Shown in pieces: positions 1 to 64,000 of a DNA stretch of 64,000 nt (position 1 is the first letter of the stretch; each line of letters begins with the position of its first letter). Below the pieces are notes generated by a model. That model made no database searches, was not told the DNA's origin, and saw only the letters and a program-made list of their open reading frames with translations. Origin of the DNA: Plantactinospora sp. BC1 (lineage in GTDB: Bacteria; Actinomycetota; Actinomycetes; Mycobacteriales; Micromonosporaceae); the NCBI RefSeq assembly GCF_003030345.1, contig NZ_CP028158.1, positions 3,596,001-3,660,000 of the forward strand. The letters run 5' to 3'. Position numbers and translations under genes: made by a program.

Positions 1-25
1 TCCCCGACGGACACCCGCCCGGTCC

Positions 26-1348
26 TCAGGCACCGCCCCGCACCCCCGGCGACGCCGTCCGCAACGCTAGCGCCAGCAGCGGCACCACGGCGACCGCGGC
101 CAGTAGGTTGAGCACCGGATAGCCGGCAACCTGGATGACAAACCCGCTCAGCGCCCCGGCCAGCGCCCCGGCCAGCCCCATGGTCAGGTCGGAGAGCCCC
201 TGCACCGCCGGGCGCACCGACGCCGGCACCGACTCCGACAGCAGGGTCGAGCCGGCCACCATCGTGCCGGACCAGCCGAGCCCGAGCAGGGTGAGCCCGA
301 TCGAGATCCGGACCGTGTCGTGCCCGGCGGTCCCGGCGACCGCGCAGGCGGCGAGGAGCACGCCGAGTCCGCCGAGGATCACCGCACGCCGGCCGAGCCG
401 GTCGGTGAGCCAGCCGACCAGCGGGGAGAGCGCGAACATCCCGGCGATGTGCAGGCTGAGCACGATGCCGACCACCCGGAGCAGGTGGGCGTCGGAGTGC
501 CACTCGCCGAGGCGTACCGGGGTCATCACCATCACCCCGACCATCACCAGGTGCCCCATCGCGACGGCGGAGATGCCGAGCCGGGCCGCCGGCAGCTCGC
601 GGACCACCCGGAGGGCGCCGCGCAGGCCGTCGTCCCGGCCGGGCCGGGTGCCGGGGGTGGCGGCCACCGGCGGGGCGTCGGCGGCCGCGAGCCGGCGGGC
701 GGTCAGCAGCGGGTCGGGCCGGAGGAACACCAGGAGTACGCCGGCAGCCAGCGCGAAGGCGAACACGCTGAAGACGAAGGGGCCGGCCAGCACGGGTACC
801 CCGGTCCAGGCCAGCGCCCGGTCGGCCGGCGCGGCGAGGTTCGGGGCGGCCACCGCGCCGATGGTGGTGGCCCAGACGGCGATCGACAGGTGTCGGCCCC
901 GGCGGGCCGGATCGGCCAGGTCGACGGCGGCGTACCGGGCCTGGAGCCCGGCGGTCGTCCCGCCACCGAAGAGGAGCGCGCCGACGAAGAGCAGCGGTAC
1001 CCAGTCCGTGACCGCCGCCACGATGATCAGGACACCGCCCACCGCGCCGACCAGGTACGCGGTGATCAGCCCCGGCCGCCGGCCACCGGTACGCATGATC
1101 CGGCTGACCGGTACGGCGAGCAGCGCCCCGCCGACCACCGAGGCGCTCTGCACCAGGCCGGAGATCGCGGTGCCGCCGAGCCGCGCCGCGAGCAGCACGC
1201 CGACGGTCATCCCGATGGTCATTCCGGTGCCGCCGATGATCTGGGTGAGGCAGAGCAGCAGCAACGTGCGCCGCTGGACCCGGGCGACGCCGACCGGCGC
1301 CGCCCCGGCGGGGCGGCCCCCGACTCCGGTGGTGAGTTCCGCCGTCAT
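26..1348 (-). CDS. MFS transporter
   Basis: A 440-residue, 12-helix major facilitator superfamily permease, probably a drug or metabolite exporter in the plasma membrane. The second half has the classic loop 8-9 signature (GWLTDRLGRR), and the loop after helix 2 has the matching RTGGRRP. The reading frame is open further upstream, but the ATG at 1348 is chosen because a GGGAG ribosome site lies about ten bases before it and the extra N-terminus is low-complexity Pro/Gly sequence. It is the last gene of a minus-strand run tetR - dehydroshikimate dehydratase - acyl-CoA dehydrogenase - MFS, after a 170-base gap. Uptake or export of aromatic hydroaromatic acids is possible from context but unproven. 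Confidence 0.85.
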   Translation of the reverse strand: MTAELTTGVGGRPAGAAPVGVARVQRRTLLLLCLTQIIGGTGMTIGMTVGVLLAARLGGTAISGLVQSASVVGGALLAVPVSRIMRTGGRRPGLITAYLVGAVGGVLIIVAAVTDWVPLLFVGALLFGGGTTAGLQARYAAVDLADPARRGRHLSIAVWATTIGAVAAPNLAAPADRALAWTGVPVLAGPFVFSVFAFALAAGVLLVFLRPDPLLTARRLAAADAPPVAATPGTRPGRDDGLRGALRVVRELPAARLGISAVAMGHLVMVGVMVMTPVRLGEWHSDAHLLRVVGIVLSLHIAGMFALSPLVGWLTDRLGRRAVILGGLGVLLAACAVAGTAGHDTVRISIGLTLLGLGWSGTMVAGSTLLSESVPASVRPAVQGLSDLTMGLAGALAGALSGFVIQVAGYPVLNLLAAVAVVPLLALALRTASPGVRGGA

Positions 1349-1518
1349 GTCAGCCGCTCCCGTCCCCGTTTCGGACCCGCCGCCTCCGGCGGGGCGGCCC
1401 GCGTCGGGCACCGCAAGGAGCGGTGGGCCGGGGCCATCCTTACCCGCGGATCGAAGCACGCCTCCCGGCCCGGTTCAACCCCGATTCGCCGCCGGCGTAG
1501 CCGCGAGCCGCCGGCCGG

Positions 1519-2661
1519 TCAGAGCCCCAGGTCGCGGCCGATGATCTCCTTCATGATCTCGGTGGTGCCGCCGTAGATGGTCTGCACCCGACCGTCCAGC
1601 CAGGCCCGGGCGACCGGGTACTCCAGCATGTAGCCGTAGCCGCCGTGCAGTTGGACGCAGCGGTCGGCGACCCGGTTCTGCAACTCGGTGGTCCACCACT
1701 TGACCTTCGCCGCGTCCACCGCGGAGAGCCGGCCCGCGTTGAACTCGGCGACACAGTGGTCGAGGAAGGTACGGGCGATCGTGACCTCGGTGTCCAGCTC
1801 GGCGAGGAGGAAGCGGTTGTGCTGGAACGCGCCGATCGGCCGGCCGAACGCCTGGCGGGACCGGGCGTGCTCCAGGGTGACCGCGAGCAGCCGCTCGGCG
1901 GCGGCGACCGCGGCGACCGCGATGCCGAGCCGTTCCCGGGGCAGGTTCGCCATCAGGTGGTAGAAGCCGCTGTTCTCCGTACCGAGCAGGTTCGCCGCCG
2001 GCACCCGGCACTCGTCGAAGAAGAGTTCGGCGGTGTCGTTGGCCTTCAGCCCGACCTTGGCCAGCCGGCGTCCCCGGGTGAAGCCGGGGGTGCCGCGCTC
2101 GACCACCAGCAGGCTCACGCCGTGCGCGCCCCGCTCCGGCGCGGTCTTCGCCACCACCACGACCAGGTCGGCCAGCTCGCCGTTGGTGATGAACGTCTTC
2201 TGTCCGGTCAGGACGTAGTCGTCGCCGTCCCGGGTGGCGGTGGTGCGGATCCCGGCCAGGTCGGAACCGGCGCCCGGCTCGCTCATCGCGATCGCGGTGA
2301 CGATCTCGCCCGCGCAGAAGCCGGGCAGCCAGCGCGCCCGCTGCTCGTCGCTGGCCAGCTCGCTCAGGTACTGCGCGACCACGTCGTTGTGCAGCCCGAA
2401 CCCGAGCCCGGAACAGCCGCTGGCGACGATCTCCTCGACGAGTACGGCGTTGAACCGGAAGTCCCGCTGTCCGCCGCCGCCGTACTCCTCGGGGACGTCC
2501 GTTCCGAGCAGCCCGGCCGCACCGGCCCGGCGCCAGACCTCCCGGTCGACGATGCCGTCCGCCTCCCACCGGTCGTGGTGCGGCACCGCCTCGCGGGCCA
2601 GGAACGCCCGGCAGAGCTGGCGGAACTCGTCGTGCACGGGCTCGTAGAGGTGCTGTTCCAT
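1519..2661 (-). CDS. Acyl-CoA dehydrogenase, long-chain type
   Basis: A 380-residue FAD-dependent acyl-CoA dehydrogenase of normal length, oxidising an acyl-CoA to the enoyl-CoA. Signature 1 (AMSEPGAGSD, residues 125-134) and the C-terminal signature (QLHGGYGYM, about 337-345) are intact. Where medium- and short-chain enzymes carry the catalytic Glu, this protein reads IYGGTTEI (362-369), so that position is Gly. In LCAD-like enzymes the base sits in an LPxERL segment; here that is LPRERL with Glu243, so an active LCAD-like enzyme is inferred. The start at 2661 lies 50 bases after the dehydroshikimate dehydratase stop, suggesting cotranscription. The substrate is unknown; a link to aromatic-ring catabolism is only contextual. 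Confidence 0.9.
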   Translation of the reverse strand: MEQHLYEPVHDEFRQLCRAFLAREAVPHHDRWEADGIVDREVWRRAGAAGLLGTDVPEEYGGGGQRDFRFNAVLVEEIVASGCSGLGFGLHNDVVAQYLSELASDEQRARWLPGFCAGEIVTAIAMSEPGAGSDLAGIRTTATRDGDDYVLTGQKTFITNGELADLVVVVAKTAPERGAHGVSLLVVERGTPGFTRGRRLAKVGLKANDTAELFFDECRVPAANLLGTENSGFYHLMANLPRERLGIAVAAVAAAERLLAVTLEHARSRQAFGRPIGAFQHNRFLLAELDTEVTIARTFLDHCVAEFNAGRLSAVDAAKVKWWTTELQNRVADRCVQLHGGYGYMLEYPVARAWLDGRVQTIYGGTTEIMKEIIGRDLGL

Positions 2662-2711
2662 GCCGGCCAGTCTGCCCCGGCGACCCGGACGGGCACATCC
2701 CCGGCCAGCGC

Positions 2712-4610
2712 TCAGACCTCGGCGAGTCGCTGGTGCCGGTGTGCCGCCATCCGTACCGGCGCGTTGGCGTCGCCGAAGCCGTCGTAACCGGCCCGGCGTT
2801 GCAACACCTCGAAGAAGATCCGGCCACCGTAGACCGGGGTGTAGAGGTGCAGCAGCTCGCCGCCGTGCGGGTCGCGGTCGTAGAGGATGCCGTACCGGCG
2901 GAGCCGTTGCGCGGTCTCCTCGTCGAGACCGAACCGGGCGACCAGGTCGGCGTAGTAGTTGTCGGAGATTCGCAGTGTGGCGGCGCCGAGCCGGTCGAGC
3001 GCGGCGGCGGTACCGAAGATGTCGTCGGTGCCGAAGGCGACGTGCTGCGGATCGGCCACGGACGGCGCCCAGTCACCGCGCCGGAGCACGGCGACGGTGA
3101 GGGCGAGCCGGACCGCGCGCCCCGGGTCGGTGAAACCCCGGGAGCGCATCAGCCCGAACGGTGCGGCGTACTCCTCGGTACCGAGCCGGGCGAGCCCGAG
3201 CACCGAGCGGTAGAAGAGGCCCGCCTCGTCGAAGTGGTCGAAGGGCTGGGTCAGCCCGAGGTGGTCGGTGGCGACGAGTCCGACGCCCTCGGCGACCTCG
3301 TTTCCGGTCGGCAGGAAGTCGGCCCGCCAGCCGTCGTCGGGTTCGGCGAGGAAGACCGAGGTACCGTCCGGGGCGGCGATCGCCGCCAACTCGGCCTCGG
3401 CCGGGCCACGGCGCCGGGGCAGTACCGGCGCGTGCAGCGCCGCGGCCCGGTCGACGCCGCGGTGCGGATCCGTGGTGGTCAGCGCGAACGCGCTGATCGC
3501 GGCGGTGCCGGACGCCTGTGGGCGGGTCACCGCGCTGTTCAGCACCACCCGGCAGCCGCCCTGTTCCCAGAGCTGGACCGGCTTGGAACGGTGCTGCCCG
3601 GTGTGCGTGAAGCCGAGCCCCCGGAGCACGTCCTGAAGGAGCGGGCCGGACCGGCCGTCGACGGCGAACTCGGTGAAGGCGTGCCCGGTCAGCCCGGGTG
3701 CCACCGGTAGTCGGCGTGGCTGCCGGTTCGACCGCCCGGTCGGGTGCAGGCCGTCCTCCAGGTAGACCAGGGAGCGCATCGCGTCGACGGCGGTACGGGC
3801 AGGGTCGGACTGCCGGAAGACGTCGTTGAAGACCTCCAGGGAGAGCGGTCCGGCGTACCCGGCGGAGAGCACGAGCCGGACGAAGCCCGCCAGGTCGAAC
3901 GCGCCCTGTCCGGGGAAGAGCCGGTGGTGCCGGCTCCACTGCAACACGTCCATCCGCAGCTGCGGCGCGTCGGCCAGTTGCAGGAAGAAGATCTTGCCCG
4001 GGGTGATCCCGGCGATGCCGGCCGGGTCGACCTCCCGGGACAGCACGTGGAACGAGTCCAGGCAGAGGCCGAGCGCCGGATGGTCTGCCCGGTCGACGAT
4101 CCGCCAGGCGTGGTCCCAGGTGGAGACGTGCCGCCCCCAGGCCAGGGCCTCGTAGGCGATCCGGATCCCCCGGGCGGCGGCCCGGTCGGCCAGCAGCCGG
4201 AGTTGCTCGGCGGCCAGCCCGTCGTCGTCGACCGCCGCCGGCGCCACCGACGAGCAGACCAGCAGGGTGTCGGCACCGAGGTCGGTCATCACGTCGAACT
4301 TGTGCTCGGCCCGGGTCAGATTGGCCCGCAGCAGGTCGGCCGGCACCGCCTCGAAGTCCCGGAACGGCTGGTACAGCTCGATGGTGAGCCCCAGGTCGGC
4401 GCAGCGGGCGCGTACCTCGGCCGGCGACCACGCCGAGACCACCAGGTCGTTCTCGAAGAGTTCGATGCCGTCGAAGCCGGCCGCCGCGGCGGCGGCGATC
4501 TTGTCTTCGAGGGTGCCGGAGAGGCAGACCGTCGCGACGGCCCGGCGCAGGGTACGGCCCGGGCCGGTGCCGGCCGGCGGAGTCGGGGCGGAACTGCGGC
4601 TGCTGGTCAT
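2712..4610 (-). CDS. quiC: 3-dehydroshikimate dehydratase with HPPD-like domain
   Basis: A 632-residue two-domain protein like QsuB of Corynebacterium and QuiC1 of Pseudomonas, which dehydrate 3-dehydroshikimate to protocatechuate. Residues about 20-290 form an AP-endonuclease-2/xylose-isomerase-like TIM barrel with the expected metal ligands Glu154 (YEALAWG), Asp185 (LDSFH), Gln211 (QLADAP) and Glu259 (SLEVFND). Residues about 305-632 are a vicinal-oxygen-chelate domain like 4-hydroxyphenylpyruvate dioxygenase. That domain retains a complete facial triad: His450 (TDHLG), His523 (QHVAF) and Glu601 (FFEVLQR). It lies 54 bases after tetR and is separated by the regulator from a divergent quinate/shikimate dehydrogenase, which would supply its substrate. 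The dehydratase role is confident; whether the second domain is an active oxygenase is unknown. Confidence 0.88.
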   Translation of the reverse strand: MTSSRSSAPTPPAGTGPGRTLRRAVATVCLSGTLEDKIAAAAAAGFDGIELFENDLVVSAWSPAEVRARCADLGLTIELYQPFRDFEAVPADLLRANLTRAEHKFDVMTDLGADTLLVCSSVAPAAVDDDGLAAEQLRLLADRAAARGIRIAYEALAWGRHVSTWDHAWRIVDRADHPALGLCLDSFHVLSREVDPAGIAGITPGKIFFLQLADAPQLRMDVLQWSRHHRLFPGQGAFDLAGFVRLVLSAGYAGPLSLEVFNDVFRQSDPARTAVDAMRSLVYLEDGLHPTGRSNRQPRRLPVAPGLTGHAFTEFAVDGRSGPLLQDVLRGLGFTHTGQHRSKPVQLWEQGGCRVVLNSAVTRPQASGTAAISAFALTTTDPHRGVDRAAALHAPVLPRRRGPAEAELAAIAAPDGTSVFLAEPDDGWRADFLPTGNEVAEGVGLVATDHLGLTQPFDHFDEAGLFYRSVLGLARLGTEEYAAPFGLMRSRGFTDPGRAVRLALTVAVLRRGDWAPSVADPQHVAFGTDDIFGTAAALDRLGAATLRISDNYYADLVARFGLDEETAQRLRRYGILYDRDPHGGELLHLYTPVYGGRIFFEVLQRRAGYDGFGDANAPVRMAAHRHQRLAEV

Positions 4611-4664
4611 GGCGTACCTCTCCCGGGGGTGTGCGGTCGGCGGCGACGCTCCGGGGCGCGGTGG

Positions 4665-5348
4665 TCAGCGGCGGCGGAGGTAGCCGGTGACCATCTCGGC
4701 GAGCATGGTCCGGTAGTGCTGGCGGCTGGTGGCGGCGAGCAGGTCCCGGTCGAACAGCGCGGCGAAGGTGTGCCGGTTGGCGACCCGGAAGAAACAGAAG
4801 GCGCTGATCATCATGTGTACGTCGAGAGCGTCCACGTCGGAGCGGAACGTCCCGGCCCGCTGCCCGCGCTCCAGTACGCCGCGCAGCAGGTCGACCGCGG
4901 AGCTGTTCAGGTCGACCAGCCGGGCGACGTGGGTCATGTGCTCGGCCTGCTGGGCGTTCTCCACCCCGACCAGCTTGATGAAGGCCGGATGCGCCTCGTG
5001 GTGGTCGAAGGTGACCTCGGCGAGGCGCCGGATCGCGGCCACCGGCTCCAGGTGGTCGACGTCGACGCTCCGCTCGGCGGCCCGGATCTCGCCGTACGCG
5101 CGCTCCAGGACGGCGAGATAGAGCTGCTCCTTGCCGCCGAAGTAGTAGTAGATCATTCGTTTGGTGGTGCGGGTGCGGGCGGCGATCTCGTCGACCCGGG
5201 CGCCGCTGTAGCCCCGGTTGGCGAACTCGTCGGTGGCGACGTCGATGATGTCGGTCCGAGTGCGTTCCGCGTCGCGCCGCCGCTCGGCGGCCGGGGTCGC
5301 GCCCCGGTCGGGCCCCGCCTCGGCGGCCGGTGCCGCCCGCAGAGTCAT
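4665..5348 (-). CDS. TetR-family regulator of the quinate/shikimate region
   Basis: A 227-residue TetR repressor with an N-terminal helix-turn-helix (VDEIAARTRTTKRMIYYYF) and a helical ligand-binding C-terminus. The ATG at 5348 is preferred over the upstream in-frame ATG at 5375 because GGAGGG stands eight bases before it and nothing similar precedes the other. It is the first gene of the minus-strand set and is divergent from the dehydrogenase at 5524. The palindrome at 5435-5458 in the shared intergenic region is the likely operator, so it probably represses both directions until a hydroaromatic ligand binds. Ligand and operator assignment are inferences. Confidence 0.88.
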   Translation of the reverse strand: MTLRAAPAAEAGPDRGATPAAERRRDAERTRTDIIDVATDEFANRGYSGARVDEIAARTRTTKRMIYYYFGGKEQLYLAVLERAYGEIRAAERSVDVDHLEPVAAIRRLAEVTFDHHEAHPAFIKLVGVENAQQAEHMTHVARLVDLNSSAVDLLRGVLERGQRAGTFRSDVDALDVHMMISAFCFFRVANRHTFAALFDRDLLAATSRQHYRTMLAEMVTGYLRRR

Positions 5349-5406
5349 CGCCTCGTCCCTCCGGATGTCCGTCATCGGACCAGTGTGCCGTGCCCCCGGT
5401 GTGCCC

Positions 5407-5435
5407 TTGACAGGCCCGACGCCGAGGCGGATAAC
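5407..5435 (+). promoter_or_regulatory. Housekeeping-type promoter of the dehydrogenase gene
   Basis: A perfect -35 hexamer TTGACA (5407-5412) and a -10-like GATAAC (5430-5435) are separated by 17 bases and read toward the quinate/shikimate dehydrogenase. Transcription would start near 5442, inside the palindrome, leaving an 80-base leader before the ATG at 5524. Confidence 0.65.
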
Positions 5436-5458
5436 TAACGTACCAGTTCGTACATTAG
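5435..5458. promoter_or_regulatory. Candidate TetR operator palindrome
   Basis: CTAACGTAC and GTACATTAG flank a six-base centre; eight of nine positions are complementary. The site abuts the -10 element and covers the predicted start point of the plus-strand promoter. That is the typical placement of a TetR-family operator that blocks initiation. The AT-rich stretch stands out from the surrounding DNA. Confidence 0.65.
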
Positions 5459-5523
5459 CTGACGCCGGTCCCGGCCGACGGCACCTGCCGGTCCGGACCG
5501 CGCCGGAACAGGACGGGAGCACC

Positions 5524-6393
5524 ATGCGGACCTGCCGCTACGGGTTGGTCGGAGCGGGCATCGACGCGTCGCTGTCGCCGGCACTGCACGAGACCGAGGG
5601 CCGGCACCACGGCCTCGACCTGTCGTACTCGCTGCTCGACGTCGACCGGCCGGAGACCCCGGCCGAGCTGCGCCGGCTGCTGGACGACGCCGAGGCGGCC
5701 GGGTTCGCCGGGCTGAACATCACCCATCCGTTCAAGCAACAGGTGATCGAGCTGCTCGACCGGCTCGCCCCACCGGCCGACGACATCGGCGCGGTCAACA
5801 CGGTCGTCTTCCGGGACGGACGGCGGATCGGCTACAACACCGACGCCTACGGGTTCACCGAGTCGTTCCGGCTCGGACTGCCCGGTGCCGCCACCGGCCG
5901 GGTCGTGCAGCTCGGGGCCGGCGGTGCCGGCGCCGCCTGCGCGTACGCCCAGCTGGCGGCCGGGGTCGGGCAGCTCACCGTGGTCGACCCCGACCCGGAC
6001 CGGCGCGGTCTGCTCGCGGAGACCCTGAGCATGCGGTTCGACACCGAGCGGATCGCGGTGGCCGACCCGGCGGAGCTGCCGGCCGCCGTCGGCGCCGCCG
6101 ACGGGCTGGTCAACACCAGCCCGGTCGGCATGCGGACGCATCCGGGGGTACCGCTGCCGGTCGAGCTGCTGCACCCCGGCCTGTGGGTGCTGGACGTCAT
6201 CTACATGCCGGTGCAGACCGAACTGCTCGCCGCCGCCCGGGCGGCCGGCCTGCGGGCGGTGGGTGGCACCGGGATGTGCGTCTTCCAGGCCGCCGCCGCG
6301 TTTCAACTGTTCACCGGTCGGACGCCGGACACCGGCCGGATGCTGCGACACCTCGACAGGCTGCTCGCCGGGCGAGCCCGGCACGCCGCCTGA
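5524..6393 (+). CDS. qsuD: Quinate/shikimate 5-dehydrogenase (NAD-type AroE paralogue)
   Basis: A 289-residue AroE-family dehydrogenase oxidising quinate or shikimate to the 3-dehydro acid. Substrate-site motifs are SLSPALHE (17-24), NITHPFKQ with catalytic Lys71, VNT at 91-93 and TDA with Asp107. The Rossmann motif GAGGAGA spans 131-137, and Asp155 in VVDPDPD ends the second strand. Biosynthetic AroE usually has an NRT-type NADP-binding segment there, so Asp suggests NAD and a catabolic role. The NITHP segment also resembles corynebacterial QsuD rather than biosynthetic AroE. The ATG at 5524 follows GGGAG. Downstream, after about 100 bases, lies the Nramp-fold transporter, probably in the same transcript. 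Confidence 0.85.
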   Translation: MRTCRYGLVGAGIDASLSPALHETEGRHHGLDLSYSLLDVDRPETPAELRRLLDDAEAAGFAGLNITHPFKQQVIELLDRLAPPADDIGAVNTVVFRDGRRIGYNTDAYGFTESFRLGLPGAATGRVVQLGAGGAGAACAYAQLAAGVGQLTVVDPDPDRRGLLAETLSMRFDTERIAVADPAELPAAVGAADGLVNTSPVGMRTHPGVPLPVELLHPGLWVLDVIYMPVQTELLAAARAAGLRAVGGTGMCVFQAAAAFQLFTGRTPDTGRMLRHLDRLLAGRARHAA

Positions 6394-6496
6394 ACCGGTG
6401 CCGCGCGGTCACCCCCGCGCGGCGCCTCCGCACCACCGGCCGTCCGACCGGGACGGTCCACACCCCCCACACCCCACACCACCCCCGGAGTATCCG

Positions 6497-7918
6497 ATGA
6501 GCCGACAGGCGACCACCCCCGACAGCGCCGTACCCCCCGACGACCCGGTCACCCGCGAGCTGCCCGAACCGATGCCCCTGCGCCGGATGGTCGGCCCCGG
6601 CGTGGTGGCGGTCGGCATCGGGATGGCCGCCGGGGAACTCATCCTCTGGCCGTACCTCACCGCACTCGGCGGGCTCGGCCTGCTCTGGCTGGCCATCGCC
6701 ACCCTCGCCGTCCAGTTCGTCATCAACATGGAGATCGAGCGGTACACCCTGGCCAGCGGCCAGACCGTCGTCGCCGGGTTCTCCCGCTGGTGGAAGGGCT
6801 GGGGCATCCTCATCTGCCTCGCCGGAGCCTTCCAGTACGTCTGGCCCGGCTGGGCCACCAGCGGCTCCGCCGTCTTCACCTATCTGGTCGGCGGCGGAGA
6901 CGCGGTCTGGATCACCGTCGGCGTGCTCGTCGCCATCGGCGTACTGCTCTCGGTCTCCAAGGTGGTCTACCGGACCGTCGAGCGGGTCGAGATGGTCAAG
7001 GTCGCCCTCACGCTCTTCTTCCTGGCCGTGGTGGTGGTCTTCGTGATCTCCCTGAGTACCTGGGGCGAGGGCGCGAAGGAGACGGTCGTCGGCTTCGGGC
7101 AGATCCCGGCCGGGATCACCTTCACCATGCTGCTCAGCGCGATCGGCGCCGCCGGGGCCGGTGGCGTGCACAACCTGGTGCTGAGCAACTGGATCCGCGA
7201 CAAGCGGTACGGGATGGGCGCGCACGTACCCCGGCTCATCTCGCCGATCACCGGCCAGGAGGAGGCCGCCGGCTCGGACCGGTACGCCTTCCCGCAGGAC
7301 GAGGGGAGCCTGGCCCGCTGGGCGACCTGGTGGAAGCGGGCCAACATCGAGCACTTCTTCACCTTCGCGCTGGTCTGCTTCGTGACCATCACGATCATGT
7401 GCCTGCTCGCCTACCAGACCCTCTTCGGCCGGGAGGATCTGACGAACGACCCGTCGTTCCTGCGGATCGAGGGGGACGTACTGGCGTCCGAGGTCGGCGC
7501 CTGGCTCAAGCCGCTCTTCTTCGCGATCGCCGTGGTGTCGCTCTGGGCCGCCGCGATGGGGCTGCTGGACGTGATCGGCCGGGTGGCCAGCGACTTCCTT
7601 CGGCGCAACTACCTCACCGCCTCGACCCGGTGGACCGAGGCCCGGCTCTATCTCGCGGTGGTCTGGGCCGAGATCGTCCTCGGCTCGATCATCCTGCTCG
7701 CCGGCTTCAGCCAACCGCTCGGCCTGCTGATCATCTCCACCTGCGCGGCCTCGGTGGTCACCCTGCTCTACTCGATCCTGCTGGTCCGGCTCAACATCCG
7801 GGACCTGCCGACGGCCATCCGCCTGCGCGGCTGGCGGCTCGGCGGCATGCTGGCGGCGATCGGCTTCTACGGCTTCTTCGCCGTCGCGATGGTGGTCACC
7901 CAACTCCAGCGGCTCTGA
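6497..7918 (+). CDS. Nramp-fold transporter lacking the metal-binding motifs
   Basis: A 473-residue polytopic protein with about 11 hydrophobic segments, resembling Nramp/MntH. Canonical Nramp transporters bind the ion with DPGN in helix 1 and a MPH motif in helix 6. Here helix 1 reads GIGMAAGELILW (40-51) and helix 6 reads GAAGAGGVHNL (about 216-226), so the Asp/Asn and Met ligands are absent. A soluble loop of about 60 residues follows helix 6 (DKRYGMG... to the next helix). Start 6497 has GGAG six bases upstream. Sitting behind a quinate/shikimate dehydrogenase under a TetR-controlled promoter, it may carry an organic substrate instead of a metal; that is inference. Confidence 0.75.
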   Translation: MSRQATTPDSAVPPDDPVTRELPEPMPLRRMVGPGVVAVGIGMAAGELILWPYLTALGGLGLLWLAIATLAVQFVINMEIERYTLASGQTVVAGFSRWWKGWGILICLAGAFQYVWPGWATSGSAVFTYLVGGGDAVWITVGVLVAIGVLLSVSKVVYRTVERVEMVKVALTLFFLAVVVVFVISLSTWGEGAKETVVGFGQIPAGITFTMLLSAIGAAGAGGVHNLVLSNWIRDKRYGMGAHVPRLISPITGQEEAAGSDRYAFPQDEGSLARWATWWKRANIEHFFTFALVCFVTITIMCLLAYQTLFGREDLTNDPSFLRIEGDVLASEVGAWLKPLFFAIAVVSLWAAAMGLLDVIGRVASDFLRRNYLTASTRWTEARLYLAVVWAEIVLGSIILLAGFSQPLGLLIISTCAASVVTLLYSILLVRLNIRDLPTAIRLRGWRLGGMLAAIGFYGFFAVAMVVTQLQRL

Positions 7919-8003
7919 CGCGGCCCGGTGCTGCCGGCCCTCGCCGGGTCGGCATCACCGGTCACGTGCGCAGCGTCCAGGTGCTGGGCCAGGTCGCCGG
8001 GGC

Positions 8004-8702
8004 TCAGCCGAGCGCCCCGGCCACCACCTTCAGGTCGTCGACCAGGCCGGCGTAGGCGGCGTCCCGGTCGTCGGCGCGGAGCACCGCCGAGGGGTGGATG
8101 GTGGCGACCAGCCGGGTCGGCGCGACCGTCTCCCGCTCGCCGGTCGGCCCGACCGGTACCTTGGCGAAGTCCTGCGGCCGCTGCGCCGACTCCGGCCAGG
8201 GCAGGAGTACGCCCCGGGACTGGGTGACCCGGAACGAGGGGCCGAGCAGCGCCTTGGCCGCCGTCGCGCCGAGCACGACCACCACCTCGGGGTGCAGCCG
8301 GGCGAACTCGGCGACCAGCCAGGGCCGGCAGGCGACGATGTGCACCCGGTCCGGCGTCTTGTGCAGCCGGCGCTTGCCGCGCATCTCGAAGCGGAAGTGC
8401 TTGACCGCGTTGGTGATGTAGAGCTGCGCCGGGTCGATGCCGGCCTCGTCCACCGCCCGCCGCAGCAGGTGCCCGGCCGGCCCGACGAACGGCAGTCCCT
8501 TCTGGTCCTCCATGTCGCCGGGCTGCTCGCCGACGAAGACCACCCGGGCCTGCTCGTCACCCCGGCCGAAGACCGTCTGGGTGGCGTCCCGGTACAGCTC
8601 GCAGCCCCGGCAGCCGCCGGCCGCGTCGCGCAGCTCGGCCAGGCTGCCGGCGTCGGGCGGGATGAACTCCTGCGCTCCGGGCGCGGTCTCCGTCTCAGGC
8701 AT
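8004..8702 (-). CDS. udgX: UdgX-type uracil-DNA glycosylase
   Basis: A 232-residue family-4-like uracil-DNA glycosylase of the UdgX branch, known to bind uracil-containing DNA covalently through the His of a KRRIH loop. Visible here: motif A GEQPGDMED (58-66), PFVGPAG (71-77), and a KRRLH loop at 110-114 whose His114 would be the nucleophile. Motif B is ATIHPS with His203. Iron-sulfur ligands are Cys31 and Cys34 (CRGC) and Cys125; the position where family-4 enzymes have another Cys is His102 (VKHF). Leu replaces Ile in the KRRIH motif. It starts 29 bases after the MocR stop, so the two are probably cotranscribed. Confidence 0.88.
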   Translation of the reverse strand: MPETETAPGAQEFIPPDAGSLAELRDAAGGCRGCELYRDATQTVFGRGDEQARVVFVGEQPGDMEDQKGLPFVGPAGHLLRRAVDEAGIDPAQLYITNAVKHFRFEMRGKRRLHKTPDRVHIVACRPWLVAEFARLHPEVVVVLGATAAKALLGPSFRVTQSRGVLLPWPESAQRPQDFAKVPVGPTGERETVAPTRLVATIHPSAVLRADDRDAAYAGLVDDLKVVAGALG

Positions 8703-8731
8703 AGCGCATGTTCTACCCCGTATCCCCGGGG

Positions 8732-10072
8732 TCACGCACTCAGGGTGGCCGGCGTGGCGGGCGCGGCGGCCCGGGCCAGGGCGTCGGCCAGCGGCGCGAT
8801 GTCGGCCTCGGCGAGCGGGCTGACCGTGATCCGGATTCCCGGCCCGCTGGCCAACCGGAACAGCGAGCCGGGCGCCACCACGTAGCCGGCGTCGCGGAGC
8901 ACCGCGACCGCCCGGGTCTCGTCGGGTACCGGCAGCCAGACGTTGATCCCGGTACGGCCGTACCCGCTCAGCCCGCGCTCGGCGAGGGCGGCGTGCAGCG
9001 CGGCGACCCGTCCGGCGTAGCTGTCCCGGGCCACCGCGATCCGCTCGGCGACCGCCGGGTCCCGCCACAGCGCCAGGGTGAGCCGTTGCAGCAGCGTGGA
9101 GACCCAGCCGGAGCAGACCCGGAGCCGGCCCGCCACCCGGGCGACGGTCACCTCGTCCCCGGCGAGCACGGCGAGCCGCAGGTCCGGCCCGTACGGCTTG
9201 CTGGCCGAGCGGACGAAGGCCCAGTTCCGGGTGGCGCCGGCCAGGGTGTGCAGCGGCTCGACGGCCAGTTCGGCGGCGTGGTCGTCCTCGATCAGCAGCA
9301 CGTCGGGGTGGTCGGCCAGCACCGTCCGCAGCTCCGCCGCCCGCTGCGCGCTGACCGCCGCCCCGGTCGGGTTCTGTGCCCGGCTGGTCACCAGCACCGC
9401 CCGGGCTCCGGCGGCCAGCGCGGCGCGCAGCCCGGCCGGGGTGGGGCCGGCCTCGTCGACCGGCATCGGCACCGCCCGCATCCCGAGCGTGGCGACCAGG
9501 TCGATGGTGTTGGCCCAGCCGGGATCCTCGATCGCGACCGCGTCACCCGCGCTCAGGTTGCCGACCAGCAGCCGCTCGATGCCGTCCGACGCGCCGCCGG
9601 TGACCGTGACCGCCTCCGCCGGCACCCCGTCGGCGACCAGCCGCCTGCGGGCCGCGTCGACGAGTTCCGGGAGCACGCCGCCGTCCCGGTAGTTGACCGC
9701 CGCGGCGGTGGTCTCGGCCAGCGCGGCCAGGTGCGGCCCGATCGGCGGGAGCAGCCCGGGATCGGGTTCGCCGACCGAGAGGTCGAGCGCGCCGGGCGGC
9801 GCGGGCAGCCGCAGTGCGGCGCGGCGGCCGCCGACCGGCGGCTTCGGCCGGATCCGGGTGCCGTTGCGGCCGGCGGTCTCCACCACCCCGCGCTGGCGCA
9901 GTCCCTGGTACGCCTTGGCGACCGTCGCCGGGCTGACCCCGAGCCGCTGGGCGAGGGCCCGGACGGCGGGCAGCGCGGCTCCGGCCGGCAGCTCCCCGGT
10001 CCGGACGCCCGTCTCCACGCTGGCCGATATCGCGGCTGCCGTCGTACCGGCGACCTGATAATGTGCTGTCAC
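8732..10072 (-). CDS. MocR-type GntR regulator with aminotransferase domain
   Basis: A 446-residue fusion of a GntR winged helix (about 8-72; LPAVRALAQRLGVSPATVAKAY) and a fold-type-I aminotransferase domain (about 90-440). The pyridoxal-phosphate Lys292 lies in SASKPYG, and IEDDHAAE (261-268) carries the cofactor-binding Asp. MocR proteins use the domain as a PLP-responsive sensor. The GTG start at 10072 lies inside the divergent promoter region shared with a PNPOx-GNAT fusion gene, the probable target. A TACAAT box just upstream suggests an almost leaderless transcript. Confidence 0.9.
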   Translation of the reverse strand: MTAHYQVAGTTAAAISASVETGVRTGELPAGAALPAVRALAQRLGVSPATVAKAYQGLRQRGVVETAGRNGTRIRPKPPVGGRRAALRLPAPPGALDLSVGEPDPGLLPPIGPHLAALAETTAAAVNYRDGGVLPELVDAARRRLVADGVPAEAVTVTGGASDGIERLLVGNLSAGDAVAIEDPGWANTIDLVATLGMRAVPMPVDEAGPTPAGLRAALAAGARAVLVTSRAQNPTGAAVSAQRAAELRTVLADHPDVLLIEDDHAAELAVEPLHTLAGATRNWAFVRSASKPYGPDLRLAVLAGDEVTVARVAGRLRVCSGWVSTLLQRLTLALWRDPAVAERIAVARDSYAGRVAALHAALAERGLSGYGRTGINVWLPVPDETRAVAVLRDAGYVVAPGSLFRLASGPGIRITVSPLAEADIAPLADALARAAAPATPATLSA

Positions 10073-10110
10073 AGTTCTGTGATTGTACTATAACAAAAGG
10101 GTGGACGCCA
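10066..10110. promoter_or_regulatory. Overlapping divergent promoters with a 14-bp palindrome
   Basis: An AT-rich patch separates the MocR gene from the PNPOx-GNAT gene. On the plus strand CTGTCA (10066-10071) and TATAAC (10089-10094) are 17 bases apart. On the minus strand TACAAT occupies 10087-10082, about ten bases before the MocR GTG. The perfect palindrome TCACAGTTCTGTGA (10069-10082) lies between the two -10 boxes and covers the MocR start codon, so a bound regulator could repress its own gene and act on the neighbour. Confidence 0.6.
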
Positions 10111-10111
10111 G

Positions 10112-11395
10112 ATGGCCGATCAGACGCATCCGAACGGCGCCGCAGAGACCTACCGGCAGACCCCACGGAGCACCGCCAGCCGCGACCGGTCGAGGATGGA
10201 CTACCGGCGCGACTCCGCACACGAACTGCTCGACGAGGCGTACCACTGCCACCTCGGGTTCACGGTGGACGGTGAGCCCCGGGTCCTGCCCACCCTGCAC
10301 GTCCGGCTCGGCGAGACGCTCTATCTGCACGGCTCCACCGGCAGCCGGCCACTGCTCGCCGCCCGCTCCGACGCCGGACTGCCGGTCTGCGTCGCGGTGA
10401 CCCAGCTCGACGGGCTGGTCTACGGCCGCTCCCAGTTCCACCACAGCGCCAACTACCGCTCGCTGGTCGCACACGGCACCGCACACCTGGTCGCCGACGA
10501 GACGGAGAAGCGGCGCGTGCTGACCGCGCTGGTCGAGAAGGTCGGCCGGGGCCGCAGCGCCGACAGCCGGCCACCGAGCCGCCGGGAGCTGGCCGAGACC
10601 GCCCTGCTGGCCCTCCCGCTGCGGGAGGTCTCGGTGCGCACCCGCACCGGCGGCGTACGCGACGATCCCGGCGACCACGACCTGCCGCACTGGGCCGGCG
10701 TGCTCCCACTGCGTACCGTCGCCGGGCGACCCGAGCCGGACGCCGGGGTGACCGCCGCGCTCCCGGCGTACCTGCGCCCGGACCGCTCGCGCTGGCACAC
10801 CCCGGCACCGATGGCCGGCGCGCACGTCCGGCTCGTCCCGCTGGCCGAGTCGCACGTCGACGCCCTCTTCGCGGCGACCCGCGACCCGGAGGTCTGGACC
10901 CACCTGAGCGCCGCCCAGCCGCACGACCCGGCCGGGATGGCCGAGATCGTCCGGACCGCCCTGGACGCGCACTGGCGGGCCGAGCGGGTGCCGTGGGCGC
11001 AGCTCGACGCGACCACCGGCGAGGTGGTCGGGACCACCTCCTACTACGAGATCGACCCCGGGCACCGGTCGGTGGCGATCGGACACACCTGGCTGGGTCG
11101 GCGCTGGTGGCGTACCGGGCTGAACACCGAGGCGAAGCTGCTGCTGCTGGGCCGGGCCTTCGACGAGCTCGGCGCGGAGCGGGTGGTCTGGCACACCGAC
11201 ATCTGCAACGAGCGGTCACAGCGCGCGATCGAGCGGCTCGGCGCCACCCGGGAGGCGGTGCTCCGGCGGCACCGGATCCGGCCGGACGGCTCGTGGCGGG
11301 ACACGGTGCAGTACGCGATGCTCGCCGACGAGTGGCCGAAAGCACAGGTCAGGCTCCGGGAAAGGCTTCAGCGGGCCGCCCCGGCGGGGCGATGA
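10112..11395 (+). CDS. PNPOx-like flavin-barrel / GNAT acetyltransferase fusion
   Basis: A 427-residue protein with two recognisable parts. Residues about 30-215 resemble the pyridoxamine 5'-phosphate oxidase-like split barrel (GFTVDGEPRVLPTLHV, then YGRSQFHHSANYRSL). Residues about 235-400 are a GNAT acetyltransferase of the RimJ/RimL type (VRLVPL at the start, TGLNTEAKLLLL, then NERSQRAIERLG). The fusion is divergent from the MocR regulator, a common partner of PNPOx-like genes. Its TGA overlaps the LysE start (ATGA), indicating translational coupling. Substrates are unknown; an amino compound that is acetylated and then exported is a guess. Confidence 0.85.
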   Translation: MADQTHPNGAAETYRQTPRSTASRDRSRMDYRRDSAHELLDEAYHCHLGFTVDGEPRVLPTLHVRLGETLYLHGSTGSRPLLAARSDAGLPVCVAVTQLDGLVYGRSQFHHSANYRSLVAHGTAHLVADETEKRRVLTALVEKVGRGRSADSRPPSRRELAETALLALPLREVSVRTRTGGVRDDPGDHDLPHWAGVLPLRTVAGRPEPDAGVTAALPAYLRPDRSRWHTPAPMAGAHVRLVPLAESHVDALFAATRDPEVWTHLSAAQPHDPAGMAEIVRTALDAHWRAERVPWAQLDATTGEVVGTTSYYEIDPGHRSVAIGHTWLGRRWWRTGLNTEAKLLLLGRAFDELGAERVVWHTDICNERSQRAIERLGATREAVLRRHRIRPDGSWRDTVQYAMLADEWPKAQVRLRERLQRAAPAGR

Positions 11396-12060
11396 TGACC
11401 GGCGTGCTGGGGATCACCGACATCTGGACCTACGTGCTGGGCACGGTCGCCATCATCCTGCTGCCCGGACCGAACTCGCTCTACGTGCTCACCACCGCCG
11501 CCAAGACCGGGGTACGCGCCGGCTACCGGGCCGCCGCCGGGGTCTTCCTCGGCGACGCGGTGCTGATGGTCCTCTCCGCCGCCGGGGTGGCCTCGCTGCT
11601 CAAGGCGTACCCGCCGATCTTCATGGTGATCAAATATGGCGGCGCGGCCTATCTGGGTTACGTCGGGCTGATGATGCTGCGCGGCGCGTGGCGGCGCTGG
11701 CGTACCCGGAACGACCCGGCGGTGGCGCCGCTGGTCGACACCCGGCCGGCGGCGGCCGACCGGCCGTTCCGGCGGGCGGCGGTGATCAGCCTGCTGAACC
11801 CGAAGGCGATCCTCTTCTTCATCTCCTTCTTCATCCAGTTCGTCGACCCGGCCTACCCCTACCCGGCGCTGTCGTTCCTGCTGCTCGGTGCGATCGCCCA
11901 GGTCACCAGCGCGCTCTACCTGACCATGCTGATCTTCACCGGTACCTTCCTCGCGGCACAGTTCCGCCGCCGCCGTCGGCTGGCCGCCGGGGTGACCACC
12001 GGGATCGGGGCGCTCTTCCTCGGCTTCGGCATCAAGCTGGCGACCGCCAGCGCCGGCTGA
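11392..12060 (+). CDS. LysE-family amino-acid exporter
   Basis: A 222-residue inner-membrane protein of the LysE/RhtB family with about six hydrophobic segments and the PGPNSLYV motif near residue 25. NPKAILFF in the middle is also typical of the family. The start ATG at 11392 overlaps the stop of the PNPOx-GNAT gene by four bases; a second ATG immediately follows. Regulation through the MocR protein is likely. The substrate is unknown. Confidence 0.9.
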   Translation: MMTGVLGITDIWTYVLGTVAIILLPGPNSLYVLTTAAKTGVRAGYRAAAGVFLGDAVLMVLSAAGVASLLKAYPPIFMVIKYGGAAYLGYVGLMMLRGAWRRWRTRNDPAVAPLVDTRPAAADRPFRRAAVISLLNPKAILFFISFFIQFVDPAYPYPALSFLLLGAIAQVTSALYLTMLIFTGTFLAAQFRRRRRLAAGVTTGIGALFLGFGIKLATASAG

Positions 12061-12100
12061 GTCCCCGGCTCGACGGCCCGGCCCCGACCCGCCCGGCCCC

Positions 12101-13123
12101 TCAGGTTCCGCCGCCGCCACCGCCGGCACCTCCGCCCGAACCGCCGCCGATCCCGCCCTCGCCACCGCCGATCGGCCGCAACCCCCGGTCCGGATCGTGG
12201 CCGGCGGCCGGCGCGGCACCCCGGGGCTCCTCCCCCGCCGGCTCGCTGTCCGGGGTGTCGGTGCCGGACGGGCCGGGGTGCGACCGGTCGGGGTCGGTCG
12301 GGCGGGGCGCCGGCGGCGGACCGGGTGCCGTACGCACCTGGTAGCCGGCGGCGGTCGCCGAGTGCCGCTGTACGGCGTACCGGAGCCAACTGTCCACCAC
12401 CGTGATCCAGTCGAGTTCCGCCGCACCCTGGTGCGCCACCCGGAACCGGCTGAAGCTGAGGTGCCCGGCACCGGCCAGCGCCACCCGGCGGTCCAGGGCG
12501 AAGAGCACCTCCACCCGGTACTGGTCGGTGAAGAACGAGACCTCCAGCTCGCTGAACGGGCCGCCGTAGAGCGGTGCCGCCCAGTACGCGATCTTCTGGT
12601 GGAACGGCAGCCGCTGGTCGATCCCCGGCAGCCGCTCGGCGAGCAGCCCCACCTGGCGCAGTGCGAAGCCCAGCTCGGCCAGGGCGGAGAGCACGCCGGC
12701 CTGGGCGGGGAGCGGGTGCACGTACACCGGACGCAGGTCGCCCCGGTCGAGCAGCGCGCTGACCGCGACCTCGGCCCGCAGCCCCATCCGCAGGTTGAGC
12801 AGGCAGTGCCCGCCGACCACCGTCACCGGGGTCTCCCAGGGCACCGGCACGGCGAAGTCGAGGACCCGGCGCTCCCCCTCGGCCAGCACGAACGCCCCGG
12901 CGGCGGCCACCCGGTGGAACTCCACCGGCTGGTACTCCAGCTCCCCGCCGGCCGGCTCCACCCGGGTGACCAGGCCGAGCGTCACGCCGTCGACCGTCAC
13001 CGGCGACCGGCCGGCGGTGAGGATGACCCGGCCGGGCAGCGACAGGCCCGGCCGGGTACTCGGATTGGCCAGCGTGGTCCGCACGGTCAGACCCGAACCC
13101 GGCAGGAGTCCCCCGAAGCCCAC
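12101..13123 (-). CDS. Spo0M-like sporulation-control protein
   Basis: A 340-residue protein of the Spo0M family (arrestin-like beta-sandwich), linked in Bacillus to sporulation and cell-cycle control. Typical features are the two beta-sandwich halves (GEL.Y..VEFHR near 75, WETPVTVVGGHCLLNLR near 110) and FFTDQYRVEVLFALDRR near 225. GTG at 13123 is chosen because GGAGGGGG lies just upstream; the longer reading is basic and has no such site. The last ~70 residues are a Pro/Asp-rich linker ending in an almost pure glycine tail. It converges on the LysE gene with a 40-base gap. Confidence 0.82.
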   Translation of the reverse strand: MGFGGLLPGSGLTVRTTLANPSTRPGLSLPGRVILTAGRSPVTVDGVTLGLVTRVEPAGGELEYQPVEFHRVAAAGAFVLAEGERRVLDFAVPVPWETPVTVVGGHCLLNLRMGLRAEVAVSALLDRGDLRPVYVHPLPAQAGVLSALAELGFALRQVGLLAERLPGIDQRLPFHQKIAYWAAPLYGGPFSELEVSFFTDQYRVEVLFALDRRVALAGAGHLSFSRFRVAHQGAAELDWITVVDSWLRYAVQRHSATAAGYQVRTAPGPPPAPRPTDPDRSHPGPSGTDTPDSEPAGEEPRGAAPAAGHDPDRGLRPIGGGEGGIGGGSGGGAGGGGGGT

Positions 13124-13218
13124 CGTCGCCCCCTCCCGTGCCCGCCCCGGCCGGGCCCCCACCCGGCCGCTCCGCCACGCCCGCCCCGCAATTGGCTCGG
13201 GGCGGGCACGGCGGACGT

Positions 13219-14283
13219 TCAGCGCAGCCGGCGGCCCCGCGGGATCGGGTCGGTCTCGTCGTCGAACTCCCCGATGACCTCTTCCAGCAGGTCCTCCAGC
13301 GCCACGAAACCGACCGGCCGACCGGCACCGGCCCCGTTGCTGACCATGGCCAACTGCGCCTGCTCGGCCCGCATCGCCGCCACCGCCTCGGTGACCGTCG
13401 CGGTCGCCTCCAGGGTGAACGGGCTCGTCATCAGCTCCCGGGCCGTCGCCGGCCGCCCGGCGGTGGTGGCCCGGACCGCCTCCCGGACGTGCACCAGCCC
13501 GGCCACCTCACCCGGCGCGTCGAAGACGGCCAGCCGGGACCGGCCGCTGGACCGGCACACCTCCTCGATCCGCTCCGCGGAGTCGTCGGGGCGTACCGAG
13601 ACGATCGTCTCGACCGGCTCCATCACCTGGGCGACGGTGGTGCCCTGGAGTTCGAGCATGCTGGTCAGCATCTCGTGCTGGTCGGCGGCGAGCAGGCCGT
13701 GCTCGCGGGACTGCTGCAACAGCATCCGCAGCTCCTCCGGCCCGTGCGCCACCGCCAACTGCTCCTCCGGGCGTACCTTGACCAGCCGCAGCGTCACGTT
13801 GGCCAGCCCGTTCAGTGCGGAGAGCACCGGCCGGGCCACCCGGGCGAACGCCCGGAACGGCAGCGCGAGCAGCAGGGCCGACCGCTCCGGGTCGGTGATC
13901 GCCCACGACTTCGGGGCCATCTCGCCGACCACCAGGTGCAGGAAGGTGACCAGGGCGAGCGCGAAGACCAGCGCGATCACGTGGCTGGCCGTGTCGGGCA
14001 GGCCGACCGTGTGCAGCAGGGGGCTGAGCAGGGACTCGATCGCCGGTTCGGCGAGCGCGCCCAGCCCCAGGGTGCAGACGGTGATGCCGAACTGCGCACC
14101 GGCCAGCATCAGGGTCAGCTCGCGTACCCCGTCCAGCGCCGCCCGGGCGGCCCGGCCACCGGAGGCGGCGGCCTGCTCCAGCCGGTAGCGCTTCGCCGCC
14201 AGCAGGGCGAACTCGGCGGCCACGAAGAAGGCGTTCAGCGCGAGCAGCAGCAGCGAGACCAGCAACGCCCATGTCGTACTCAT
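13219..14283 (-). CDS. CNNM/DUF21-CBS membrane protein (short partner)
   Basis: A 354-residue membrane protein of the hemolysin-C/CorC (CNNM) family. The N-terminal DUF21 domain (about 1-190) has four hydrophobic segments and motifs AEFALLAAKR and GEMAPKSWA; a CBS pair follows (about 205-340). Unlike its upstream neighbour it ends right after the CBS pair, without the C-terminal CorC_HlyC domain. Its ATG overlaps the stop of that neighbour by four bases, so they are made together and may form a heteromer. Magnesium or cobalt transport or efflux is the family expectation. Confidence 0.88.
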   Translation of the reverse strand: MSTTWALLVSLLLLALNAFFVAAEFALLAAKRYRLEQAAASGGRAARAALDGVRELTLMLAGAQFGITVCTLGLGALAEPAIESLLSPLLHTVGLPDTASHVIALVFALALVTFLHLVVGEMAPKSWAITDPERSALLLALPFRAFARVARPVLSALNGLANVTLRLVKVRPEEQLAVAHGPEELRMLLQQSREHGLLAADQHEMLTSMLELQGTTVAQVMEPVETIVSVRPDDSAERIEEVCRSSGRSRLAVFDAPGEVAGLVHVREAVRATTAGRPATARELMTSPFTLEATATVTEAVAAMRAEQAQLAMVSNGAGAGRPVGFVALEDLLEEVIGEFDDETDPIPRGRRLR

Positions 14284-15644
14284 GAAGCGCGCTCCGCCCC
14301 GCTCTGCGGCACCAGTACCCGGAGCCGGACCGAGTCGGCGACGTGCCGGTCGACCGCGAGCACCTCGACGTGGGCCCGGGGCCGCATCGCCTCCGGCTCG
14401 GGTTCGCCCTCGGCGGAGAGCCTGATCTCCAGCCGGTCACCGACCTCGGGTATCCGGCCCAGCTCCCGCATCACCAGCCCGGAGAGGGTGTCGTATTCGG
14501 GTGCCTCGGGCAGGGTGATCCCGGTGCTGTCGGCGACCTCGTCGATCCGCCAGCGGGCCGGCACCACCCAGGAGCCGTCGGCCTGCCGGACCGGGGCCCG
14601 CTCGGGCGGGTCGTCCTCGTCCCGGATCGGCCCGACCAGCTCCTCGGCGATGTCCTCCAGGGTGATCACCCCGGCGAACCCGCCGTACTCGTCGACCACG
14701 CAGGCGAGTTGGCGGTGCCCGGCCCGGAGCCGGTCCAGCACCGTCGGCAGCGGCAGCGTCGCCGGCACCAGCAACGGGGGTACGGCGACCGCCTCGACCG
14801 GGGTACTGGCGCGCTTCGCCGGCGGCACCCCGAGTACGTCGGCGATGCCGACCACCCCGACGACGTCGTCCACGCCCTCGGAGCCGCGGACCGGGAAGCG
14901 CGAGTGCCCGGTGTCGAGCAGCTCGACCAGCCGGCTGAGCGGCTCGTCGGGCCGTACGGTGTAGACGTCGACCCGGGGCACCATCGCCTCGGCGGCGGTG
15001 AGCTGCCGGAAGTCGAGTCCCCGGTCGAGCAGGGTGGACATCTCGGCGTCGAGGTGCCCCTCCTCGCGCGACTCGGCGATGATCTGTTCCAGGTCCTCCG
15101 GCGTCGCCCCGCTGGGCAGTTCCTCCACCGGTTCGATGCCGACCCGACGCAGCAGCCGGGTGGCGGCGGCGTCGAAGAGCCGGATCACCGGCCCGGCGAC
15201 GGCCAGGTAGATCAGGGTGGAGCGGCTGAGGGCCCGGGCCAGCCCCTCCGCCCGGACGATGGCGAGGTTCTTCGGGGCGAGTTCGCCGAAGACCATCTGG
15301 ATGACGGTGGCGATCACCAGGGAGAGCGCGACCGCGAGCGGCGTGCTGACCGCCGCCGAGACGCCGGCCACACCGAGCAGGTCGGCCAGGCCGTCGCCGA
15401 GGTACGGCTCGGCGACGTAACCGACGAGCAGGGCGGTGACGGTGATCCCGAGCTGGGCTCCGGAGAGCATGAAGGAGAGTCGTCCGGTGACCGTCAGGGC
15501 GCGTTGCGCGGCGACGTCGCCGTCCTCGGCGAGCTGGCGCAGTTTGCCCCGGTCTACGGCGACATAACCGAATTCCTGGGCGACGAAGTATCCCGTCGCC
15601 ACAGTGAGCAGGATGATCAGGAGGAGACCGATCGCGATCAACAC
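14280..15644 (-). CDS. CNNM/CorC-type CBS membrane protein (full-length partner)
   Basis: A 454-residue hemolysin-C/CorC family protein: DUF21 membrane domain (about 1-195; AQEFGYVAVDR, GELAPKNLA), CBS pair (about 215-345; CVVDEYGGFAGVITLEDI) and a C-terminal CorC_HlyC domain (about 360-445; EYDTLSGLVMRELGRIP). The GTG start at 15644 is followed at once by hydrophobic residues. It is first in a two-gene operon, coupled by ATGA to the shorter paralogue. The 267 bases upstream hold no gene that I can support. Confidence 0.9.
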   Translation of the reverse strand: MLIAIGLLLIILLTVATGYFVAQEFGYVAVDRGKLRQLAEDGDVAAQRALTVTGRLSFMLSGAQLGITVTALLVGYVAEPYLGDGLADLLGVAGVSAAVSTPLAVALSLVIATVIQMVFGELAPKNLAIVRAEGLARALSRSTLIYLAVAGPVIRLFDAAATRLLRRVGIEPVEELPSGATPEDLEQIIAESREEGHLDAEMSTLLDRGLDFRQLTAAEAMVPRVDVYTVRPDEPLSRLVELLDTGHSRFPVRGSEGVDDVVGVVGIADVLGVPPAKRASTPVEAVAVPPLLVPATLPLPTVLDRLRAGHRQLACVVDEYGGFAGVITLEDIAEELVGPIRDEDDPPERAPVRQADGSWVVPARWRIDEVADSTGITLPEAPEYDTLSGLVMRELGRIPEVGDRLEIRLSAEGEPEPEAMRPRAHVEVLAVDRHVADSVRLRVLVPQSGAERAS

Positions 15645-15911
15645 AGGGTGCTCAGCGCTCCCTGTCGTCGCGGCTGGTGCGGGAGATGCCGGGTCCGACC
15701 CGGCTGGCTACAGCTGCCCTCCTGGACAGTTGAGTCGATCACCAGGCCATCCTACCGAGCCCCGCTGAGCACTGCCTGGACAACCACCACCGGTCCCGAC
15801 CAGCCGTTTCCCGGACCGTCGACCGGGTAGAGACGCCTGTCCCGATCCGTCCCGCCCGGTACCGGACCGTGCGGTTGGCGCCCCGGGCGGACACCCCGGA
15901 GGGAGGTCGCG

Positions 15912-17102
15912 GTGGGACGGGAGTGGCGGAACTGGTCGGGAAGCCTCCGGTTCACCCCGCGCGAGTACGCCAGGCCGGACGGCGAGGACGCCGTACGGGC
16001 CCTGGTCGAACGGGCCCGGCAGACCTCGACCACGCTCCGGCCGGTCGGCTCCGGCCACTCGTCCAGTCCGCTGGTCCGCACCGACGACGTACTCGTCAGC
16101 CTGGCCGGGCTACCCCGGGCCGTGCGCCGGCACGACGACCCGCACCTGGCGACCGTCGGCGCCGGGGTGCCGCTGGGTGAGCTGGGCGAGGCGCTCTACG
16201 AGGCCGGGCTCGCCATGGACAACCTCGGTGACGTCGACGTGCAGTCGATCGCCGGCGCCACCGCCACCGGCACGCACGGCACCGGCCTCGAATTCGGCAA
16301 CCTCTCCACCCAGGTCGCCGGGGTCCGGCTGGTGACCGGCACCGGCGAGGTGCTGGAGATCTCCGCGGAGCACAACGGCGACCTGCTGCCGGCGGCGCGA
16401 CTCTCCCTCGGCGTGCTCGGCGTGGTGACCACGCTGACGCTGCGGCTCACCCCCACCTACCACCTGCGGCGGCGCAACTGGTGCTCGTCGATCGCCTGGA
16501 CCCTCGACCACCTGCACCAGTTGCAGCGGCAGAACCGGAACATGGACTTCTACTGGTATCCGCGCACCGACACCACCCAGATCCGCACCCTCAACCGGCG
16601 CGGCGAGGAGCCGGAACTCGGCCCGGTCGGCGAGCCCCGGATCACCGAGTCCGGTCCGAGCCACCGGACCATCCCCCGGCACCGCGAGCTGCGGTTCGAG
16701 GAGATCGAGTACGCCATACCGTCGGAGGCCTTCCACGCCTGCTTCACCGAGATCCGGCGCCGGATCCTCGACCGGCACCGGACCGGGGTGGCCTGGCGGG
16801 TGCTGGTGCGTACCGTCGCCGCCGACGACATCTGGCTCAGCCCCGCGTACGGCCGGGCCACCACGACCATCGCCTGCCTACAGAACAACTCCCTGCCGCA
16901 CGACGAGTACTTCGCCGACGTCGAGGCGGTGTTCCGGCAGCACGACGGCCGCCCGCACTGGGGCAAGAAGCACTCGCTGGCCGCCCCGCACCTGCGCGCC
17001 GTCTATCCACAGTGGGACAGGTTCCAGGACCTGCGCCGCCGGCTCGACCCGGACGAGGTGTTCCTCACCCCGGACCTCGCCCGGCTGTTGAGGGACGGCT
17101 GA
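15912..17102 (+). CDS. FAD-linked sugar-1,4-lactone oxidase
   Basis: A 396-residue oxidase of the vanillyl-alcohol-oxidase superfamily, close to L-gulono-/D-arabinono-1,4-lactone oxidases. The FAD-binding half contains GSGHSSSPL (about 46-54, with the His that is flavinylated in some relatives) and ATGTHGTG (about 118-125). The C-terminal ALO domain ends with HWGKKHSL, the usual active-site segment. The GTG at 15912 follows GGAGGGAGG. The stop TGA overlaps the ATG of the ASRT gene (TGATG), so the two are translationally coupled. Confidence 0.88.
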   Translation: MGREWRNWSGSLRFTPREYARPDGEDAVRALVERARQTSTTLRPVGSGHSSSPLVRTDDVLVSLAGLPRAVRRHDDPHLATVGAGVPLGELGEALYEAGLAMDNLGDVDVQSIAGATATGTHGTGLEFGNLSTQVAGVRLVTGTGEVLEISAEHNGDLLPAARLSLGVLGVVTTLTLRLTPTYHLRRRNWCSSIAWTLDHLHQLQRQNRNMDFYWYPRTDTTQIRTLNRRGEEPELGPVGEPRITESGPSHRTIPRHRELRFEEIEYAIPSEAFHACFTEIRRRILDRHRTGVAWRVLVRTVAADDIWLSPAYGRATTTIACLQNNSLPHDEYFADVEAVFRQHDGRPHWGKKHSLAAPHLRAVYPQWDRFQDLRRRLDPDEVFLTPDLARLLRDG

Positions 17103-17482
17103 TGGCCGGGCTCGGCGGGCGGGTCTGGGTGGTCCCCGGCGGCCGGATCCCGTTCCCCAGCAACGGCGAGGAACCGGAGTTCACCAGCTTCGACCAGCTC
17201 TCGGTGCTGAACACCGGTGACGAGCCGGCCGATCTGGAGATCACCGTCTACTACGAGGACCGGGAGCCGGTCGGGCCGTACCCGGTCGAGGTCGGCGCCC
17301 GCCGGATCCGGCACGTACGCCTCAACGACCTGATCGACCCCGAGGCGATCGTGCTGGGCCGGCGGTTCGGCTGCGTCGTCCGGTCACCGGTCCCGGTCGT
17401 GGTGCAGTTCCTCCGCCAGGACACCCGGCTGCCCGGCACCGTCGGGTTGACCGGCACGATGGCGTTCCCCGCCGACTCCTGA
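17102..17482 (+). CDS. ASRT-family protein (Anabaena sensory rhodopsin transducer homologue)
   Basis: A 126-residue soluble protein matching ASRT almost end to end. Landmarks are LNTGDEPADLEITVYYEDREP (written here as LNTGDE at 36-41 and ITVYYEDREPVGPY at 47-60), RHVRLNDL (about 69-76) and VPVVVQFLRQD (about 96-106). In Anabaena the tetrameric protein interacts with a sensory rhodopsin; most bacterial homologues occur without rhodopsin and have been proposed to bind carbohydrates. No rhodopsin gene is in this window. One-base coupling to a sugar-lactone oxidase supports a role in sugar sensing or metabolism. Confidence 0.88.
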   Translation: MAGLGGRVWVVPGGRIPFPSNGEEPEFTSFDQLSVLNTGDEPADLEITVYYEDREPVGPYPVEVGARRIRHVRLNDLIDPEAIVLGRRFGCVVRSPVPVVVQFLRQDTRLPGTVGLTGTMAFPADS

Positions 17483-17546
17483 CCGCATGCTTGCCGGAGA
17501 CGTGTCGACGGTCGCAGTCCGGCCCGGCAACGGCAGGCTCCGGCGG

Positions 17547-17909
17547 TCAACGCCGGGTACGGGTCCGATCCGGTCCCCGGGGCGGCAACGGCCGTACGTC
17601 CGCACCCACGCCATGATCCAGCGATCCCGGGCGGCCCGCCCGGCGCTGGTGCACCAGCCGGGTCAGGTAGAGCAACGCGCCGGCCAGGATGCCCATGTCG
17701 TCGAGGTAGATCGGATCGGGCAGCAGGTCGACCGGCAGCACCGTGTAGATCAACGCGCCGTAGAACGCCACCTTGCCGCCGGCACCCAACTCGCCGAGCA
17801 GCTTGCGGGTGCGCAGCACCCGGAGCGCGAGCACGACGGCTCCGGCCAGTGTGGCGACGGCGACGATGCCACCCAGCACGAGGATCACGGTCCACGTCTC
17901 CCGGGACAT
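17547..17909 (-). CDS. YkvA-like DUF1232 membrane protein
   Basis: A 120-residue small membrane protein. A hydrophobic segment (8-32) precedes the DUF1232 core with the hallmark LPVDLLPDPIYLDDMG (about 58-73). The C-terminal 30 residues are basic and disordered-looking. The ATG at 17909 gives the usual family length. It converges on the ASRT gene with a 64-base gap and shares a 219-base divergent region with the VOC gene. Function of the family is unknown. Confidence 0.8.
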   Translation of the reverse strand: MSRETWTVILVLGGIVAVATLAGAVVLALRVLRTRKLLGELGAGGKVAFYGALIYTVLPVDLLPDPIYLDDMGILAGALLYLTRLVHQRRAGRPGSLDHGVGADVRPLPPRGPDRTRTRR

Positions 17910-18128
17910 GCCGCAACGGTAACCCGGCAGGCCCGGACCCGCCCGGTGACGCCGCGCCACGCCACGCCGGGAGCCGCACGCGGCGTGGCGTCCGTCGACG
18001 ATCGGCGACCAGCCACCGGCGACTGGCGGGGCGGCCGGCGGCCGACGGTGTCGAGAGTCGCCCGGCGGCTCCGTCCCAGGAGTCGATGCGGCCGGCGTGG
18101 CCGTACCCGCCCAGAAGGAGACCCCGGC

Positions 18129-18569
18129 ATGACGATCCACCGGATGGACAACGTCCTCATCGTTGTCGACGACCTCGACGCCGTCATCTCGTTCTTCGTC
18201 GAACTCGGCATGGAACTGGAGGGCAGGGGGCCGATCGAGGGCCGCTGGGTGGAGCGGGTGATCGGGATCGACGACGTCCGGCAGGACGTCGCGATGCTGC
18301 GCGTCCCAAACGGGCACGGCCGGGTCGAACTGGCGAGGTTCCACACGCCGAGGGCGATCCGCACCGAGCCGACGGACGCCCCGGCGAACACCCTGGGAAT
18401 TCGCCGGATCATGTTCGCCGTCGACGACGTCGAGGACGTCGTCGCCCGGCTGCGTGCGCACGGTGCCGAACTCGTCGGCGAGCTGGCGCAGTACGAGCAG
18501 AGCTACCGGCTCTGCTACGTCCGCGGCCCCGAGGGCATCGTCGTCGGCCTCGCCCAACAGCTCGACTGA
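18129..18569 (+). CDS. VOC-superfamily protein (glyoxalase/bleomycin-resistance fold)
   Basis: A 146-residue single-chain VOC protein with two beta-alpha-beta-beta-beta units (MDNVLIVVDDLDAVISFF at the start; IRRIMFAVDDVEDVVARL in the second half). His4 region, Glu near 72 (VELARFH) and the C-terminal Glu of PEGIVVGL are candidate metal ligands. The start has a strong AAGGAG eight bases upstream. It stands alone between divergent and convergent neighbours, so its substrate cannot be inferred. Confidence 0.85.
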   Translation: MTIHRMDNVLIVVDDLDAVISFFVELGMELEGRGPIEGRWVERVIGIDDVRQDVAMLRVPNGHGRVELARFHTPRAIRTEPTDAPANTLGIRRIMFAVDDVEDVVARLRAHGAELVGELAQYEQSYRLCYVRGPEGIVVGLAQQLD

Positions 18570-18594
18570 GACCCGCCGAGGAAGCCGTGCGGCC

Positions 18595-18615
18595 GACCGG
18601 GCCGGCGCGCCGGTC
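18595..18615. terminator. Possible bidirectional hairpin
   Basis: GACCGG and CCGGTC flank a nine-base GC loop between the convergent VOC and Mrp operon ends. There is no U-tract, so this is only a candidate. Confidence 0.3.
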
Positions 18616-18651
18616 GTCGAGGGTCGACGGTCGGTCCCTCGCCGGGGTCGC

Positions 18652-19014
18652 TCAGTCGGCACGGCCGGAGCCGACGCCGTCCTGGTCGGCGAGTTCGTCG
18701 ACGTCAAGGGACTCCCGGTGGACCCGCCCGGTGCGGTACGCCGCCCGGCCGATCATCTGCGCCGCGAGCGGGGCGGTGGTGAGCTGGAAACCGCCGATCA
18801 GCACCAGCGTGGCCAGGTCGGCGCCGTTGCGCAGGCTGACCGCCTGCGCCAGCAGGATCAGCAGTACGCCGAGCACCTGCGGCTTGGTCGCCGAGTGCAT
18901 CCGGCTGAGCACGTCCGGGAAGCGGATCAGCCCGATCCCGGCGACCAGGCTCAGCAGTCCCCCGGCGACCAGGAAGATCCCGACCAGGACGTCGAGGACG
19001 ACCTCGCCACTCAC
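18652..19014 (-). CDS. mnhG: Mrp/Mnh Na+/H+ antiporter subunit G
   Basis: A 120-residue protein with three hydrophobic helices (VVLDVLVGIFLVAGGLLSLVAG, then VLGVLLILLAQAV, then LATLVLIGGFQLTTAPLAAQ) and the family segment GLIRFPDVLSRMHSATK. It is the last subunit of the Mrp complex, a multi-subunit cation/proton antiporter of the cytoplasmic membrane. The GTG start overlaps the mnhF stop (GTGA). The C-terminal 30 residues are acidic and longer than the minimal subunit. Confidence 0.92.
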   Translation of the reverse strand: MSGEVVLDVLVGIFLVAGGLLSLVAGIGLIRFPDVLSRMHSATKPQVLGVLLILLAQAVSLRNGADLATLVLIGGFQLTTAPLAAQMIGRAAYRTGRVHRESLDVDELADQDGVGSGRAD

Positions 19015-19271
19015 GCCTCCTCCCCGGCGGCGAACCGCACCAGGGCCACCGAGCCGACGAAGCCCAGCATGCTCAGCGCGATCAGGATCGGCAGCGTGGT
19101 GGCGTGCCGGTTGACGGCCGCCTCGGCGCCGAGCGCACCGATGATGATCGAGATCAGTACCTCGGCGGCGACCACCCGGTCCAGCAGCGCCGGGCCGCGT
19201 ACGACGCGGACCAGGGCCAGCCCGGCCGCGGTCGAGAGCAGGACGGCGACGACAACGACTGCGACGATCAC
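19011..19271 (-). CDS. mnhF: Mrp/Mnh Na+/H+ antiporter subunit F
   Basis: An 86-residue three-helix protein with the MnhF hallmark VRGPALLDRVVAAE (about 24-37). GTG start, overlapping both mnhE (GTGA) and mnhG by four bases. It belongs to the hydrophobic core of the Mrp complex. Confidence 0.92.
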   Translation of the reverse strand: MIVAVVVVAVLLSTAAGLALVRVVRGPALLDRVVAAEVLISIIIGALGAEAAVNRHATTLPILIALSMLGFVGSVALVRFAAGEEA

Positions 19272-19945
19272 GGTGGTCCTCCCGGTTCGGCGTTTCCGCT
19301 GCTCGACGAGAGCAGTCGCAGCTCCGTTCCGGAGCCGACGGCGCGGACGAGGCGGGCCTCCAGGCCCAGGATGCGTTCCCGGCTCCGGGCCAGGTCCTCG
19401 GCACCGCGTACGTCCAGTACGTGCACGTAGAGCGTCCCGGTCTCCCGGTCGGCCTCCACGATCAGCGTGCCGGGGACCAGCGACAGCACCTCGGCGGTCA
19501 GCGCCAGGTTCAAATCGGTACGCACCCGCAGCCGGATGGCGATGATGGCGTTCCGGGGCCGTCCGGGGCGCAGCGCGACCCAGCCGACCTGCACGCTGGC
19601 GACCACGAGTTCGACGACGAAGCGCCCGACGAACTCAGCCAGCGCCAGCGGCCGGAGCCGCCCCCCGAAGGTCACCCGGGGCAGCGGCAGGAAGACCAGG
19701 ATCACCACAGCCGCCAGCACCCCGCTGAGCAGGTTGCCGACGCTGAACTCGCCCCAGAGCAGGCTCCAGACCGTGACCAGCCAACCGACCGTGATCAGGT
19801 GGTCCCGCCAGCGCCGCCGGTCCGGAAGCCGGCGCCGCAGCGCCCGCCAGCGGTCCGGGTACCCGAGTCGGCGCCGCAGCCCCGACCAGCCCGGCACGAC
19901 CCGACGGGCCGGGACCGGGCCGGACGGCCGGGCGTCGCCGGTCAC
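19268..19945 (-). CDS. mnhE: Mrp/Mnh Na+/H+ antiporter subunit E
   Basis: A 225-residue MnhE. After a ~50-residue Arg/Pro-rich N-terminal extension come two or three helices (LITVGWLVTVWSLLWGEFS, GVLAAVVILVFLPL) and the soluble domain with LTAEVLSLVPGTLIVE (about 155-170) and LYVHVLDV. The GTG at 19945 overlaps mnhD by GTGA. The basic extension is longer than usual for the family. Confidence 0.9.
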   Translation of the reverse strand: MTGDARPSGPVPARRVVPGWSGLRRRLGYPDRWRALRRRLPDRRRWRDHLITVGWLVTVWSLLWGEFSVGNLLSGVLAAVVILVFLPLPRVTFGGRLRPLALAEFVGRFVVELVVASVQVGWVALRPGRPRNAIIAIRLRVRTDLNLALTAEVLSLVPGTLIVEADRETGTLYVHVLDVRGAEDLARSRERILGLEARLVRAVGSGTELRLLSSSSGNAEPGGPP

Positions 19946-21447
19946 GGCGGGCCGCCGGGGAAGACCGCGCGCACGTACGGGACACGTTCCCGCAGGTCGT
20001 CGGCGGCCTCGGCGCTGACCTCGAAGAGCGGGCCGGCGGCCACGGTCAGCCCCACCCCGAGCAGCACCAGGACGGTGGTGGCGCCCACCATCAGCCGGGG
20101 CAGCCGGGTCGGCTCCTCGGGATCGGCCAGCCGGGGCGCCCGCCAGAACGCCAGGCTCCACACCTTCGTCGTCGCGTAGAGGGTGAGCAGGCTGGTCAGG
20201 GTGCCGGCGGCCACCAGCAGCCAGGGCAGCACCCCGCCGGCCGACACCCCGGCCTGGAAGAGCCCCAGCTTGCCGAGGAACCCGGAGAACGGCGGGATGC
20301 CGGCGAGGTTCAGCGCCGGCAGCAGGAACAGCCCGCCGAGCAGCGGCGCGACCCGGGCCAGCCCGCCGATCCGGTCCAGGTTGGTGCTGCCGGCCCGCCG
20401 CTCGACGAGCCCGGCCGCCAGGAAGAGCGTGGTCTGCACGGTGATGTGGTGCACCACGTAGAAGATCGCGGCGGCCAGCCCGGGCCCCGAGGTGAGCGCC
20501 ACCCCGAAGAGCAGGTATCCGATGTGGCTGACCAGGGTGAACGACAGCAGCCGCTTGATGTCGGACTGCGCGACCGCGCCCAGGATGCCGACCAGCATGG
20601 TCAGCAGGGCCAGCACCAGCAGCAGGTCGGCGGCGCGGCCGTCGGGGAAGAGCAGCGTCTCGGTCCGGATGATCGCGTAGATGCCGACCTTGGTGAGCAG
20701 GCCGGCGAAGACGGCGGTGACCGGGGCCGGTGCGGTCGGGTAGCTGTCCGGCAGCCAGGCCGCCAGCGGGAAGACCGCCGCCTTGATGGCGAAGGCGAGC
20801 AGCAGTACGCCGTGCAGCGCCAGCCGCAGGTCGGCCGAGAGCGCGTCGAGCCGGCCCACCAGCTGGGCGAGGTTCAGGGTGCCGGTGGAGGCGTACACCA
20901 GGCCGATCGCGGTGAGGAAGATCAGCGACGACACCAGGCCGACCACCACGTAGGTGGCGCCGGCCCGGATGCGTTCCTCGGTGCCGCCGAGGGTGAGCAG
21001 CACGTAGCTGGCCGACAGCAGGATCTCGAAGCCGACGAAGAGGCTGAACAGGTCGCCGGCGAGGAAGGCGTTCGTCACCCCGGCCGTCATCACCAGATAG
21101 GTGGGGTGGTAGATGACCACCGGGGCGTGCGCGCCGGGATCCGCCCGGCCCTCCCCGATCGAGTAGAGCAGCACGCAGAGCGTCACCGCCGCCGACACCA
21201 CCAGCATCAGCGCGGCCAACTGGTCGGCGACCAAGACGATGCCGAGCGGGGCGGACCAGCCGCCGATGTGCACCACCAGCGGGCCGTGCCAGTGCGCACG
21301 CCAGAGCAGCAGGACCGCGACCGCCAGGGTGATCACCAGGGTGGTGACGCTGATCGCCCGCTGCGCGATCGGCCGGCGGGCCAGCACCAGGGTCAGCGCG
21401 GCGCCGAGCAGCGGTACGACCACCGGCAGCGGTACCAGGTGGGTCAT
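19942..21447 (-). CDS. mnhD: Mrp/Mnh Na+/H+ antiporter subunit D
   Basis: A 501-residue, ~14-helix subunit homologous to the ND2/ND4/NuoN ion-pumping subunits of complex I. Key pieces are GFEILLSASYVLLTLGG near 135 (with a conserved membrane Glu), FAIKAAVFPLAAWLPDSYPTAP near 225 (Lys and Asp of the proton path, given here as AIKAAVFPLAAWLPD) and SDIKRLLSFTLVSHIGY near 300. The ATG overlaps mnhC by four bases. Confidence 0.93.
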   Translation of the reverse strand: MTHLVPLPVVVPLLGAALTLVLARRPIAQRAISVTTLVITLAVAVLLLWRAHWHGPLVVHIGGWSAPLGIVLVADQLAALMLVVSAAVTLCVLLYSIGEGRADPGAHAPVVIYHPTYLVMTAGVTNAFLAGDLFSLFVGFEILLSASYVLLTLGGTEERIRAGATYVVVGLVSSLIFLTAIGLVYASTGTLNLAQLVGRLDALSADLRLALHGVLLLAFAIKAAVFPLAAWLPDSYPTAPAPVTAVFAGLLTKVGIYAIIRTETLLFPDGRAADLLLVLALLTMLVGILGAVAQSDIKRLLSFTLVSHIGYLLFGVALTSGPGLAAAIFYVVHHITVQTTLFLAAGLVERRAGSTNLDRIGGLARVAPLLGGLFLLPALNLAGIPPFSGFLGKLGLFQAGVSAGGVLPWLLVAAGTLTSLLTLYATTKVWSLAFWRAPRLADPEEPTRLPRLMVGATTVLVLLGVGLTVAAGPLFEVSAEAADDLRERVPYVRAVFPGGPP

Positions 21448-21938
21448 GCCCGGTCCGCCCCGTCGTCGAGCCGGCGCGGCGGCGGCTCGGGATCGACCTG
21501 CTCCGGATCGGTACCCGTCGTCCCGCCGGCCGGGTGCCACGGTCCCTCGCCGACGTTGTCGTCCGGGCCGGCGAGTTCGCCTCGCTCGGCACGGCGCACG
21601 ATCCGGCGGTCCTCCGGGTCGTCGCGTACCTCGTCGTGCCCGGTCAACTGCCAGCTCCGGTACGCCATCGCCATCAGGAACGCGGTCAGGCCCAGCGTGA
21701 TCACGATGGCGGTCAGCACCATCGCCTGGGCCAGCGGGTCGCTCATCTCCGCCTCCGGCGTGACCCCCAGGATCGGCGCCTCACCGGACCGGCCGCCGAG
21801 CAGGAGCAGCAGGTTGGTGCCGTTGGTGAGCAGGATGGCGCCGATCAGCACCTGGCTGAGGCTCCGCTCCAGGAGCAGGATGACCCCGCTGCCGAAGAGC
21901 ACCCCGACGACCAGCGCCAGTACCAGGTTCGAGGTCAT
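21444..21938 (-). CDS. mnhC: Mrp/Mnh Na+/H+ antiporter subunit C
   Basis: A 164-residue NuoK-like subunit. Three helices lie in the first ~95 residues (LVLALVVGVLFGSGVILLL; LIGAILLTNGTNLLLLL; DPLAQAMVLTAIVITLG). A ~65-residue acidic, Pro-rich cytosolic tail follows, which most MnhC proteins lack. The ATG at 21938 overlaps the mnhA stop by four bases. Confidence 0.92.
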   Translation of the reverse strand: MTSNLVLALVVGVLFGSGVILLLERSLSQVLIGAILLTNGTNLLLLLGGRSGEAPILGVTPEAEMSDPLAQAMVLTAIVITLGLTAFLMAMAYRSWQLTGHDEVRDDPEDRRIVRRAERGELAGPDDNVGEGPWHPAGGTTGTDPEQVDPEPPPRRLDDGADRA

Positions 21939-24829
21939 CGCGGGCCGTCCGTACCCGTCGCCCGCCGCCCCGCGCCCGCCGGCCGGTCCGTACCCGCCGG
22001 CCGGTCCGGTCCCGCCGGCCGGTCCGTACGCAGTCCGGTGCCCGACTCGTCCTCCACCTCGATCTGCCGGTCCACCTCGGCGCCGAGGCTGCGCAGGATG
22101 TCCAGCACCAGGCCGACCACGACCAGGTAGACGCCGATGTCGAAGAAGATCGAGGTGACCAGGTGCAGGTCGCCGACGAGCGGCAACTCCGGTTCCAGCA
22201 GCGTGCTGCGCAGCACCTCCCCACCCGTGGTCATCGCGAGCAGGCCCGTGCCGACCGAGACGAAGAGGCCGACCCCGAGGACGACTCCGGCGTCGACCGG
22301 GGCCGCCTGGTCGAGCTCGTGCCGGCCCCCGGCGAGGTAGCGGACCGCGAGAGCCAGCCCGGCCACCAGGCCACCGGCGAAGCCGCCGCCGGGGGCGTTG
22401 TGGCCGGAGAAGAGGAGGAAGAGCGAGAAGAGCACCACCGTGTGGAAGATCAGCCGGACGACCACCTCGAAGACGATCGAGCGGCGCCGGGTCCGCAGCG
22501 TCGGCCCGGCCCGCAGCCAGACCCGCTCGGCTCCGGACGGCGGCGCGATGTCGTCCCGCCGGGGCCGGTCCGGGCCGCGTCGCCGCTGGAAGATCAGGCT
22601 CGCCACCCCGGTCGCCGCCACCACGAGTACGGCGATCTCGCCCATGGTGTCCCAGGCGCGGATGTCGACCAGGGTCACGTTGACGACGTTGCGGCCGTAC
22701 CCGAAGGAGAGGGCCGGCCCGGGATACTCGGCGGCGATCGGCGGCGCCCGCCGTGCCCCGGTCGCGGCCACCGCCATCGCGGTGACCACGGCCCCGACCG
22801 CCGCCCCGAGGGCGAGCCGGGTCCACCGGCTGCGGCGCAGCGGTCGCACCGAGAACCGGGCCGGCAGCCGGCGCAGCACCAACACGAAGATCACGATGGT
22901 GACGGTCTCCGCCAGGAACTGCGCCAGCCCCAGGTCGGGGGCACCGTGCAGCACGAAGAGCATCGCGGTGCAGTAACCGGTGACGCCGGACAGGATCACC
23001 GCGGTGAGCCGGCGGCGGGCCCGGACGGTGAGCACCGCGACGACCCCGAGCACCACCCCGACGACGGCCTGGAGCGGGTTGGCCGAGGCCCCGATCCGGT
23101 CCGGCCACGGACGGCGCAGCAGCGCGCCGCCCAGCACGATGACCAGGGCGAGCAGGATCACCCCGAGGTACTGCGGCAGCGAACCCCGCTGCGTCGCACC
23201 GGTGAGCAGCACGGCGAACCGGTCGAGGCCCCGGCTCAGCACCTGGTAGGCGGTGTCCCCGTCGAACGGGGACCGCAGCCGGGCCTGCACCGCGCCCACC
23301 CGGGCACCCAGCGCGAAGAGCAGCACGCCGCTGACCAGCACCAGCAGCGACAGGCCCATGGCGAGCCCCGGCGGCGGTACGAAGGTGAGCGGATGCTTGA
23401 TCGACCCGAACAGCCGGGGATAACCGGCGAGCATCTCGCCGACCGGCCCGGCCAGCAGCCCCAGCACCAGCCCGGCGACCGCGAGCAGCGCCGCCGGGGC
23501 GAGCATGACGGTCTCGACCGGTCGGGTCGGCGTCGACTCCCCGGCGGAGCGGCCGGCGAACGCCCCCCAGACGAACCGGGCGCTGTACGCGGTGGTCAGG
23601 ACGCTGCCGAGCATCAGCGCGGCGAGCGGTACCGGGTCGCCGGTGAACGCCACCAGCACCGTCTCCTTGGCGACGAACCCCATCAGCGGCGGTATCCCGG
23701 CCATCGAGGCGGCACCGAGTACGGCGGTCGCGCAGACCAGCGGCATCCGCCGCCACAGCCCGGAGAGCACGGTCAGGTCCCGGGTTCCGGCCCGCCGGTC
23801 GACGATCCCGACCACCAGGAACAGGGCCGCCTTGAACAGGGCGTGCCCGAGCAGCATCGCGACGGCGGCGAGCGCGGCGTCCGGGGTGCCGGCACCGGCG
23901 AGTACGACCATCAGCCCGAGCTGGCTGACCGTGCCGTACGCCAGCAGCAGTTTCAGGTCCACCTGCCGCAGCGCGGCCCAGCCGCCGGCCAGCATGGTGA
24001 CGATCCCGGCCACGTAGATCACCGGACGCCACGGGCCGACCTGCGCGTACGCGGGGGCGAGCAGCGCCACCAGGTAGACGCCGGCCTTCACCATCGCGGC
24101 GGCGTGCAGGTAGGCGCTGACCGGGGTCGGTGCGGCCATCGCGGCCGGCAGCCAGAAGCTGGCCGGGAAGATCGCCGACTTGCTCAGCGCACCGACCAGG
24201 ATCAGCACCACCGCGATCCCGAGGTACCCGCCGGGCGGCGGCGGCCGGGCGGCGATCTCCGACCACCGGTACGTCCCGGCGTGCTGGCCGAGCATCACGA
24301 AGCCGACCAGCATGACCAGGCCGCCCAGGGTGGTCACCAGCAGCGCCTGGTTCGCCGCCCGCCGGCTGGCCTGCTGCTCGGGGTGGTGCGCGATCAGCAG
24401 GTAGGAGAAGACGCTGGTCAGTTCCCAGCAGACGTAGAGCAGCAGCAGGTCGTCGGCGACCACCACCCCGAGCATGGCTCCGGCGAAGCCGACGAAGACG
24501 GCGGCGAACCGGCCGAGCCCGGGCTCGTCGGCGTCGAAGTAGCGGACGCAGTAGACCAGTACCAGCGCGCCGATCCCGCCGACCAGCAGCATCAGCAGCC
24601 AAGACAGGGTGGTGACCCGCAGCGCCAGCTGGAGACCGAGTTCCGGCACCCACGGGTACGCCTCGACGACGGCCCCGCCGTCCCGGACCGTGTCGGCGTA
24701 CCCGAGCGCCCAGCCGAACGCGCTGGCCGGGGCGATCGCCAGCGGCAGGAAGGCCCACCGCCCCCACCGGCGTACCAACGCGGGCGCCAGCGCCGCAGCC
24801 ACCAGGTGCAGCGCCAGCAGCATCAGCAT
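21935..24829 (-). CDS. mnhA: Mrp/Mnh antiporter fused subunit A-B
   Basis: A 964-residue subunit combining the large MnhA (NuoL-like, ~20 helices) with an MnhB domain. The proton-path motifs are CWELTSVFSYLLI near 132, SKSAIFPASFWLPAAM near 220 and HALFKAALFLVVG near 330. The MnhA C-terminal and MnhE/B linker region lies at about 600-800, and the MnhB part at about 815-930 (FHTVVLFSLFLLFSGHNAPGG, broken here as FSLFLLFSGHNAPGGGFAGG). The A-B fusion is common in actinobacteria. The tail ends in repeats of DRPAG. The ATG at 24829 has GGAG five bases upstream. It opens a six-gene operon in which every junction overlaps by four bases. Function: Na+/H+ exchange for pH and salt homeostasis. Confidence 0.92.
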   Translation of the reverse strand: MLMLLALHLVAAALAPALVRRWGRWAFLPLAIAPASAFGWALGYADTVRDGGAVVEAYPWVPELGLQLALRVTTLSWLLMLLVGGIGALVLVYCVRYFDADEPGLGRFAAVFVGFAGAMLGVVVADDLLLLYVCWELTSVFSYLLIAHHPEQQASRRAANQALLVTTLGGLVMLVGFVMLGQHAGTYRWSEIAARPPPPGGYLGIAVVLILVGALSKSAIFPASFWLPAAMAAPTPVSAYLHAAAMVKAGVYLVALLAPAYAQVGPWRPVIYVAGIVTMLAGGWAALRQVDLKLLLAYGTVSQLGLMVVLAGAGTPDAALAAVAMLLGHALFKAALFLVVGIVDRRAGTRDLTVLSGLWRRMPLVCATAVLGAASMAGIPPLMGFVAKETVLVAFTGDPVPLAALMLGSVLTTAYSARFVWGAFAGRSAGESTPTRPVETVMLAPAALLAVAGLVLGLLAGPVGEMLAGYPRLFGSIKHPLTFVPPPGLAMGLSLLVLVSGVLLFALGARVGAVQARLRSPFDGDTAYQVLSRGLDRFAVLLTGATQRGSLPQYLGVILLALVIVLGGALLRRPWPDRIGASANPLQAVVGVVLGVVAVLTVRARRRLTAVILSGVTGYCTAMLFVLHGAPDLGLAQFLAETVTIVIFVLVLRRLPARFSVRPLRRSRWTRLALGAAVGAVVTAMAVAATGARRAPPIAAEYPGPALSFGYGRNVVNVTLVDIRAWDTMGEIAVLVVAATGVASLIFQRRRGPDRPRRDDIAPPSGAERVWLRAGPTLRTRRRSIVFEVVVRLIFHTVVLFSLFLLFSGHNAPGGGFAGGLVAGLALAVRYLAGGRHELDQAAPVDAGVVLGVGLFVSVGTGLLAMTTGGEVLRSTLLEPELPLVGDLHLVTSIFFDIGVYLVVVGLVLDILRSLGAEVDRQIEVEDESGTGLRTDRPAGPDRPAGTDRPAGAGRRATGTDGPR
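21975..22028. repeat. Three tandem 18-bp repeats in the mnhA 3' end
   Basis: CCCGCCGGCCGGTCCGTA occurs at 21975-21992 and 22011-22028, with a two-base variant in between. In frame it encodes repeats of (T/P)DRPAG in the disordered tail of the A-B subunit. It is likely variable in copy number by slippage. Confidence 0.85.
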
Positions 24830-25090
24830 GCGTACTCCAGGTGGGTGTCGGCACGGTCCGGCGGCGAGGACGCGGACTCAGACAGATCACACGCCAGAGT
24901 CCGGCTCGACGCGCGGAATTGCCCGAAACCACCCGAGTGAGGCGGGGTTCGGCGATCATGCGAGGCGGCCGGCCGACGCGGTGGTCGGAACGGGCGGGCG
25001 GGGCTGCCGGGCGGGCGGCGGGGCCGGGCGAGTCGCGGCTACCGCTGCGTTGCCCTTACCGGGCGGGTGGGGTCGGTGGGATCCGGGGTG

Positions 25091-25534
25091 TCAGCCGACG
25101 GTGCACGGCGAGTCGACGCCCTTCGCCGGGGCCGGATCGAGCAGGGTCGGTCCGGTGTTCCGGGCGAGCAGGGCGCGGGCGGCGGTCTCGTCCGGCGCGT
25201 CCGGTGTGGAGGGCACCACCAGGTCGGGCCGGCCGAGTTGCCGGACCACCTGGTTGATCACCTGCTGGGCGGCGGCGAGGGAGCGCCGGGGCAGCACCCG
25301 GCCGTGTGCCTCGCGGCGCAGCACCAGGGCGTGCACCGCGGCCCGGACCCGGGCCCGGTCCGCCGCGCTGGCGGTGGCGGTGGCGGCGACCAACTGGCGC
25401 AGACAGTCCACCAGCCGCTCGGCGAGTTCGAGGTCGGCGCCGCGCAGACCGGCCCGCGCCACGGTCAGGTAGGTCTCGACCCGGCGGGTCAACACGTCCG
25501 TGGCGGCGGGGACGTCGCGCGGATCGCCGGTCAT
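25091..25534 (-). CDS. Conserved-looking hypothetical protein, divergent from lhr
   Basis: A 147-residue, mostly helical, soluble protein that I do not recognise. It is rich in Ala, Arg and Leu (TRRVETYLTVARAGLRGADLE, then QVINQVVRQLGRPDLVVPS) with a lone Cys near the C-terminus. The ATG at 25534 is chosen because AAGGGGG precedes it by five bases; an upstream ATG at 25588 lacks a ribosome site. It is divergent from the helicase Lhr across 172 bases of comparatively AT-rich DNA. No function can be assigned. Confidence 0.6.
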   Translation of the reverse strand: MTGDPRDVPAATDVLTRRVETYLTVARAGLRGADLELAERLVDCLRQLVAATATASAADRARVRAAVHALVLRREAHGRVLPRRSLAAAQQVINQVVRQLGRPDLVVPSTPDAPDETAARALLARNTGPTLLDPAPAKGVDSPCTVG

Positions 25535-25706
25535 CCGTACCCCCTTGGCGCCGAGCTTGGGTTTCGGAGAAGTTACTGTAGGTCGCACATCATTCGCAAG
25601 CAGTTAAGTGAGACTTAGCCCTCATCTCAGGCGAAAACAACGATCAACCGGGCATGCGGACAACCGTTCCGGTGAACCTGTCGGACCGACCGGGCACGAT
25701 GGGTCG

Positions 25707-30413
<4,707 letters not shown>

Positions 30414-30462
30414 CCAGCAGTTGCCGACCCGAACGTAGTCGCCCCACCCGCTGACAATCTCC

Positions 30463-30481
30463 GGAGGTTAGGCTAACCTAA
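30463..30481. promoter_or_regulatory. IdeR/DtxR iron box
   Basis: GGAGGTTAGGCTAACCTAA matches the IdeR/DtxR consensus at 17 of 19 positions, differing only in the first two bases. It lies 52 bases before the siderophore-interacting protein ATG. CTGACA at 30451 could be the -35 element, in which case the box covers the -10 region. It implies iron-repressed transcription. Confidence 0.9.
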
Positions 30482-30533
30482 CGGCACGCCGCTCGCCGTA
30501 CCTGTCGGCGTCGTGTACCGAGAGGTTGGCCAG

Positions 30534-31469
30534 ATGACCGAGCTTTCCACCGCCCCGTCGCTCGTCGCCCCGTGGCGGCTCTTTCCGGCCGAGGTCGTCC
30601 GGCTGCACCGGCTGAGCCCGTCCTTCCTCCGGGTGACCTTCACCGGCGACGACTTCGACACCTTCGCCGACCCCGGCTACGACCAGCGGATCAAACTCGT
30701 CTTCCCGGTACCCGAGCACGGCTTCCGCCACCTGCCGCAGGGCACCGACTGGTACCAGCGCTGGCGGGCCCTCCCCACCGAACTGCGCAACCCGTTCCGC
30801 ACCTACACCACCCGGGCCGTACGCCGGGAGGCCCGCGAGGTCGACGTCGACATCGTGCTGCACCCCGACGGCGGCCCGTACGGCGCACACGGGCCGGCGG
30901 CCCGCTGGGCGTTCGACGCCGCGCCGGGCGACCGGATCGTCATCATGGGGCCGGACCACGGCTATCTCGGCGACCACGGCGGTCGGGAGTTCCAGCCCGC
31001 GCTCGCCTCCCGCACCCTGCTGCTGGTCGGGGACGAGACGGCGGTACCGGCGATCGCCGCGATCGTCGAACGGCTGCCCGCGCACAGCCGGGGCGAGGTA
31101 CTGCTGGAGGTGCCGGAGCCGGCGGACGTGCTCGACCTGCCGGCCCCGCCGCTGGTGACGGTGAGCTGGCTGCCCCGCTCGGGCGCGGCGCACGGCAGCC
31201 TGCTGGTCCCGGCGGTCCGGGCCGCCGCCGAACGGCTCCTCCCGACGGACCGGCCGGCCCCGCGCGACGCGTCGGACGAGGCCGTCGACGACGAACTCTG
31301 GGAGGTACCGGTCGGCCTGTCGGACGGCGGGCACTACGCCTGGCTGGCCGGCGAGTCGGGGGTGATCCGGACGCTGCGCCGGTACCTCGTCTCGGAGCGC
31401 GGTCTCGACCGCGAGTCGGTGGCCTTCATGGGCTACTGGCGACTCGGCAAGGCCGACGACGCCGCCTGA
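30534..31469 (+). CDS. Siderophore-interacting protein (ferric-siderophore reductase)
   Basis: A 311-residue flavoprotein of the SIP/ViuB family that reduces ferric siderophores in the cytoplasm to release iron. The FAD-binding 9 domain (about 12-150) has the RTYTTR flavin motif near 92. The NAD(P)H-binding SIP domain covers the rest (LLLVGDETAVPAIAAIVERL near 165; WLAGESGVIRTLRRYL near 272; GYWRLGK at the end). The ATG at 30534 follows GAGAGG. The strong IdeR box just upstream is direct support for iron regulation. No siderophore synthesis gene is in this window. Confidence 0.92.
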   Translation: MTELSTAPSLVAPWRLFPAEVVRLHRLSPSFLRVTFTGDDFDTFADPGYDQRIKLVFPVPEHGFRHLPQGTDWYQRWRALPTELRNPFRTYTTRAVRREAREVDVDIVLHPDGGPYGAHGPAARWAFDAAPGDRIVIMGPDHGYLGDHGGREFQPALASRTLLLVGDETAVPAIAAIVERLPAHSRGEVLLEVPEPADVLDLPAPPLVTVSWLPRSGAAHGSLLVPAVRAAAERLLPTDRPAPRDASDEAVDDELWEVPVGLSDGGHYAWLAGESGVIRTLRRYLVSERGLDRESVAFMGYWRLGKADDAA

Positions 31470-31489
31470 CCACGGTCCCTGGCTCCCCG

Positions 31490-31503
31490 GCCCGGCGCCG
31501 GGC
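31490..31503. terminator. Palindrome between convergent genes
   Basis: GCCCGGCGCCGGGC is a perfect palindrome in the 40-base gap between the convergent SIP and LLM genes and may stop transcription from both sides. It has no U-tract. Confidence 0.35.
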
Positions 31504-31509
31504 GCCGGC

Positions 31510-32448
31510 TCAGAGCCGGGGCGCCACCTCGGCGGCGATCAGGTCGAGGTGGTCCAGGTCGGCGATGTCGAGCACCTGGAGGAAGATCCGGCTGGCGCCG
31601 TGCTCGGCGTACGCCCGGATCTGCTCGACGACCTGCTCCGGTGTGCCGGCGACGCCGTACGAGGTGCGCATCTCGTCCGGGTCGCGGCCGATCGCCTCGG
31701 CCCGGCGGCGCACCTCGGCGTCCGACCGGCCACAGAGCACGGCGAGCGCGGCGGAGAGCACCAGCGGGGCCCGCCCGGACTCCGTCCGGCCGGTCCGCTC
31801 GGCGGCCTCGGCCACCGCCGCGTAGCTGCGGGCCACCTCGTCGGCCGAGCTGAACGGCACGTTGAACTCGTCGGCGAACCGGGCGGCCAGCATCGGGGTA
31901 CGCCGCAGCCCCTTGCCACCGACGATCACCGGTACCCCCGGCGACTGCACCGGCTTCGGCAGCGCGGGCGAGCCCACCAGCCGGTAGTACTTCCCGGAGT
32001 AGTCGAAGGTGTCGCCGACCGGGGTGCCCCAGAGCCCGGTGACCACCTCCAGTTGCTCGGTGAGCCGGTCGAACCGCTCGGCGGGCGAGGGGAACGGGAT
32101 GCCGTACGCCTGGTGTTCCTCCTCGAACCAGCCGGTGCCGAGACCCAGCTCGACCCGGCCACCGCTCATCTCGTCCACCTGCGCGACGCCGATCGCCAGC
32201 GGCCCCGGCAGCCGGAACGTCGCCGAGGTGACCAGCGTGCCGAGCCGGATCCGCGAGGTCTGCACCGCCAGGGCGGCCAGGGTCAGCCAGGCGTCGGTCG
32301 GCCCGGGCAGCCCGCTGCCGCCCATCGTCACGTAGTGGTCGGAGCGGAAGAAGCCGTCGAATCCACACTCCTCGGTGTGCCGGGCGATCCGGAGCAGATC
32401 CCGGTATTTCGCCCCCTGCTGGGGTTCGGTGAAGATACAGAGGCGCAT
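31510..32448 (-). CDS. LLM-class F420-dependent oxidoreductase
   Basis: A 312-residue TIM-barrel luciferase-like oxidoreductase that would use coenzyme F420. Typical segments are FDGFFRSDHY near 29, SRIRLGTLVTSATFRLP near 65, GRVELGLGTGWFEEEH near 96 and VPVIVGGKGLRRTPMLAAR near 172. Length and layout are standard. It converges on the SIP gene and diverges from the acetyltransferase with 38 bases between starts. The substrate is unknown. Confidence 0.88.
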   Translation of the reverse strand: MRLCIFTEPQQGAKYRDLLRIARHTEECGFDGFFRSDHYVTMGGSGLPGPTDAWLTLAALAVQTSRIRLGTLVTSATFRLPGPLAIGVAQVDEMSGGRVELGLGTGWFEEEHQAYGIPFPSPAERFDRLTEQLEVVTGLWGTPVGDTFDYSGKYYRLVGSPALPKPVQSPGVPVIVGGKGLRRTPMLAARFADEFNVPFSSADEVARSYAAVAEAAERTGRTESGRAPLVLSAALAVLCGRSDAEVRRRAEAIGRDPDEMRTSYGVAGTPEQVVEQIRAYAEHGASRIFLQVLDIADLDHLDLIAAEVAPRL

Positions 32449-32486
32449 ACGGTCACCTTGCCAGGTGCCCGGGGAGGAGCGGACAG

Positions 32487-32999
32487 GTGTCGCAACTGCG
32501 GGTACGCCCAGCCGGGCCGGCCGACCGGGCCACCATCGACGCGCTGCACGACCGGGAGTGGGGCGGGCCGTACGTGATCGGCCACGACGTCCGCTACGAC
32601 CTGCGCGAGCTGCCCACCCTGGTCGCGGTCGACGGCGCGGGCGGGGTCTGCGGGGCCCTGGCCTGGCACCTGGACGACGCCGGGCTGGAGGTGGTCAGCG
32701 TCGTGGCCGACAAGCCCGGCAGCGGGGTCGGCACCGCGCTGCTGGCTGGGGCGGCGGAGACCGCCCGGGCGCAGGGGGCGGACCGGCTCTGGCTGATCAC
32801 CAGCAACGACAACCTCCGGGCGCTCCGCTTCTATCAGCGGCGCGGCCTGCGGATCGTCGCCGTCGACCCGGGCGCGGTCGACCGGGCCCGGCTGCGCAAG
32901 CCGAGCATCCCGACGATCGGCGCCGACGGCATCCCGCTGCACGACGAGCTGCGCCTCGAACTCCGGCTGCTCCCGGCCGGATCCGACGCACCGGCCTGA
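32487..32999 (+). CDS. GNAT-family N-acetyltransferase
   Basis: A 170-residue GNAT acetyltransferase with the acetyl-CoA loop recognisable as PGSGVGTALLAGAAE (about 78-92) and the following strand LWLITSNDNLRALRFYQRRG (given as LWLITSNDN and ALRFYQRRG). GTG at 32487 follows GGGGAGGAG. It lies 44 bases before the SAM hydrolase and is probably cotranscribed with it. The substrate is unknown. Confidence 0.88.
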   Translation: MSQLRVRPAGPADRATIDALHDREWGGPYVIGHDVRYDLRELPTLVAVDGAGGVCGALAWHLDDAGLEVVSVVADKPGSGVGTALLAGAAETARAQGADRLWLITSNDNLRALRFYQRRGLRIVAVDPGAVDRARLRKPSIPTIGADGIPLHDELRLELRLLPAGSDAPA

Positions 33000-33043
33000 G
33001 TTCCGCCTCGGCCGTCGGGGCCGGCCGGGCTAGTCTTCCGGCT

Positions 33044-33820
33044 GTGCCCGGTTACGCATGGCTCAGCCTGACCACCGACTACGGCCTCTCCGACGGGTTC
33101 GTGGCGGCCTGTCACGGGGTGGTCGCCCGGATCGCGCCGACCGTCCGGGTGATCGACGTCAGCCATCTGATCCCGGCCGGCGACGTCGCCCGCGGCGCCA
33201 CCGTACTGGCCCAGACCGTGGGGCACCTGCCGCCGGCCGTACACGTGGCGGTGGTCGATCCGGGCGTCGGGACCGCGCGGCGCGGCGTCGCACTGGGTAC
33301 CCCCGGCGGTCTGCTGGTCGGCCCGGACAACGGGCTGCTCCCCCGGGCCGCGGCCGTGCTCGGCGGGATCACCGAGGCGGTGGAGCTGACCAGCGCGGAG
33401 TGGTTCCCCGACCCGTCCCGCACCTTCCACGGCCGGGACATCTTCGCCCCGGCCGCCGCCCGGTTCGCGCTCGGCGCACCGCTGACCGACGCCGGCCCCG
33501 CCGTCGACCCGGCGACCCTGGTGCGGTTGGCCGAACCGGTGCTGGTGGAGGGGGACGGCTGGCTGGAGGCCGAGGTGCTCGCCGTCGACCACTTCGGCAA
33601 CGTCCAGCTCGCCGCCCCCGGCTCGGCACTGCGCCGGTTCGGTCCGGTTGTCCGGATCGGCGCGCGGCGGGCGGTCCGGGGTGCCACCTTCGGCGACGCC
33701 CCGGCCGGCGAACCCGTCGTCTATCCGGACTCGGCCGGCCACCTCGCGGTCGCGGTCAACGGCGGCCGCGCCGACGACCTCCTCGGCGTCGCCCCGGGTG
33801 ACGTGCTGCGGCTCGGCTGA
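33044..33820 (+). CDS. SAM hydrolase (adenosine-forming, DUF62 family)
   Basis: A 258-residue S-adenosylmethionine hydroxide adenosyltransferase, which hydrolyses SAM to adenosine and methionine; the family also contains the fluorinase and chlorinase. Family motifs are TTDYGLSDGFVAACHG (about 9-24), DVSHLIPAGDV, VVDPGVGTARRG (Asp and Arg of the D/R/H set), GPDNGLL, TFHGRDIFAPAAA (His) and VDHFGNVQL. The Asp-Arg-His set is that of hydrolases, not of the halogenating enzymes. GTG at 33044 is the start that gives the family N-terminus. Confidence 0.88.
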   Translation: MPGYAWLSLTTDYGLSDGFVAACHGVVARIAPTVRVIDVSHLIPAGDVARGATVLAQTVGHLPPAVHVAVVDPGVGTARRGVALGTPGGLLVGPDNGLLPRAAAVLGGITEAVELTSAEWFPDPSRTFHGRDIFAPAAARFALGAPLTDAGPAVDPATLVRLAEPVLVEGDGWLEAEVLAVDHFGNVQLAAPGSALRRFGPVVRIGARRAVRGATFGDAPAGEPVVYPDSAGHLAVAVNGGRADDLLGVAPGDVLRLG

Positions 33821-33919
33821 AGGGGCGCGCGGACCGGCGTACCGGGCTCCGATCCGCGCCGGGACGGACCCGTGGCGTCGGCAAAACTGTCTACTGTGCC
33901 CGTGCCGGGCGGCTGTGAA

Positions 33920-34177
33920 ATGCTTACCCGTGTGGGGAAACACACGATCGATGTCGCCGCCTGCCCATGCTGCGCGCACCGGACCGGCGGCGGCACCTGC
34001 CCGGTCTGCTTCTGGACCGACGACGGTTCCACCGACCAGAATGCCGGCACCGCCCGGGGCGGCCCCAACGGTGACCTGAGCCTGTCAGACGCCCGGCTCA
34101 ACTACGCCATCTACGGCGCGAGCCACCCGCGTTACCAGGACGCGGTCCGCCAGCCCCGCCCCGAGGAGTTGCCCTGA
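33920..34177 (+). CDS. CPCC-family cysteine-rich protein
   Basis: An ~85-residue protein with two zinc-ribbon-like knuckles, ACPCCAHRTGG and CPVCFWTDDG, followed by LSLSDARLNYAIYGAS, the layout of the Cys-rich CPCC family. The frame is open to a GTG at 33872, and neither start has a convincing ribosome site; 33920 is chosen because it leaves a short N-terminus before the CPCC motif. Function is unknown. About 280 bases of very GC-rich, apparently non-coding DNA follow before nei. Confidence 0.7.
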   Translation: MLTRVGKHTIDVAACPCCAHRTGGGTCPVCFWTDDGSTDQNAGTARGGPNGDLSLSDARLNYAIYGASHPRYQDAVRQPRPEELP

Positions 34178-34461
34178 CCCCGGGTGGGCGGCGGTAGCAC
34201 CCGGGCCACGCCCGCGCCGCCGTCCACCCGAGGGCGATCCGCGACCATCGGCCCCGCAGAGCCACCCCCAGCGCAGGCGCCGCCGCCCAGCCTCGGCGGT
34301 CCCGGACGACCCCGCGACGGCACGACCGGCGGCGACCCGGGCGTGACCGACCAGCCCACACCCGGCGGCGGCTCGGCCGGTACGCGTCCGCGCAGGTCAC
34401 GACCGCCTGCCCGATCGGCGCCCACCCGACGGCGGCCGTACGGCTGAGGGAGGATGGAGGG

Positions 34462-35280
34462 GTGCCCGAAGGCGACACCGTGTGGAACACCGCCCGTGCG
34501 CTGCACCGTGCCCTGGCCGGCGACCGGCTGACCGCCACCGACTTCCGGGTGCCCCGACTGGCCACCACCGACCTGACCGGCGCGACCGTGCTGGAGTCCG
34601 CCGCCCGGGGCAAGCACCTGCTGCTGCGCCTGCGTACCCCGGACGACGAGGCGCAGCTCACCCTCCACTCGCACCTGCGGATGGACGGAGCCTGGCGGAC
34701 GTACGCCCCGGGGGAGCGCTGGGCGGCCCGCCCCGCGCACACCATCCGGGTGGTGCTGCGTACCGCCGCCTCGGTGGCGGTCGGCTACCACCTGCACGAT
34801 CTCGCCCTGGTTCCCACCGCCGAGGAGCGGTCGCTGGTCGGGCACCTCGGGCCCGACCTGCTCGGCCCGGACTGGGACCCGGCCGAGGCGGTACGCCGGC
34901 TCGCCGCCCAGCCCGGCCGGAGCATCGCCGAGGCGCTGCTCGACCAGACCAACCTGGCCGGGATCGGCAACCTCTACAAGTCCGAGCTGCTCTTTCTGCG
35001 CGGCGTGTCGCCGTGGACGCCGGTCCGGGAGGTTCCGGACCTGCCCGGCATGGTGGCCCTGGCGCACCGGCTGCTGATGGCGAACCGGGGACGGTGGACG
35101 CAGAGCACGACCGGGTCGCTGCACCGGGGCCGGACCAGTTACGTCTACGGCCGCCGGGCCGAACCGTGCCGCCGCTGCGGCTCGACGATCCGGAAGCGGG
35201 AGCAGGACGACCGGGTCACCTACTGGTGCCCGGCCTGCCAACCGGAGCCGGGGCGCCGCCCCGGGCGCCCCGCGCACTGA
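34462..35280 (+). CDS. nei: Endonuclease VIII-like DNA glycosylase/AP lyase
   Basis: A 272-residue Fpg/Nei glycosylase that removes oxidised bases and cuts at the abasic site. The N-terminal catalytic PEGDTV follows the GTG-coded Met. The helix-two-turn-helix has LLDQTNLAGIGNLYKSELL (given as DQTNLAGIGNLYKSE, about 161-175). A C-terminal zinc finger, CRRCGS...YWCPAC (about 233-257), is complete. GTG at 34462 follows GGATGGAGG. Nei sits next to lhr in mycobacteria; here four genes intervene, so a repair neighbourhood is partly preserved. Confidence 0.92.
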   Translation: MPEGDTVWNTARALHRALAGDRLTATDFRVPRLATTDLTGATVLESAARGKHLLLRLRTPDDEAQLTLHSHLRMDGAWRTYAPGERWAARPAHTIRVVLRTAASVAVGYHLHDLALVPTAEERSLVGHLGPDLLGPDWDPAEAVRRLAAQPGRSIAEALLDQTNLAGIGNLYKSELLFLRGVSPWTPVREVPDLPGMVALAHRLLMANRGRWTQSTTGSLHRGRTSYVYGRRAEPCRRCGSTIRKREQDDRVTYWCPACQPEPGRRPGRPAH

Positions 35281-35605
35281 GGACCGCCGGCACACCGGCC
35301 ACCGCAGCCGACCACGGCAACCGGGCGCCGCAGGAGGAGCCTGTCGCCCGGCCCGCCGACCGGCGGCTCGACCGCCCGCCACGTACCGAGGGTCACCCCA
35401 GAACCCGGCGCGGTCGGATGTGCCAATCCGAAGTCGAGACGCTTTCACCAGCCTGGCGACCGTATCCAACACTGGCGGTAAGCGGTTGACTGCTTACGGA
35501 TCGTCAGCAGCTCACCGGGCGGGTCAGCGCGGACCGGCGCCGGATCTTCGGGCACTGACGGACGGAGCGGTCCTGAGCTGATCTTCCCGGGGAAGGGGTG
35601 CGGTC
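35281..35605. other. Intergenic region upstream of the multicopper-oxidase-like gene
   Basis: These 325 bases contain no supported gene. The first half is GC-rich. The second half holds GTAAGC (35478-35483) and GCTTAC (35492-35497), an inverted repeat around TTGACT at 35486-35491 that could be a -35 box under repressor control, but no good -10 follows. A GGGGAAGGGG run at about 35590 is the ribosome site of the next gene. Confidence 0.5.
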
Positions 35606-38600
35606 ATGTTCAAGAGGTTCGCGGCAAGCCGGGCGGCCCGGGCGGAGCAGGCCAGGCGACAGGGCGGGGAGAGCGGAGCGGCCGGCACCGGCCGGGCGGC
35701 GGGTACGGTGGTGCCGGCCGCCCGGACCAGCACCGATCCGCTGCCGGCGGTCACCCCGGACCCGACCGCCGCGCCGGACTACTTCGGCTTCGTACCCAAC
35801 TTCGCGTACAGTCCGCTGCCGGTCTGCGACCCCGGCGGGCGGGTGGTCCCCGGCACCGGGATCCGGAAGTTCGTCGCCGCGCTGCCCCGGACCGGCGACA
35901 CCCCCAACGAACTGGGCAACCTGATCCCGGTCGCGGTGCCGGACACCACCACCTACCCGGGCTGCGACTACTACGAGATCGGTGTGCAGGAGTTCCACCA
36001 GCGGCTGCATCCCGACCTGCCGCCGACCCGGCTGCGCGGGTACCGGCAGCTCAACAACGGGACCGACGCCACCGGGCACAACACGGTCAGCCCGCCGGTC
36101 CGGCCGTACCATCTCGGCCCGCTGATCCTGGCCCAGCGGGACCGTCCGGTCCGGGTCAAGTACGTCAACCGGCTGCCGGTCGGCGAGGCCGGCGCGCTCT
36201 TCCTGCCGGTGGACCCGACCCTGCCCGGCGCCGGTACGGGTCCGCTCGGCGGCACCGAGCACTACCCGCAGAACCGCTCCGCCGTCCACCTGCACGGCGG
36301 GCGTACCCCGTGGATCAGCAACGGCGGCCCGACCCAGTGGACGACCCCGGCCGGCGAGCCGACCTCCTACCCGCACGGCGCCGGCCACGCCAGCGTGCCG
36401 GACATGCCCGCCCCGGGCGCCGGGGCGAGCACCGCCTACTACCCCAACCAGCAGAGCGGCCGGCTGCTCTGGTTCCACGACCAGGCGGAGGGGATCGCCC
36501 GGCTCACCGTCTATTCCGGACAGCTCGGCCTCTACCGGCTGGACGATCCGGTGCAGCGGCAACTCGTCGACGACGGCGCGCTGCCGGCCGAGGAGATCGT
36601 GCTGGTGCTCCAGGACAAGACCTTCGTACCGGACGAGGCGCAGCTCGCCGCCCAGGACCCGACCTGGGACGTGGCCCGCTGGGGCGGCGCCGGCAGCCTC
36701 TGGTTCCCGCACGTCTACATGCCGAGCCAGAACCCCTACAACGAGTCGGGGACGAACCCGATGGGGCGGTGGGACTACGGGCCCTGGTTCTGGCCGCCGT
36801 TCACCGGCATCACGCACGGGGCGGCGCCGAACCCGTACCACGACCCGGTCGCCCGGCCGTGGGAGCCGCCGGTCCAGCCGGGCACCCCGACACCGTCGGC
36901 GGTGCCGGACGCCTTTCTGGACACCCCGCTGGTCAACGGCGCCGCCTACCCGTACCTGCGGCTGCGCCCGGCCGCGTACCGGTTCCGGATCCTCAACGCC
37001 TGCAACGACCGCAGCCTCAACCTCCAGCTCTACTACGCGGCCTCGGACGCGCCGATGTGGCATCCGGACGGCACCCTGGCCGACGGCGACGCCGGGGAGG
37101 TACCGATGGTGGCGGCCCGGCCGAACCCGGACTTTCCGCCCGGCTGGCCGACCGACGGCCGGTGCGGCGGGGTCCCGGACCCGAACGCGGCCGGGCCGGA
37201 CTGGATCCAGGTCGGCTCCGAGGGCGGGCTGCTGCCGGCGGTGGCGATGCTGCCGAACCAGCCGATCGACTACCAGTACAACCGGCGGGACGTGACGGTG
37301 CTCAACGTCACCGGGCACGCCCTGCTGCTCGCCCCCGGCGAGCGCGCCGACGTGGTCGTCGACTTCTCGTCGGTGCCGCCCGGGTCGAACCTGATCCTCT
37401 ACAACGACGCTCCGGCGCCGATGCCGGGCTTCGACCCGCGCAACGACCACTACACCGGCGCCCCGGACCGGACCTCGTCGGGCGGGCCGCCGACCACCCG
37501 CCCCGGTTACGGCCCGAACACCCGGACGCTGATGCAGATCCAGGTGGTCGGCACCCCGGCTCCGCCGTTCGACACCGACCGGCTCCGGGTCGCGCTCCCC
37601 GGGGCGTACGGGCGGAGCCAGCCGCCGCCGATCGTGCCGCAGCAGGCGTACGACGCGGCGTTCGGCACCGCCACGCCCCGGAACACGTACGCCCCGATCG
37701 AGGACACCTCGCTCACCTTCACCCCGTACGGCGGCGACTCGCCGGTGACCCTGCCGCTGCGGCCGAAGGCGATCGTGGCCGAGTTCGACCCCGAGTACGG
37801 CCGGCTCAGCTACCTGCTCGGCACCGAGCTGCCGAAGACCAGTTCGCTGATCCAGACCACCATCCCGCTGACCCGGATCGACCCGCCGACCGAGGTGCTG
37901 CTCCCCTCCGACCCGTCCGCCCCGGTCGGCTCGCCCGGCGACAACACCCAGCTCTGGAAGATCACCCACAACGGGATGGACACCCAGTCCATCCACTTCC
38001 ACCACGTCAACGTCCAGCTCGTCAACCGGGTCGGCCGGGACGGGGCGATCAAGCCGCCCGAGCCGAACGAGGTCGGCTGGAAGGAAACCCTCCGGATGAA
38101 CCCGTTCGAGGCGACGGTCGTGGCGGTCCGGCCGACACTGCCCGAACCGCTGCCGTTCACCGTCCCGGACAGCGTCCGGCTGCACGACCCGACCCGACCG
38201 GCCGGTACGACCGAGGGCTACACCCAGGTCGACCCGGAGACCGGCGAGCCGGCGGCGGTGACCAACCGGCCGCAGAACTTCGGCTGGGAGTACGTCTGGC
38301 ACTGCCAACTGCTCGGCCACGCCGACGCGCAGATGACCCGGCCGATGGTGTTGCGGTTCTCGCCGGCCGCGCCGACCGGGCTCGCCGCCCGGCCGGAACC
38401 CGGCTCGGCGACCGTGCTCCCGGCGATCGTGCTGGCCTGGACGGACAACTCCCGGGGTACGGGTACGCCGGGACCGCTGGCGACCGGCTGCCTGGTGCAG
38501 CGGGCCACCGACGCCGGTTTCACCCGGGATCCGCGCAGCTTCACCGTCCCGACCGGCGACAACCGGTACGTCGACTCGACCGTCACCCCCGGACTCACCT

Positions 38601-39256
38601 ACTACTACCGGGTCCGGGCCGAGAACGGCGTCGCCCACTCGGCGTACTCGAACACCGCCAGCGCGCTCGTCCAGTTGCGGCCACCGACCGGGCTGGTCGC
38701 CACGGTGGCGAGCGGGCCGCCGCTGCGGGTCAACCGGGGCTGGGTGAACCGTTCCTTCGCCACCACGGTGGACCTGCAACGGGCCACCAACCCGACCTTC
38801 ACCAGCGGGCTGGTCACCGTCACCGTCCCGGTCACCGGGAGCTGTCCGGACCCTCGGGTCGCCCCGGACACCACCTACTACTACCGGGTGCGGACCGGCT
38901 ATCTGGGCGCCTCGTCGCCGTGGTCGAACGTCTCCACAGTGGTCACCCCGGCGGTGCCGGCGACCCCGACCGAGCTGGCGGCGAGACTCGACGGCGTGCC
39001 CGGACCCGACGCTGCCACGGTGGTGCTGACCTGGGCGGTCCCGCTGACCAGCGTGGTCGGCGGCTTCAGGCTGCACCGGGCCACCAGCCCCGGCTTCACC
39101 ACCGGGGTGACGACGCTCCGCGTGCCGGGCAGCGCCCGCTCGTTCACCGACACCGGGCTGGCCCGGGACACCGTCTACCACTACCGGATCCAGGCCGGCA
39201 ACGCCGCCGGCACCTCCGTGGTCAGCCGCGCGGTCTCGATCCGTACGCCGGCCTGA
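35606..39256 (+). CDS. Multicopper-oxidase-like protein with degenerate copper sites and three Fn3 domains
   Basis: A 1216-residue protein: multicopper-oxidase cupredoxin region (about 60-915) and three fibronectin type III repeats (about 920-1025, 1027-1118, 1120-1216; each with a YYYRV or YHYRI strand). Compared with CotA-like enzymes, HLHGG (His228, His230) is intact. The WYHDHA motif is WFHDQA, with Gln293 for a type-3 His. The HPxHxH motif is QSIHFH, with Gln794 for the type-1 His and His797/His799 kept. The HCHxxxHxxxxM motif is HCQLLGHADAQM, with Gln901 for a type-3 His and Cys900, His905, Met910 kept. So three ligands are His-to-Gln. No signal peptide is visible, only a basic N-terminus (MFKRFAASRAARAE). 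Oxidase activity is therefore doubtful; a binding or structural role is possible. Confidence 0.85.
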   Translation: MFKRFAASRAARAEQARRQGGESGAAGTGRAAGTVVPAARTSTDPLPAVTPDPTAAPDYFGFVPNFAYSPLPVCDPGGRVVPGTGIRKFVAALPRTGDTPNELGNLIPVAVPDTTTYPGCDYYEIGVQEFHQRLHPDLPPTRLRGYRQLNNGTDATGHNTVSPPVRPYHLGPLILAQRDRPVRVKYVNRLPVGEAGALFLPVDPTLPGAGTGPLGGTEHYPQNRSAVHLHGGRTPWISNGGPTQWTTPAGEPTSYPHGAGHASVPDMPAPGAGASTAYYPNQQSGRLLWFHDQAEGIARLTVYSGQLGLYRLDDPVQRQLVDDGALPAEEIVLVLQDKTFVPDEAQLAAQDPTWDVARWGGAGSLWFPHVYMPSQNPYNESGTNPMGRWDYGPWFWPPFTGITHGAAPNPYHDPVARPWEPPVQPGTPTPSAVPDAFLDTPLVNGAAYPYLRLRPAAYRFRILNACNDRSLNLQLYYAASDAPMWHPDGTLADGDAGEVPMVAARPNPDFPPGWPTDGRCGGVPDPNAAGPDWIQVGSEGGLLPAVAMLPNQPIDYQYNRRDVTVLNVTGHALLLAPGERADVVVDFSSVPPGSNLILYNDAPAPMPGFDPRNDHYTGAPDRTSSGGPPTTRPGYGPNTRTLMQIQVVGTPAPPFDTDRLRVALPGAYGRSQPPPIVPQQAYDAAFGTATPRNTYAPIEDTSLTFTPYGGDSPVTLPLRPKAIVAEFDPEYGRLSYLLGTELPKTSSLIQTTIPLTRIDPPTEVLLPSDPSAPVGSPGDNTQLWKITHNGMDTQSIHFHHVNVQLVNRVGRDGAIKPPEPNEVGWKETLRMNPFEATVVAVRPTLPEPLPFTVPDSVRLHDPTRPAGTTEGYTQVDPETGEPAAVTNRPQNFGWEYVWHCQLLGHADAQMTRPMVLRFSPAAPTGLAARPEPGSATVLPAIVLAWTDNSRGTGTPGPLATGCLVQRATDAGFTRDPRSFTVPTGDNRYVDSTVTPGLTYYYRVRAENGVAHSAYSNTASALVQLRPPTGLVATVASGPPLRVNRGWVNRSFATTVDLQRATNPTFTSGLVTVTVPVTGSCPDPRVAPDTTYYYRVRTGYLGASSPWSNVSTVVTPAVPATPTELAARLDGVPGPDAATVVLTWAVPLTSVVGGFRLHRATSPGFTTGVTTLRVPGSARSFTDTGLARDTVYHYRIQAGNAAGTSVVSRAVSIRTPA

Positions 39257-39263
39257 CGGCGGG

Positions 39264-40046
39264 CTAGGACATCGCCTGGGGGGTCGGGCCGGTACGGGAG
39301 CGCAGGTCGGCCAGGCCACCCGCCACGCCCCGGAGCAGGTCGGTCGCCTCGGTGAGCCGGATGACCGAGGAGTTGTCGTCGTACTCCCGACCCTCCTCGG
39401 CCACGAAGCCCGCCGCCGCCGCGACCAGCCGCTCGTACGCGCCGACGCCGTCGTCGAGCTGTGCCGCCAGGTGCCGCCGGGCGGCATCGAGTTCCGGACG
39501 GGTGTCGGCGGGCGCCACCCGTACCGCCCGGTCCACACTGGCCAGTCGCTCGGCGAGATCCCGAAGGGACTGCTCCGCCACCGCCGCCTCCAGCGCCGCC
39601 GGGCCGGCGGGACCGGTCAACCGGCCGGCGAGCCCGGCCATCGTGGTGGCGGCCCGGTCCAGCCGGGCCCACGGCTCGGCCGCCAGCGAGCCGCGCAACG
39701 CGATCCGGGCGCGCTGTCGGCGTACCTCGGTGAGGGCCTGACGCCCGGCGGGCAGCCGCTCGACCGCGGCGACCAGCCGGGCACGGACCTGGTCGGTGTT
39801 CACCGGCTCGGGCGCCGGTGGCACCGGCTGCGCGGCCAGCTCGCGGAGGTCCGCCCAGCGCCAGACCGCGAGCATGACCGAACCGCCGGCCGCCGCCGCC
39901 CAGGCCGCGTCCGGCAGCCCCAGCCCCTGATAGGGGGTGAGCACCGCCGCCGCGCCACCGAGGCCGCCGGCCAGCACGCTCCACCGCCGCACCGACCGAC
40001 GCAGGCTGCGCAGCCGGCGCAGGTGACGGGTTCGCAGATCCGCCAT
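39264..40046 (-). CDS. pspM: PspM-like phage-shock envelope-stress protein
   Basis: A 260-residue protein following pspA, like Rv2743c (PspM) after Rv2744c in Mycobacterium tuberculosis. A basic N-terminus (RTRHLRRLRSLRRSVRR) precedes one or two hydrophobic segments (23-60), and the remainder is a helical soluble domain. PspM is thought to anchor PspA at the membrane during envelope stress. The ATG at 40046 has GAGG five bases upstream. It ends only seven bases from the convergent multicopper-oxidase-like gene. Identification rests mainly on position and architecture. Confidence 0.75.
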   Translation of the reverse strand: MADLRTRHLRRLRSLRRSVRRWSVLAGGLGGAAAVLTPYQGLGLPDAAWAAAAGGSVMLAVWRWADLRELAAQPVPPAPEPVNTDQVRARLVAAVERLPAGRQALTEVRRQRARIALRGSLAAEPWARLDRAATTMAGLAGRLTGPAGPAALEAAVAEQSLRDLAERLASVDRAVRVAPADTRPELDAARRHLAAQLDDGVGAYERLVAAAAGFVAEEGREYDDNSSVIRLTEATDLLRGVAGGLADLRSRTGPTPQAMS

Positions 40047-40151
40047 CTCGACCTCACTCCCCGACGGCCGCCGGTCCGACCGGCGGCTCCGCTCCCCCTA
40101 TGGTCGCCGGCCTGAGCCGGCGGCACCCCGCGTTCGCCGGATCACGCCGGC

Positions 40152-41015
40152 TCAGCCGGCGGCGCTGCCGCCGCCGGTCTGCTTGTCCCGACCCAGGCTC
40201 GCCCGGATCTCGTCCAGCCGGGCCACCCCGGCCGGGTCGGCGGCCGGAGCCGCCGGCTCGACCGCCGGCTTGGCCGCCCCACCGGCCAGCTGCTCGCCGG
40301 CCATGCTGGACCGGATCTGCTCCAGCCGGGACGCGCCGGCCAGGTCGAGGGTGGACTTCTGGATCTCCAGCATCCGGCCCTCGACCGAGTTGCCGGCCAG
40401 CTCGGCCCGGCCCATCGCGTTGGCGTAGCGCCGCTCGATCCGGTCCCGCACCTCGTCCAGCGAGGGGGTGTTGCCCGGGGCGGCGAGCGCGGACATCGAC
40501 TCCAGCGACCTGGCCACGCTCTCCTGCATCTTGGCCTGTTCGAGCTGGCTGAGCAGCTTGGCCCGCTCGGCCAGCTTCTGCTGGAGGATCATCGAGTTGT
40601 TCTCGACCGCCCGACGCGCCTGGGCGGCGGCACCGATCGCCTGGTCGTGCAGGGACTTGAGATCCTCGGTCGACTGCTCGGCGGCGACGAGTTGGGTGGC
40701 GACCGTCTGCGCGCTCTGCTCGTATTTCGTCGCCTCGGTCTCGTCACCGGCGGCCCTGGCGCGGTCGGCGAGCACCAGGGCCTGGCGGGCCATCCCCTGC
40801 AACCGCTCGACCTCGGACATCTGCCGGGACAGCCGCATCTCGAGCTGACGCTGGTTGCCGATCACCGCGGCGGCCTGCTGGACGAGCGCCTGGTGCTGGC
40901 GCTGCGCCTCCTCGATGGCCTGCTGGATCTGCACCTTGGGATCGGCATGCTCATCGATCTTCGCGCCGAACAGCGCCATCATGTAGCGCCAGCCCTTGAC
41001 GAACGGGTTCGCCAT
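40152..41015 (-). CDS. pspA: PspA/IM30-family envelope-stress protein
   Basis: A 287-residue PspA/Vipp1-type ESCRT-III-like membrane-remodelling protein. It is almost entirely coiled coil, with the N-terminal amphipathic [20 protein letters not shown] and segments [14 protein letters not shown] and [10 protein letters not shown]. The C-terminal ~70 residues are Pro/Ala-rich with two similar segments, [11 protein letters not shown] and [15 protein letters not shown] at 41015 is chosen over the upstream ATG at 41039 because GAGGGG precedes it at a workable distance and it gives the standard N-terminus. It lies between clgR and pspM. Confidence 0.92.
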
Positions 41016-41138
41016 CTCCCGGTATCCCCTCAGTGTCATCAGTCCGGTGGCCGTGTCGGCCGGCCCAGGAAAGGCGCCCGCGCGACAGGATCTCCATCGT
41101 CCCAGGATCGCGCCACCCCGGCGTACGACCTCAGGGGG

Positions 41139-41153
41139 ATATCCACCGGATAT
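41139..41153. promoter_or_regulatory. Inverted repeat upstream of pspA
   Basis: ATATCC and GGATAT flank a three-base centre, an AT-rich palindrome in the otherwise GC-rich 263-base gap between clgR and pspA. A separate pspA promoter or operator is possible. It does not resemble published ClgR sites closely enough to call it one. Confidence 0.35.
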
Positions 41154-41278
41154 GCCGCCAGGGGCCCACCGTAACGCGGTAAACCCCGGCGAGCCACACC
41201 TTCACCGGCGCCGGGATCCGGACAGCCCGGTCAGCCGGGACGACGACAGCCCGCAGGGCGCCGCCGGAGGGGGCGGAA

Positions 41279-42004
41279 TCAGCCGACGCAGACGACGTCG
41301 CGCTCGGAACCCGCGCTCGGACGGATCCGGCGGGTGGTCCGCAGGGTCGCCTTGAGCGGCGATTCCTGCCGTACCGTCACCGAAACGGTGCCATCGGTCG
41401 CGATCTGCCGTACCGGCTCGGCACCGAGCTGGTGCACGCCGCCCTCGGCGAGGCTCCGCAGCGCCCGGTCGGCCAGCCCCGGCCCGACCAGGGACGCCTC
41501 GACCAGCGCCGACTGCGCGGCGGGCTCGGTACGGGCCGGCTCGGCCGCGGCGGCCTGCCGGGCCGGCTCGGCGGTGCCGGACTGCCGTACGGGCTCGGCG
41601 CCGACCGGCTGGCGGGCCGGCTCGGCCGCGCCGGGCTGCCGAACCGGTTCCGGGTACGTCGGAGCGGCCCGGCCGGCCTCCTCGGCCGGTCCCCCGGACT
41701 CCGGACGCCTGGCCCCGTCCCGCCCGGAGACCGGGCTCTCCTGGACCGGCACCAGCACCGCGGGCACCCCCTCGGCCACCTCGACGGTGTCGCTGACGTC
41801 GCGGAGCAGTTCGGAGAGGCGGGCGCCGAGCGCGTCGCAGATGGCGGCCAGCAGTTCGCTCGACGCCTCCTTCTGGCCGCGCTCTATCTCGGAGAGGTAG
41901 CCGAGGCTGACGTTGGCGGCGGAGGAGACCTCGCGCAGGGTTCGGTGCTGCCCCTGCCGACGGGCCCGTAGGGCGTCACCGATCACCCGGCGTAGCAGGA
42001 CCAT
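41279..42004 (-). CDS. clgR: ClgR-type XRE transcriptional activator
   Basis: A 241-residue regulator whose N-terminal helix-turn-helix reads [20 protein letters not shown] then [10 protein letters not shown], the signature of actinobacterial ClgR, which activates clp protease and psp genes. The middle (about 95-165) is a linker of five or more AEPxRQ-type repeats, a length likely to vary between strains. The C-terminus ends in DVVCVG, a hydrophobic tail that could be a Clp degron (inference). It sits before pspA-pspM, and after cinA on the same strand, as in other actinobacteria. Confidence 0.9.
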
Positions 42005-42070
42005 CGCACCTCCCGTGTCGCGGGCCGAACCCTCCCGGACGTCGGACCGGCGCCGTCATCCCGCACCTCG

Positions 42071-42193
42071 CCGCGATGCGGCGACACCGACCCCGCCGTG
42101 TCGCGGCGGTGTCGATCCGGCCGCGATGCGGTGGAACCGGTCCTGCCGCGATGGTGGAACCGATCTGCCGCGAGGTGGCGGTTGACCGCGACG
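42071..42193. repeat. Spaced direct repeats upstream of clgR
   Basis: CCGCGATG occurs at 42071, 42121 and 42146; variants CCGCGAGG and CCGCGACG start at 42168 and 42186. The last four lie 25, 22 and 18 bases apart. They fall in the 293-base gap between clgR and cinA, where a clgR promoter is expected. They could be binding sites or simple sequence decay; no protein can be assigned. Confidence 0.45.
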
Positions 42194-42297
42194 TCGACTG
42201 CCGAGCCTTCCCGCAACCGTACCCGGTACGGCCGCCGACGACATCCCGCCCCGCCAGTGCGATCTTCCCGCCGTGCGTGGCTCCGCCGTCGGAGAGG

Positions 42298-42822
42298 TCA
42301 GGCCGTGCCGTCGCCGGTGCCCCCCTCGGCCTCGGCGTGCAGCCGCTCGGCGAGCAGGTGCAGGGCACCGCTGACCGCGGCGATCCGGATCCGCAGCCGG
42401 TTGCCGTCGAGGTCGAGTCGGCGTACGTCGGTGCCGGTGGGGCCGGCCGCCGCCACGTAGACGAGGCCGACCGGTTTGCCGTCCTGCGGCTCGGGGCCGG
42501 CGACCCCGGTGGTGGCGAGGCACCAGTCCGCCTCGCACCGCTCCCGGCCTCCCTCGGCGAGCGCCACCGCCACGTCCGGGTCGACCGGGCCCCGCTCGTC
42601 CAGCAGCTTGGCCGGTACGCCCACCAGCGAGGATTTCAACTCGGTCGCGTACGCCACCAGGCCGCCCCGGAACACGCTGCTGACCCCGGCGATGTCGACG
42701 ATCGTCGCGGCCAGCAGGCCACCGGTGAGCGACTCCACCACCGCCAGGGTGGCGCCCCGGTCGACGAGCGCGTGTACGACCGCCGCGGCCCCGTTGTCCG
42801 CCGCCCGTGCGGGGTCGTCCAT
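42298..42822 (-). CDS. cinA: CinA C-terminal domain protein (NMN amidohydrolase)
   Basis: A 174-residue stand-alone CinA/PncC domain, which deamidates nicotinamide mononucleotide in NAD recycling. Family motifs are VVESLTGGLLAATIVDIAG (about 28-46), FRGGLVAYATELKSSLVGV (about 51-69) and ATTGVAGPEPQDGKPVG (about 105-121). The start ATG at 42822 has GGAGGAGG six bases upstream. It lacks the N-terminal MoCF-like domain of full-length CinA, normal for actinobacteria. It follows pgsA by 71 bases. Confidence 0.92.
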   Translation of the reverse strand: MDDPARAADNGAAAVVHALVDRGATLAVVESLTGGLLAATIVDIAGVSSVFRGGLVAYATELKSSLVGVPAKLLDERGPVDPDVAVALAEGGRERCEADWCLATTGVAGPEPQDGKPVGLVYVAAAGPTGTDVRRLDLDGNRLRIRIAAVSGALHLLAERLHAEAEGGTGDGTA

Positions 42823-42893
42823 CCCGATCCTCCTCCGGTTTCCGGCGGGGCGCTCCGTGTCGCCCGCCGATCTGTTGCTGCCCCGACCGCCGC

Positions 42894-43586
42894 TCAGGGT
42901 GCCGGGCGGCGCAGTCGCAGCGCCCGGACCACGTAGTCGAGCCCCGTCACCACGGTCACCACCACGGCGACGCCGAGGATCCACGGCCCGACCCAGGTCA
43001 CGCTCTCCGGCACCGGCCAGAGATACCAGACGATGGCCAAGATCTGGACGGCGGTCTTGACCTTGCCTCCCCGGCTGGCCGCGATGACGCCGTACCTGAT
43101 CACCCAGAACCGCATCAGCGTGATGCCGAACTCGCGGACCAGGATGAGTACGGTGATCCACCAGGGGATTCGCTCATACCAGGACAATAAGACCAGAGCG
43201 GTGCCGGTCAGCGCCTTGTCGGCGATCGGATCGGCCACCTTGCCGAACGAGGTGACCAGCGCCCAGCGCCGGGCGATCCACCCGTCGACGAGGTCCGTTG
43301 CCGAGGCGACCACGAAGGTCAGGCAGGCCGCCACCCGCCAGCCGGAATGCAGCATCTCGGAGCTGATCACCAGCCCGACGAAGACCGGTACCAGCGCCAG
43401 CCGGAGCGCGGTGAGTCCGTTCGCCGCGTTGACCACCGGAACCGGACCGACCCGCCCCGGGAGCACCGGCTCGACCGCCGCCGCGGCCCGGCCCGGCTCG
43501 GCACCCGCGCCCACCCCGGATCCGACCGCGCCGGCCGGCACCGCCGAGCCCGCCGCGGCCGGTACCGAATCCGCCGCCTCGGTCAC
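42894..43586 (-). CDS. pgsA: CDP-alcohol phosphatidyltransferase (PgsA)
   Basis: A 230-residue membrane enzyme making phosphatidylglycerol phosphate (or a related phospholipid) from CDP-diacylglycerol. The CDP-alcohol motif is complete: DLVDGWIARR then GKVADPIAD, matching D-G-x2-A-R-x8-G-x3-D-x3-D, near the middle of the protein. A 50-residue Ala/Pro-rich N-terminus precedes the first helix. GTG at 43586 is chosen, but the frame is open to a GTG at 43670 that would overlap the rimO stop, so the start is uncertain. Confidence 0.88.
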   Translation of the reverse strand: MTEAADSVPAAAGSAVPAGAVGSGVGAGAEPGRAAAAVEPVLPGRVGPVPVVNAANGLTALRLALVPVFVGLVISSEMLHSGWRVAACLTFVVASATDLVDGWIARRWALVTSFGKVADPIADKALTGTALVLLSWYERIPWWITVLILVREFGITLMRFWVIRYGVIAASRGGKVKTAVQILAIVWYLWPVPESVTWVGPWILGVAVVVTVVTGLDYVVRALRLRRPAP

Positions 43587-43656
43587 GACGGGATCCCGCC
43601 GCCGAGGTCGGCGCAGCGCCGGTACGCCCCCGGCGTGACCGTCGTCGCCACCCCGG

Positions 43657-45171
43657 TCACCCCGCCCCACGCGGCGCCGCCGAGACCATCTCCTCCGGTA
43701 CGGCCATCAGGTCCACGCCCTCGGTCCCGGTGACCCTGGCCCGGACCAGGTCACCGGGGCGTAACGCGGCCAGGTCGACCCCGCCGCCGACCGGGGCGAC
43801 CAGGGTGGTCGAGCCGTCCACCTCCGGCGCCTGGTGGGCCGCCCGGCCCTCCACCACGCCGTCGTCCACCGAGTCGACCAGCACCTCGACGACCGCGCCG
43901 AGCCGCTCCTCCGCACGCTGTGAGCAGAGTTCGTCGGCGAGCGCGGAGAGCCGGTCGTACCGCCGCTTCACCGTGGCCGGCGAGACCTTGCCGGACAGGC
44001 CGGCGGCCTCGGTGCCGTCCTCGTCGCTGTAGTCGAAGACGCCGATCGCGTCCAGCCGGGCGGCGGTGAGGAAGCGCTCCAGCTCCGCCACGTCCGCCCG
44101 GGTCTCGCCGGGGAAGCCGACGATCACGTTGCTCCGGGCACCGGCCTCGGGGGCGAACCGGCGCACCGACGCGAGCAGTTCGAGGAACCGGTCGGTCGAG
44201 CCGAACCGGCGCATCCGGCGCAACACCGCCTCGCTGGAGTGCTGGAACGAGAGGTCGAAGTAGGGTGCCACCCCCGGCGTGGTGGCGATCACCTCGACCA
44301 GCCCGGGGCGGGTCTCGGCCGGCTGGAGGTAGCTGGCCCGGACCCGGACGATGCCGTCCACCGCGGCGAGCTGCGGCAGCAGCTTCTCCAGCAGCCGGGG
44401 GTCGCCGAGATCCTTGCCGTACGAGGTGGAGTTCTCGCTGACCAGCACCAGCTCCCGGACGCCCGAACGGGCCAGCCACTCCGCCTCGGCGAGCAGCTCG
44501 TCCGGGGTACGCGAGACGAAGGCGCCCCGGAAGGTCGGGATGGCGCAGAACGCACAGCGCCGGTCGCAGCCGCTGGCCAGCTTCAGCGAGGCGACCGGGC
44601 CGGAGTCGAGCCGGTGCCGCAGCACCGGGCGCAGGTGCGCGGGAGTGTGCGCGTCGGCCACCAGGGTGCCGCCGGCCGGGCGGGTGCCGGTCTCGCCGTG
44701 TCCGGGCAGCGAGACCGCGCCGCCGTGCCGGGCGACCGGGGTCAGCGGCAGCAGCTCCCGTCGGTCCCGGGGGGTGTGCGCGGGCAACTGCTTGCCGGCC
44801 AGCACCTCGTCGAGTCGGGCCGAGATGTCGGGATAGTCGTCGAAGCTGAGCACCGCACCGGCCTCGGGCATGCCGTCGGCCAGCTCCCGACCGTAGCGCT
44901 CGGCCATGCAGCCCGCCGCCACGACCTTGGCCCCGGTGTCGGCGGCGGCCAGCAGCGTCTGGATCGAGTCCTGCTTGGCCTTCTCCACGAAGCCGCAGGT
45001 GTTGACCAGCACCACGTCGGCGCCCTCGCCGTCGGTGGTCACCTGCCAGCCGTCGGCGTGCAGCCGGGCGGCCAACTCCTCCGAGTCGACCTCGTTACGG
45101 GCACAGCCGAGGGTGAGCAGCGCGACCCGGCGGCCGGCGGTCGAGGAGGAAGAGGAAGCGGCAGACACCAT
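43657..45171 (-). CDS. rimO: Ribosomal protein S12 methylthiotransferase RimO
   Basis: A 504-residue radical-SAM methylthiotransferase that modifies an Asp of ribosomal protein S12. The N-terminal MTTase domain has three cluster cysteines (TLGCARN, NTCGF, AGCMAE). The radical-SAM triad is CDRRCAFC near 214. A C-terminal TRAM domain is present ([26 protein letters not shown], i.e. VEVLVDSV... near 430). The segment [13 protein letters not shown] separates it from MiaB. A Gly/His-rich insert of ~50 residues lies between MTTase and radical-SAM domains. It is the first gene of the rimO-pgsA-cinA-clgR set. Confidence 0.93.
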
Positions 45172-45230
45172 CCGAGCCTACCGGGAGGGCCGGACCGCTC
45201 CGGCACGGCGGCTGCCCGCCGCCGGGCGCG

Positions 45231-46190
45231 TCACCCCGGCCCGGCACCCCGACCCGGCCGCGCCGGACCGGCCGGCTCGGCCTCCGGCCGGGTCAGCCGG
45301 TCGAGCAGGAACGCCTCGCTGCCGGCCAGACCGACCGAGCAGAAGACCGTCACCTGGTCCGGCGTGGTCCGGCCAGGCTGCTCGCCGGCCAGCACCGCGC
45401 CCAGCGCCCGCAACCGCCCGGCGTACGCGCCGACGGTGCCGAGCATCGGCGGGTCGTACGCCCCGGCCTGGGCCAGCGAGTCGGTGACCAGCAGATCCGC
45501 CCGGTCCAGCAGGTCGGGGCCGAACTCCGACCGGCCCAGCTGCTTGTGGCCGATGGTGTTGAGGTGACTGCCGGGGCTCAGGTCGGCGGCCGAGATCACC
45601 GGAGTGGGGCTGGTGGTGGCGAGCACCACGACGTCACGGTCGCGTACCGCCGCCGCTGCGGTGTCGACCGCCCGGGCCGGGATGCCGAGTTCGGCCCGGA
45701 CCCGGGCGGCGAACTTCTCCCGCCCGGCCGGGGTACGGCAGTGGACCGTCACCTCGCGCAGCCGGCGTACCGCCGCGACGGCCCAGACCTGCGCCCACGC
45801 CTGGCCACCGGCGCCGACCACCCCGAGCGTGGCCGCGTCCGGCCGGGCGAGCGCCCGCACCGCCACCCCGCCGAGCGCCCCGGTGCGCCGGGACCCGATC
45901 TCCGCGCCGACCGCGACCGCCCGGAGCCGCCCGTTCGCGGCGTCGTGCAGGGCCACCACCTGCTCGCCCTCGGCATGCCCGAAGGTGTCGTAGGAGCCGA
46001 ATCCGTACCACTCGTCGACGAGCTGCCCGGCGGTGAGGACCAGCCGGCCACCGGCCAGCGGTGCGGCCACCCGGGGCGGGGCGACGAGCCGACCCCGGTA
46101 CGCCGCCAGCAGCGCGTCCCGGATCGCCTCTACCGCCGTCGCGGCGTCCAGCCGCGCCGCCACCTCGGCGTCGGTGATGAAGTGGGTCAT
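45231..46190 (-). CDS. Ornithine cyclodeaminase/mu-crystallin family protein
   Basis: A 319-residue NAD(P)-dependent enzyme of the OCD/mu-crystallin family. The dinucleotide motif GVVGAGGQAWAQ lies near 125, and the substrate-site TGALGGVAVRALARP precedes it. HLNTIGHKQLGRSE near 207 is also typical. Family members include ornithine cyclodeaminase, alanine dehydrogenase and ketimine reductase. ATG at 46190 is used in preference to a TTG 21 bases upstream; neither has a strong ribosome site. It sits between ftsK and rimO, an insertion into an otherwise conserved neighbourhood. Confidence 0.85.
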   Translation of the reverse strand: MTHFITDAEVAARLDAATAVEAIRDALLAAYRGRLVAPPRVAAPLAGGRLVLTAGQLVDEWYGFGSYDTFGHAEGEQVVALHDAANGRLRAVAVGAEIGSRRTGALGGVAVRALARPDAATLGVVGAGGQAWAQVWAVAAVRRLREVTVHCRTPAGREKFAARVRAELGIPARAVDTAAAAVRDRDVVVLATTSPTPVISAADLSPGSHLNTIGHKQLGRSEFGPDLLDRADLLVTDSLAQAGAYDPPMLGTVGAYAGRLRALGAVLAGEQPGRTTPDQVTVFCSVGLAGSEAFLLDRLTRPEAEPAGPARPGRGAGPG

Positions 46191-46286
46191 CAGCCGATTC
46201 TGATACTTCAACCATGGTTCAGGTCAACCGCCGGTGCCCGGCGGGTGGCCCGGACCGGGAGCCGGGATACCGGCGCCGGAGCCCGG

Positions 46287-48758
46287 TCACTCGTCCGGGC
46301 GGAGCGCCGCCAGCGCCTCCTCCAACTCGTCCGGCTTGACCAGCACGTCCCGGGCCTTCGAGCCCTCCGACGGGCCGACGATGCCCCTGGTCTCCATCAG
46401 GTCCATCAGCCGGCCCGCCTTGGCGAAGCCGACCCGCAACTTGCGCTGGAGCATCGAGGTCGAGCCGAACTGCGAGGTGACCACCAGCTCGATCGCCTGC
46501 ACCAGCAGGTCGAGGTCGTCGCCGATGTCCTCGTCGACCTTCTTCTTGGTCTCCTGCGCCGGGGTGAGCACGTCCGGCCGGAACTCCGGCTCCCGCTGGT
46601 CCTTGCAGAACTTGACGATGTCGTTGATCTCGTTTTCGGTGACCCAGGCGCCCTGGATGCGTACCGGCTTGGAGGCGCCCATCGGCAGGAAGAGGCCGTC
46701 GCCCCGGCCGATCAGCTTCTCCGCACCCGGCTGGTCGAGGATGACCCGCGAGTCGGCCAGCGACGAGGTGGCAAAGGCGAGCCGGGACGGCACATTCGCC
46801 TTGATCAGGCCGGTCACCACGTCGACCGAGGGGCGCTGGGTGGCCAGCACGAGGTGGATGCCGGCGGCCCGGGCGAGCTGGGTGATCCGGACGACCGAAT
46901 CCTCCACGTCGCGCGGCGCCACCATCATCAGGTCGGCCAACTCGTCCACGATCACCAACAGGTACGGGTACGGCCGGATCTCCCGCTCGCTGCCCGGCGG
47001 CGGCTTGATCTGACCGGCCCGTACCTTGCGGTTGTAGTCGTCGATGTGGCGTACCCCGGCGGCGGCCAGGTCGTCGTAGCGCATGTCCATCTCGCGGACC
47101 ACCCAGTCCAGCGAGTCCGCCGCCTTCTTCGGGTTGGTCACGATCGGGGTGACCAGGTGCGGGATTCCCTCGTAGTTCGTCATCTCGACCCGCTTCGGGT
47201 CGATCAGCAGCAGCCGCACCTCGTCCGGAGTCGCCCGGGTCAAAATGGAGACGAGCAGGCTGTTCAGGCAGCTCGACTTGCCAGCGCCGGTGGCACCGGC
47301 GATCAGGATGTGCGGCATCTTGGCGAGGTTGGCCACCACGAAGCCGCCCTCGATGTCCTTGCCGAGCGCCACCAGCATCGGGTGGTGGTCGCTGGCCGCC
47401 GCCCGGGACCGGAGTACGTCGCCGAGCGCCACGTCCTCCCGGTCGCTGTTCGGGATCTCCACCCCGACCGCGCTCTTGCCCGGGATCGGGCTGAGGATCC
47501 GCACGTCCGGGGACTTGACCGCGTACGCGATGTTGCGGGAGAGCTGGGTGATCCGCTCGACCTTCACGCCGTGCCCGAGTTCGACCTCGTACCGGGTGAC
47601 GGTCGGCCCCCGGGTGAAGCCGGTCACCGCCGCGTCCACGTCGAACTGGTCGAAGACGCCGGTCAGCGCGGCTATCACCTCGTCGTTGGCCCGGCTGCGG
47701 GTCTTCGGGGCACCGCCGGGACGCAGCAGGTTGGCCGGCGGCAGCGTGTAGTCGCCGGCCAGCCCGGTGATCGCCAACTGCTCCGCCCGGGTCGGTGCCG
47801 GCGAGTGCTCGGGCGGCTCCGGCGCCTTCCGGGCGGCCGGTACCTTGCCCTTCGCCTTGCGCGGCAGCGGCACGTTCTCGTGCACCGGGGTGTCGATCTC
47901 GTAGCCGGGCTCGTCCTCGTCGACCGGCTCGGGCAGCGGCGACGGGCGGCGGCGCGGCCGGCGGCCCTCGGTGTCGCGCGCCGATCCGGCCTCGGCCTCC
48001 TCGTCGGACTCCGGCCGGCCCAGCACCGCCCCGGCCAGCAGCCCGAGCCGCTCCGGCACCTTGTTGATCGGTGTCGCCGTCACCACCAGCAGGCCGAAGA
48101 GGAGCAGCAGCACCAGCAGCGGTACGGCGACCCAGGCGCTGACCGCGCTCTCCAGCGGCCCGCCGACCCCGGCCCCGATCAGGCCACCGGCGTAGTCGCG
48201 CTCCCTGTTGTCCGCCGGACGCTGTCCGATGTGCAGCAGCGCCGCGGTGCCGACGATCAGCGCGGTCCAGCCGACCAGCCCCCGGCCGCGGTGCTCCGGC
48301 TCGGCCGGCTCCCGCATCAGCCGGACCGACCCGATCAGCAGCAGGACCGGCAGCACGATCGAGATCGCGCCGAAGAAGAGCCGGATGGTGTCGGCGAGTC
48401 GACCGCCCAGCGGCCCGGCCGAGGAGAACCAGACCGCCACGGCGCTGAGGATCGCCAGGCCGAGCAGGAGCAGGCCGGCGCCGTCCCGGCGGTGCTCCGG
48501 GTCCAGGTCGCGGGCGGTCGCCGCCTGCCGGCCCGCCGCCCGCATGGCCCAGCCGACGCCGTGCGCCAGCCCCATCCAGGTCGCGCCGATCGCCCGGCCG
48601 ACGTACACCGCCGGACTGGTCCGGGTCGGCCGGCGTGCCGCCGCCGCCCGGCCCCGGGCCGGCTGCCGGGCCCGGCTGTTGCCCGCGCGACTACCGCCGG
48701 AACGGGTCGTCGACCCACTCCGGCGCCGGTTCGCCTGAGAGGAGGCACGGCCCGCCAT
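46287..48758 (-). CDS. ftsK: DNA translocase FtsK
   Basis: An 823-residue FtsK/SpoIIIE. A basic N-terminus is followed by four hydrophobic segments (about 95-245), a Pro/charged linker, the RecA-like motor with Walker A GATGAGKSS (488-496) and Walker B LLVIVDELADLMM. The C-terminal gamma winged helix is present (ELVVTSQFGSTSMLQRKLRV near 765, shown as TSQFGSTSMLQRKLR). It pumps chromosomal DNA at the division septum and during sporulation. ATG at 48758 follows GAGAGGAGG-type sequence. It is divergent from the first YbjN gene across 188 bases. Confidence 0.95.
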   Translation of the reverse strand: MAGRASSQANRRRSGSTTRSGGSRAGNSRARQPARGRAAAARRPTRTSPAVYVGRAIGATWMGLAHGVGWAMRAAGRQAATARDLDPEHRRDGAGLLLLGLAILSAVAVWFSSAGPLGGRLADTIRLFFGAISIVLPVLLLIGSVRLMREPAEPEHRGRGLVGWTALIVGTAALLHIGQRPADNRERDYAGGLIGAGVGGPLESAVSAWVAVPLLVLLLLFGLLVVTATPINKVPERLGLLAGAVLGRPESDEEAEAGSARDTEGRRPRRRPSPLPEPVDEDEPGYEIDTPVHENVPLPRKAKGKVPAARKAPEPPEHSPAPTRAEQLAITGLAGDYTLPPANLLRPGGAPKTRSRANDEVIAALTGVFDQFDVDAAVTGFTRGPTVTRYEVELGHGVKVERITQLSRNIAYAVKSPDVRILSPIPGKSAVGVEIPNSDREDVALGDVLRSRAAASDHHPMLVALGKDIEGGFVVANLAKMPHILIAGATGAGKSSCLNSLLVSILTRATPDEVRLLLIDPKRVEMTNYEGIPHLVTPIVTNPKKAADSLDWVVREMDMRYDDLAAAGVRHIDDYNRKVRAGQIKPPPGSEREIRPYPYLLVIVDELADLMMVAPRDVEDSVVRITQLARAAGIHLVLATQRPSVDVVTGLIKANVPSRLAFATSSLADSRVILDQPGAEKLIGRGDGLFLPMGASKPVRIQGAWVTENEINDIVKFCKDQREPEFRPDVLTPAQETKKKVDEDIGDDLDLLVQAIELVVTSQFGSTSMLQRKLRVGFAKAGRLMDLMETRGIVGPSEGSKARDVLVKPDELEEALAALRPDE

Positions 48759-48946
48759 AAGTTCACACGTTAGCCGCGCGCGCTGAGGATTCCCCGCTTT
48801 TGCGTGTCGTGTCTGACCAGCTACCTCGCGGATCACACCCGGCCCGCACCGCCCGCCCCCGCCGCCGCCGGCCCGGCTGTCCCGGTACCGGTGGCCGTGG
48901 TCCTACCATCACGGGCGGAGCCGGAGCCGTCCAGGAGGGAGCGCGG

Positions 48947-49414
48947 ATGCCCGTACCGGACTTCGTCGACGCCTCGGCCCGACCCGGCGGCGGCCGGCCG
49001 GAGCGGCTGCGACCGCTGACCGACGAGCTTCTCGGCAGCGTGCTCGGCGGCCGGGGCTACACCTGCTACACCGATCCGGACGGTGACCTGGTCGGCAGTT
49101 GGGACGGCAACCTGGTCTACTTCCTCCGGCTCGGCGAGGCCGGCGAGATACTCCAGATCCGCACGATGGCCGCGAGCCGGTTCTCCGTCGACGACGTGCC
49201 GACGCTCTACGCGTTCTGCAACGCCTGGAACCGCGACCGGCTCTGGCCGAAGGCGTTCGTGCAGGTCAACGACGACGGCAGCGTCCGGGTCTGCGGCGAG
49301 GTGGTCACCGACCTGGAGCGCGGCGTCACGGTACGCCAGCTCGACCAGTTACTCGGGTGCGGCATCTCGACCGGCCGCCAGATGTGCGCAGCCGTAGCGG
49401 AGCTGCGACGCTGA
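48947..49414 (+). CDS. YbjN-domain protein, short
   Basis: A 155-residue soluble alpha/beta protein of the YbjN/secretion-chaperone-like fold. Recognisable segments are VYFLRLGEAGEILQIR, YAFCNAWNRDRLWPKAFVQV and VTDLERGVT. The ATG at 48947 follows AGGAGGGAG. The gene immediately downstream carries the same domain at its C-terminus (YEFCNAWNQDRLLPKAYV), so the pair arose by duplication. Function in actinobacteria is unknown. Confidence 0.82.
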   Translation: MPVPDFVDASARPGGGRPERLRPLTDELLGSVLGGRGYTCYTDPDGDLVGSWDGNLVYFLRLGEAGEILQIRTMAASRFSVDDVPTLYAFCNAWNRDRLWPKAFVQVNDDGSVRVCGEVVTDLERGVTVRQLDQLLGCGISTGRQMCAAVAELRR

Positions 49415-49485
49415 GTAAACTCACCGACGGCCGACACAGATTCCCGGACAGCCGGTTGGAACCCCTGGAAAGTGAGACCCCGCCG

Positions 49486-49527
49486 ATGAACGCGCAATCG
49501 CCCCGCCCCCGCGCGGCGGCCGGGTGA
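49486..49527 (+). CDS. Possible 13-codon leader peptide
   Basis: ATG followed by 12 codons and TGA (MNAQSPRPRAAAG); its stop overlaps the GTG of the next gene (GTGA). This is the coupling arrangement used throughout the window, and GTGAGACC precedes the ATG. It could serve only to deliver ribosomes to the weakly signalled GTG. It may also be chance. Confidence 0.3.
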   Translation: MNAQSPRPRAAAG

Positions 49528-51110
49528 CCCGCGACGAGTTGCTCGCCGCCCTGGCCGACGCCCGGGACCGGCCGGACGACGCCGCCAAGGTCGCCGAACT
49601 GGACCGGATCGTCGCGTACGCCGACGCCGGCGGGGACGAACGGCTCGGCTTCGCGGCCCGGTTCGCGCTGGTCGAGGCGTACCAGCGGATCGAACCGTGG
49701 CGGATGCTCTCGCCGGTACGGTGGTGTCTCGGCGTCGTCGACCGCGCGCCGGAGACCGTCGACGCCACCGACAGCGCGCGGCTGCCCGACTACCACCGGC
49801 AGGCGGTGGCCGCCTTCTGCGGTACCTCCCGGGCCGGGCTGGCCCGGGTCGGGGCCGCCCTCGACGACCTGGAGCGCCGGCTCGACGCGGCCGGGCGGAG
49901 CCGGCGGCCGGCGTACGCGCTGCGCTGCCGGATCGCCGACCACGTCGGTGCCGAGTCGACGGCGCGACGGTGGCTGCTGCGGTGGCGGGCGGCGCCGCAG
50001 GACGAGTGGAGCGGCTGCGCCGCCTGCGAGCCGGCCGACCAGGCGCGGCTGCTGGCCGGCTGGGGGCGGTGGACCGAGGCGGTCGAACTGGTCGAGCCGG
50101 TGCTCGCCGGCACGCTGCGCTGCCCCGACCAGCCGGAGCGGGCGCTCGGCGCGATCCAGTTGGCGTACCTGCGGCTCGGCCGCTACGACGAGGCCGCCGA
50201 GGCGCACGTACGCGCCTACCGGCGGCACCGGCGGGAGCGGGCCGGGTTTCCGCTGCTCGCCGACCACCTGCGGTTCTGTGCGCTGGCCGGTCGGCACGAG
50301 CGCGGCCTGGAGATCCTCGCCCGGCACCTGTCCGGGCTGGACCGCCCCTACGACGAGGCGTCCGCGCTGGAGTTCGCCGCCGCCGGGGCGCTGCTCTGCC
50401 GGCTGGCCGGGCGGGCCGGGTTCGCCCGCCACCCGGTCCACCGTCCCGGGTACGCCGGGCGGCACGCCGCCGAGTTGACCGTCGCCGCGCTCGGCACCGA
50501 ACTCACGGCCACCGCCGAGGACCTGGCGGGCCGGTTCGACGCCCGCAACGGGACCAGTCACCAGTCCGGCCGGGTCGCCTCCTGGCTGGCCGAACGCCCG
50601 CTGCCCGACCCGGTCCCCCTACCGGCGGAGTCGACGGCCGAGCCGGAGCGGTCGGTCGAGCAGGTGCGGACGGGGTGCGGGGACCGGGCGGACGGGCTCG
50701 TGTTGGTCGGGCCGCTGACGGTGGCGGCGATCGTCGACGTACTCCGGGACCGGGCGGAGCAGTTCGTGCCCGGTCCGGCGGGCCGGGTCGGTGGGCGGTG
50801 CGGCGATGCGCTGATCGAGTTCGAGCGGTTGGGTGAGCGGGGCGAGATCCTGCACGCCCGGGTGACCGCCGAGCGCCGGCTGCCGGCGGACCGCCTCGGG
50901 CAGGCGTACGAGTTCTGCAACGCCTGGAACCAGGACCGGCTGCTGCCCAAGGCGTACGTGCAGGATCCCGGCGCGGGGGAGCTGGTGCTGGCCGGCGACG
51001 TCAGTACCGACCTGGAGCACGGCGTCGCCGCCGGTCAGCTCGCCGTACTGGTCGACGCGGCCCTGGTCAGCGGAGCCGCCTTCGCGGCCGCGGTGAGCGC
51101 GCTGCCCTGA
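49524..51110 (+). CDS. TPR-like helical repeat protein with C-terminal YbjN domain
   Basis: A 528-residue soluble protein. Residues about 1-330 form helical hairpins reminiscent of tetratricopeptide repeats (AIQLAYLRLGRYDEAAEAHV near 208, shown as LAYLRLGRYDEAAEA; LLADHLRFCALAGRHERGLE). Residues about 385-525 are a YbjN domain like the upstream gene. A CAAC pair (GCAACEPADQ) occurs near 172. The GTG start has no clear ribosome site of its own but overlaps a 13-codon ORF. The last 44 bases overlap the convergent DUF2784 gene. Probably a protein-interaction adaptor; no function is assigned. Confidence 0.75.
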   Translation: MTRDELLAALADARDRPDDAAKVAELDRIVAYADAGGDERLGFAARFALVEAYQRIEPWRMLSPVRWCLGVVDRAPETVDATDSARLPDYHRQAVAAFCGTSRAGLARVGAALDDLERRLDAAGRSRRPAYALRCRIADHVGAESTARRWLLRWRAAPQDEWSGCAACEPADQARLLAGWGRWTEAVELVEPVLAGTLRCPDQPERALGAIQLAYLRLGRYDEAAEAHVRAYRRHRRERAGFPLLADHLRFCALAGRHERGLEILARHLSGLDRPYDEASALEFAAAGALLCRLAGRAGFARHPVHRPGYAGRHAAELTVAALGTELTATAEDLAGRFDARNGTSHQSGRVASWLAERPLPDPVPLPAESTAEPERSVEQVRTGCGDRADGLVLVGPLTVAAIVDVLRDRAEQFVPGPAGRVGGRCGDALIEFERLGERGEILHARVTAERRLPADRLGQAYEFCNAWNQDRLLPKAYVQDPGAGELVLAGDVSTDLEHGVAAGQLAVLVDAALVSGAAFAAAVSALP

Positions 51111-51507
51111 CCCGCCCCCCGAAGAGACCGAGCCGCCCGAAGAGACCGAACCGACCGAAGACGCCGAGTCGCCCGAGCAGGCCGAGCCAGGAGGCCAGGA
51201 TCAGCACCGCGACCAGCGCCTGGGCGAGCAGGGCGTACCGCTCGGGATAGAAGACACCCTCGACGTAGCGGTCGATGAAGCCCCGCCCGACGTCCGACTC
51301 GCCGGCCCGGCGCCGGGCCCAGTGTTCGAGGTAGGTCAGCGGGCAGACCAGTTGGGCGGCGGTCACCAGCACGCCCCAGGCGGCGGCGCCGAAATGCAGC
51401 CAGATCGTCCTCGGCCAGCGCCAGGCGAGGAACCCGCCGAGCACCAGATAGCCCAGGAAGCCGAAGTGCAGCGCCAGGACCAAAACGATCAATAACCGGT
51501 AACCCAT
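51067..51507 (-). CDS. DUF2784 membrane protein
   Basis: A 146-residue membrane protein with four hydrophobic segments and DUF2784 features: LHFGFLGYLVLGGFLAWRWP near 13 (shown as HFGFLGYLVLGGFLAW), CPLTYLEHWARRRAGE near 56 and GFIDRYVEGVFYPE near 76. The C-terminus is extended by repeats of the type LFGRLG. The gene overlaps the convergent YbjN gene by 44 bases. Function of the family is unknown. Confidence 0.82.
   Translation of the reverse strand: MGYRLLIVLVLALHFGFLGYLVLGGFLAWRWPRTIWLHFGAAAWGVLVTAAQLVCPLTYLEHWARRRAGESDVGRGFIDRYVEGVFYPERYALLAQALVAVLILASWLGLLGRLGVFGRFGLFGRLGLFGGRVRAARSPRPRRRLR
51118..51189. repeat. Four degenerate 18-bp tandem repeats
   Basis: Units based on CCCGAAGAGACCGAGCCG begin at 51118, 51136, 51154 and 51172 with increasing divergence. 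On the minus strand they encode a repeated hydrophobic hexapeptide at the C-terminus of the DUF2784 protein. Confidence 0.75.
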
Positions 51508-51637
51508 TGCCGCCTCCCGGGCAAAGGCTACCCAACCGGGCGGCCGGCGGACCGGGTACGGATACTCAGCCCGCCGGCCGGCGCTCTCGACTCGTCGCAG
51601 CGCCCGGCTACCTCAGTGCAGATCGACCATTCGTCCC

Positions 51638-53296
51638 CTAACGCACCGAAAAGCCGAGGGTGTAGTCGCCGGAGCCGCGCCGGGACTCCACCCGGTAGCG
51701 GTAGAAGCCGGCGCTGCCGCTGTAGGTGATCTGCTCGTCCGCGGTCGGCCCGGCGGAGACGGCGACGGTACGCCAGCCGCCCCGGCTCCACTTCTGGAGT
51801 ACCAGGTCGAAGTTGGCCCCGGAGGGTCCGTCCAGGCAGCCGACCTGCCGGCCGTGCCCGGCCCGGAAGTAGCGGCCGGCGGGCTGCACCTGGCGGCGCC
51901 CGGCGCCCAGGGTGGCGGCCTTGCGCGCCTTGTGCCCGGTGCACTCCGCACCCGGCGGCGGGCTCGGCGGCTCGGTGGCGGCCGGCGGTTCGGTCGCGGC
52001 GGGCGGCGGCTCGGTCGCGGCGGGCGGCTCCGTGGCGGCCGGCGGCTCCGTCGCGGCGGGCGGGTCGGCCGGGGGCGCGGACGGGCCGTTCGCGGTGGTG
52101 ACCAGGGTGAGCTGGTTCACCTCCAGGATCTCGGTCAGCGGCTGGAAGAACGTGATGCCGCCCACCGTGCAGTCGCCGGAGCCACCCGAGGTGACCCCCT
52201 GGGCCTGGTCGCCGGACATCCAGGAGCCGCCGGAGTCACCGGGCTCGGCACAGACGTCCGTCCGGGTCAGCCCGGTGACCGTGCCCTCCGGGTAGACGAC
52301 CGTGGCGTTCAGCGCCTCGACGACCCCGCACCGGGCGCCCGTGGTGGCCCCGAAGCGGCAGATCGAGCTGCCCACCGGCGCCTCCTGGCCACCCGCCACG
52401 GCGATCGTGCCGCCGTCGAAGTCGTTGACCACCGGCTGCGGGACCCAGTCGTCGTTCGTCTCCACCACGCCCCAGTCGTCGCCGGGGAACGAGGAGGCCG
52501 ACACGACGCCCTGGGCGACCCCGTCCGGGCTGCTGGTGGTGGCGCCCGGCGCTCCACAGTGCCCGGCGGTGACGAATCCGCCGACGACGGAGAAGCCGAT
52601 CGAGCAGCGCGCCCGGTCGTCGATCACGTACGGGTCACCGCCGCGTACGTCGATCAGCGGCACCGGCGCCTCCGCCGAGGCGACCACCTCGACCGCGCCC
52701 GCCGGGGCGCCACTGCCCTGGACGAACCGCCGCACGGCGGACTCCGTACCGGGCTGGGCGCGTACCACGACGCGGTTGTTCGACACGTCGACGTACCAGC
52801 CGGCGACGTCCGGGGTGGCCTGGTCGGCGATCCGGTCGAGACCCGCCTTGACCGTGTCGAGCTGCCGGGCGTTCCGGGTGACCAGCTTCGGTTCGGCTCC
52901 GGCGGCGCGGGCCCGGGCGGCAGCCGCCTCGTCGGTCACCGCCACCATCAGCCGGTTGCCGTCGGCGGCCAGCCAGGTGCCGCCGTACCCGGTGCCGAGT
53001 TCGGTACGCAGCCGCTGCGTGGTGCCGCGGGCCCACCGCTCCCGGTCCAGCCGGGCGCGCGCCTGTGCCTCGGTCAGCGACAGGTCCCGGCGCAGCGCGT
53101 CGACGATCTGGCGGGCCGGACCGGCGGGTGCCGGTTCCGAGCGCGGCGGGTCCTCTCCGGCCAGCGCCGGCCAGGTCACCGCCGCCAGACCGGCGACGGT
53201 GGCCACCGTCACGCCGATCGCGATTCCCCGCCGCTGTGCCGTACTCCGCCGACTGACCGTGCCTCGCCGGCTCCGCGTCGCGCGTCCGCGATCCAT
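51638..53296 (-). CDS. Secreted alpha-lytic-type serine protease with PPC-like C-terminal domain
   Basis: A 552-residue secreted S1 protease. A basic N-terminus and hydrophobic core (24-45) form a signal peptide ending near LAG. The alpha-lytic pro-domain covers about 58-205 (LRTELGTGYGGTWLAADGN). The mature protease has His246 (TAGHCG), Asp273 or Asp274 (GDDWGVV) and Ser355 (EPGDSGGSW). A linker of PPAATE repeats (about 405-440) leads to a ~95-residue beta-rich domain resembling pre-peptidase C-terminal domains (FDLVLQKW near 500; YRYRVESRRGSGDYTLGF). The pro-domain probably acts as a folding chaperone. ATG at 53296 has an ideal AAGGAGG. Confidence 0.93.
   Translation of the reverse strand: MDRGRATRSRRGTVSRRSTAQRRGIAIGVTVATVAGLAAVTWPALAGEDPPRSEPAPAGPARQIVDALRRDLSLTEAQARARLDRERWARGTTQRLRTELGTGYGGTWLAADGNRLMVAVTDEAAAARARAAGAEPKLVTRNARQLDTVKAGLDRIADQATPDVAGWYVDVSNNRVVVRAQPGTESAVRRFVQGSGAPAGAVEVVASAEAPVPLIDVRGGDPYVIDDRARCSIGFSVVGGFVTAGHCGAPGATTSSPDGVAQGVVSASSFPGDDWGVVETNDDWVPQPVVNDFDGGTIAVAGGQEAPVGSSICRFGATTGARCGVVEALNATVVYPEGTVTGLTRTDVCAEPGDSGGSWMSGDQAQGVTSGGSGDCTVGGITFFQPLTEILEVNQLTLVTTANGPSAPPADPPAATEPPAATEPPAATEPPPAATEPPAATEPPSPPPGAECTGHKARKAATLGAGRRQVQPAGRYFRAGHGRQVGCLDGPSGANFDLVLQKWSRGGWRTVAVSAGPTADEQITYSGSAGFYRYRVESRRGSGDYTLGFSVR
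51969..52063. repeat. Protease linker minisatellite
   Basis: About five units of 18-21 bases of the type GGCTCGGTCGCGGCGGGC encode PPAATE repeats between the protease and its C-terminal domain. Copy number is likely to vary. Confidence 0.8.
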
Positions 53297-53445
53297 CGAT
53301 CGCCTCCTTCACCATCGGGCAGCCCGCGGGAAGGTACGGCCGACGACCGGCCGGCGATGAACGGATCGGCGATGGGCAATCTCACAGCCGATCGGCTGAA
53401 CCGGACGCGGCTGGCGTCCGTATCACCCCGAACGGCGGCGACTGC

Positions 53446-53485
53446 GCGGAAGGGCCCTTCCGCACGTTTCCGCACGGAAGGGCCC
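53446..53485. terminator. Strong overlapping hairpins after the RNase J gene
   Basis: GCGGAAGGGCCCTTCCGC (53446-53463) is a perfect 18-base palindrome. In addition GGGCCCTTCCG (53452-53462) pairs perfectly with CGGAAGGGCCC (53475-53485) across a 12-base loop, so the two folds are mutually exclusive. The position between the RNase J stop and the protease start suits a transcription terminator for the thyX-dapA-rnj operon. There is no U-tract. Confidence 0.7.
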
Positions 53486-53517
53486 GGCACGACGTCGGCG
53501 CTACCGCCTCGAACGGG

Positions 53518-55206
53518 TCAGACCTCGACCACGGTGGGGACGATCATCGGGCGGCGCCGGTACGCGTCGTTCACCCAGCGGCCGACCGTACGCCGGACGA
53601 TCTGCTGCAACTGGTGCGGATCGGTGATCCCCTCGGTGGCCGCCCGGCCGAGCGCCTCGGTGATCAACGGAATGACCGGGTTGAACGCGTCCGGGTCGTC
53701 CGAGAAGCCCTTGGCGGAGACGGTGGGACCGCCGACCACCTTGCCGGTGACCGAGTCGACCACCACGGTCGCCGAGATGAACCCGCCGTCGCCGAGGATC
53801 CGCCGTTCGGTGAGGAGCGACTCGCCGACGTCACCGACGGCGAGACCGTCGACGTAGACGTACCGGCTCTTGACGTGCCCGACCACCCGGGCGTGCCCCT
53901 CGACCAGGTCCACGACGTCGCCGTCCTCGCAGAGCACCACCCGGTCGGCGGCGACCCCGGACTCGATGCCGAGCCGGGCGTGCGCGCGCAGGTGCCGCCA
54001 CTCGCCGTGCACCGGCATCAGGTTGCTCGGCCGGACCACGTTGAGCAGGTAGAGCAGTTCGCCGGCCGGGGCGTGCCCGGAGACGTGCACCTTCGCCACG
54101 TCCTTGTGGATCACGGTGGCACCGGCCCGGCAGAGCCGGTTGATCACCCGGTAGACCGAGGTCTCGTTCCCCGGCACCAGCGAGCTGGCCAGCACCACCG
54201 TGTCGCCGGGAGCGACCGTGATGTGCCGGTGGTCGCCGGTGGCCATCCGGCCCAGCGCGCTCATCGGCTCGCCCTGCGACCCGGTCGACATCAGCACGAT
54301 CTGGTCCGGCGGCAGCGCGGCCGCCTCGTCCAGCCCGACGACCAGGCCGGGCTCGATGCGCAGCAGCCCGAGATCGCGGGCGATGCCCATGTTGCGGACC
54401 ATCGACCGGCCGATGAAGGCGACCTTGCGGCCGTGCTCGGCGGCGGAGTCCAGCACCTGCTGCACCCGGTGCACGTGCGAGGCGAACGAGGCCACGATGA
54501 TCCGGCCGCGCGCCTTGGCGAAGATCGAGTCGAGTACCGGGCCGATCTCCCGCTCCGAGCTGACGAAGCCGGGGATCTCGGCGTTGGTCGAGTCGGAGAG
54601 GAGCAGGTCGACGCCTTCCGCACCGAGCCGGGCGAAGCCGGCCAGGTCGGTGATCCGGCCGTCCAGCGGGAGCTGGTCCATCTTGAAGTCGCCGGTGTGC
54701 AGCACCAGGCCGGCCGGGGTCCGGATCGCCACCGCGAGGGCGTCCGGGATCGAGTGGTTGACCGCGAAGAACTCGCACTCGAACGGGCCGAGCCGCTCCC
54801 GACCCCCCTCCCGCACCGTCAGCGTGTACGGCTCGATCCGCCGCTCGGCCAGCTTCGCCTCGACCAGCGCGAGGGTGAACTGCGAACCGACCAGCGGGAT
54901 GTCCGGCTTGTGCGCGAGCAGGTAGGGCACGGCGCCGATGTGGTCCTCGTGCCCGTGCGTGAGCACGATCGCCTGTACGTCGGCGAGCCGGTCCAGGATC
55001 GGCGCGAAGTCCGGCAGGATCAGGTCGACACCGGGCTGCTCGACGTCGGGGAAGAGCACCCCGCAGTCGACGATCAGCAGCTTGCCGTCGTACTCGAAGA
55101 CGGTCATGTTCCGCCCGATGGCGCCGAGGCCGCCCAGCGGCACGATCCGCAGCCCGCCCTCGGGCAGCGGCGGCGGCAGTTCCAGCTCAATCCCCGGCTG
55201 GCTCAT
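53518..55206 (-). CDS. rnj: Ribonuclease J
   Basis: A 562-residue metallo-beta-lactamase/beta-CASP exo- and endoribonuclease for mRNA decay and rRNA maturation. Motifs: HGHEDH zinc site (84-89), GDFKMDQ, SDSTNAEIPGF, ASFASHVHRVQQ of the beta-CASP domain, STGSQGEP, HVSGHAPAGEL and NLMPVHGEWRHL. A C-terminal ~110-residue domain completes it. ATG at 55206 has GGAG seven bases upstream and is preferred to one five codons earlier. It is the third gene of the thyX-dapA-rnj operon, an order also found in mycobacteria. Confidence 0.95.
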   Translation of the reverse strand: MSQPGIELELPPPLPEGGLRIVPLGGLGAIGRNMTVFEYDGKLLIVDCGVLFPDVEQPGVDLILPDFAPILDRLADVQAIVLTHGHEDHIGAVPYLLAHKPDIPLVGSQFTLALVEAKLAERRIEPYTLTVREGGRERLGPFECEFFAVNHSIPDALAVAIRTPAGLVLHTGDFKMDQLPLDGRITDLAGFARLGAEGVDLLLSDSTNAEIPGFVSSEREIGPVLDSIFAKARGRIIVASFASHVHRVQQVLDSAAEHGRKVAFIGRSMVRNMGIARDLGLLRIEPGLVVGLDEAAALPPDQIVLMSTGSQGEPMSALGRMATGDHRHITVAPGDTVVLASSLVPGNETSVYRVINRLCRAGATVIHKDVAKVHVSGHAPAGELLYLLNVVRPSNLMPVHGEWRHLRAHARLGIESGVAADRVVLCEDGDVVDLVEGHARVVGHVKSRYVYVDGLAVGDVGESLLTERRILGDGGFISATVVVDSVTGKVVGGPTVSAKGFSDDPDAFNPVIPLITEALGRAATEGITDPHQLQQIVRRTVGRWVNDAYRRRPMIVPTVVEV

Positions 55207-55270
55207 GCCCGCACTCCGCATCCCCGTCCGTCGCCCCGAACCCGCTTCCCACCGCTGTTCCCGACTCCCG

Positions 55271-56194
55271 TCATGGCAGCTCCAGCCCGGCCGCCGCGCA
55301 GTCCGCCCGCAACTGTGCCATCTCGTCGGAGGTGACCTCGACCAGCGGTGGACGTACCGGCCCGGCGGGCAGGCCCCGGGCGGCCAGCGCCGCCTTGACC
55401 AGGATGGTGCCCTGGGTGCGGAAGATCCCGGTGAACAGCGGCAGCAGCCGCCGGTGCAGGGCCAGCGCCTCCGCGGTGTCCCCCCGGTCGTACGCCTCGA
55501 TCATCTGCTTGGCGAGCGCCCCGGTCAGGTGGGTCGAGGTGCCGACCAGGCCGACCGCGCCGGCCGCCAGGGCGGGCAGCGTCAACGCGTCCTCGCCGGA
55601 GTAGTAGGCCAGATCGGTCCGGGCGGTCACCGCCGAGCTGGCGACCAGGTCGCCCTTGGCGTCCTTCACCGCGACGATCCGCTCGTGCTCGGCGAGTCGC
55701 AGCAGGGTCTCGGTGGCGATCGCCACTCCGCTGCGGTGCGGGATGTCGTAGAGCATCACCGGCAGCGTGGCGGCGTCGGCCACCTCGGTGAAGTGCCGGA
55801 CCAGCCCGGCCTGCGGCGGCTTGTTGTAGTAGGGAGTGACCACCAGCAACCCGTGCGCCCCGGCCTTCTCGGCGGCACCGGCCAGCTCGATGGTGTGCCT
55901 GGTGTCGTTGGTGCCGACCCCGGCGACGACCTGTGCCCGGTCGCCCACCGCCTCGACCACCGCGCGGACCAGCCGCTCCTTCTCCGCGTCCGTGGTGGTC
56001 GGCGACTCACCCGTGGTCCCGTTCACGACCAGCGCGTCGTTGCCCTGCTCGTCCACCAGGTAGGCCGCGAGTCGGGCCGCACCGTCGAGATCCAGCGAAC
56101 CGTCCGCGGTGAACGGGCTCACCATCGCGGTGAGCAGGCGCCCGAACGGGCGGGGTGCCGCCCGTTCGGCGTTGGCAGGGTGGTGGTGGGTCAT
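55271..56194 (-). CDS. dapA: 4-hydroxy-tetrahydrodipicolinate synthase
   Basis: A 307-residue TIM-barrel aldolase condensing pyruvate with aspartate semialdehyde in lysine/diaminopimelate synthesis. The Schiff-base Lys177 lies in VAVKDAKGDL; Tyr149 is in MLYDIPHRSG, and NGTTGESPT (58-66) holds the conserved TT pair. The N-terminus has a His-rich start (MTHHHPAN). It lies 46 bases after thyX and 64 bases before rnj on the same strand. Confidence 0.95.
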   Translation of the reverse strand: MTHHHPANAERAAPRPFGRLLTAMVSPFTADGSLDLDGAARLAAYLVDEQGNDALVVNGTTGESPTTTDAEKERLVRAVVEAVGDRAQVVAGVGTNDTRHTIELAGAAEKAGAHGLLVVTPYYNKPPQAGLVRHFTEVADAATLPVMLYDIPHRSGVAIATETLLRLAEHERIVAVKDAKGDLVASSAVTARTDLAYYSGEDALTLPALAAGAVGLVGTSTHLTGALAKQMIEAYDRGDTAEALALHRRLLPLFTGIFRTQGTILVKAALAARGLPAGPVRPPLVEVTSDEMAQLRADCAAAGLELP

Positions 56195-56240
56195 GCGAAC
56201 AACCTATCGGAATGCCGCCGCCCGGTCGGCGGGGAAGGGT

Positions 56241-56993
56241 TCAGGACAGCTGGGCGTACGGGCTGGTGGCGATCTCGGTGCCGTCCGGCAGCGCGGTGAT
56301 GGTGAAGTCGCCGAAGACGTTCGGCGCGACGCGCTGGAGCTGCCGCAGGCATTCGACCGCCAGCTCACGGATCTCGACGTCGGCGCCCTCGGTGGCCCGC
56401 ATCGCCACGAAGTGCCGCCAGGCGCGGTAGTTGCCGGTGACCACGATCCGGGTCTCGGTGGCGTTCGGCAGGATCGCCCGGGCGGCCTGTCGGGCCTGCT
56501 TGCGGCGCAGGGTGGGGTTCTCCACGTCGGCGAAGCGCCGCTCCAACCCCTCCAGCAGGTCGTTGTAGGCGCGCAGGCTCGCCTCGCTCGCCTCCACGAA
56601 CCGCTTGTGCAGCTCCGCGTCCTCGGCGATCACCGAGGGCTCCACCATCGCGGCCTCGCGCTCGGGCACGTACCGCTGGGAGAGCTGGGAGTAGGAGAAG
56701 TGCCGGTGCCGCACCAGCTCGTGGGTGAAGGAGCGGGAGACGCCGGTGAAGTAGAAGGTGACGGTGCCGTGCTCGAGCACCGAGAGGTGCTGGCTCTCCA
56801 GGATGTGCGCCAGGTAGCCCGCGTTGGTCGCGGTGGCCGGGTTGGGCTTGCGCCACGACTGGTAGCAGGCCCGGCCGGCGAACTCGGCCAGTGCCTGGCC
56901 GCCGTCCGCGTCGGTCGACCACGGTACGTCCTCCGGTGGCTCGAAATGCGTCCACGCGATGACCTTGACCTGGGGGACCACCATCTCCGGCAT
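56241..56993 (-). CDS. thyX: Flavin-dependent thymidylate synthase
   Basis: A 250-residue ThyX making dTMP from dUMP with FAD, NADPH and methylenetetrahydrofolate. The signature RHR-x7-S is present as [11 protein letters not shown] (95-105), and [19 protein letters not shown] (given as [14 protein letters not shown]) is also conserved. It is first in the operon with dapA and rnj. Confidence 0.95.
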
Positions 56994-57150
56994 TCCTCGG
57001 ACTCTAGTCGCCTCCGGCGTGGTCCCGACGACCCCCCGCCCGGCTCGATGTCCGCGCCGGGTTGCCGGTCCGGCAGCCCCCGGACCTCGTCTCGGAAACC
57101 CGGCGCTCCCGGTGGCGGGCTCACCGCCGACGGCACCCCGGTCGGCAAGA

Positions 57151-57203
57151 TGACGTCACAGTGCCACTTGAATGTGACGTCAGATGATGTCATAGTGACG
57201 TCA
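57151..57203 (+). promoter_or_regulatory. Array of TGACGTCA operators over a leaderless promoter
   Basis: TGACGTCA occurs at 57151-57158, 57175-57182 and 57196-57203, with TGATGTCA at 57185-57192. The last three sites are 10 and 11 bases apart, so they face the same side of the helix. TTGAAT (57168-57173) and CATAGT (57191-57196), 17 bases apart, form a promoter covered by the array. The predicted start is at or next to the ATG at 57203, giving a leaderless mRNA. The last operator overlaps that ATG. A fifth copy at 57508-57515 lies inside the gene. Confidence 0.75.
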
Positions 57204-57706
57204 TGGATCTGGCTCCCTATCTGGCGGCGCTCCGCCGCGATCTCACCGCCGCCGCCGCGCCCGGCGGCCCCGAGATCAGCCGGGCGGCCGAGCTGCTCGC
57301 CGGCTCGCTCGACATCTCGGCCCGGCTCTGCCTGCTGGAGGTGCTCGCCGACGCGACCGCCGAGATCACCGCCAAGCTCGACGGACCGACGGTCGAGGTG
57401 CGGCTGCGCGCCCGGGAGGCGGATCTGGTGGTGCACCGGGAGGCACCGGAGCAGCAGCCGGTGACCGCCCCGCCCGGCCCCCCTCCCCCGCCGACCGAAG
57501 CCCCCGGTGACGTCAGCCGGATCACGCTCCGGCTGCCGGAGACCCTGAAGGACGCCGTGGAACGGGCGGCCACCGCCGAGGGCATCTCGGTGAACGCCTG
57601 GCTGGTGCGGGCGGTCACCGCCGCCGTACCGGGAGCCGCCCCGCCCCCGACCGGCCGGACCGGTCGGGCGTCCAGCCGCCGGATCACCGGCTGGGCCCAG
57701 GCCTGA
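57203..57706 (+). CDS. Ribbon-helix-helix (HicB-like) probable autoregulator
   Basis: A 167-residue protein. The N-terminal half is helical (MDLAPYLAALRRDLTAAAA) with a short hydrophilic beta segment (VEVRLRAREADLVVH). A Pro-rich linker follows, and residues about 107-140 form a ribbon-helix-helix: RITLRLPETLKDAVERAA then GISVNAWLVRAV. This resembles the DNA-binding part of HicB antitoxins, but no HicA toxin lies beside it. The operator array on its own promoter suggests autorepression. The downstream toastrack gene is 88 bases away in the same direction. Confidence 0.8.
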   Translation: MDLAPYLAALRRDLTAAAAPGGPEISRAAELLAGSLDISARLCLLEVLADATAEITAKLDGPTVEVRLRAREADLVVHREAPEQQPVTAPPGPPPPPTEAPGDVSRITLRLPETLKDAVERAATAEGISVNAWLVRAVTAAVPGAAPPPTGRTGRASSRRITGWAQA

Positions 57707-57794
57707 CCACGCCCCGACCAGTACCGGCGCTGCCCGCCTCGCCGACCGCCAACCCGGCCCGGATCAGCCACCCGAGACCCACCCTGGAGGAGTC

Positions 57795-58592
57795 ATGCCC
57801 GAGTTTCCCCGTACCGCACCGGTCACCGTCGTCGTCGACCTGCCGGCCGGCGCCTTCGAGATGGTCGCCGAGGAGCGCGAGTCGGCCGTCGTCGAGGTAC
57901 ACCCGTACGACGGCAGCGCCGAATCCCGCGAACAGGCTGCGCGCACCCAGGTCGGGCTGGACGGCGACGTGCTGTCGGTGGTCGTACCCGACCGGGCCGG
58001 CGGGTTGTTCCGGCTCCGCGCCGGCAGCGTACGTGCGCTGGTCCGGGTACCGCTGGACAGCTCCGGGCGGATCAAGGTCGCCTCCGCCGACGTACGCTGC
58101 CGGGGCCGTTACGCCGACCTGAGCGTCGGCTCGGCCTCCGGTGACGTCGAGATCGAGCACGTCACCGGCGACGCCGACGTCGACACGGCGAGCGGCGACA
58201 TCGAGGTGTCCCGGGTGGACGGCCGGCTGGAGGTCAAGGGAGCCTCCGGGGCGCTCGTCGCCCGACAGGTCGGCGGAGCGCTGCGGGCCCGGCTCGCCTC
58301 CGGAGACGTCGACGTCGCCGAGGCCGGTGACGCCGTCGAGATCAAGACCGCCTCCGGCGCCGTACGCGTCGGAGCGACCCGGCAGGGACGGATCCGGATC
58401 GGGACCGCCTCCGGTGACGTGGGTGTCGGGGTACGTTCCGGCACCGGGGTCTGGCTCGACCTCAGCACCGTCTCCGGCACCACCCGCAACCGGCTCGACC
58501 CGGGCACCGCGCCCACCTCGGCGGGCGGCCCCGGCCTGAGCCTGGAGGTCCGGACGGTGAGCGGCGACATCGAGGTACGCCGGGCGGCCTGA
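57795..58592 (+). CDS. DUF4097 toastrack beta-repeat protein
   Basis: A 265-residue beta-repeat protein of the DUF4097/toastrack group. Short strands recur with the phrase (V/T)(A/S)SG(D/A)V: VGSASGDVEIEHV, DTASGDIEVSRV, LASGDVDVAEA, TASGAVRVGA, GTASGDVGVGV and TVSGDIEVRRA. No signal peptide or membrane anchor is seen, so it is probably cytoplasmic. A GGAGGAG ribosome site precedes the ATG. It is the second gene after the HicB-like regulator. Molecular function is unknown; the family is often tied to membrane-stress modules. Confidence 0.85.
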   Translation: MPEFPRTAPVTVVVDLPAGAFEMVAEERESAVVEVHPYDGSAESREQAARTQVGLDGDVLSVVVPDRAGGLFRLRAGSVRALVRVPLDSSGRIKVASADVRCRGRYADLSVGSASGDVEIEHVTGDADVDTASGDIEVSRVDGRLEVKGASGALVARQVGGALRARLASGDVDVAEAGDAVEIKTASGAVRVGATRQGRIRIGTASGDVGVGVRSGTGVWLDLSTVSGTTRNRLDPGTAPTSAGGPGLSLEVRTVSGDIEVRRAA

Positions 58593-58628
58593 CCGGCCAG
58601 CCGCAGCACCTCCGGCCCGGCGACCGGC

Positions 58629-58967
58629 TCACCGGTCACCGGGCCGAGGCACGCCGAGCCTGGGCACGCCGGGCCTTGGCACGAGCCGGGGCACGCCGAG
58701 CCGAGGCACGCCGAGCCGAGGGACGCCGAGCCGAGGGACGCCGAGCCGAGGGACGGGCTGGGGAACGCCTGGCCGGGGCACGCGGGGCCGGCGGCGGTGT
58801 CGGGGCAGTGGCCGGCCGGACCGCCCGCGCCGGGTCGGACCGCCCGGTCGGGATGGTTCGCCGGCTCGCGGACGGCGTCGGCGGAGCCAGGCCCGGGCGG
58901 TCGCGGTCAGCAGGGCGGTGCCGAGGACCAGCAACCCGGTCCCCCACAGTCGGGCTCGATGAGGCAT
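58629..58967 (-). CDS. Small membrane protein with LGVPR repeats
   Basis: A possible 112-residue protein: one hydrophobic segment (about 8-24, LWGTGLLVLGTALLTATA), an Arg/Pro-rich stretch, then at least nine imperfect VPRLG pentapeptides encoded by the 15-base repeat below. The ATG at 58967 has GGAAGG some 12 bases upstream, at the outer limit of spacing. The repeat is open in several frames, so the exact C-terminus, and even whether the gene is real, is uncertain. Confidence 0.45.
   Translation of the reverse strand: MPHRARLWGTGLLVLGTALLTATARAWLRRRRPRAGEPSRPGGPTRRGRSGRPLPRHRRRPRVPRPGVPQPVPRLGVPRLGVPRLGVPRLGVPRLVPRPGVPRLGVPRPGDR
58644..58780. repeat. 15-bp minisatellite
   Basis: Four near-identical units of GSACGCCGAGCCGAG start at 58691, 58706, 58721 and 58736, with decayed copies on both sides. 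The first two begin GCACG and the last two GGACG. Units are direct and contiguous, without spacers, so this is a slippage minisatellite rather than CRISPR. Confidence 0.85.
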
Positions 58968-59120
58968 TCTGTCATCGACCTTCCACGAGCAGTGATCTTC
59001 CTGACTGGTGGTCCTCCGCACCGAACCGGGCTTGCCGACCGGCCGGTACGGAGGACCACGGCCCACCCGCCAGCCGGGCTGGCCGGCGAGGAACCGCAGG
59101 TACTCTCGCCGGCCCGTCGA

Positions 59121-59165
59121 CTGTCGGAAAAGAGCACCGCCGCCCTACCCCCGTGTTTCCGACAG
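59121..59165. promoter_or_regulatory. Inverted repeat upstream of the double-HTH regulator
   Basis: CTGTCGGAAA (59121-59130) and TTTCCGACAG (59156-59165) are perfect 10-base inverted repeats 25 bases apart. A third half-site, CTGTCGG, lies at 59174-59180. They end about 45 bases before the ATG at 59211 and may be operators of that regulator. Confidence 0.5.
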
Positions 59166-59210
59166 GCACCGCCGCTGTCGGGTAACGCCCATCCGGCAAG
59201 GACGACCGAC

Positions 59211-60275
59211 ATGCCCCCCGGACCTCCCGGCATCCACGACGACACGATCCGCGCCCGCTGCGCCAGTCCCGAGGCGGCGGCGTACACGCTCTACGTCCGG
59301 CACCTGGTCGGCGGGGCGGGGCTGGCCGGCGGGCAGGCGGAAGTCCTGCGTACCGCCGCCGCCCGTGGATTCCTGCCGGTCGGTTTCGGCAGGCAGACGC
59401 TCTCCGAGCACCTCTCCGGCCGGTACCGGCACGGGCCACCGTGGAGCACCACCGAGATGATCATCCGGTGCCTGCCGGAGCACGCGCCCCGGGACCGCAT
59501 CCGGGCCGAGGCCGCCACCCTGCACCGGGCCGCCGCCAGAGCGGCCACCGTCCGACAGGCTGCTGTCCGACAGGCCGCCCGCCGGTCTGTTCCGGATCCG
59601 AGCCACTCCGACAACCCGAGTCCGGACAGCCGCACCGGTCCGGACAACTCCGCCGACCGTCGCCCGGTCCGCGATCCGGCGGGCCCTCGGCCGGTACGTC
59701 GACCGAACGCCCCGGGACCCGTTCGACGCAACACACCCCGGCCCGGGCGTACCCCGAACAGCGCACCGATCGCCGAGGTCCGGCCGGACGGCAACCAGCC
59801 CCGGGGGCAGTACGGGCGCGGTGCCGGCCGGGGCTGGCCCGGGCCGGACGTCGCGGTCGACATCGCGGACCTGCGGGCCGACTGTGCCCGGCTGACGGTG
59901 CAGGTGCTGCTGCTCGGGGAGCACGGCTCTCATCCGGAATGGACCGTCGACCTGTCGGCGGCCCTGGAACGGCGGCAACGCAGCCCGCTGGGGCAGCTTT
60001 CCCGGCACATCGATCCGAACGCGGCACTGGCGCACCGCGCGCTCGCCGGATATCTCTGCGCGTACGCCGAACTCGGTCGCACCGGCGTCACCGAGTTGGC
60101 CATCCGGACCGGGCTGACCGCCGCCGTCGTCGCCGAGATCCTCACCGCCCGGCGGATGCCCACCGAGGCCGAGTTGCGCACCCTGGGTGCCGTGCTCGGC
60201 GTGGACGGCGTCGTCCTGCGGCAACTCGCCGCGCACGCCCGGGGCCTGCACGGTGCGGTACCGGAGAACCGCTGA
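59211..60275 (+). CDS. Putative regulator with helix-turn-helix regions at both ends
   Basis: A 354-residue protein I cannot place in a named family. Residues about 10-110 look like the N-terminal DNA-binding region common in large actinobacterial regulators (RQTLSEHLSGRYRHGPPW, MIIRCLPEHA). A basic, Pro/Ser-rich disordered linker (about 115-215) follows. Residues about 220-350 are helical and hold a second XRE-like HTH: TELAIRTGLTAAVVAEILTA then EAELRTLGAVLGV. ATG at 59211 follows AAGGA. The upstream inverted repeat suggests autoregulation. Confidence 0.65.
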   Translation: MPPGPPGIHDDTIRARCASPEAAAYTLYVRHLVGGAGLAGGQAEVLRTAAARGFLPVGFGRQTLSEHLSGRYRHGPPWSTTEMIIRCLPEHAPRDRIRAEAATLHRAAARAATVRQAAVRQAARRSVPDPSHSDNPSPDSRTGPDNSADRRPVRDPAGPRPVRRPNAPGPVRRNTPRPGRTPNSAPIAEVRPDGNQPRGQYGRGAGRGWPGPDVAVDIADLRADCARLTVQVLLLGEHGSHPEWTVDLSAALERRQRSPLGQLSRHIDPNAALAHRALAGYLCAYAELGRTGVTELAIRTGLTAAVVAEILTARRMPTEAELRTLGAVLGVDGVVLRQLAAHARGLHGAVPENR

Positions 60276-60289
60276 ACCACTGCCGTTCT

Positions 60290-60314
60290 CAGCCGCTGTC
60301 GTCCTCAGCGGCTG
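60290..60314. terminator. Hairpin between convergent genes
   Basis: CAGCCGCTG and CAGCGGCTG form a perfect nine-pair stem with a seven-base loop, overlapping the stop codon of the minus-strand MFS gene and 15 bases after the plus-strand regulator. Likely a bidirectional terminator, again without a U-tract. Confidence 0.55.
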
Positions 60315-61945
60315 CCGTTCTCGGCCGGCATCGTCGGACGGCTGGGTCCGCCGCCGGAGGGGGTTGACCGCTGCCCGGTGCGCGCGAGCACGGCCACGGC
60401 ACCCGCGAGCGCGACGAACGCGCCGAGCAACAGACCGCGCCGGTAACCCGCCACCAGCGCCGGGGCGCCCGCCGGTTCCGGTTCACCGGCGGTCACCGCG
60501 ACGGCCACGGCGACCAGCACGGCCACCCCGACCGCCAGCCCGACCTGCTGCGAGGTGTTGACCAACCCGGCGACGAGTCCCCGGTCCGCCGCCGGCACAC
60601 CGGTGGTGGCCAGCACCGTCGCCGCGACGAACGCGCTGCCCAGCCCCAGTCCGAAGAGGAGCAGTCCGGCGAACAGGTCCCGCAGGTAGGAGCCGTCGAC
60701 CGGAATCCGGGACAGCGACACCTGCCCGGCCGCCACCAGCGCCAGCCCGGCGGCCGCCAGTACGCGGGGCGGCCACCGCCCGGCCAGCCGGGCGGCCAGG
60801 GCGCTGCCGACGAACGCGGCCAGCGCCGCCGGGGCCATCGCCAGCCCGGTCCGGACCGGGTCGTGCCCGAGTACCCGTTGCAGATAGAGCACCAGGAAGA
60901 ACCCCTGGCTGCCGACCACCGCCATCAGGCAGAGGATCGCCACGTTCGCGGCGGCGACCGGGCCGCCCCGGAGGAACCGCGGTGGCACCAGCGGCGCGGC
61001 GGCCCGGCGCTCGACCAGTGGGAAAGCGCTGAGCAGCGCCACCGCGCCGGCCAGGGTGCCGAGCGTGCCCGGCGCGCCGAAGCCGGAGCGCTGGCCGAGT
61101 GTCACGCCGTGGATCAGCAGTCCCAGGCCGACCGTCACCGCGACGGCCCCGGGCAGGTCGAGCCCGGCCGACCGGCCCCGGCGGTTCGTCGCCGGCTCCG
61201 CCGAGCGGCCCCGGCGGTTCGTCGCCGGCTCGGACGAGGAACCGGCGGTTTCCGGATCCCGGTCGCGACGCACACCCGGGCGGTCGTCGGGCAGCAGCCG
61301 GCCGGCCAGCGGCAGCGCCAGGGCGCAGACCGGCACGTTGACCAGGAAGACCAGTTGCCAACCGGCCAGTTCGGTCAGCACGCCGCCGAGGACCAGCCCG
61401 ACGGCGGCGCCGGACGCGCCGAGGGCGCTCCAGACCCCGAGCGCCCGGTTCCGGGCGGGACCGTCCGGGAAGAGTCCGAGCAGCAGCGCGAAGCCGGTCG
61501 CGGAGACCAGGGCCGCCCCGACCCCCTGCACCGCCCGCGCGCCGAGCAGCGGCGCCGCCGACCCGGCCAGCCCGCAGGCCAGCGAGGCGAGTCCGAACAG
61601 GCCGGTGCCGGCGACGAAAACCCGTCGCCGGCCGAGCCGGTCACCGGTACGCCCGCCGAGCACGAGCAGCCCGCCGAAGGTGACCGCGTAGAGCGAGACG
61701 ACGTACTGGAGGGTGCTCTCGGTGAGCACCAGGTCCAGCCGGATCGCGTCGAGCGCGACGGTGGTGACGGTGCTGTCCAGCACGACCATGAACTGCACCG
61801 CGCAGAGCAGCCCGAGCGCGCCCCCGTGCCGCGCCGAACCGCCCACCGGCACACCGCCGACCGCCGACACACCACCGCCGACCGCCGGCACACCGCCGCC
61901 GCTCGGCACACCGCCGCCGCTCGGCACGCCGCCGCCGGTCGTCAT
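60305..61945 (-). CDS. DHA2-type (14-TM) MFS drug exporter
   Basis: A 546-residue exporter of the EmrB/QacA type. Motif A GGRTGDRLGRRRVF lies near 97, motif C-like GLVLGGVLTELAGW near 180 (GASGAAVGLVLGG), and about 14 helices are predicted. VLDSTVTTVALD in helix 1 is typical of DHA2. The N-terminus is a run of GGGVPS/AVGG repeats (about 4-33), and a duplicated 11-residue EPATNRRGRSA lies in the central loop. ATG at 61945 overlaps the end of the interrupted SDR gene by ATGA. Together with the SDR and the divergent LysR gene it looks like a regulated efflux or detoxification unit. Confidence 0.9.
   Translation of the reverse strand: MTTGGGVPSGGGVPSGGGVPAVGGGVSAVGGVPVGGSARHGGALGLLCAVQFMVVLDSTVTTVALDAIRLDLVLTESTLQYVVSLYAVTFGGLLVLGGRTGDRLGRRRVFVAGTGLFGLASLACGLAGSAAPLLGARAVQGVGAALVSATGFALLLGLFPDGPARNRALGVWSALGASGAAVGLVLGGVLTELAGWQLVFLVNVPVCALALPLAGRLLPDDRPGVRRDRDPETAGSSSEPATNRRGRSAEPATNRRGRSAGLDLPGAVAVTVGLGLLIHGVTLGQRSGFGAPGTLGTLAGAVALLSAFPLVERRAAAPLVPPRFLRGGPVAAANVAILCLMAVVGSQGFFLVLYLQRVLGHDPVRTGLAMAPAALAAFVGSALAARLAGRWPPRVLAAAGLALVAAGQVSLSRIPVDGSYLRDLFAGLLLFGLGLGSAFVAATVLATTGVPAADRGLVAGLVNTSQQVGLAVGVAVLVAVAVAVTAGEPEPAGAPALVAGYRRGLLLGAFVALAGAVAVLARTGQRSTPSGGGPSRPTMPAENGSR
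61173..61231. repeat. 26-bp direct repeat, 33-bp period
   Basis: An identical 26-base sequence beginning CGGCCCCGGCGGTTCGTCGC occupies 61173-61198 and 61206-61231. In frame it duplicates an 11-residue segment in the cytoplasmic loop of the MFS exporter. A recent tandem duplication. Confidence 0.85.
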
Positions 61946-62688
61946 GCCGTGAGTCCGCCGTCGAGCGCGATGGTCACCCCGTTGAGATAGTCGGCGCCGG
62001 GACCGGCCAGGAAGAGCGTCGCCGCCGCCACGTCGGCCGCGGTGCCGAGCCGCCGGGCCGGGATCGTCGGCAGGATGTGCGCCTCGACGTCCACCGCCGC
62101 CTACACCGGAAACGACATCGGGCCGTCCCGCACGATCCCCGGGTTGACGCCGTTGACCCGCAGTCCCTGCGGGCCGTACTCGATCGCCCAGGTGCGGGTG
62201 AGGTTGTCCAGGGCCGCCTTCGAGGAGTTGTAGATCGAGGAACCGGCCCAGCTCCTCGTCGTACCGATGGAACTGATGTTGACGATCCGGCCGCCCCCTC
62301 CGCGCAGCAGGTGCGGCAGCGCGGCCTGGGTCAGGAAGTACGTCGACCTGTAGTTGAGCCCGACCACCCGGTCGAACTCCTCCTCGGTGCTCTCGTGGGT
62401 CGGGCCGGCCGTGTACGCGGCGGCGTTGTTCACCAGGATGTCCAACCCGCCGAACCGTTCGACGGTGGCCCGGAGCACCTCGCCGTGGCTCTGCCGTCGA
62501 CTCAGGTCGGCCGGTACGAAGAGTCCGTCGTCCAGTTCCGCCGCCACCGCCGTACCCAGGTCGGTGCGGCGGCCGACCACCGTGACGGCGGCACCCGCTC
62601 CGGCGAGTACCCGGGCGATGGCCGCACCGATCCCGCCGGTGCCGCCGGTCACCAGCGCCACCCTGCCGCTCAGTTCGCGATCACTCAT
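61942..62688 (-). pseudogene. Short-chain dehydrogenase interrupted by an in-frame amber codon
   Basis: The SDR reads normally for 195 codons: TGGTGGIG cofactor motif (14-21), NNAA near 88, Ser139/140, catalytic Tyr153 and Lys157 (YNSSK). A TAG at 62103-62101 then stops it. In the same frame the next 52 codons continue with the usual SDR ending (LPTIPARRLGTAADVAAAT, then LNGVTIALDGG) to a TGA at 61942 that overlaps the MFS ATG by four bases. The uninterrupted length of 248 residues is standard. So one substitution broke a complete gene, or there is a sequencing error or readthrough. The truncated product lacks the last strand and helix needed for the fold. Confidence 0.88.
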
Positions 62689-62758
62689 GCCTCGACGCTA
62701 GGAGCCGCCCTTCATAACGGTCAAAGACTCGGTTCGCATGAGTTGATAACGTCAGTGC
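62689..62758. promoter_or_regulatory. Divergent LysR/SDR promoter region
   Basis: Only 70 bases separate the two starts. On the minus strand TTGACC (62724-62719) and TAGCGT (62700-62695), 18 bases apart, would start transcription at about the SDR ATG, giving a leaderless mRNA. ATAACG occurs twice, at 62714 and 62746. A LysR-type site with TCA and TGA arms (62721-62741) lies between them. Confidence 0.45.
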
Positions 62759-63658
62759 ATGAACTTCGAGCTGCGCCAGTTGGCGGCGTTCGTCGCGGTC
62801 GCCGAGGAGCTGCACTTCGGCCGGGCCGCCGCCCGGCTGCACATCGCGCAGCCCGCGCTCTCCCAGCAGATCCTCCGGCTGGAGGCCGCGCTCGGGGCGG
62901 ACCTGCTGGTCCGGCAGCGCCGCCGGACGACACTGAGCGAGGCCGGCCGGCTCTTCCTGGTCGAGGCCCGCCGGACCCTGCACCAGGCCCGGGTGGCGCA
63001 GACGGTGGCCGAGCGCGCCCAGCGCGGCGAGTTGGGCCGGCTGCGGATCGGCTACACCCCCACCGCCTCGTCCCAGCAGTTCCTCCGGATCCTCGGCGGT
63101 TTCCAGCGGGACGCCCCCGAGGTCGACCTGAGCCTCACCGAGCTGCCGATCGGCTCGATCGCCGAGCCGCTGCGCGAGGACGTCGTCGACGTCGCCTTCG
63201 TGGTGACCCTCGGCGAGTTCGACTGCGCCTGGCTGGGCGAGGACATCACGCTGCGGCAGCTCTCCCGGGAGGCGTTCCTGGCGGCGGTACCGGCCGACCA
63301 CCGGCTGGCCGGCAAGCCGGAGATCGATCTCACCGACCTGGCGGCGGAGTCCTTCGCCTTCCTGGCCCGCGACCTCTGTCCGCACTGGTACGACATGGTG
63401 CTGGAGGTCTGCCGGCAGGGCGGCTTCACGCCCCGGCCGGTGCACGAGGCCGGTGGCGTCGGCACCCAGTTGACCCTGGTGGCCGCCGGAGTCGGCGTCG
63501 CCCTGGTGCAGGAGTCCGCCCGGCTGCTGCGTGACGACGGGATCGCCTACCTGCCGATCCGCCAGACGGTGCCGCAGGTCAGCTCCGGAGTCGCCTGGCG
63601 GGCCGACGACCCGTCTCCGGTGCTCCGCCGGTTCCGCACGGCGCTCGCCGCCGACTGA
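62759..63658 (+). CDS. LysR-family transcriptional regulator
   Basis: A 299-residue LysR regulator with an N-terminal winged helix (FVAVAEELHFGRAAARLHIA, shown as EELHFGRAAARLHIAQPALS across 17-36) and a two-lobed effector domain (LRIGYTPTASSQQFLRI near 97; VAAGVGVALVQES near 241). Divergent from the SDR-MFS pair, which it presumably controls in response to a small molecule. Standard length and layout. Confidence 0.92.
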   Translation: MNFELRQLAAFVAVAEELHFGRAAARLHIAQPALSQQILRLEAALGADLLVRQRRRTTLSEAGRLFLVEARRTLHQARVAQTVAERAQRGELGRLRIGYTPTASSQQFLRILGGFQRDAPEVDLSLTELPIGSIAEPLREDVVDVAFVVTLGEFDCAWLGEDITLRQLSREAFLAAVPADHRLAGKPEIDLTDLAAESFAFLARDLCPHWYDMVLEVCRQGGFTPRPVHEAGGVGTQLTLVAAGVGVALVQESARLLRDDGIAYLPIRQTVPQVSSGVAWRADDPSPVLRRFRTALAAD

Positions 63659-63840
63659 CCACCCGCCCCGGCGCGCCGGTGGTTACCCGGGCGGCGACGG
63701 CCGATCCGTCCACCCTGGACGGTGCTGTTCGCCCGGCGGGCATCTCAATCTATGGACGTCTATGTTGCCGCCTCTCCGGTGATGTGCTTCGGTCGGTGTA
63801 CAGGAGTGCCGGTATGACCGGTATCCAGGGGAGGCGCACC

Positions 63841-64000
63841 ATGAATACAGTTAAAAGGCTTACGTGGGGAGTAACGGGTCTCGCCCTGCTGCTCACGTTC
63901 GCCGTACCGGGACCGCCGGCGGGGACGGCTGCCGCGATGGCGGGCCCGCCGGGCCTCGCCGGATATGCCGTACCGGCCGAATCGTCCACCCCGCCCGGTG
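63841..64000 (+). CDS. N-terminus of a secreted protein (runs off the window)
   Basis: An open frame of 53 codons reaching the window end without a stop. It begins MNTVKRLTWGVTGLALLL, a basic start followed by a hydrophobic core and a small-residue region (PAGTAAAMAG), that is, a Sec-type signal peptide. A strong GGGGAGG lies about eight bases before the ATG. AT-rich first codons (AAT ACA GTT AAA) are unusual for this genome and typical of efficient initiation. Function cannot be read from the fragment. Confidence 0.75.
   Translation, partial: MNTVKRLTWGVTGLALLLTFAVPGPPAGTAAAMAGPPGLAGYAVPAESSTPPG

Follow-up and report, generated by a model that had tools for sequence, protein, structure and literature searches.

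Varying loss of copper ligands in a multicopper oxidase-like protein lineage encoded next to pspA in the Micromonosporaceae

Introduction

In the genome of the soil bacterium Plantactinospora sp. BC1, a long gene encodes a protein related to the multicopper oxidases (MCOs) in which glutamine occupies three of the positions where CotA-type enzymes have copper-binding histidines. The question raised by this locus is whether such a protein is still an oxidase, whether its altered sites serve another ligand, or whether the gene is retained for a role of a different kind. No paper on this MCO lineage was found among the literature matches listed. The gene is examined here within a stretch of 64,000 nucleotides from contig NZ_CP028158.1 (the window), together with its relatives in other bacteria.

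Results

The gene, its neighbors and the domains of its product

The gene and the features surrounding it in the window are as follows:

34462..35280, + strand: Fpg/Nei-type DNA glycosylase, the upstream neighbor found to be conserved by neighborhood comparison
35464..35510, + strand: window part of a conserved block upstream of the MCO gene, likely promoter/operator
35606..39256, + strand: protein with an MCO fold and fibronectin-III-like repeats, copper ligands lost (ATG start, 1216 aa)
35606..35662, + strand: N-terminus MFKRFAASRAARAEQARRQ, basic/hydrophobic and devoid of a hydrophobic signal core (hydropathy, pattern match)
38369..39253, + strand: three fibronectin-III-like repeats
39264..40046, - strand: Rv2743c (PspM)-family protein, convergent, with 7 bases between the two stop codons
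40152..41039, - strand: PspA/IM30-family protein
41279..42004, - strand: HTH regulator located where clgR lies in the psp operon

The names lhr, nei, clgR and RimO/MiaB, as applied to the Pfam-typed neighboring genes, are our presumptive assignments. The length of 1216 residues given by the first-pass annotation was confirmed for this reading frame. The best PDB match of the protein is CotA (phmmer, E 7e-35), the leading entries of this type (1gsk, 4a68, and 7z5p) being CotA or Bacillus bilirubin oxidase type MCOs, and its score with the Pfam Cu-oxidase_2 model is 27.7 bits (cut-off 20.4); the MCO fold is thus assigned by sequence over four copper motifs. A CotA-type MCO is also the best PDB match of a degenerate relative (L015), and no Pfam Cu-oxidase match at E 0.01 was obtained for this relative or for L089. 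The NCBIfam model NF045554 for PhsA (o-aminophenol oxidase) gives 71 bits on the window protein, far below its cut-off of 950, and the FtsP family model NF008135 gives 28.7 bits against a cut-off of 581.

Three fibronectin domains had been proposed for this protein. One of these exceeds the Pfam fn3 cut-off (residues 1138–1211), and the others are indicated by Fn3-like models that match from about residues 990 and 1064 onward, most of them below their own cut-offs, and by inspection by eye, which discerns three repeats within residues ~922–1216. The reported lack of a signal peptide agrees with the hydropathy, by which no hydrophobic N-terminal stretch is seen in the first 90 residues (maximum KD15 0.94) or, by the same measure, across the lineage (maximum 1.04). 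A loose N-terminal pattern, M-x0-2-[FL]-[RK]-[RKM], for which there is no chance control, matches 66 of the 67 lineage rows fetched.

Copper ligands of the window copy

In the phmmer alignment with CotA, the four copper motifs (window protein/CotA) read VHLHGG/VHLHGG, WFHDQA/WYHDHA, TQSIHFH/THPIHLH, and WHCQLLGHADAQM/WHCHILEHEDYDM. Their locations are:

36287..36295, + strand: motif 1, His228-Leu-His230, intact (CotA alignment)
36476..36484, + strand: motif 2, His291-Asp-Gln293; Gln293 in 6/7 Plantactinospora, Asn in 57/58 degenerate relatives (described below)
37985..38002, + strand: motif 3, Gln794-Ser-Ile-His797-Phe-His799, T1 His changed to Gln (CotA alignment)
38300..38335, + strand: motif 4, His899-Cys900-Gln901...His905...Met910; Gln901 in 7/7 Plantactinospora

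The alignment bears out both the three glutamines reported at CotA histidine positions, viz. Gln293, Gln794, and Gln901 (codons CAG, CAG, and CAA), and the retention of His228, 230, 291, 797, 799, 899, and 905, Cys900, and Met910. We take the CotA ligands to be divided into T2, T3-alpha, and T3-beta. With 9 of 12 ligands, the window copy is an intermediate in which the T1 site and the T3 pair are both broken: Gln794 substitutes a T1 histidine, leaving the T1 set (His, Cys, His, Met) incomplete, and six of the eight trinuclear histidines are left, Gln293 and Gln901 being the replacements (T1 and T2/T3 residues assigned as in PMC9138216). Because both T2 histidines and the T1 Cys-His-Met are retained, partial copper binding by this protein is possible.

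Ligand sets across the lineage

All three changes being to glutamine, the first-pass annotation had suggested a patterned substitution that creates a new metal site. The same three glutamines are present in the sister species P. mayteni and P. endophytica, which rules out a lone outlier or a sequencing error. However, this set occurs in only 3 of the 7 Plantactinospora, and the four other congeners bear Q901 alone; Q293 and Q901; Q293, Q799, and Q901; or Q293, E794, Q799, S900, and Q901. With Glu and Ser among the replacements, the three-Gln set is not a site conserved among close homologs, and a metal site of patterned glutamines is not supported. A single base change that leaves the GC content unaltered (CAC to CAG) suffices to turn His into Gln; GC3 of the gene is 0.956.

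In the tree, the 67 rows of the syntenic lineage group together (SH-aLRT 97), with at least 2–8 changes between the intact and lost states per ligand column. Ligand counts in this lineage are 7–11 in the seven Plantactinospora, nine in L089, two in L091, and 2–7 in 58 further rows (the degenerate clade), where 5–10 of the 12 ligands are replaced as against 3 of 12 in the window copy. L005 retains H293, whereas Gln is found in L085, its sister, and in others; therefore, either loss occurred more than once or one of the losses reverted. Within the degenerate clade, the main replacements are Asn at 293, Ala at 230, Asp, Gly, or Glu at 799, and Ser at 900, with Gln recurring at 901, 899, and 794. 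His228 and His291 are each retained in 55/58 rows and Met910 in 51/58; the persistence of the two histidines and of Asn293 exceeds what an inert pocket would need.

The loss falls preferentially on the ligands. In the degenerate clade, 8/12 ligand columns have been lost vs. 49/284 other conserved columns (p = 3e-4), and retention is 0.81 for the conserved non-ligand columns vs. 0.40 for the ligands, which speaks against decay of the whole protein as the sole cause there. In Plantactinospora the preference is weak (3/12 vs. 29/284, p = 0.13; Mann-Whitney p = 0.03), and for the window sequence alone, with these same counts among strictly conserved columns, it is not significant (Fisher p = 0.13); the significance derives from the family.

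Full-copper relatives

Copies with 11–12 of the 12 ligands (all 12 in 17 of the 18 full-type rows and 11 in the last) were identified as homologs outside the family and, in three Micromonospora, as an additional copy at another place. A signal-like hydrophobic N-terminus is present in 13/15 of the outside homologs, and several phyla have large MCOs that combine Fn3 repeats with a complete ligand set, most of them with such an N-terminus. Since L006, L007, and L052 retain 12/12 ligands without it, loss of secretion alone cannot account for the loss of copper. Next to one full-copper homolog (L074), a multi-haem cytochrome is encoded two genes on.

Distribution, upstream region and selection

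The lineage comprises Plantactinospora, Micromonospora, Salinispora, and two further genera, which carry the signal-less version between nei and pspA-rv2743c; the order nei, MCO and, convergently, rv2743c/pspA is common to Micromonospora, Salinispora, and their kin. Among the 80 loci fetched, nei and/or rv2743c adjoin the gene in 62/62 lineage loci and in 0/18 others. Of the plasmid records searched, 51 matched and none spanned 80% of the query.

The upstream block, scored on 59 sequences of which many are close kin, has a conservation of 0.67–0.90 at about -140 to -65 vs. 0.43–0.51 at about -192 to -150. A structured RNA leader was rejected (no Rfam match in window positions 35200–39400, no consensus fold, alifold energy 0), as was a regulon sharing the motif, the genome holding the gene's own site and one one-mismatch site vs. 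one control hit.

These data bear on the possibility of slow decay, by which the gene would be useless in the Micromonosporaceae and on its way to deletion, what remains being transient. Several observations accord with it: separate lines have lost separate ligands; the gene is broken at one locus (L066); the MCO part is missing in 27 of 31 sampled genera (present in 10/37 family genomes, 4/31 genera); whole-ORF dN/dS of the MCO gene is above that of pspA in 13/13 species pairs, indicating only moderate constraint; and core dN/dS, which spans 0.17–0.49 within the lineage, reaches 0.49 between L084 and the query. However, a single open frame of at least 1136 aa is present in 61/62 syntenic loci (all but L066; L053 and L035 run to contig ends), core dN/dS in the degenerate clade (0.17–0.26) is no higher than in full-copper Micromonospora copies (0.28–0.36), the degenerate core is 78% identical on average, and both N-terminus and upstream block are conserved. 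Slow decay is in our view unlikely.

Discussion

The explanation that we favor, and regard as reasonably well supported, is that a formerly secreted copper oxidase gave rise to a cytosolic, non-oxidase structural protein whose copper sites were lost along more than one line, and which would serve as a non-catalytic scaffold or binding partner. On this view, the window gene would belong to a group of one-time MCOs in the Micromonosporaceae. The members of this group differ in how many ligands they have lost and in which ones, but they have kept an open frame and most of the remaining conserved columns, and their N-terminus and upstream region are conserved as well. The protein probably now has a structural job in place of the oxidase reaction, its ligands having been lost stepwise while the gene stays. 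The four-electron oxidase reaction would no longer be performed, and a beta-rich protein in the cytosol may act through its surface and Fn3 repeats; the basic N-terminus possibly places it at the membrane. A non-catalytic scaffold had also been offered by the first-pass annotation, as an alternative to a new metal site. It is the better of these two readings, same-locus relatives having lost most ligands in a gene that stays open and selected; the scaffold role itself, like any link to PspA, is suggested by gene position and the SufI/FtsP precedent. A more specific version, that the copper-free cytosolic component, encoded beside the PspA envelope-stress genes, was kept with a basic N-terminus and a conserved pocket (H228/H291/N293) that are both new, its members halted at 11, 10, 9, 7, 6 and down to 2 ligands forming a living series by more than one route, is put forward tentatively and is on the whole doubtful.

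Alternatively, the pocket might have been repurposed, so that H228, H291, and N/Q293, joined in Plantactinospora by the T2 pair, bind a small ligand, another metal, or copper in a simpler center. The retention of these residues and of Met910 in the degenerate clade, and a T2 pair intact in 7/7 Plantactinospora, are consistent with this; nevertheless, the motif-3 partner H797 is lost in 30/58 degenerate rows, positions 228 and 291 are both occupied by Gln in L051 and L090, L091 has Arg228, and no alternative full ligand set was seen, and we consider such a site quite improbable. That the protein is a still-active MCO with Gln as a ligand at three positions, as its nine remaining ligands and the amide side chain common to the replacements might suggest, is very improbable given that one T1 and two trinuclear ligands are gone and that L084, from a close congener, lacks still more ligands, the T1 Cys among them.

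The structural, non-oxidase protein that we favor can be compared with known systems. The window protein differs from CotA, with which its four copper motifs align, in being more than twice as long and in its C-terminal Fn3 repeats as well as in its replaced ligands. The E. coli division protein SufI/FtsP, as described in PMC2661564, has an MCO fold with 2/12 ligands, binds no copper, and has a proposed scaffold role. It resembles the present lineage in an MCO fold with ligands lost, but is periplasmic, Tat-exported, and ~450 aa long (451 in PDB chain 2uxt), whereas the window protein is far longer and lacks an export signal; the lineage is another MCO branch, one in which intermediates survive and which has full-copper sister proteins. 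According to PMC5566968, OmpB combines an MCO with a fibronectin type III domain, MofA is homologous to OmpB, and the two (from Geobacter and Leptothrix) are candidates for metal redox outside the cell or at the outer membrane. Full-copper homologs (e.g., L064 and L074) look similar to these by description rather than by direct sequence comparison; the window protein shares the Fn3 feature but has no signal-like N-terminus and an incomplete ligand set.

Most pseudoenzymes are encountered only after the change is complete, as is the case with SufI. In the present lineage, intermediates and the end state occur at a single syntenic locus, and relatives with full copper sets exist alongside them. 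Natural proteins can therefore be used to measure in which order ligands are lost, how far copper binding persists, and where oxidase function ends. For Micromonospora and Salinispora, an annotation of this locus as "multicopper oxidase" does not necessarily imply laccase activity.

Copper Ligands of the MCO Protein

The gene considered here encodes a protein with a multicopper-oxidase (MCO) fold and fibronectin-III-like (Fn3) repeats. The features of its locus are as follows:

35606–39256, + strand, MCO gene, 1216 aa
39264–40046, − strand, Rv2743c-family gene (Pfam Rv2743c, PF25587, 97.8 bits)
35464–35510, window part of a conserved block upstream of the MCO gene; the block measures about 75 nt and in the fetched locus L015 spans about −140 to −65 relative to the start codon

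The protein is homologous to CotA: a phmmer search of PDB matched the two (E 7e-35) in an alignment that takes in each of the four copper motifs, and both Cu-oxidase_2 and fn3 scored above the Pfam cut-offs. Its sole match in its own genome (8.33 Mb, single contig) is itself. The alignment to CotA bears out the three Gln residues (293, 794, and 901) that the first-pass annotation had reported in place of His. By the CotA assignments, the three Gln are spread over three coppers, T1 and the two T3, and T2 is intact. When the window protein was mapped onto the B. pumilus enzyme, whose T1 and T2/T3 residues are given in PMC9138216, Q794 fell at the T1 His position and Q293 and Q901 at trinuclear His positions.

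Ligand Loss in Related Species

Relatives were the best 80 of 280 found by a search of genome contigs. The proteins of P. mayteni, P. endophytica, P. alkalitolerans, and Micromonospora sp. HM5-17 are 90, 89, 81, and 79% identical to the window protein, respectively; they correspond to four of six genus mates obtained by genome search, which points to a Plantactinospora as the source of the window. P. mayteni and P. endophytica also have all three Gln in the alignments, so that this copy is not the lone outlier which the first-pass annotation had considered. Conservation among close homologues held for single positions (Q901 in 7/7 and Q293 in 6/7 Plantactinospora) but not for the full set, which is present in 3/7. 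In P. alkalitolerans (L005) Q901 is the only replacement, whereas other aligned loci show Q293+Q901 (L085), Q293+Q799+Q901 (L004), or Q293+E794+Q799+S900+Q901 (L084). A further genus (L089) has a different combination, Q899, G900, and Leu910, with the nine remaining ligands kept, and another (L091) has 2 of 12 ligands left.

The loss is graded, and it extends to a degenerate clade of 58 rows with 2 to 7 of 12 ligands, whose titles are nearly all Micromonospora, Salinispora, or Verrucosispora. None of these rows has a complete T1 set, a complete T3 set, or the T1 Cys; H228 and H291 are each retained in 55/58, and Asn293 is found in 57/58. In contrast, 12/12 ligands are present in 17 of 18 full-type rows (L077 has 11), from Bacilli, Chloroflexi, a deltaproteobacterium, Hydrogenedentes, Terrabacter, and others. 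The full-type rows also take in a second copy (L006, L007, and L052) from three Micromonospora strains that have a degenerate one as well (L028, L017, and L039). A subtilase and an EamA transporter are encoded close to the L007 copy. In Micromonospora sp. NBS 11-29 a full-His-type copy in the second-locus neighbourhood (L071, 5902–9404) is in two frames (762 and 605 aa), a natural break or an assembly error.

With regard to glutamine, the MCO gene has a GC3 of 0.956, CAC accounts for 23/26 His codons, and CAC to CAG is a GC-neutral third-base change. Gln recurs in degenerate rows at columns 901 (25/58), 899 (14/58), and 794 (8/58), and other residues predominate at 230, 293, 799, and 900. Given this recurrence and the GC-neutral change, the pattern can probably be explained without a dedicated Gln site. 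Antisense to the gene along its full length runs a 1344-aa open frame (35504–39538, − strand), as is common in DNA with GC-rich third positions.

Genomic Neighbourhood

The window gene order is lhr-type helicase, siderophore-interacting protein, luciferase-like monooxygenase, nei, and MCO, facing rv2743c, pspA, HTH, CDP-alcohol phosphatidyltransferase, and RimO/MiaB-type genes of opposite orientation. Among the 80 fetched loci, nei upstream and/or an Rv2743c-family gene downstream of MCO was observed in 62/62 lineage loci and 0/18 others. A search of 20 genomes from other genera of the family with the window's Rv2743c-family protein detected relatives in 17 (L095–L112), in contrast to a 2024 survey in which PspM is described as restricted to mycobacteria and corynebacteria (PMC11237479). 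MCO adjoins the Rv2743c gene in three of these 17 (G009, G016, and G026); in six (L097, L098, L099, L103, L104, and L105) nei adjoins it without MCO between, at a distance of about 8 to 463 bases; in the other eight nei is absent from its 1.5-kb flank. This is compatible both with a single ancestral insertion and with loss in other genera. The MCO part is present in 10 of 37 family genomes sampled, seven being Plantactinospora. One more genome, of another genus, has an Fn3-only fragment, a 325-aa ORF away from the nei–rv2743c locus (L093/L113, 6382–7356, − strand; match over residues 913–1214, 51%).

N-Terminal Region

Fifteen full-copper homologues come from outside the family, and in 13 of them KD15, a hydropathy score, reached at least 1.8 near the N-terminus in one or the other of two scans, the exceptions being L077 and L081; for L080 and L092, where one scan picked stretches elsewhere, the N-termini were taken from the other. 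The lineage has no signal-like N-terminus, its KD15 peaking at 1.04 over the stretch from the presumed start Met to residue 57. A loose pattern, M-x0-2-[FL]-[RK]-[RKM], is found in 66/67 lineage rows (exception L050) and a stricter one, with a cruder anchor, in 62/71, both counts being without a chance control. The full-copper Micromonospora copies L006/L007/L052 also lack a hydrophobic core behind the likely start, and export may therefore have been lost before copper.

Branching and Selective Constraint

In a quick ML tree (85 rows, ligand columns left out) all syntenic copies branched together (67 rows, SH-aLRT 97), with L006/L007/L052 as their sister (joint branch 100). Plantactinospora (7 rows, 100) was separate from a clade of L089, L091, and the degenerate rows (90). 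The tree requires 2 to 8 intact/lost changes per ligand column as a minimum. Because L089 has H901 and H293, loss at these positions is most simply explained by separate events in Plantactinospora and the degenerate clade. Since L005 has H293 and its sister L085 (99) has Gln, the change at 293 recurred or once reversed within Plantactinospora. These details are provisional, as the tree is a quick one without a mixture model and long branches (L091, L047, L092, and others) were flagged.

The core dN/dS (NG86) was 0.19–0.49 for Plantactinospora pairs, 0.17–0.26 for degenerate pairs, 0.28–0.36 for the full-copper Micromonospora copies, and 0.09–0.10 for two Bacilli pairs. Whole-ORF values for 13 species pairs, rough because ORF ends take in non-coding 5′ stretches, were 0.22–0.40 for MCO and 0.05–0.50 for four neighbours, with MCO above pspA in 13/13. 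MCO is therefore under purifying selection, though less constrained than pspA. In the degenerate clade 8/12 ligand columns are lost in most rows vs. 49/284 other strictly conserved columns (p = 3e-4); in Plantactinospora the figures are 3/12 vs. 29/284 (p = 0.13, not significant by count; Mann–Whitney p = 0.03), the tests assuming independent columns in rows that are related. Across 59 upstream sequences, many of them closely related, the upstream block has a conservation of 0.67–0.90 vs. 0.43–0.51 at about −192 to −150; in the window and L089 it can be recognised chiefly in its downstream half. The block gave no Rfam match or consensus RNA fold, and its core motif revealed no regulon in the window's own genome.

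Possible Function and Significance

As one T1 and two trinuclear ligands are missing, the four-electron oxidase cycle would be absent from this protein, which is probably cytosolic and may act through surface/Fn3 interactions. Its basic N-terminus and PspA neighbourhood suggest a possible place at the membrane; the MCO and psp gene sets are convergent and co-transcription is therefore not implied. SufI/FtsP (PMC2661564) provides a precedent for the end state of copper loss, but the window protein is not SufI (28.7 bits vs. a model cut-off of 581). Copper-less MCO-fold proteins are already known, and this lineage, with its putative function, would be a further variety of them. The replacements originally noted are correct and form part of a copper-site loss that is wider than is visible in a single sequence, occurring in several combinations throughout the lineage at one locus.
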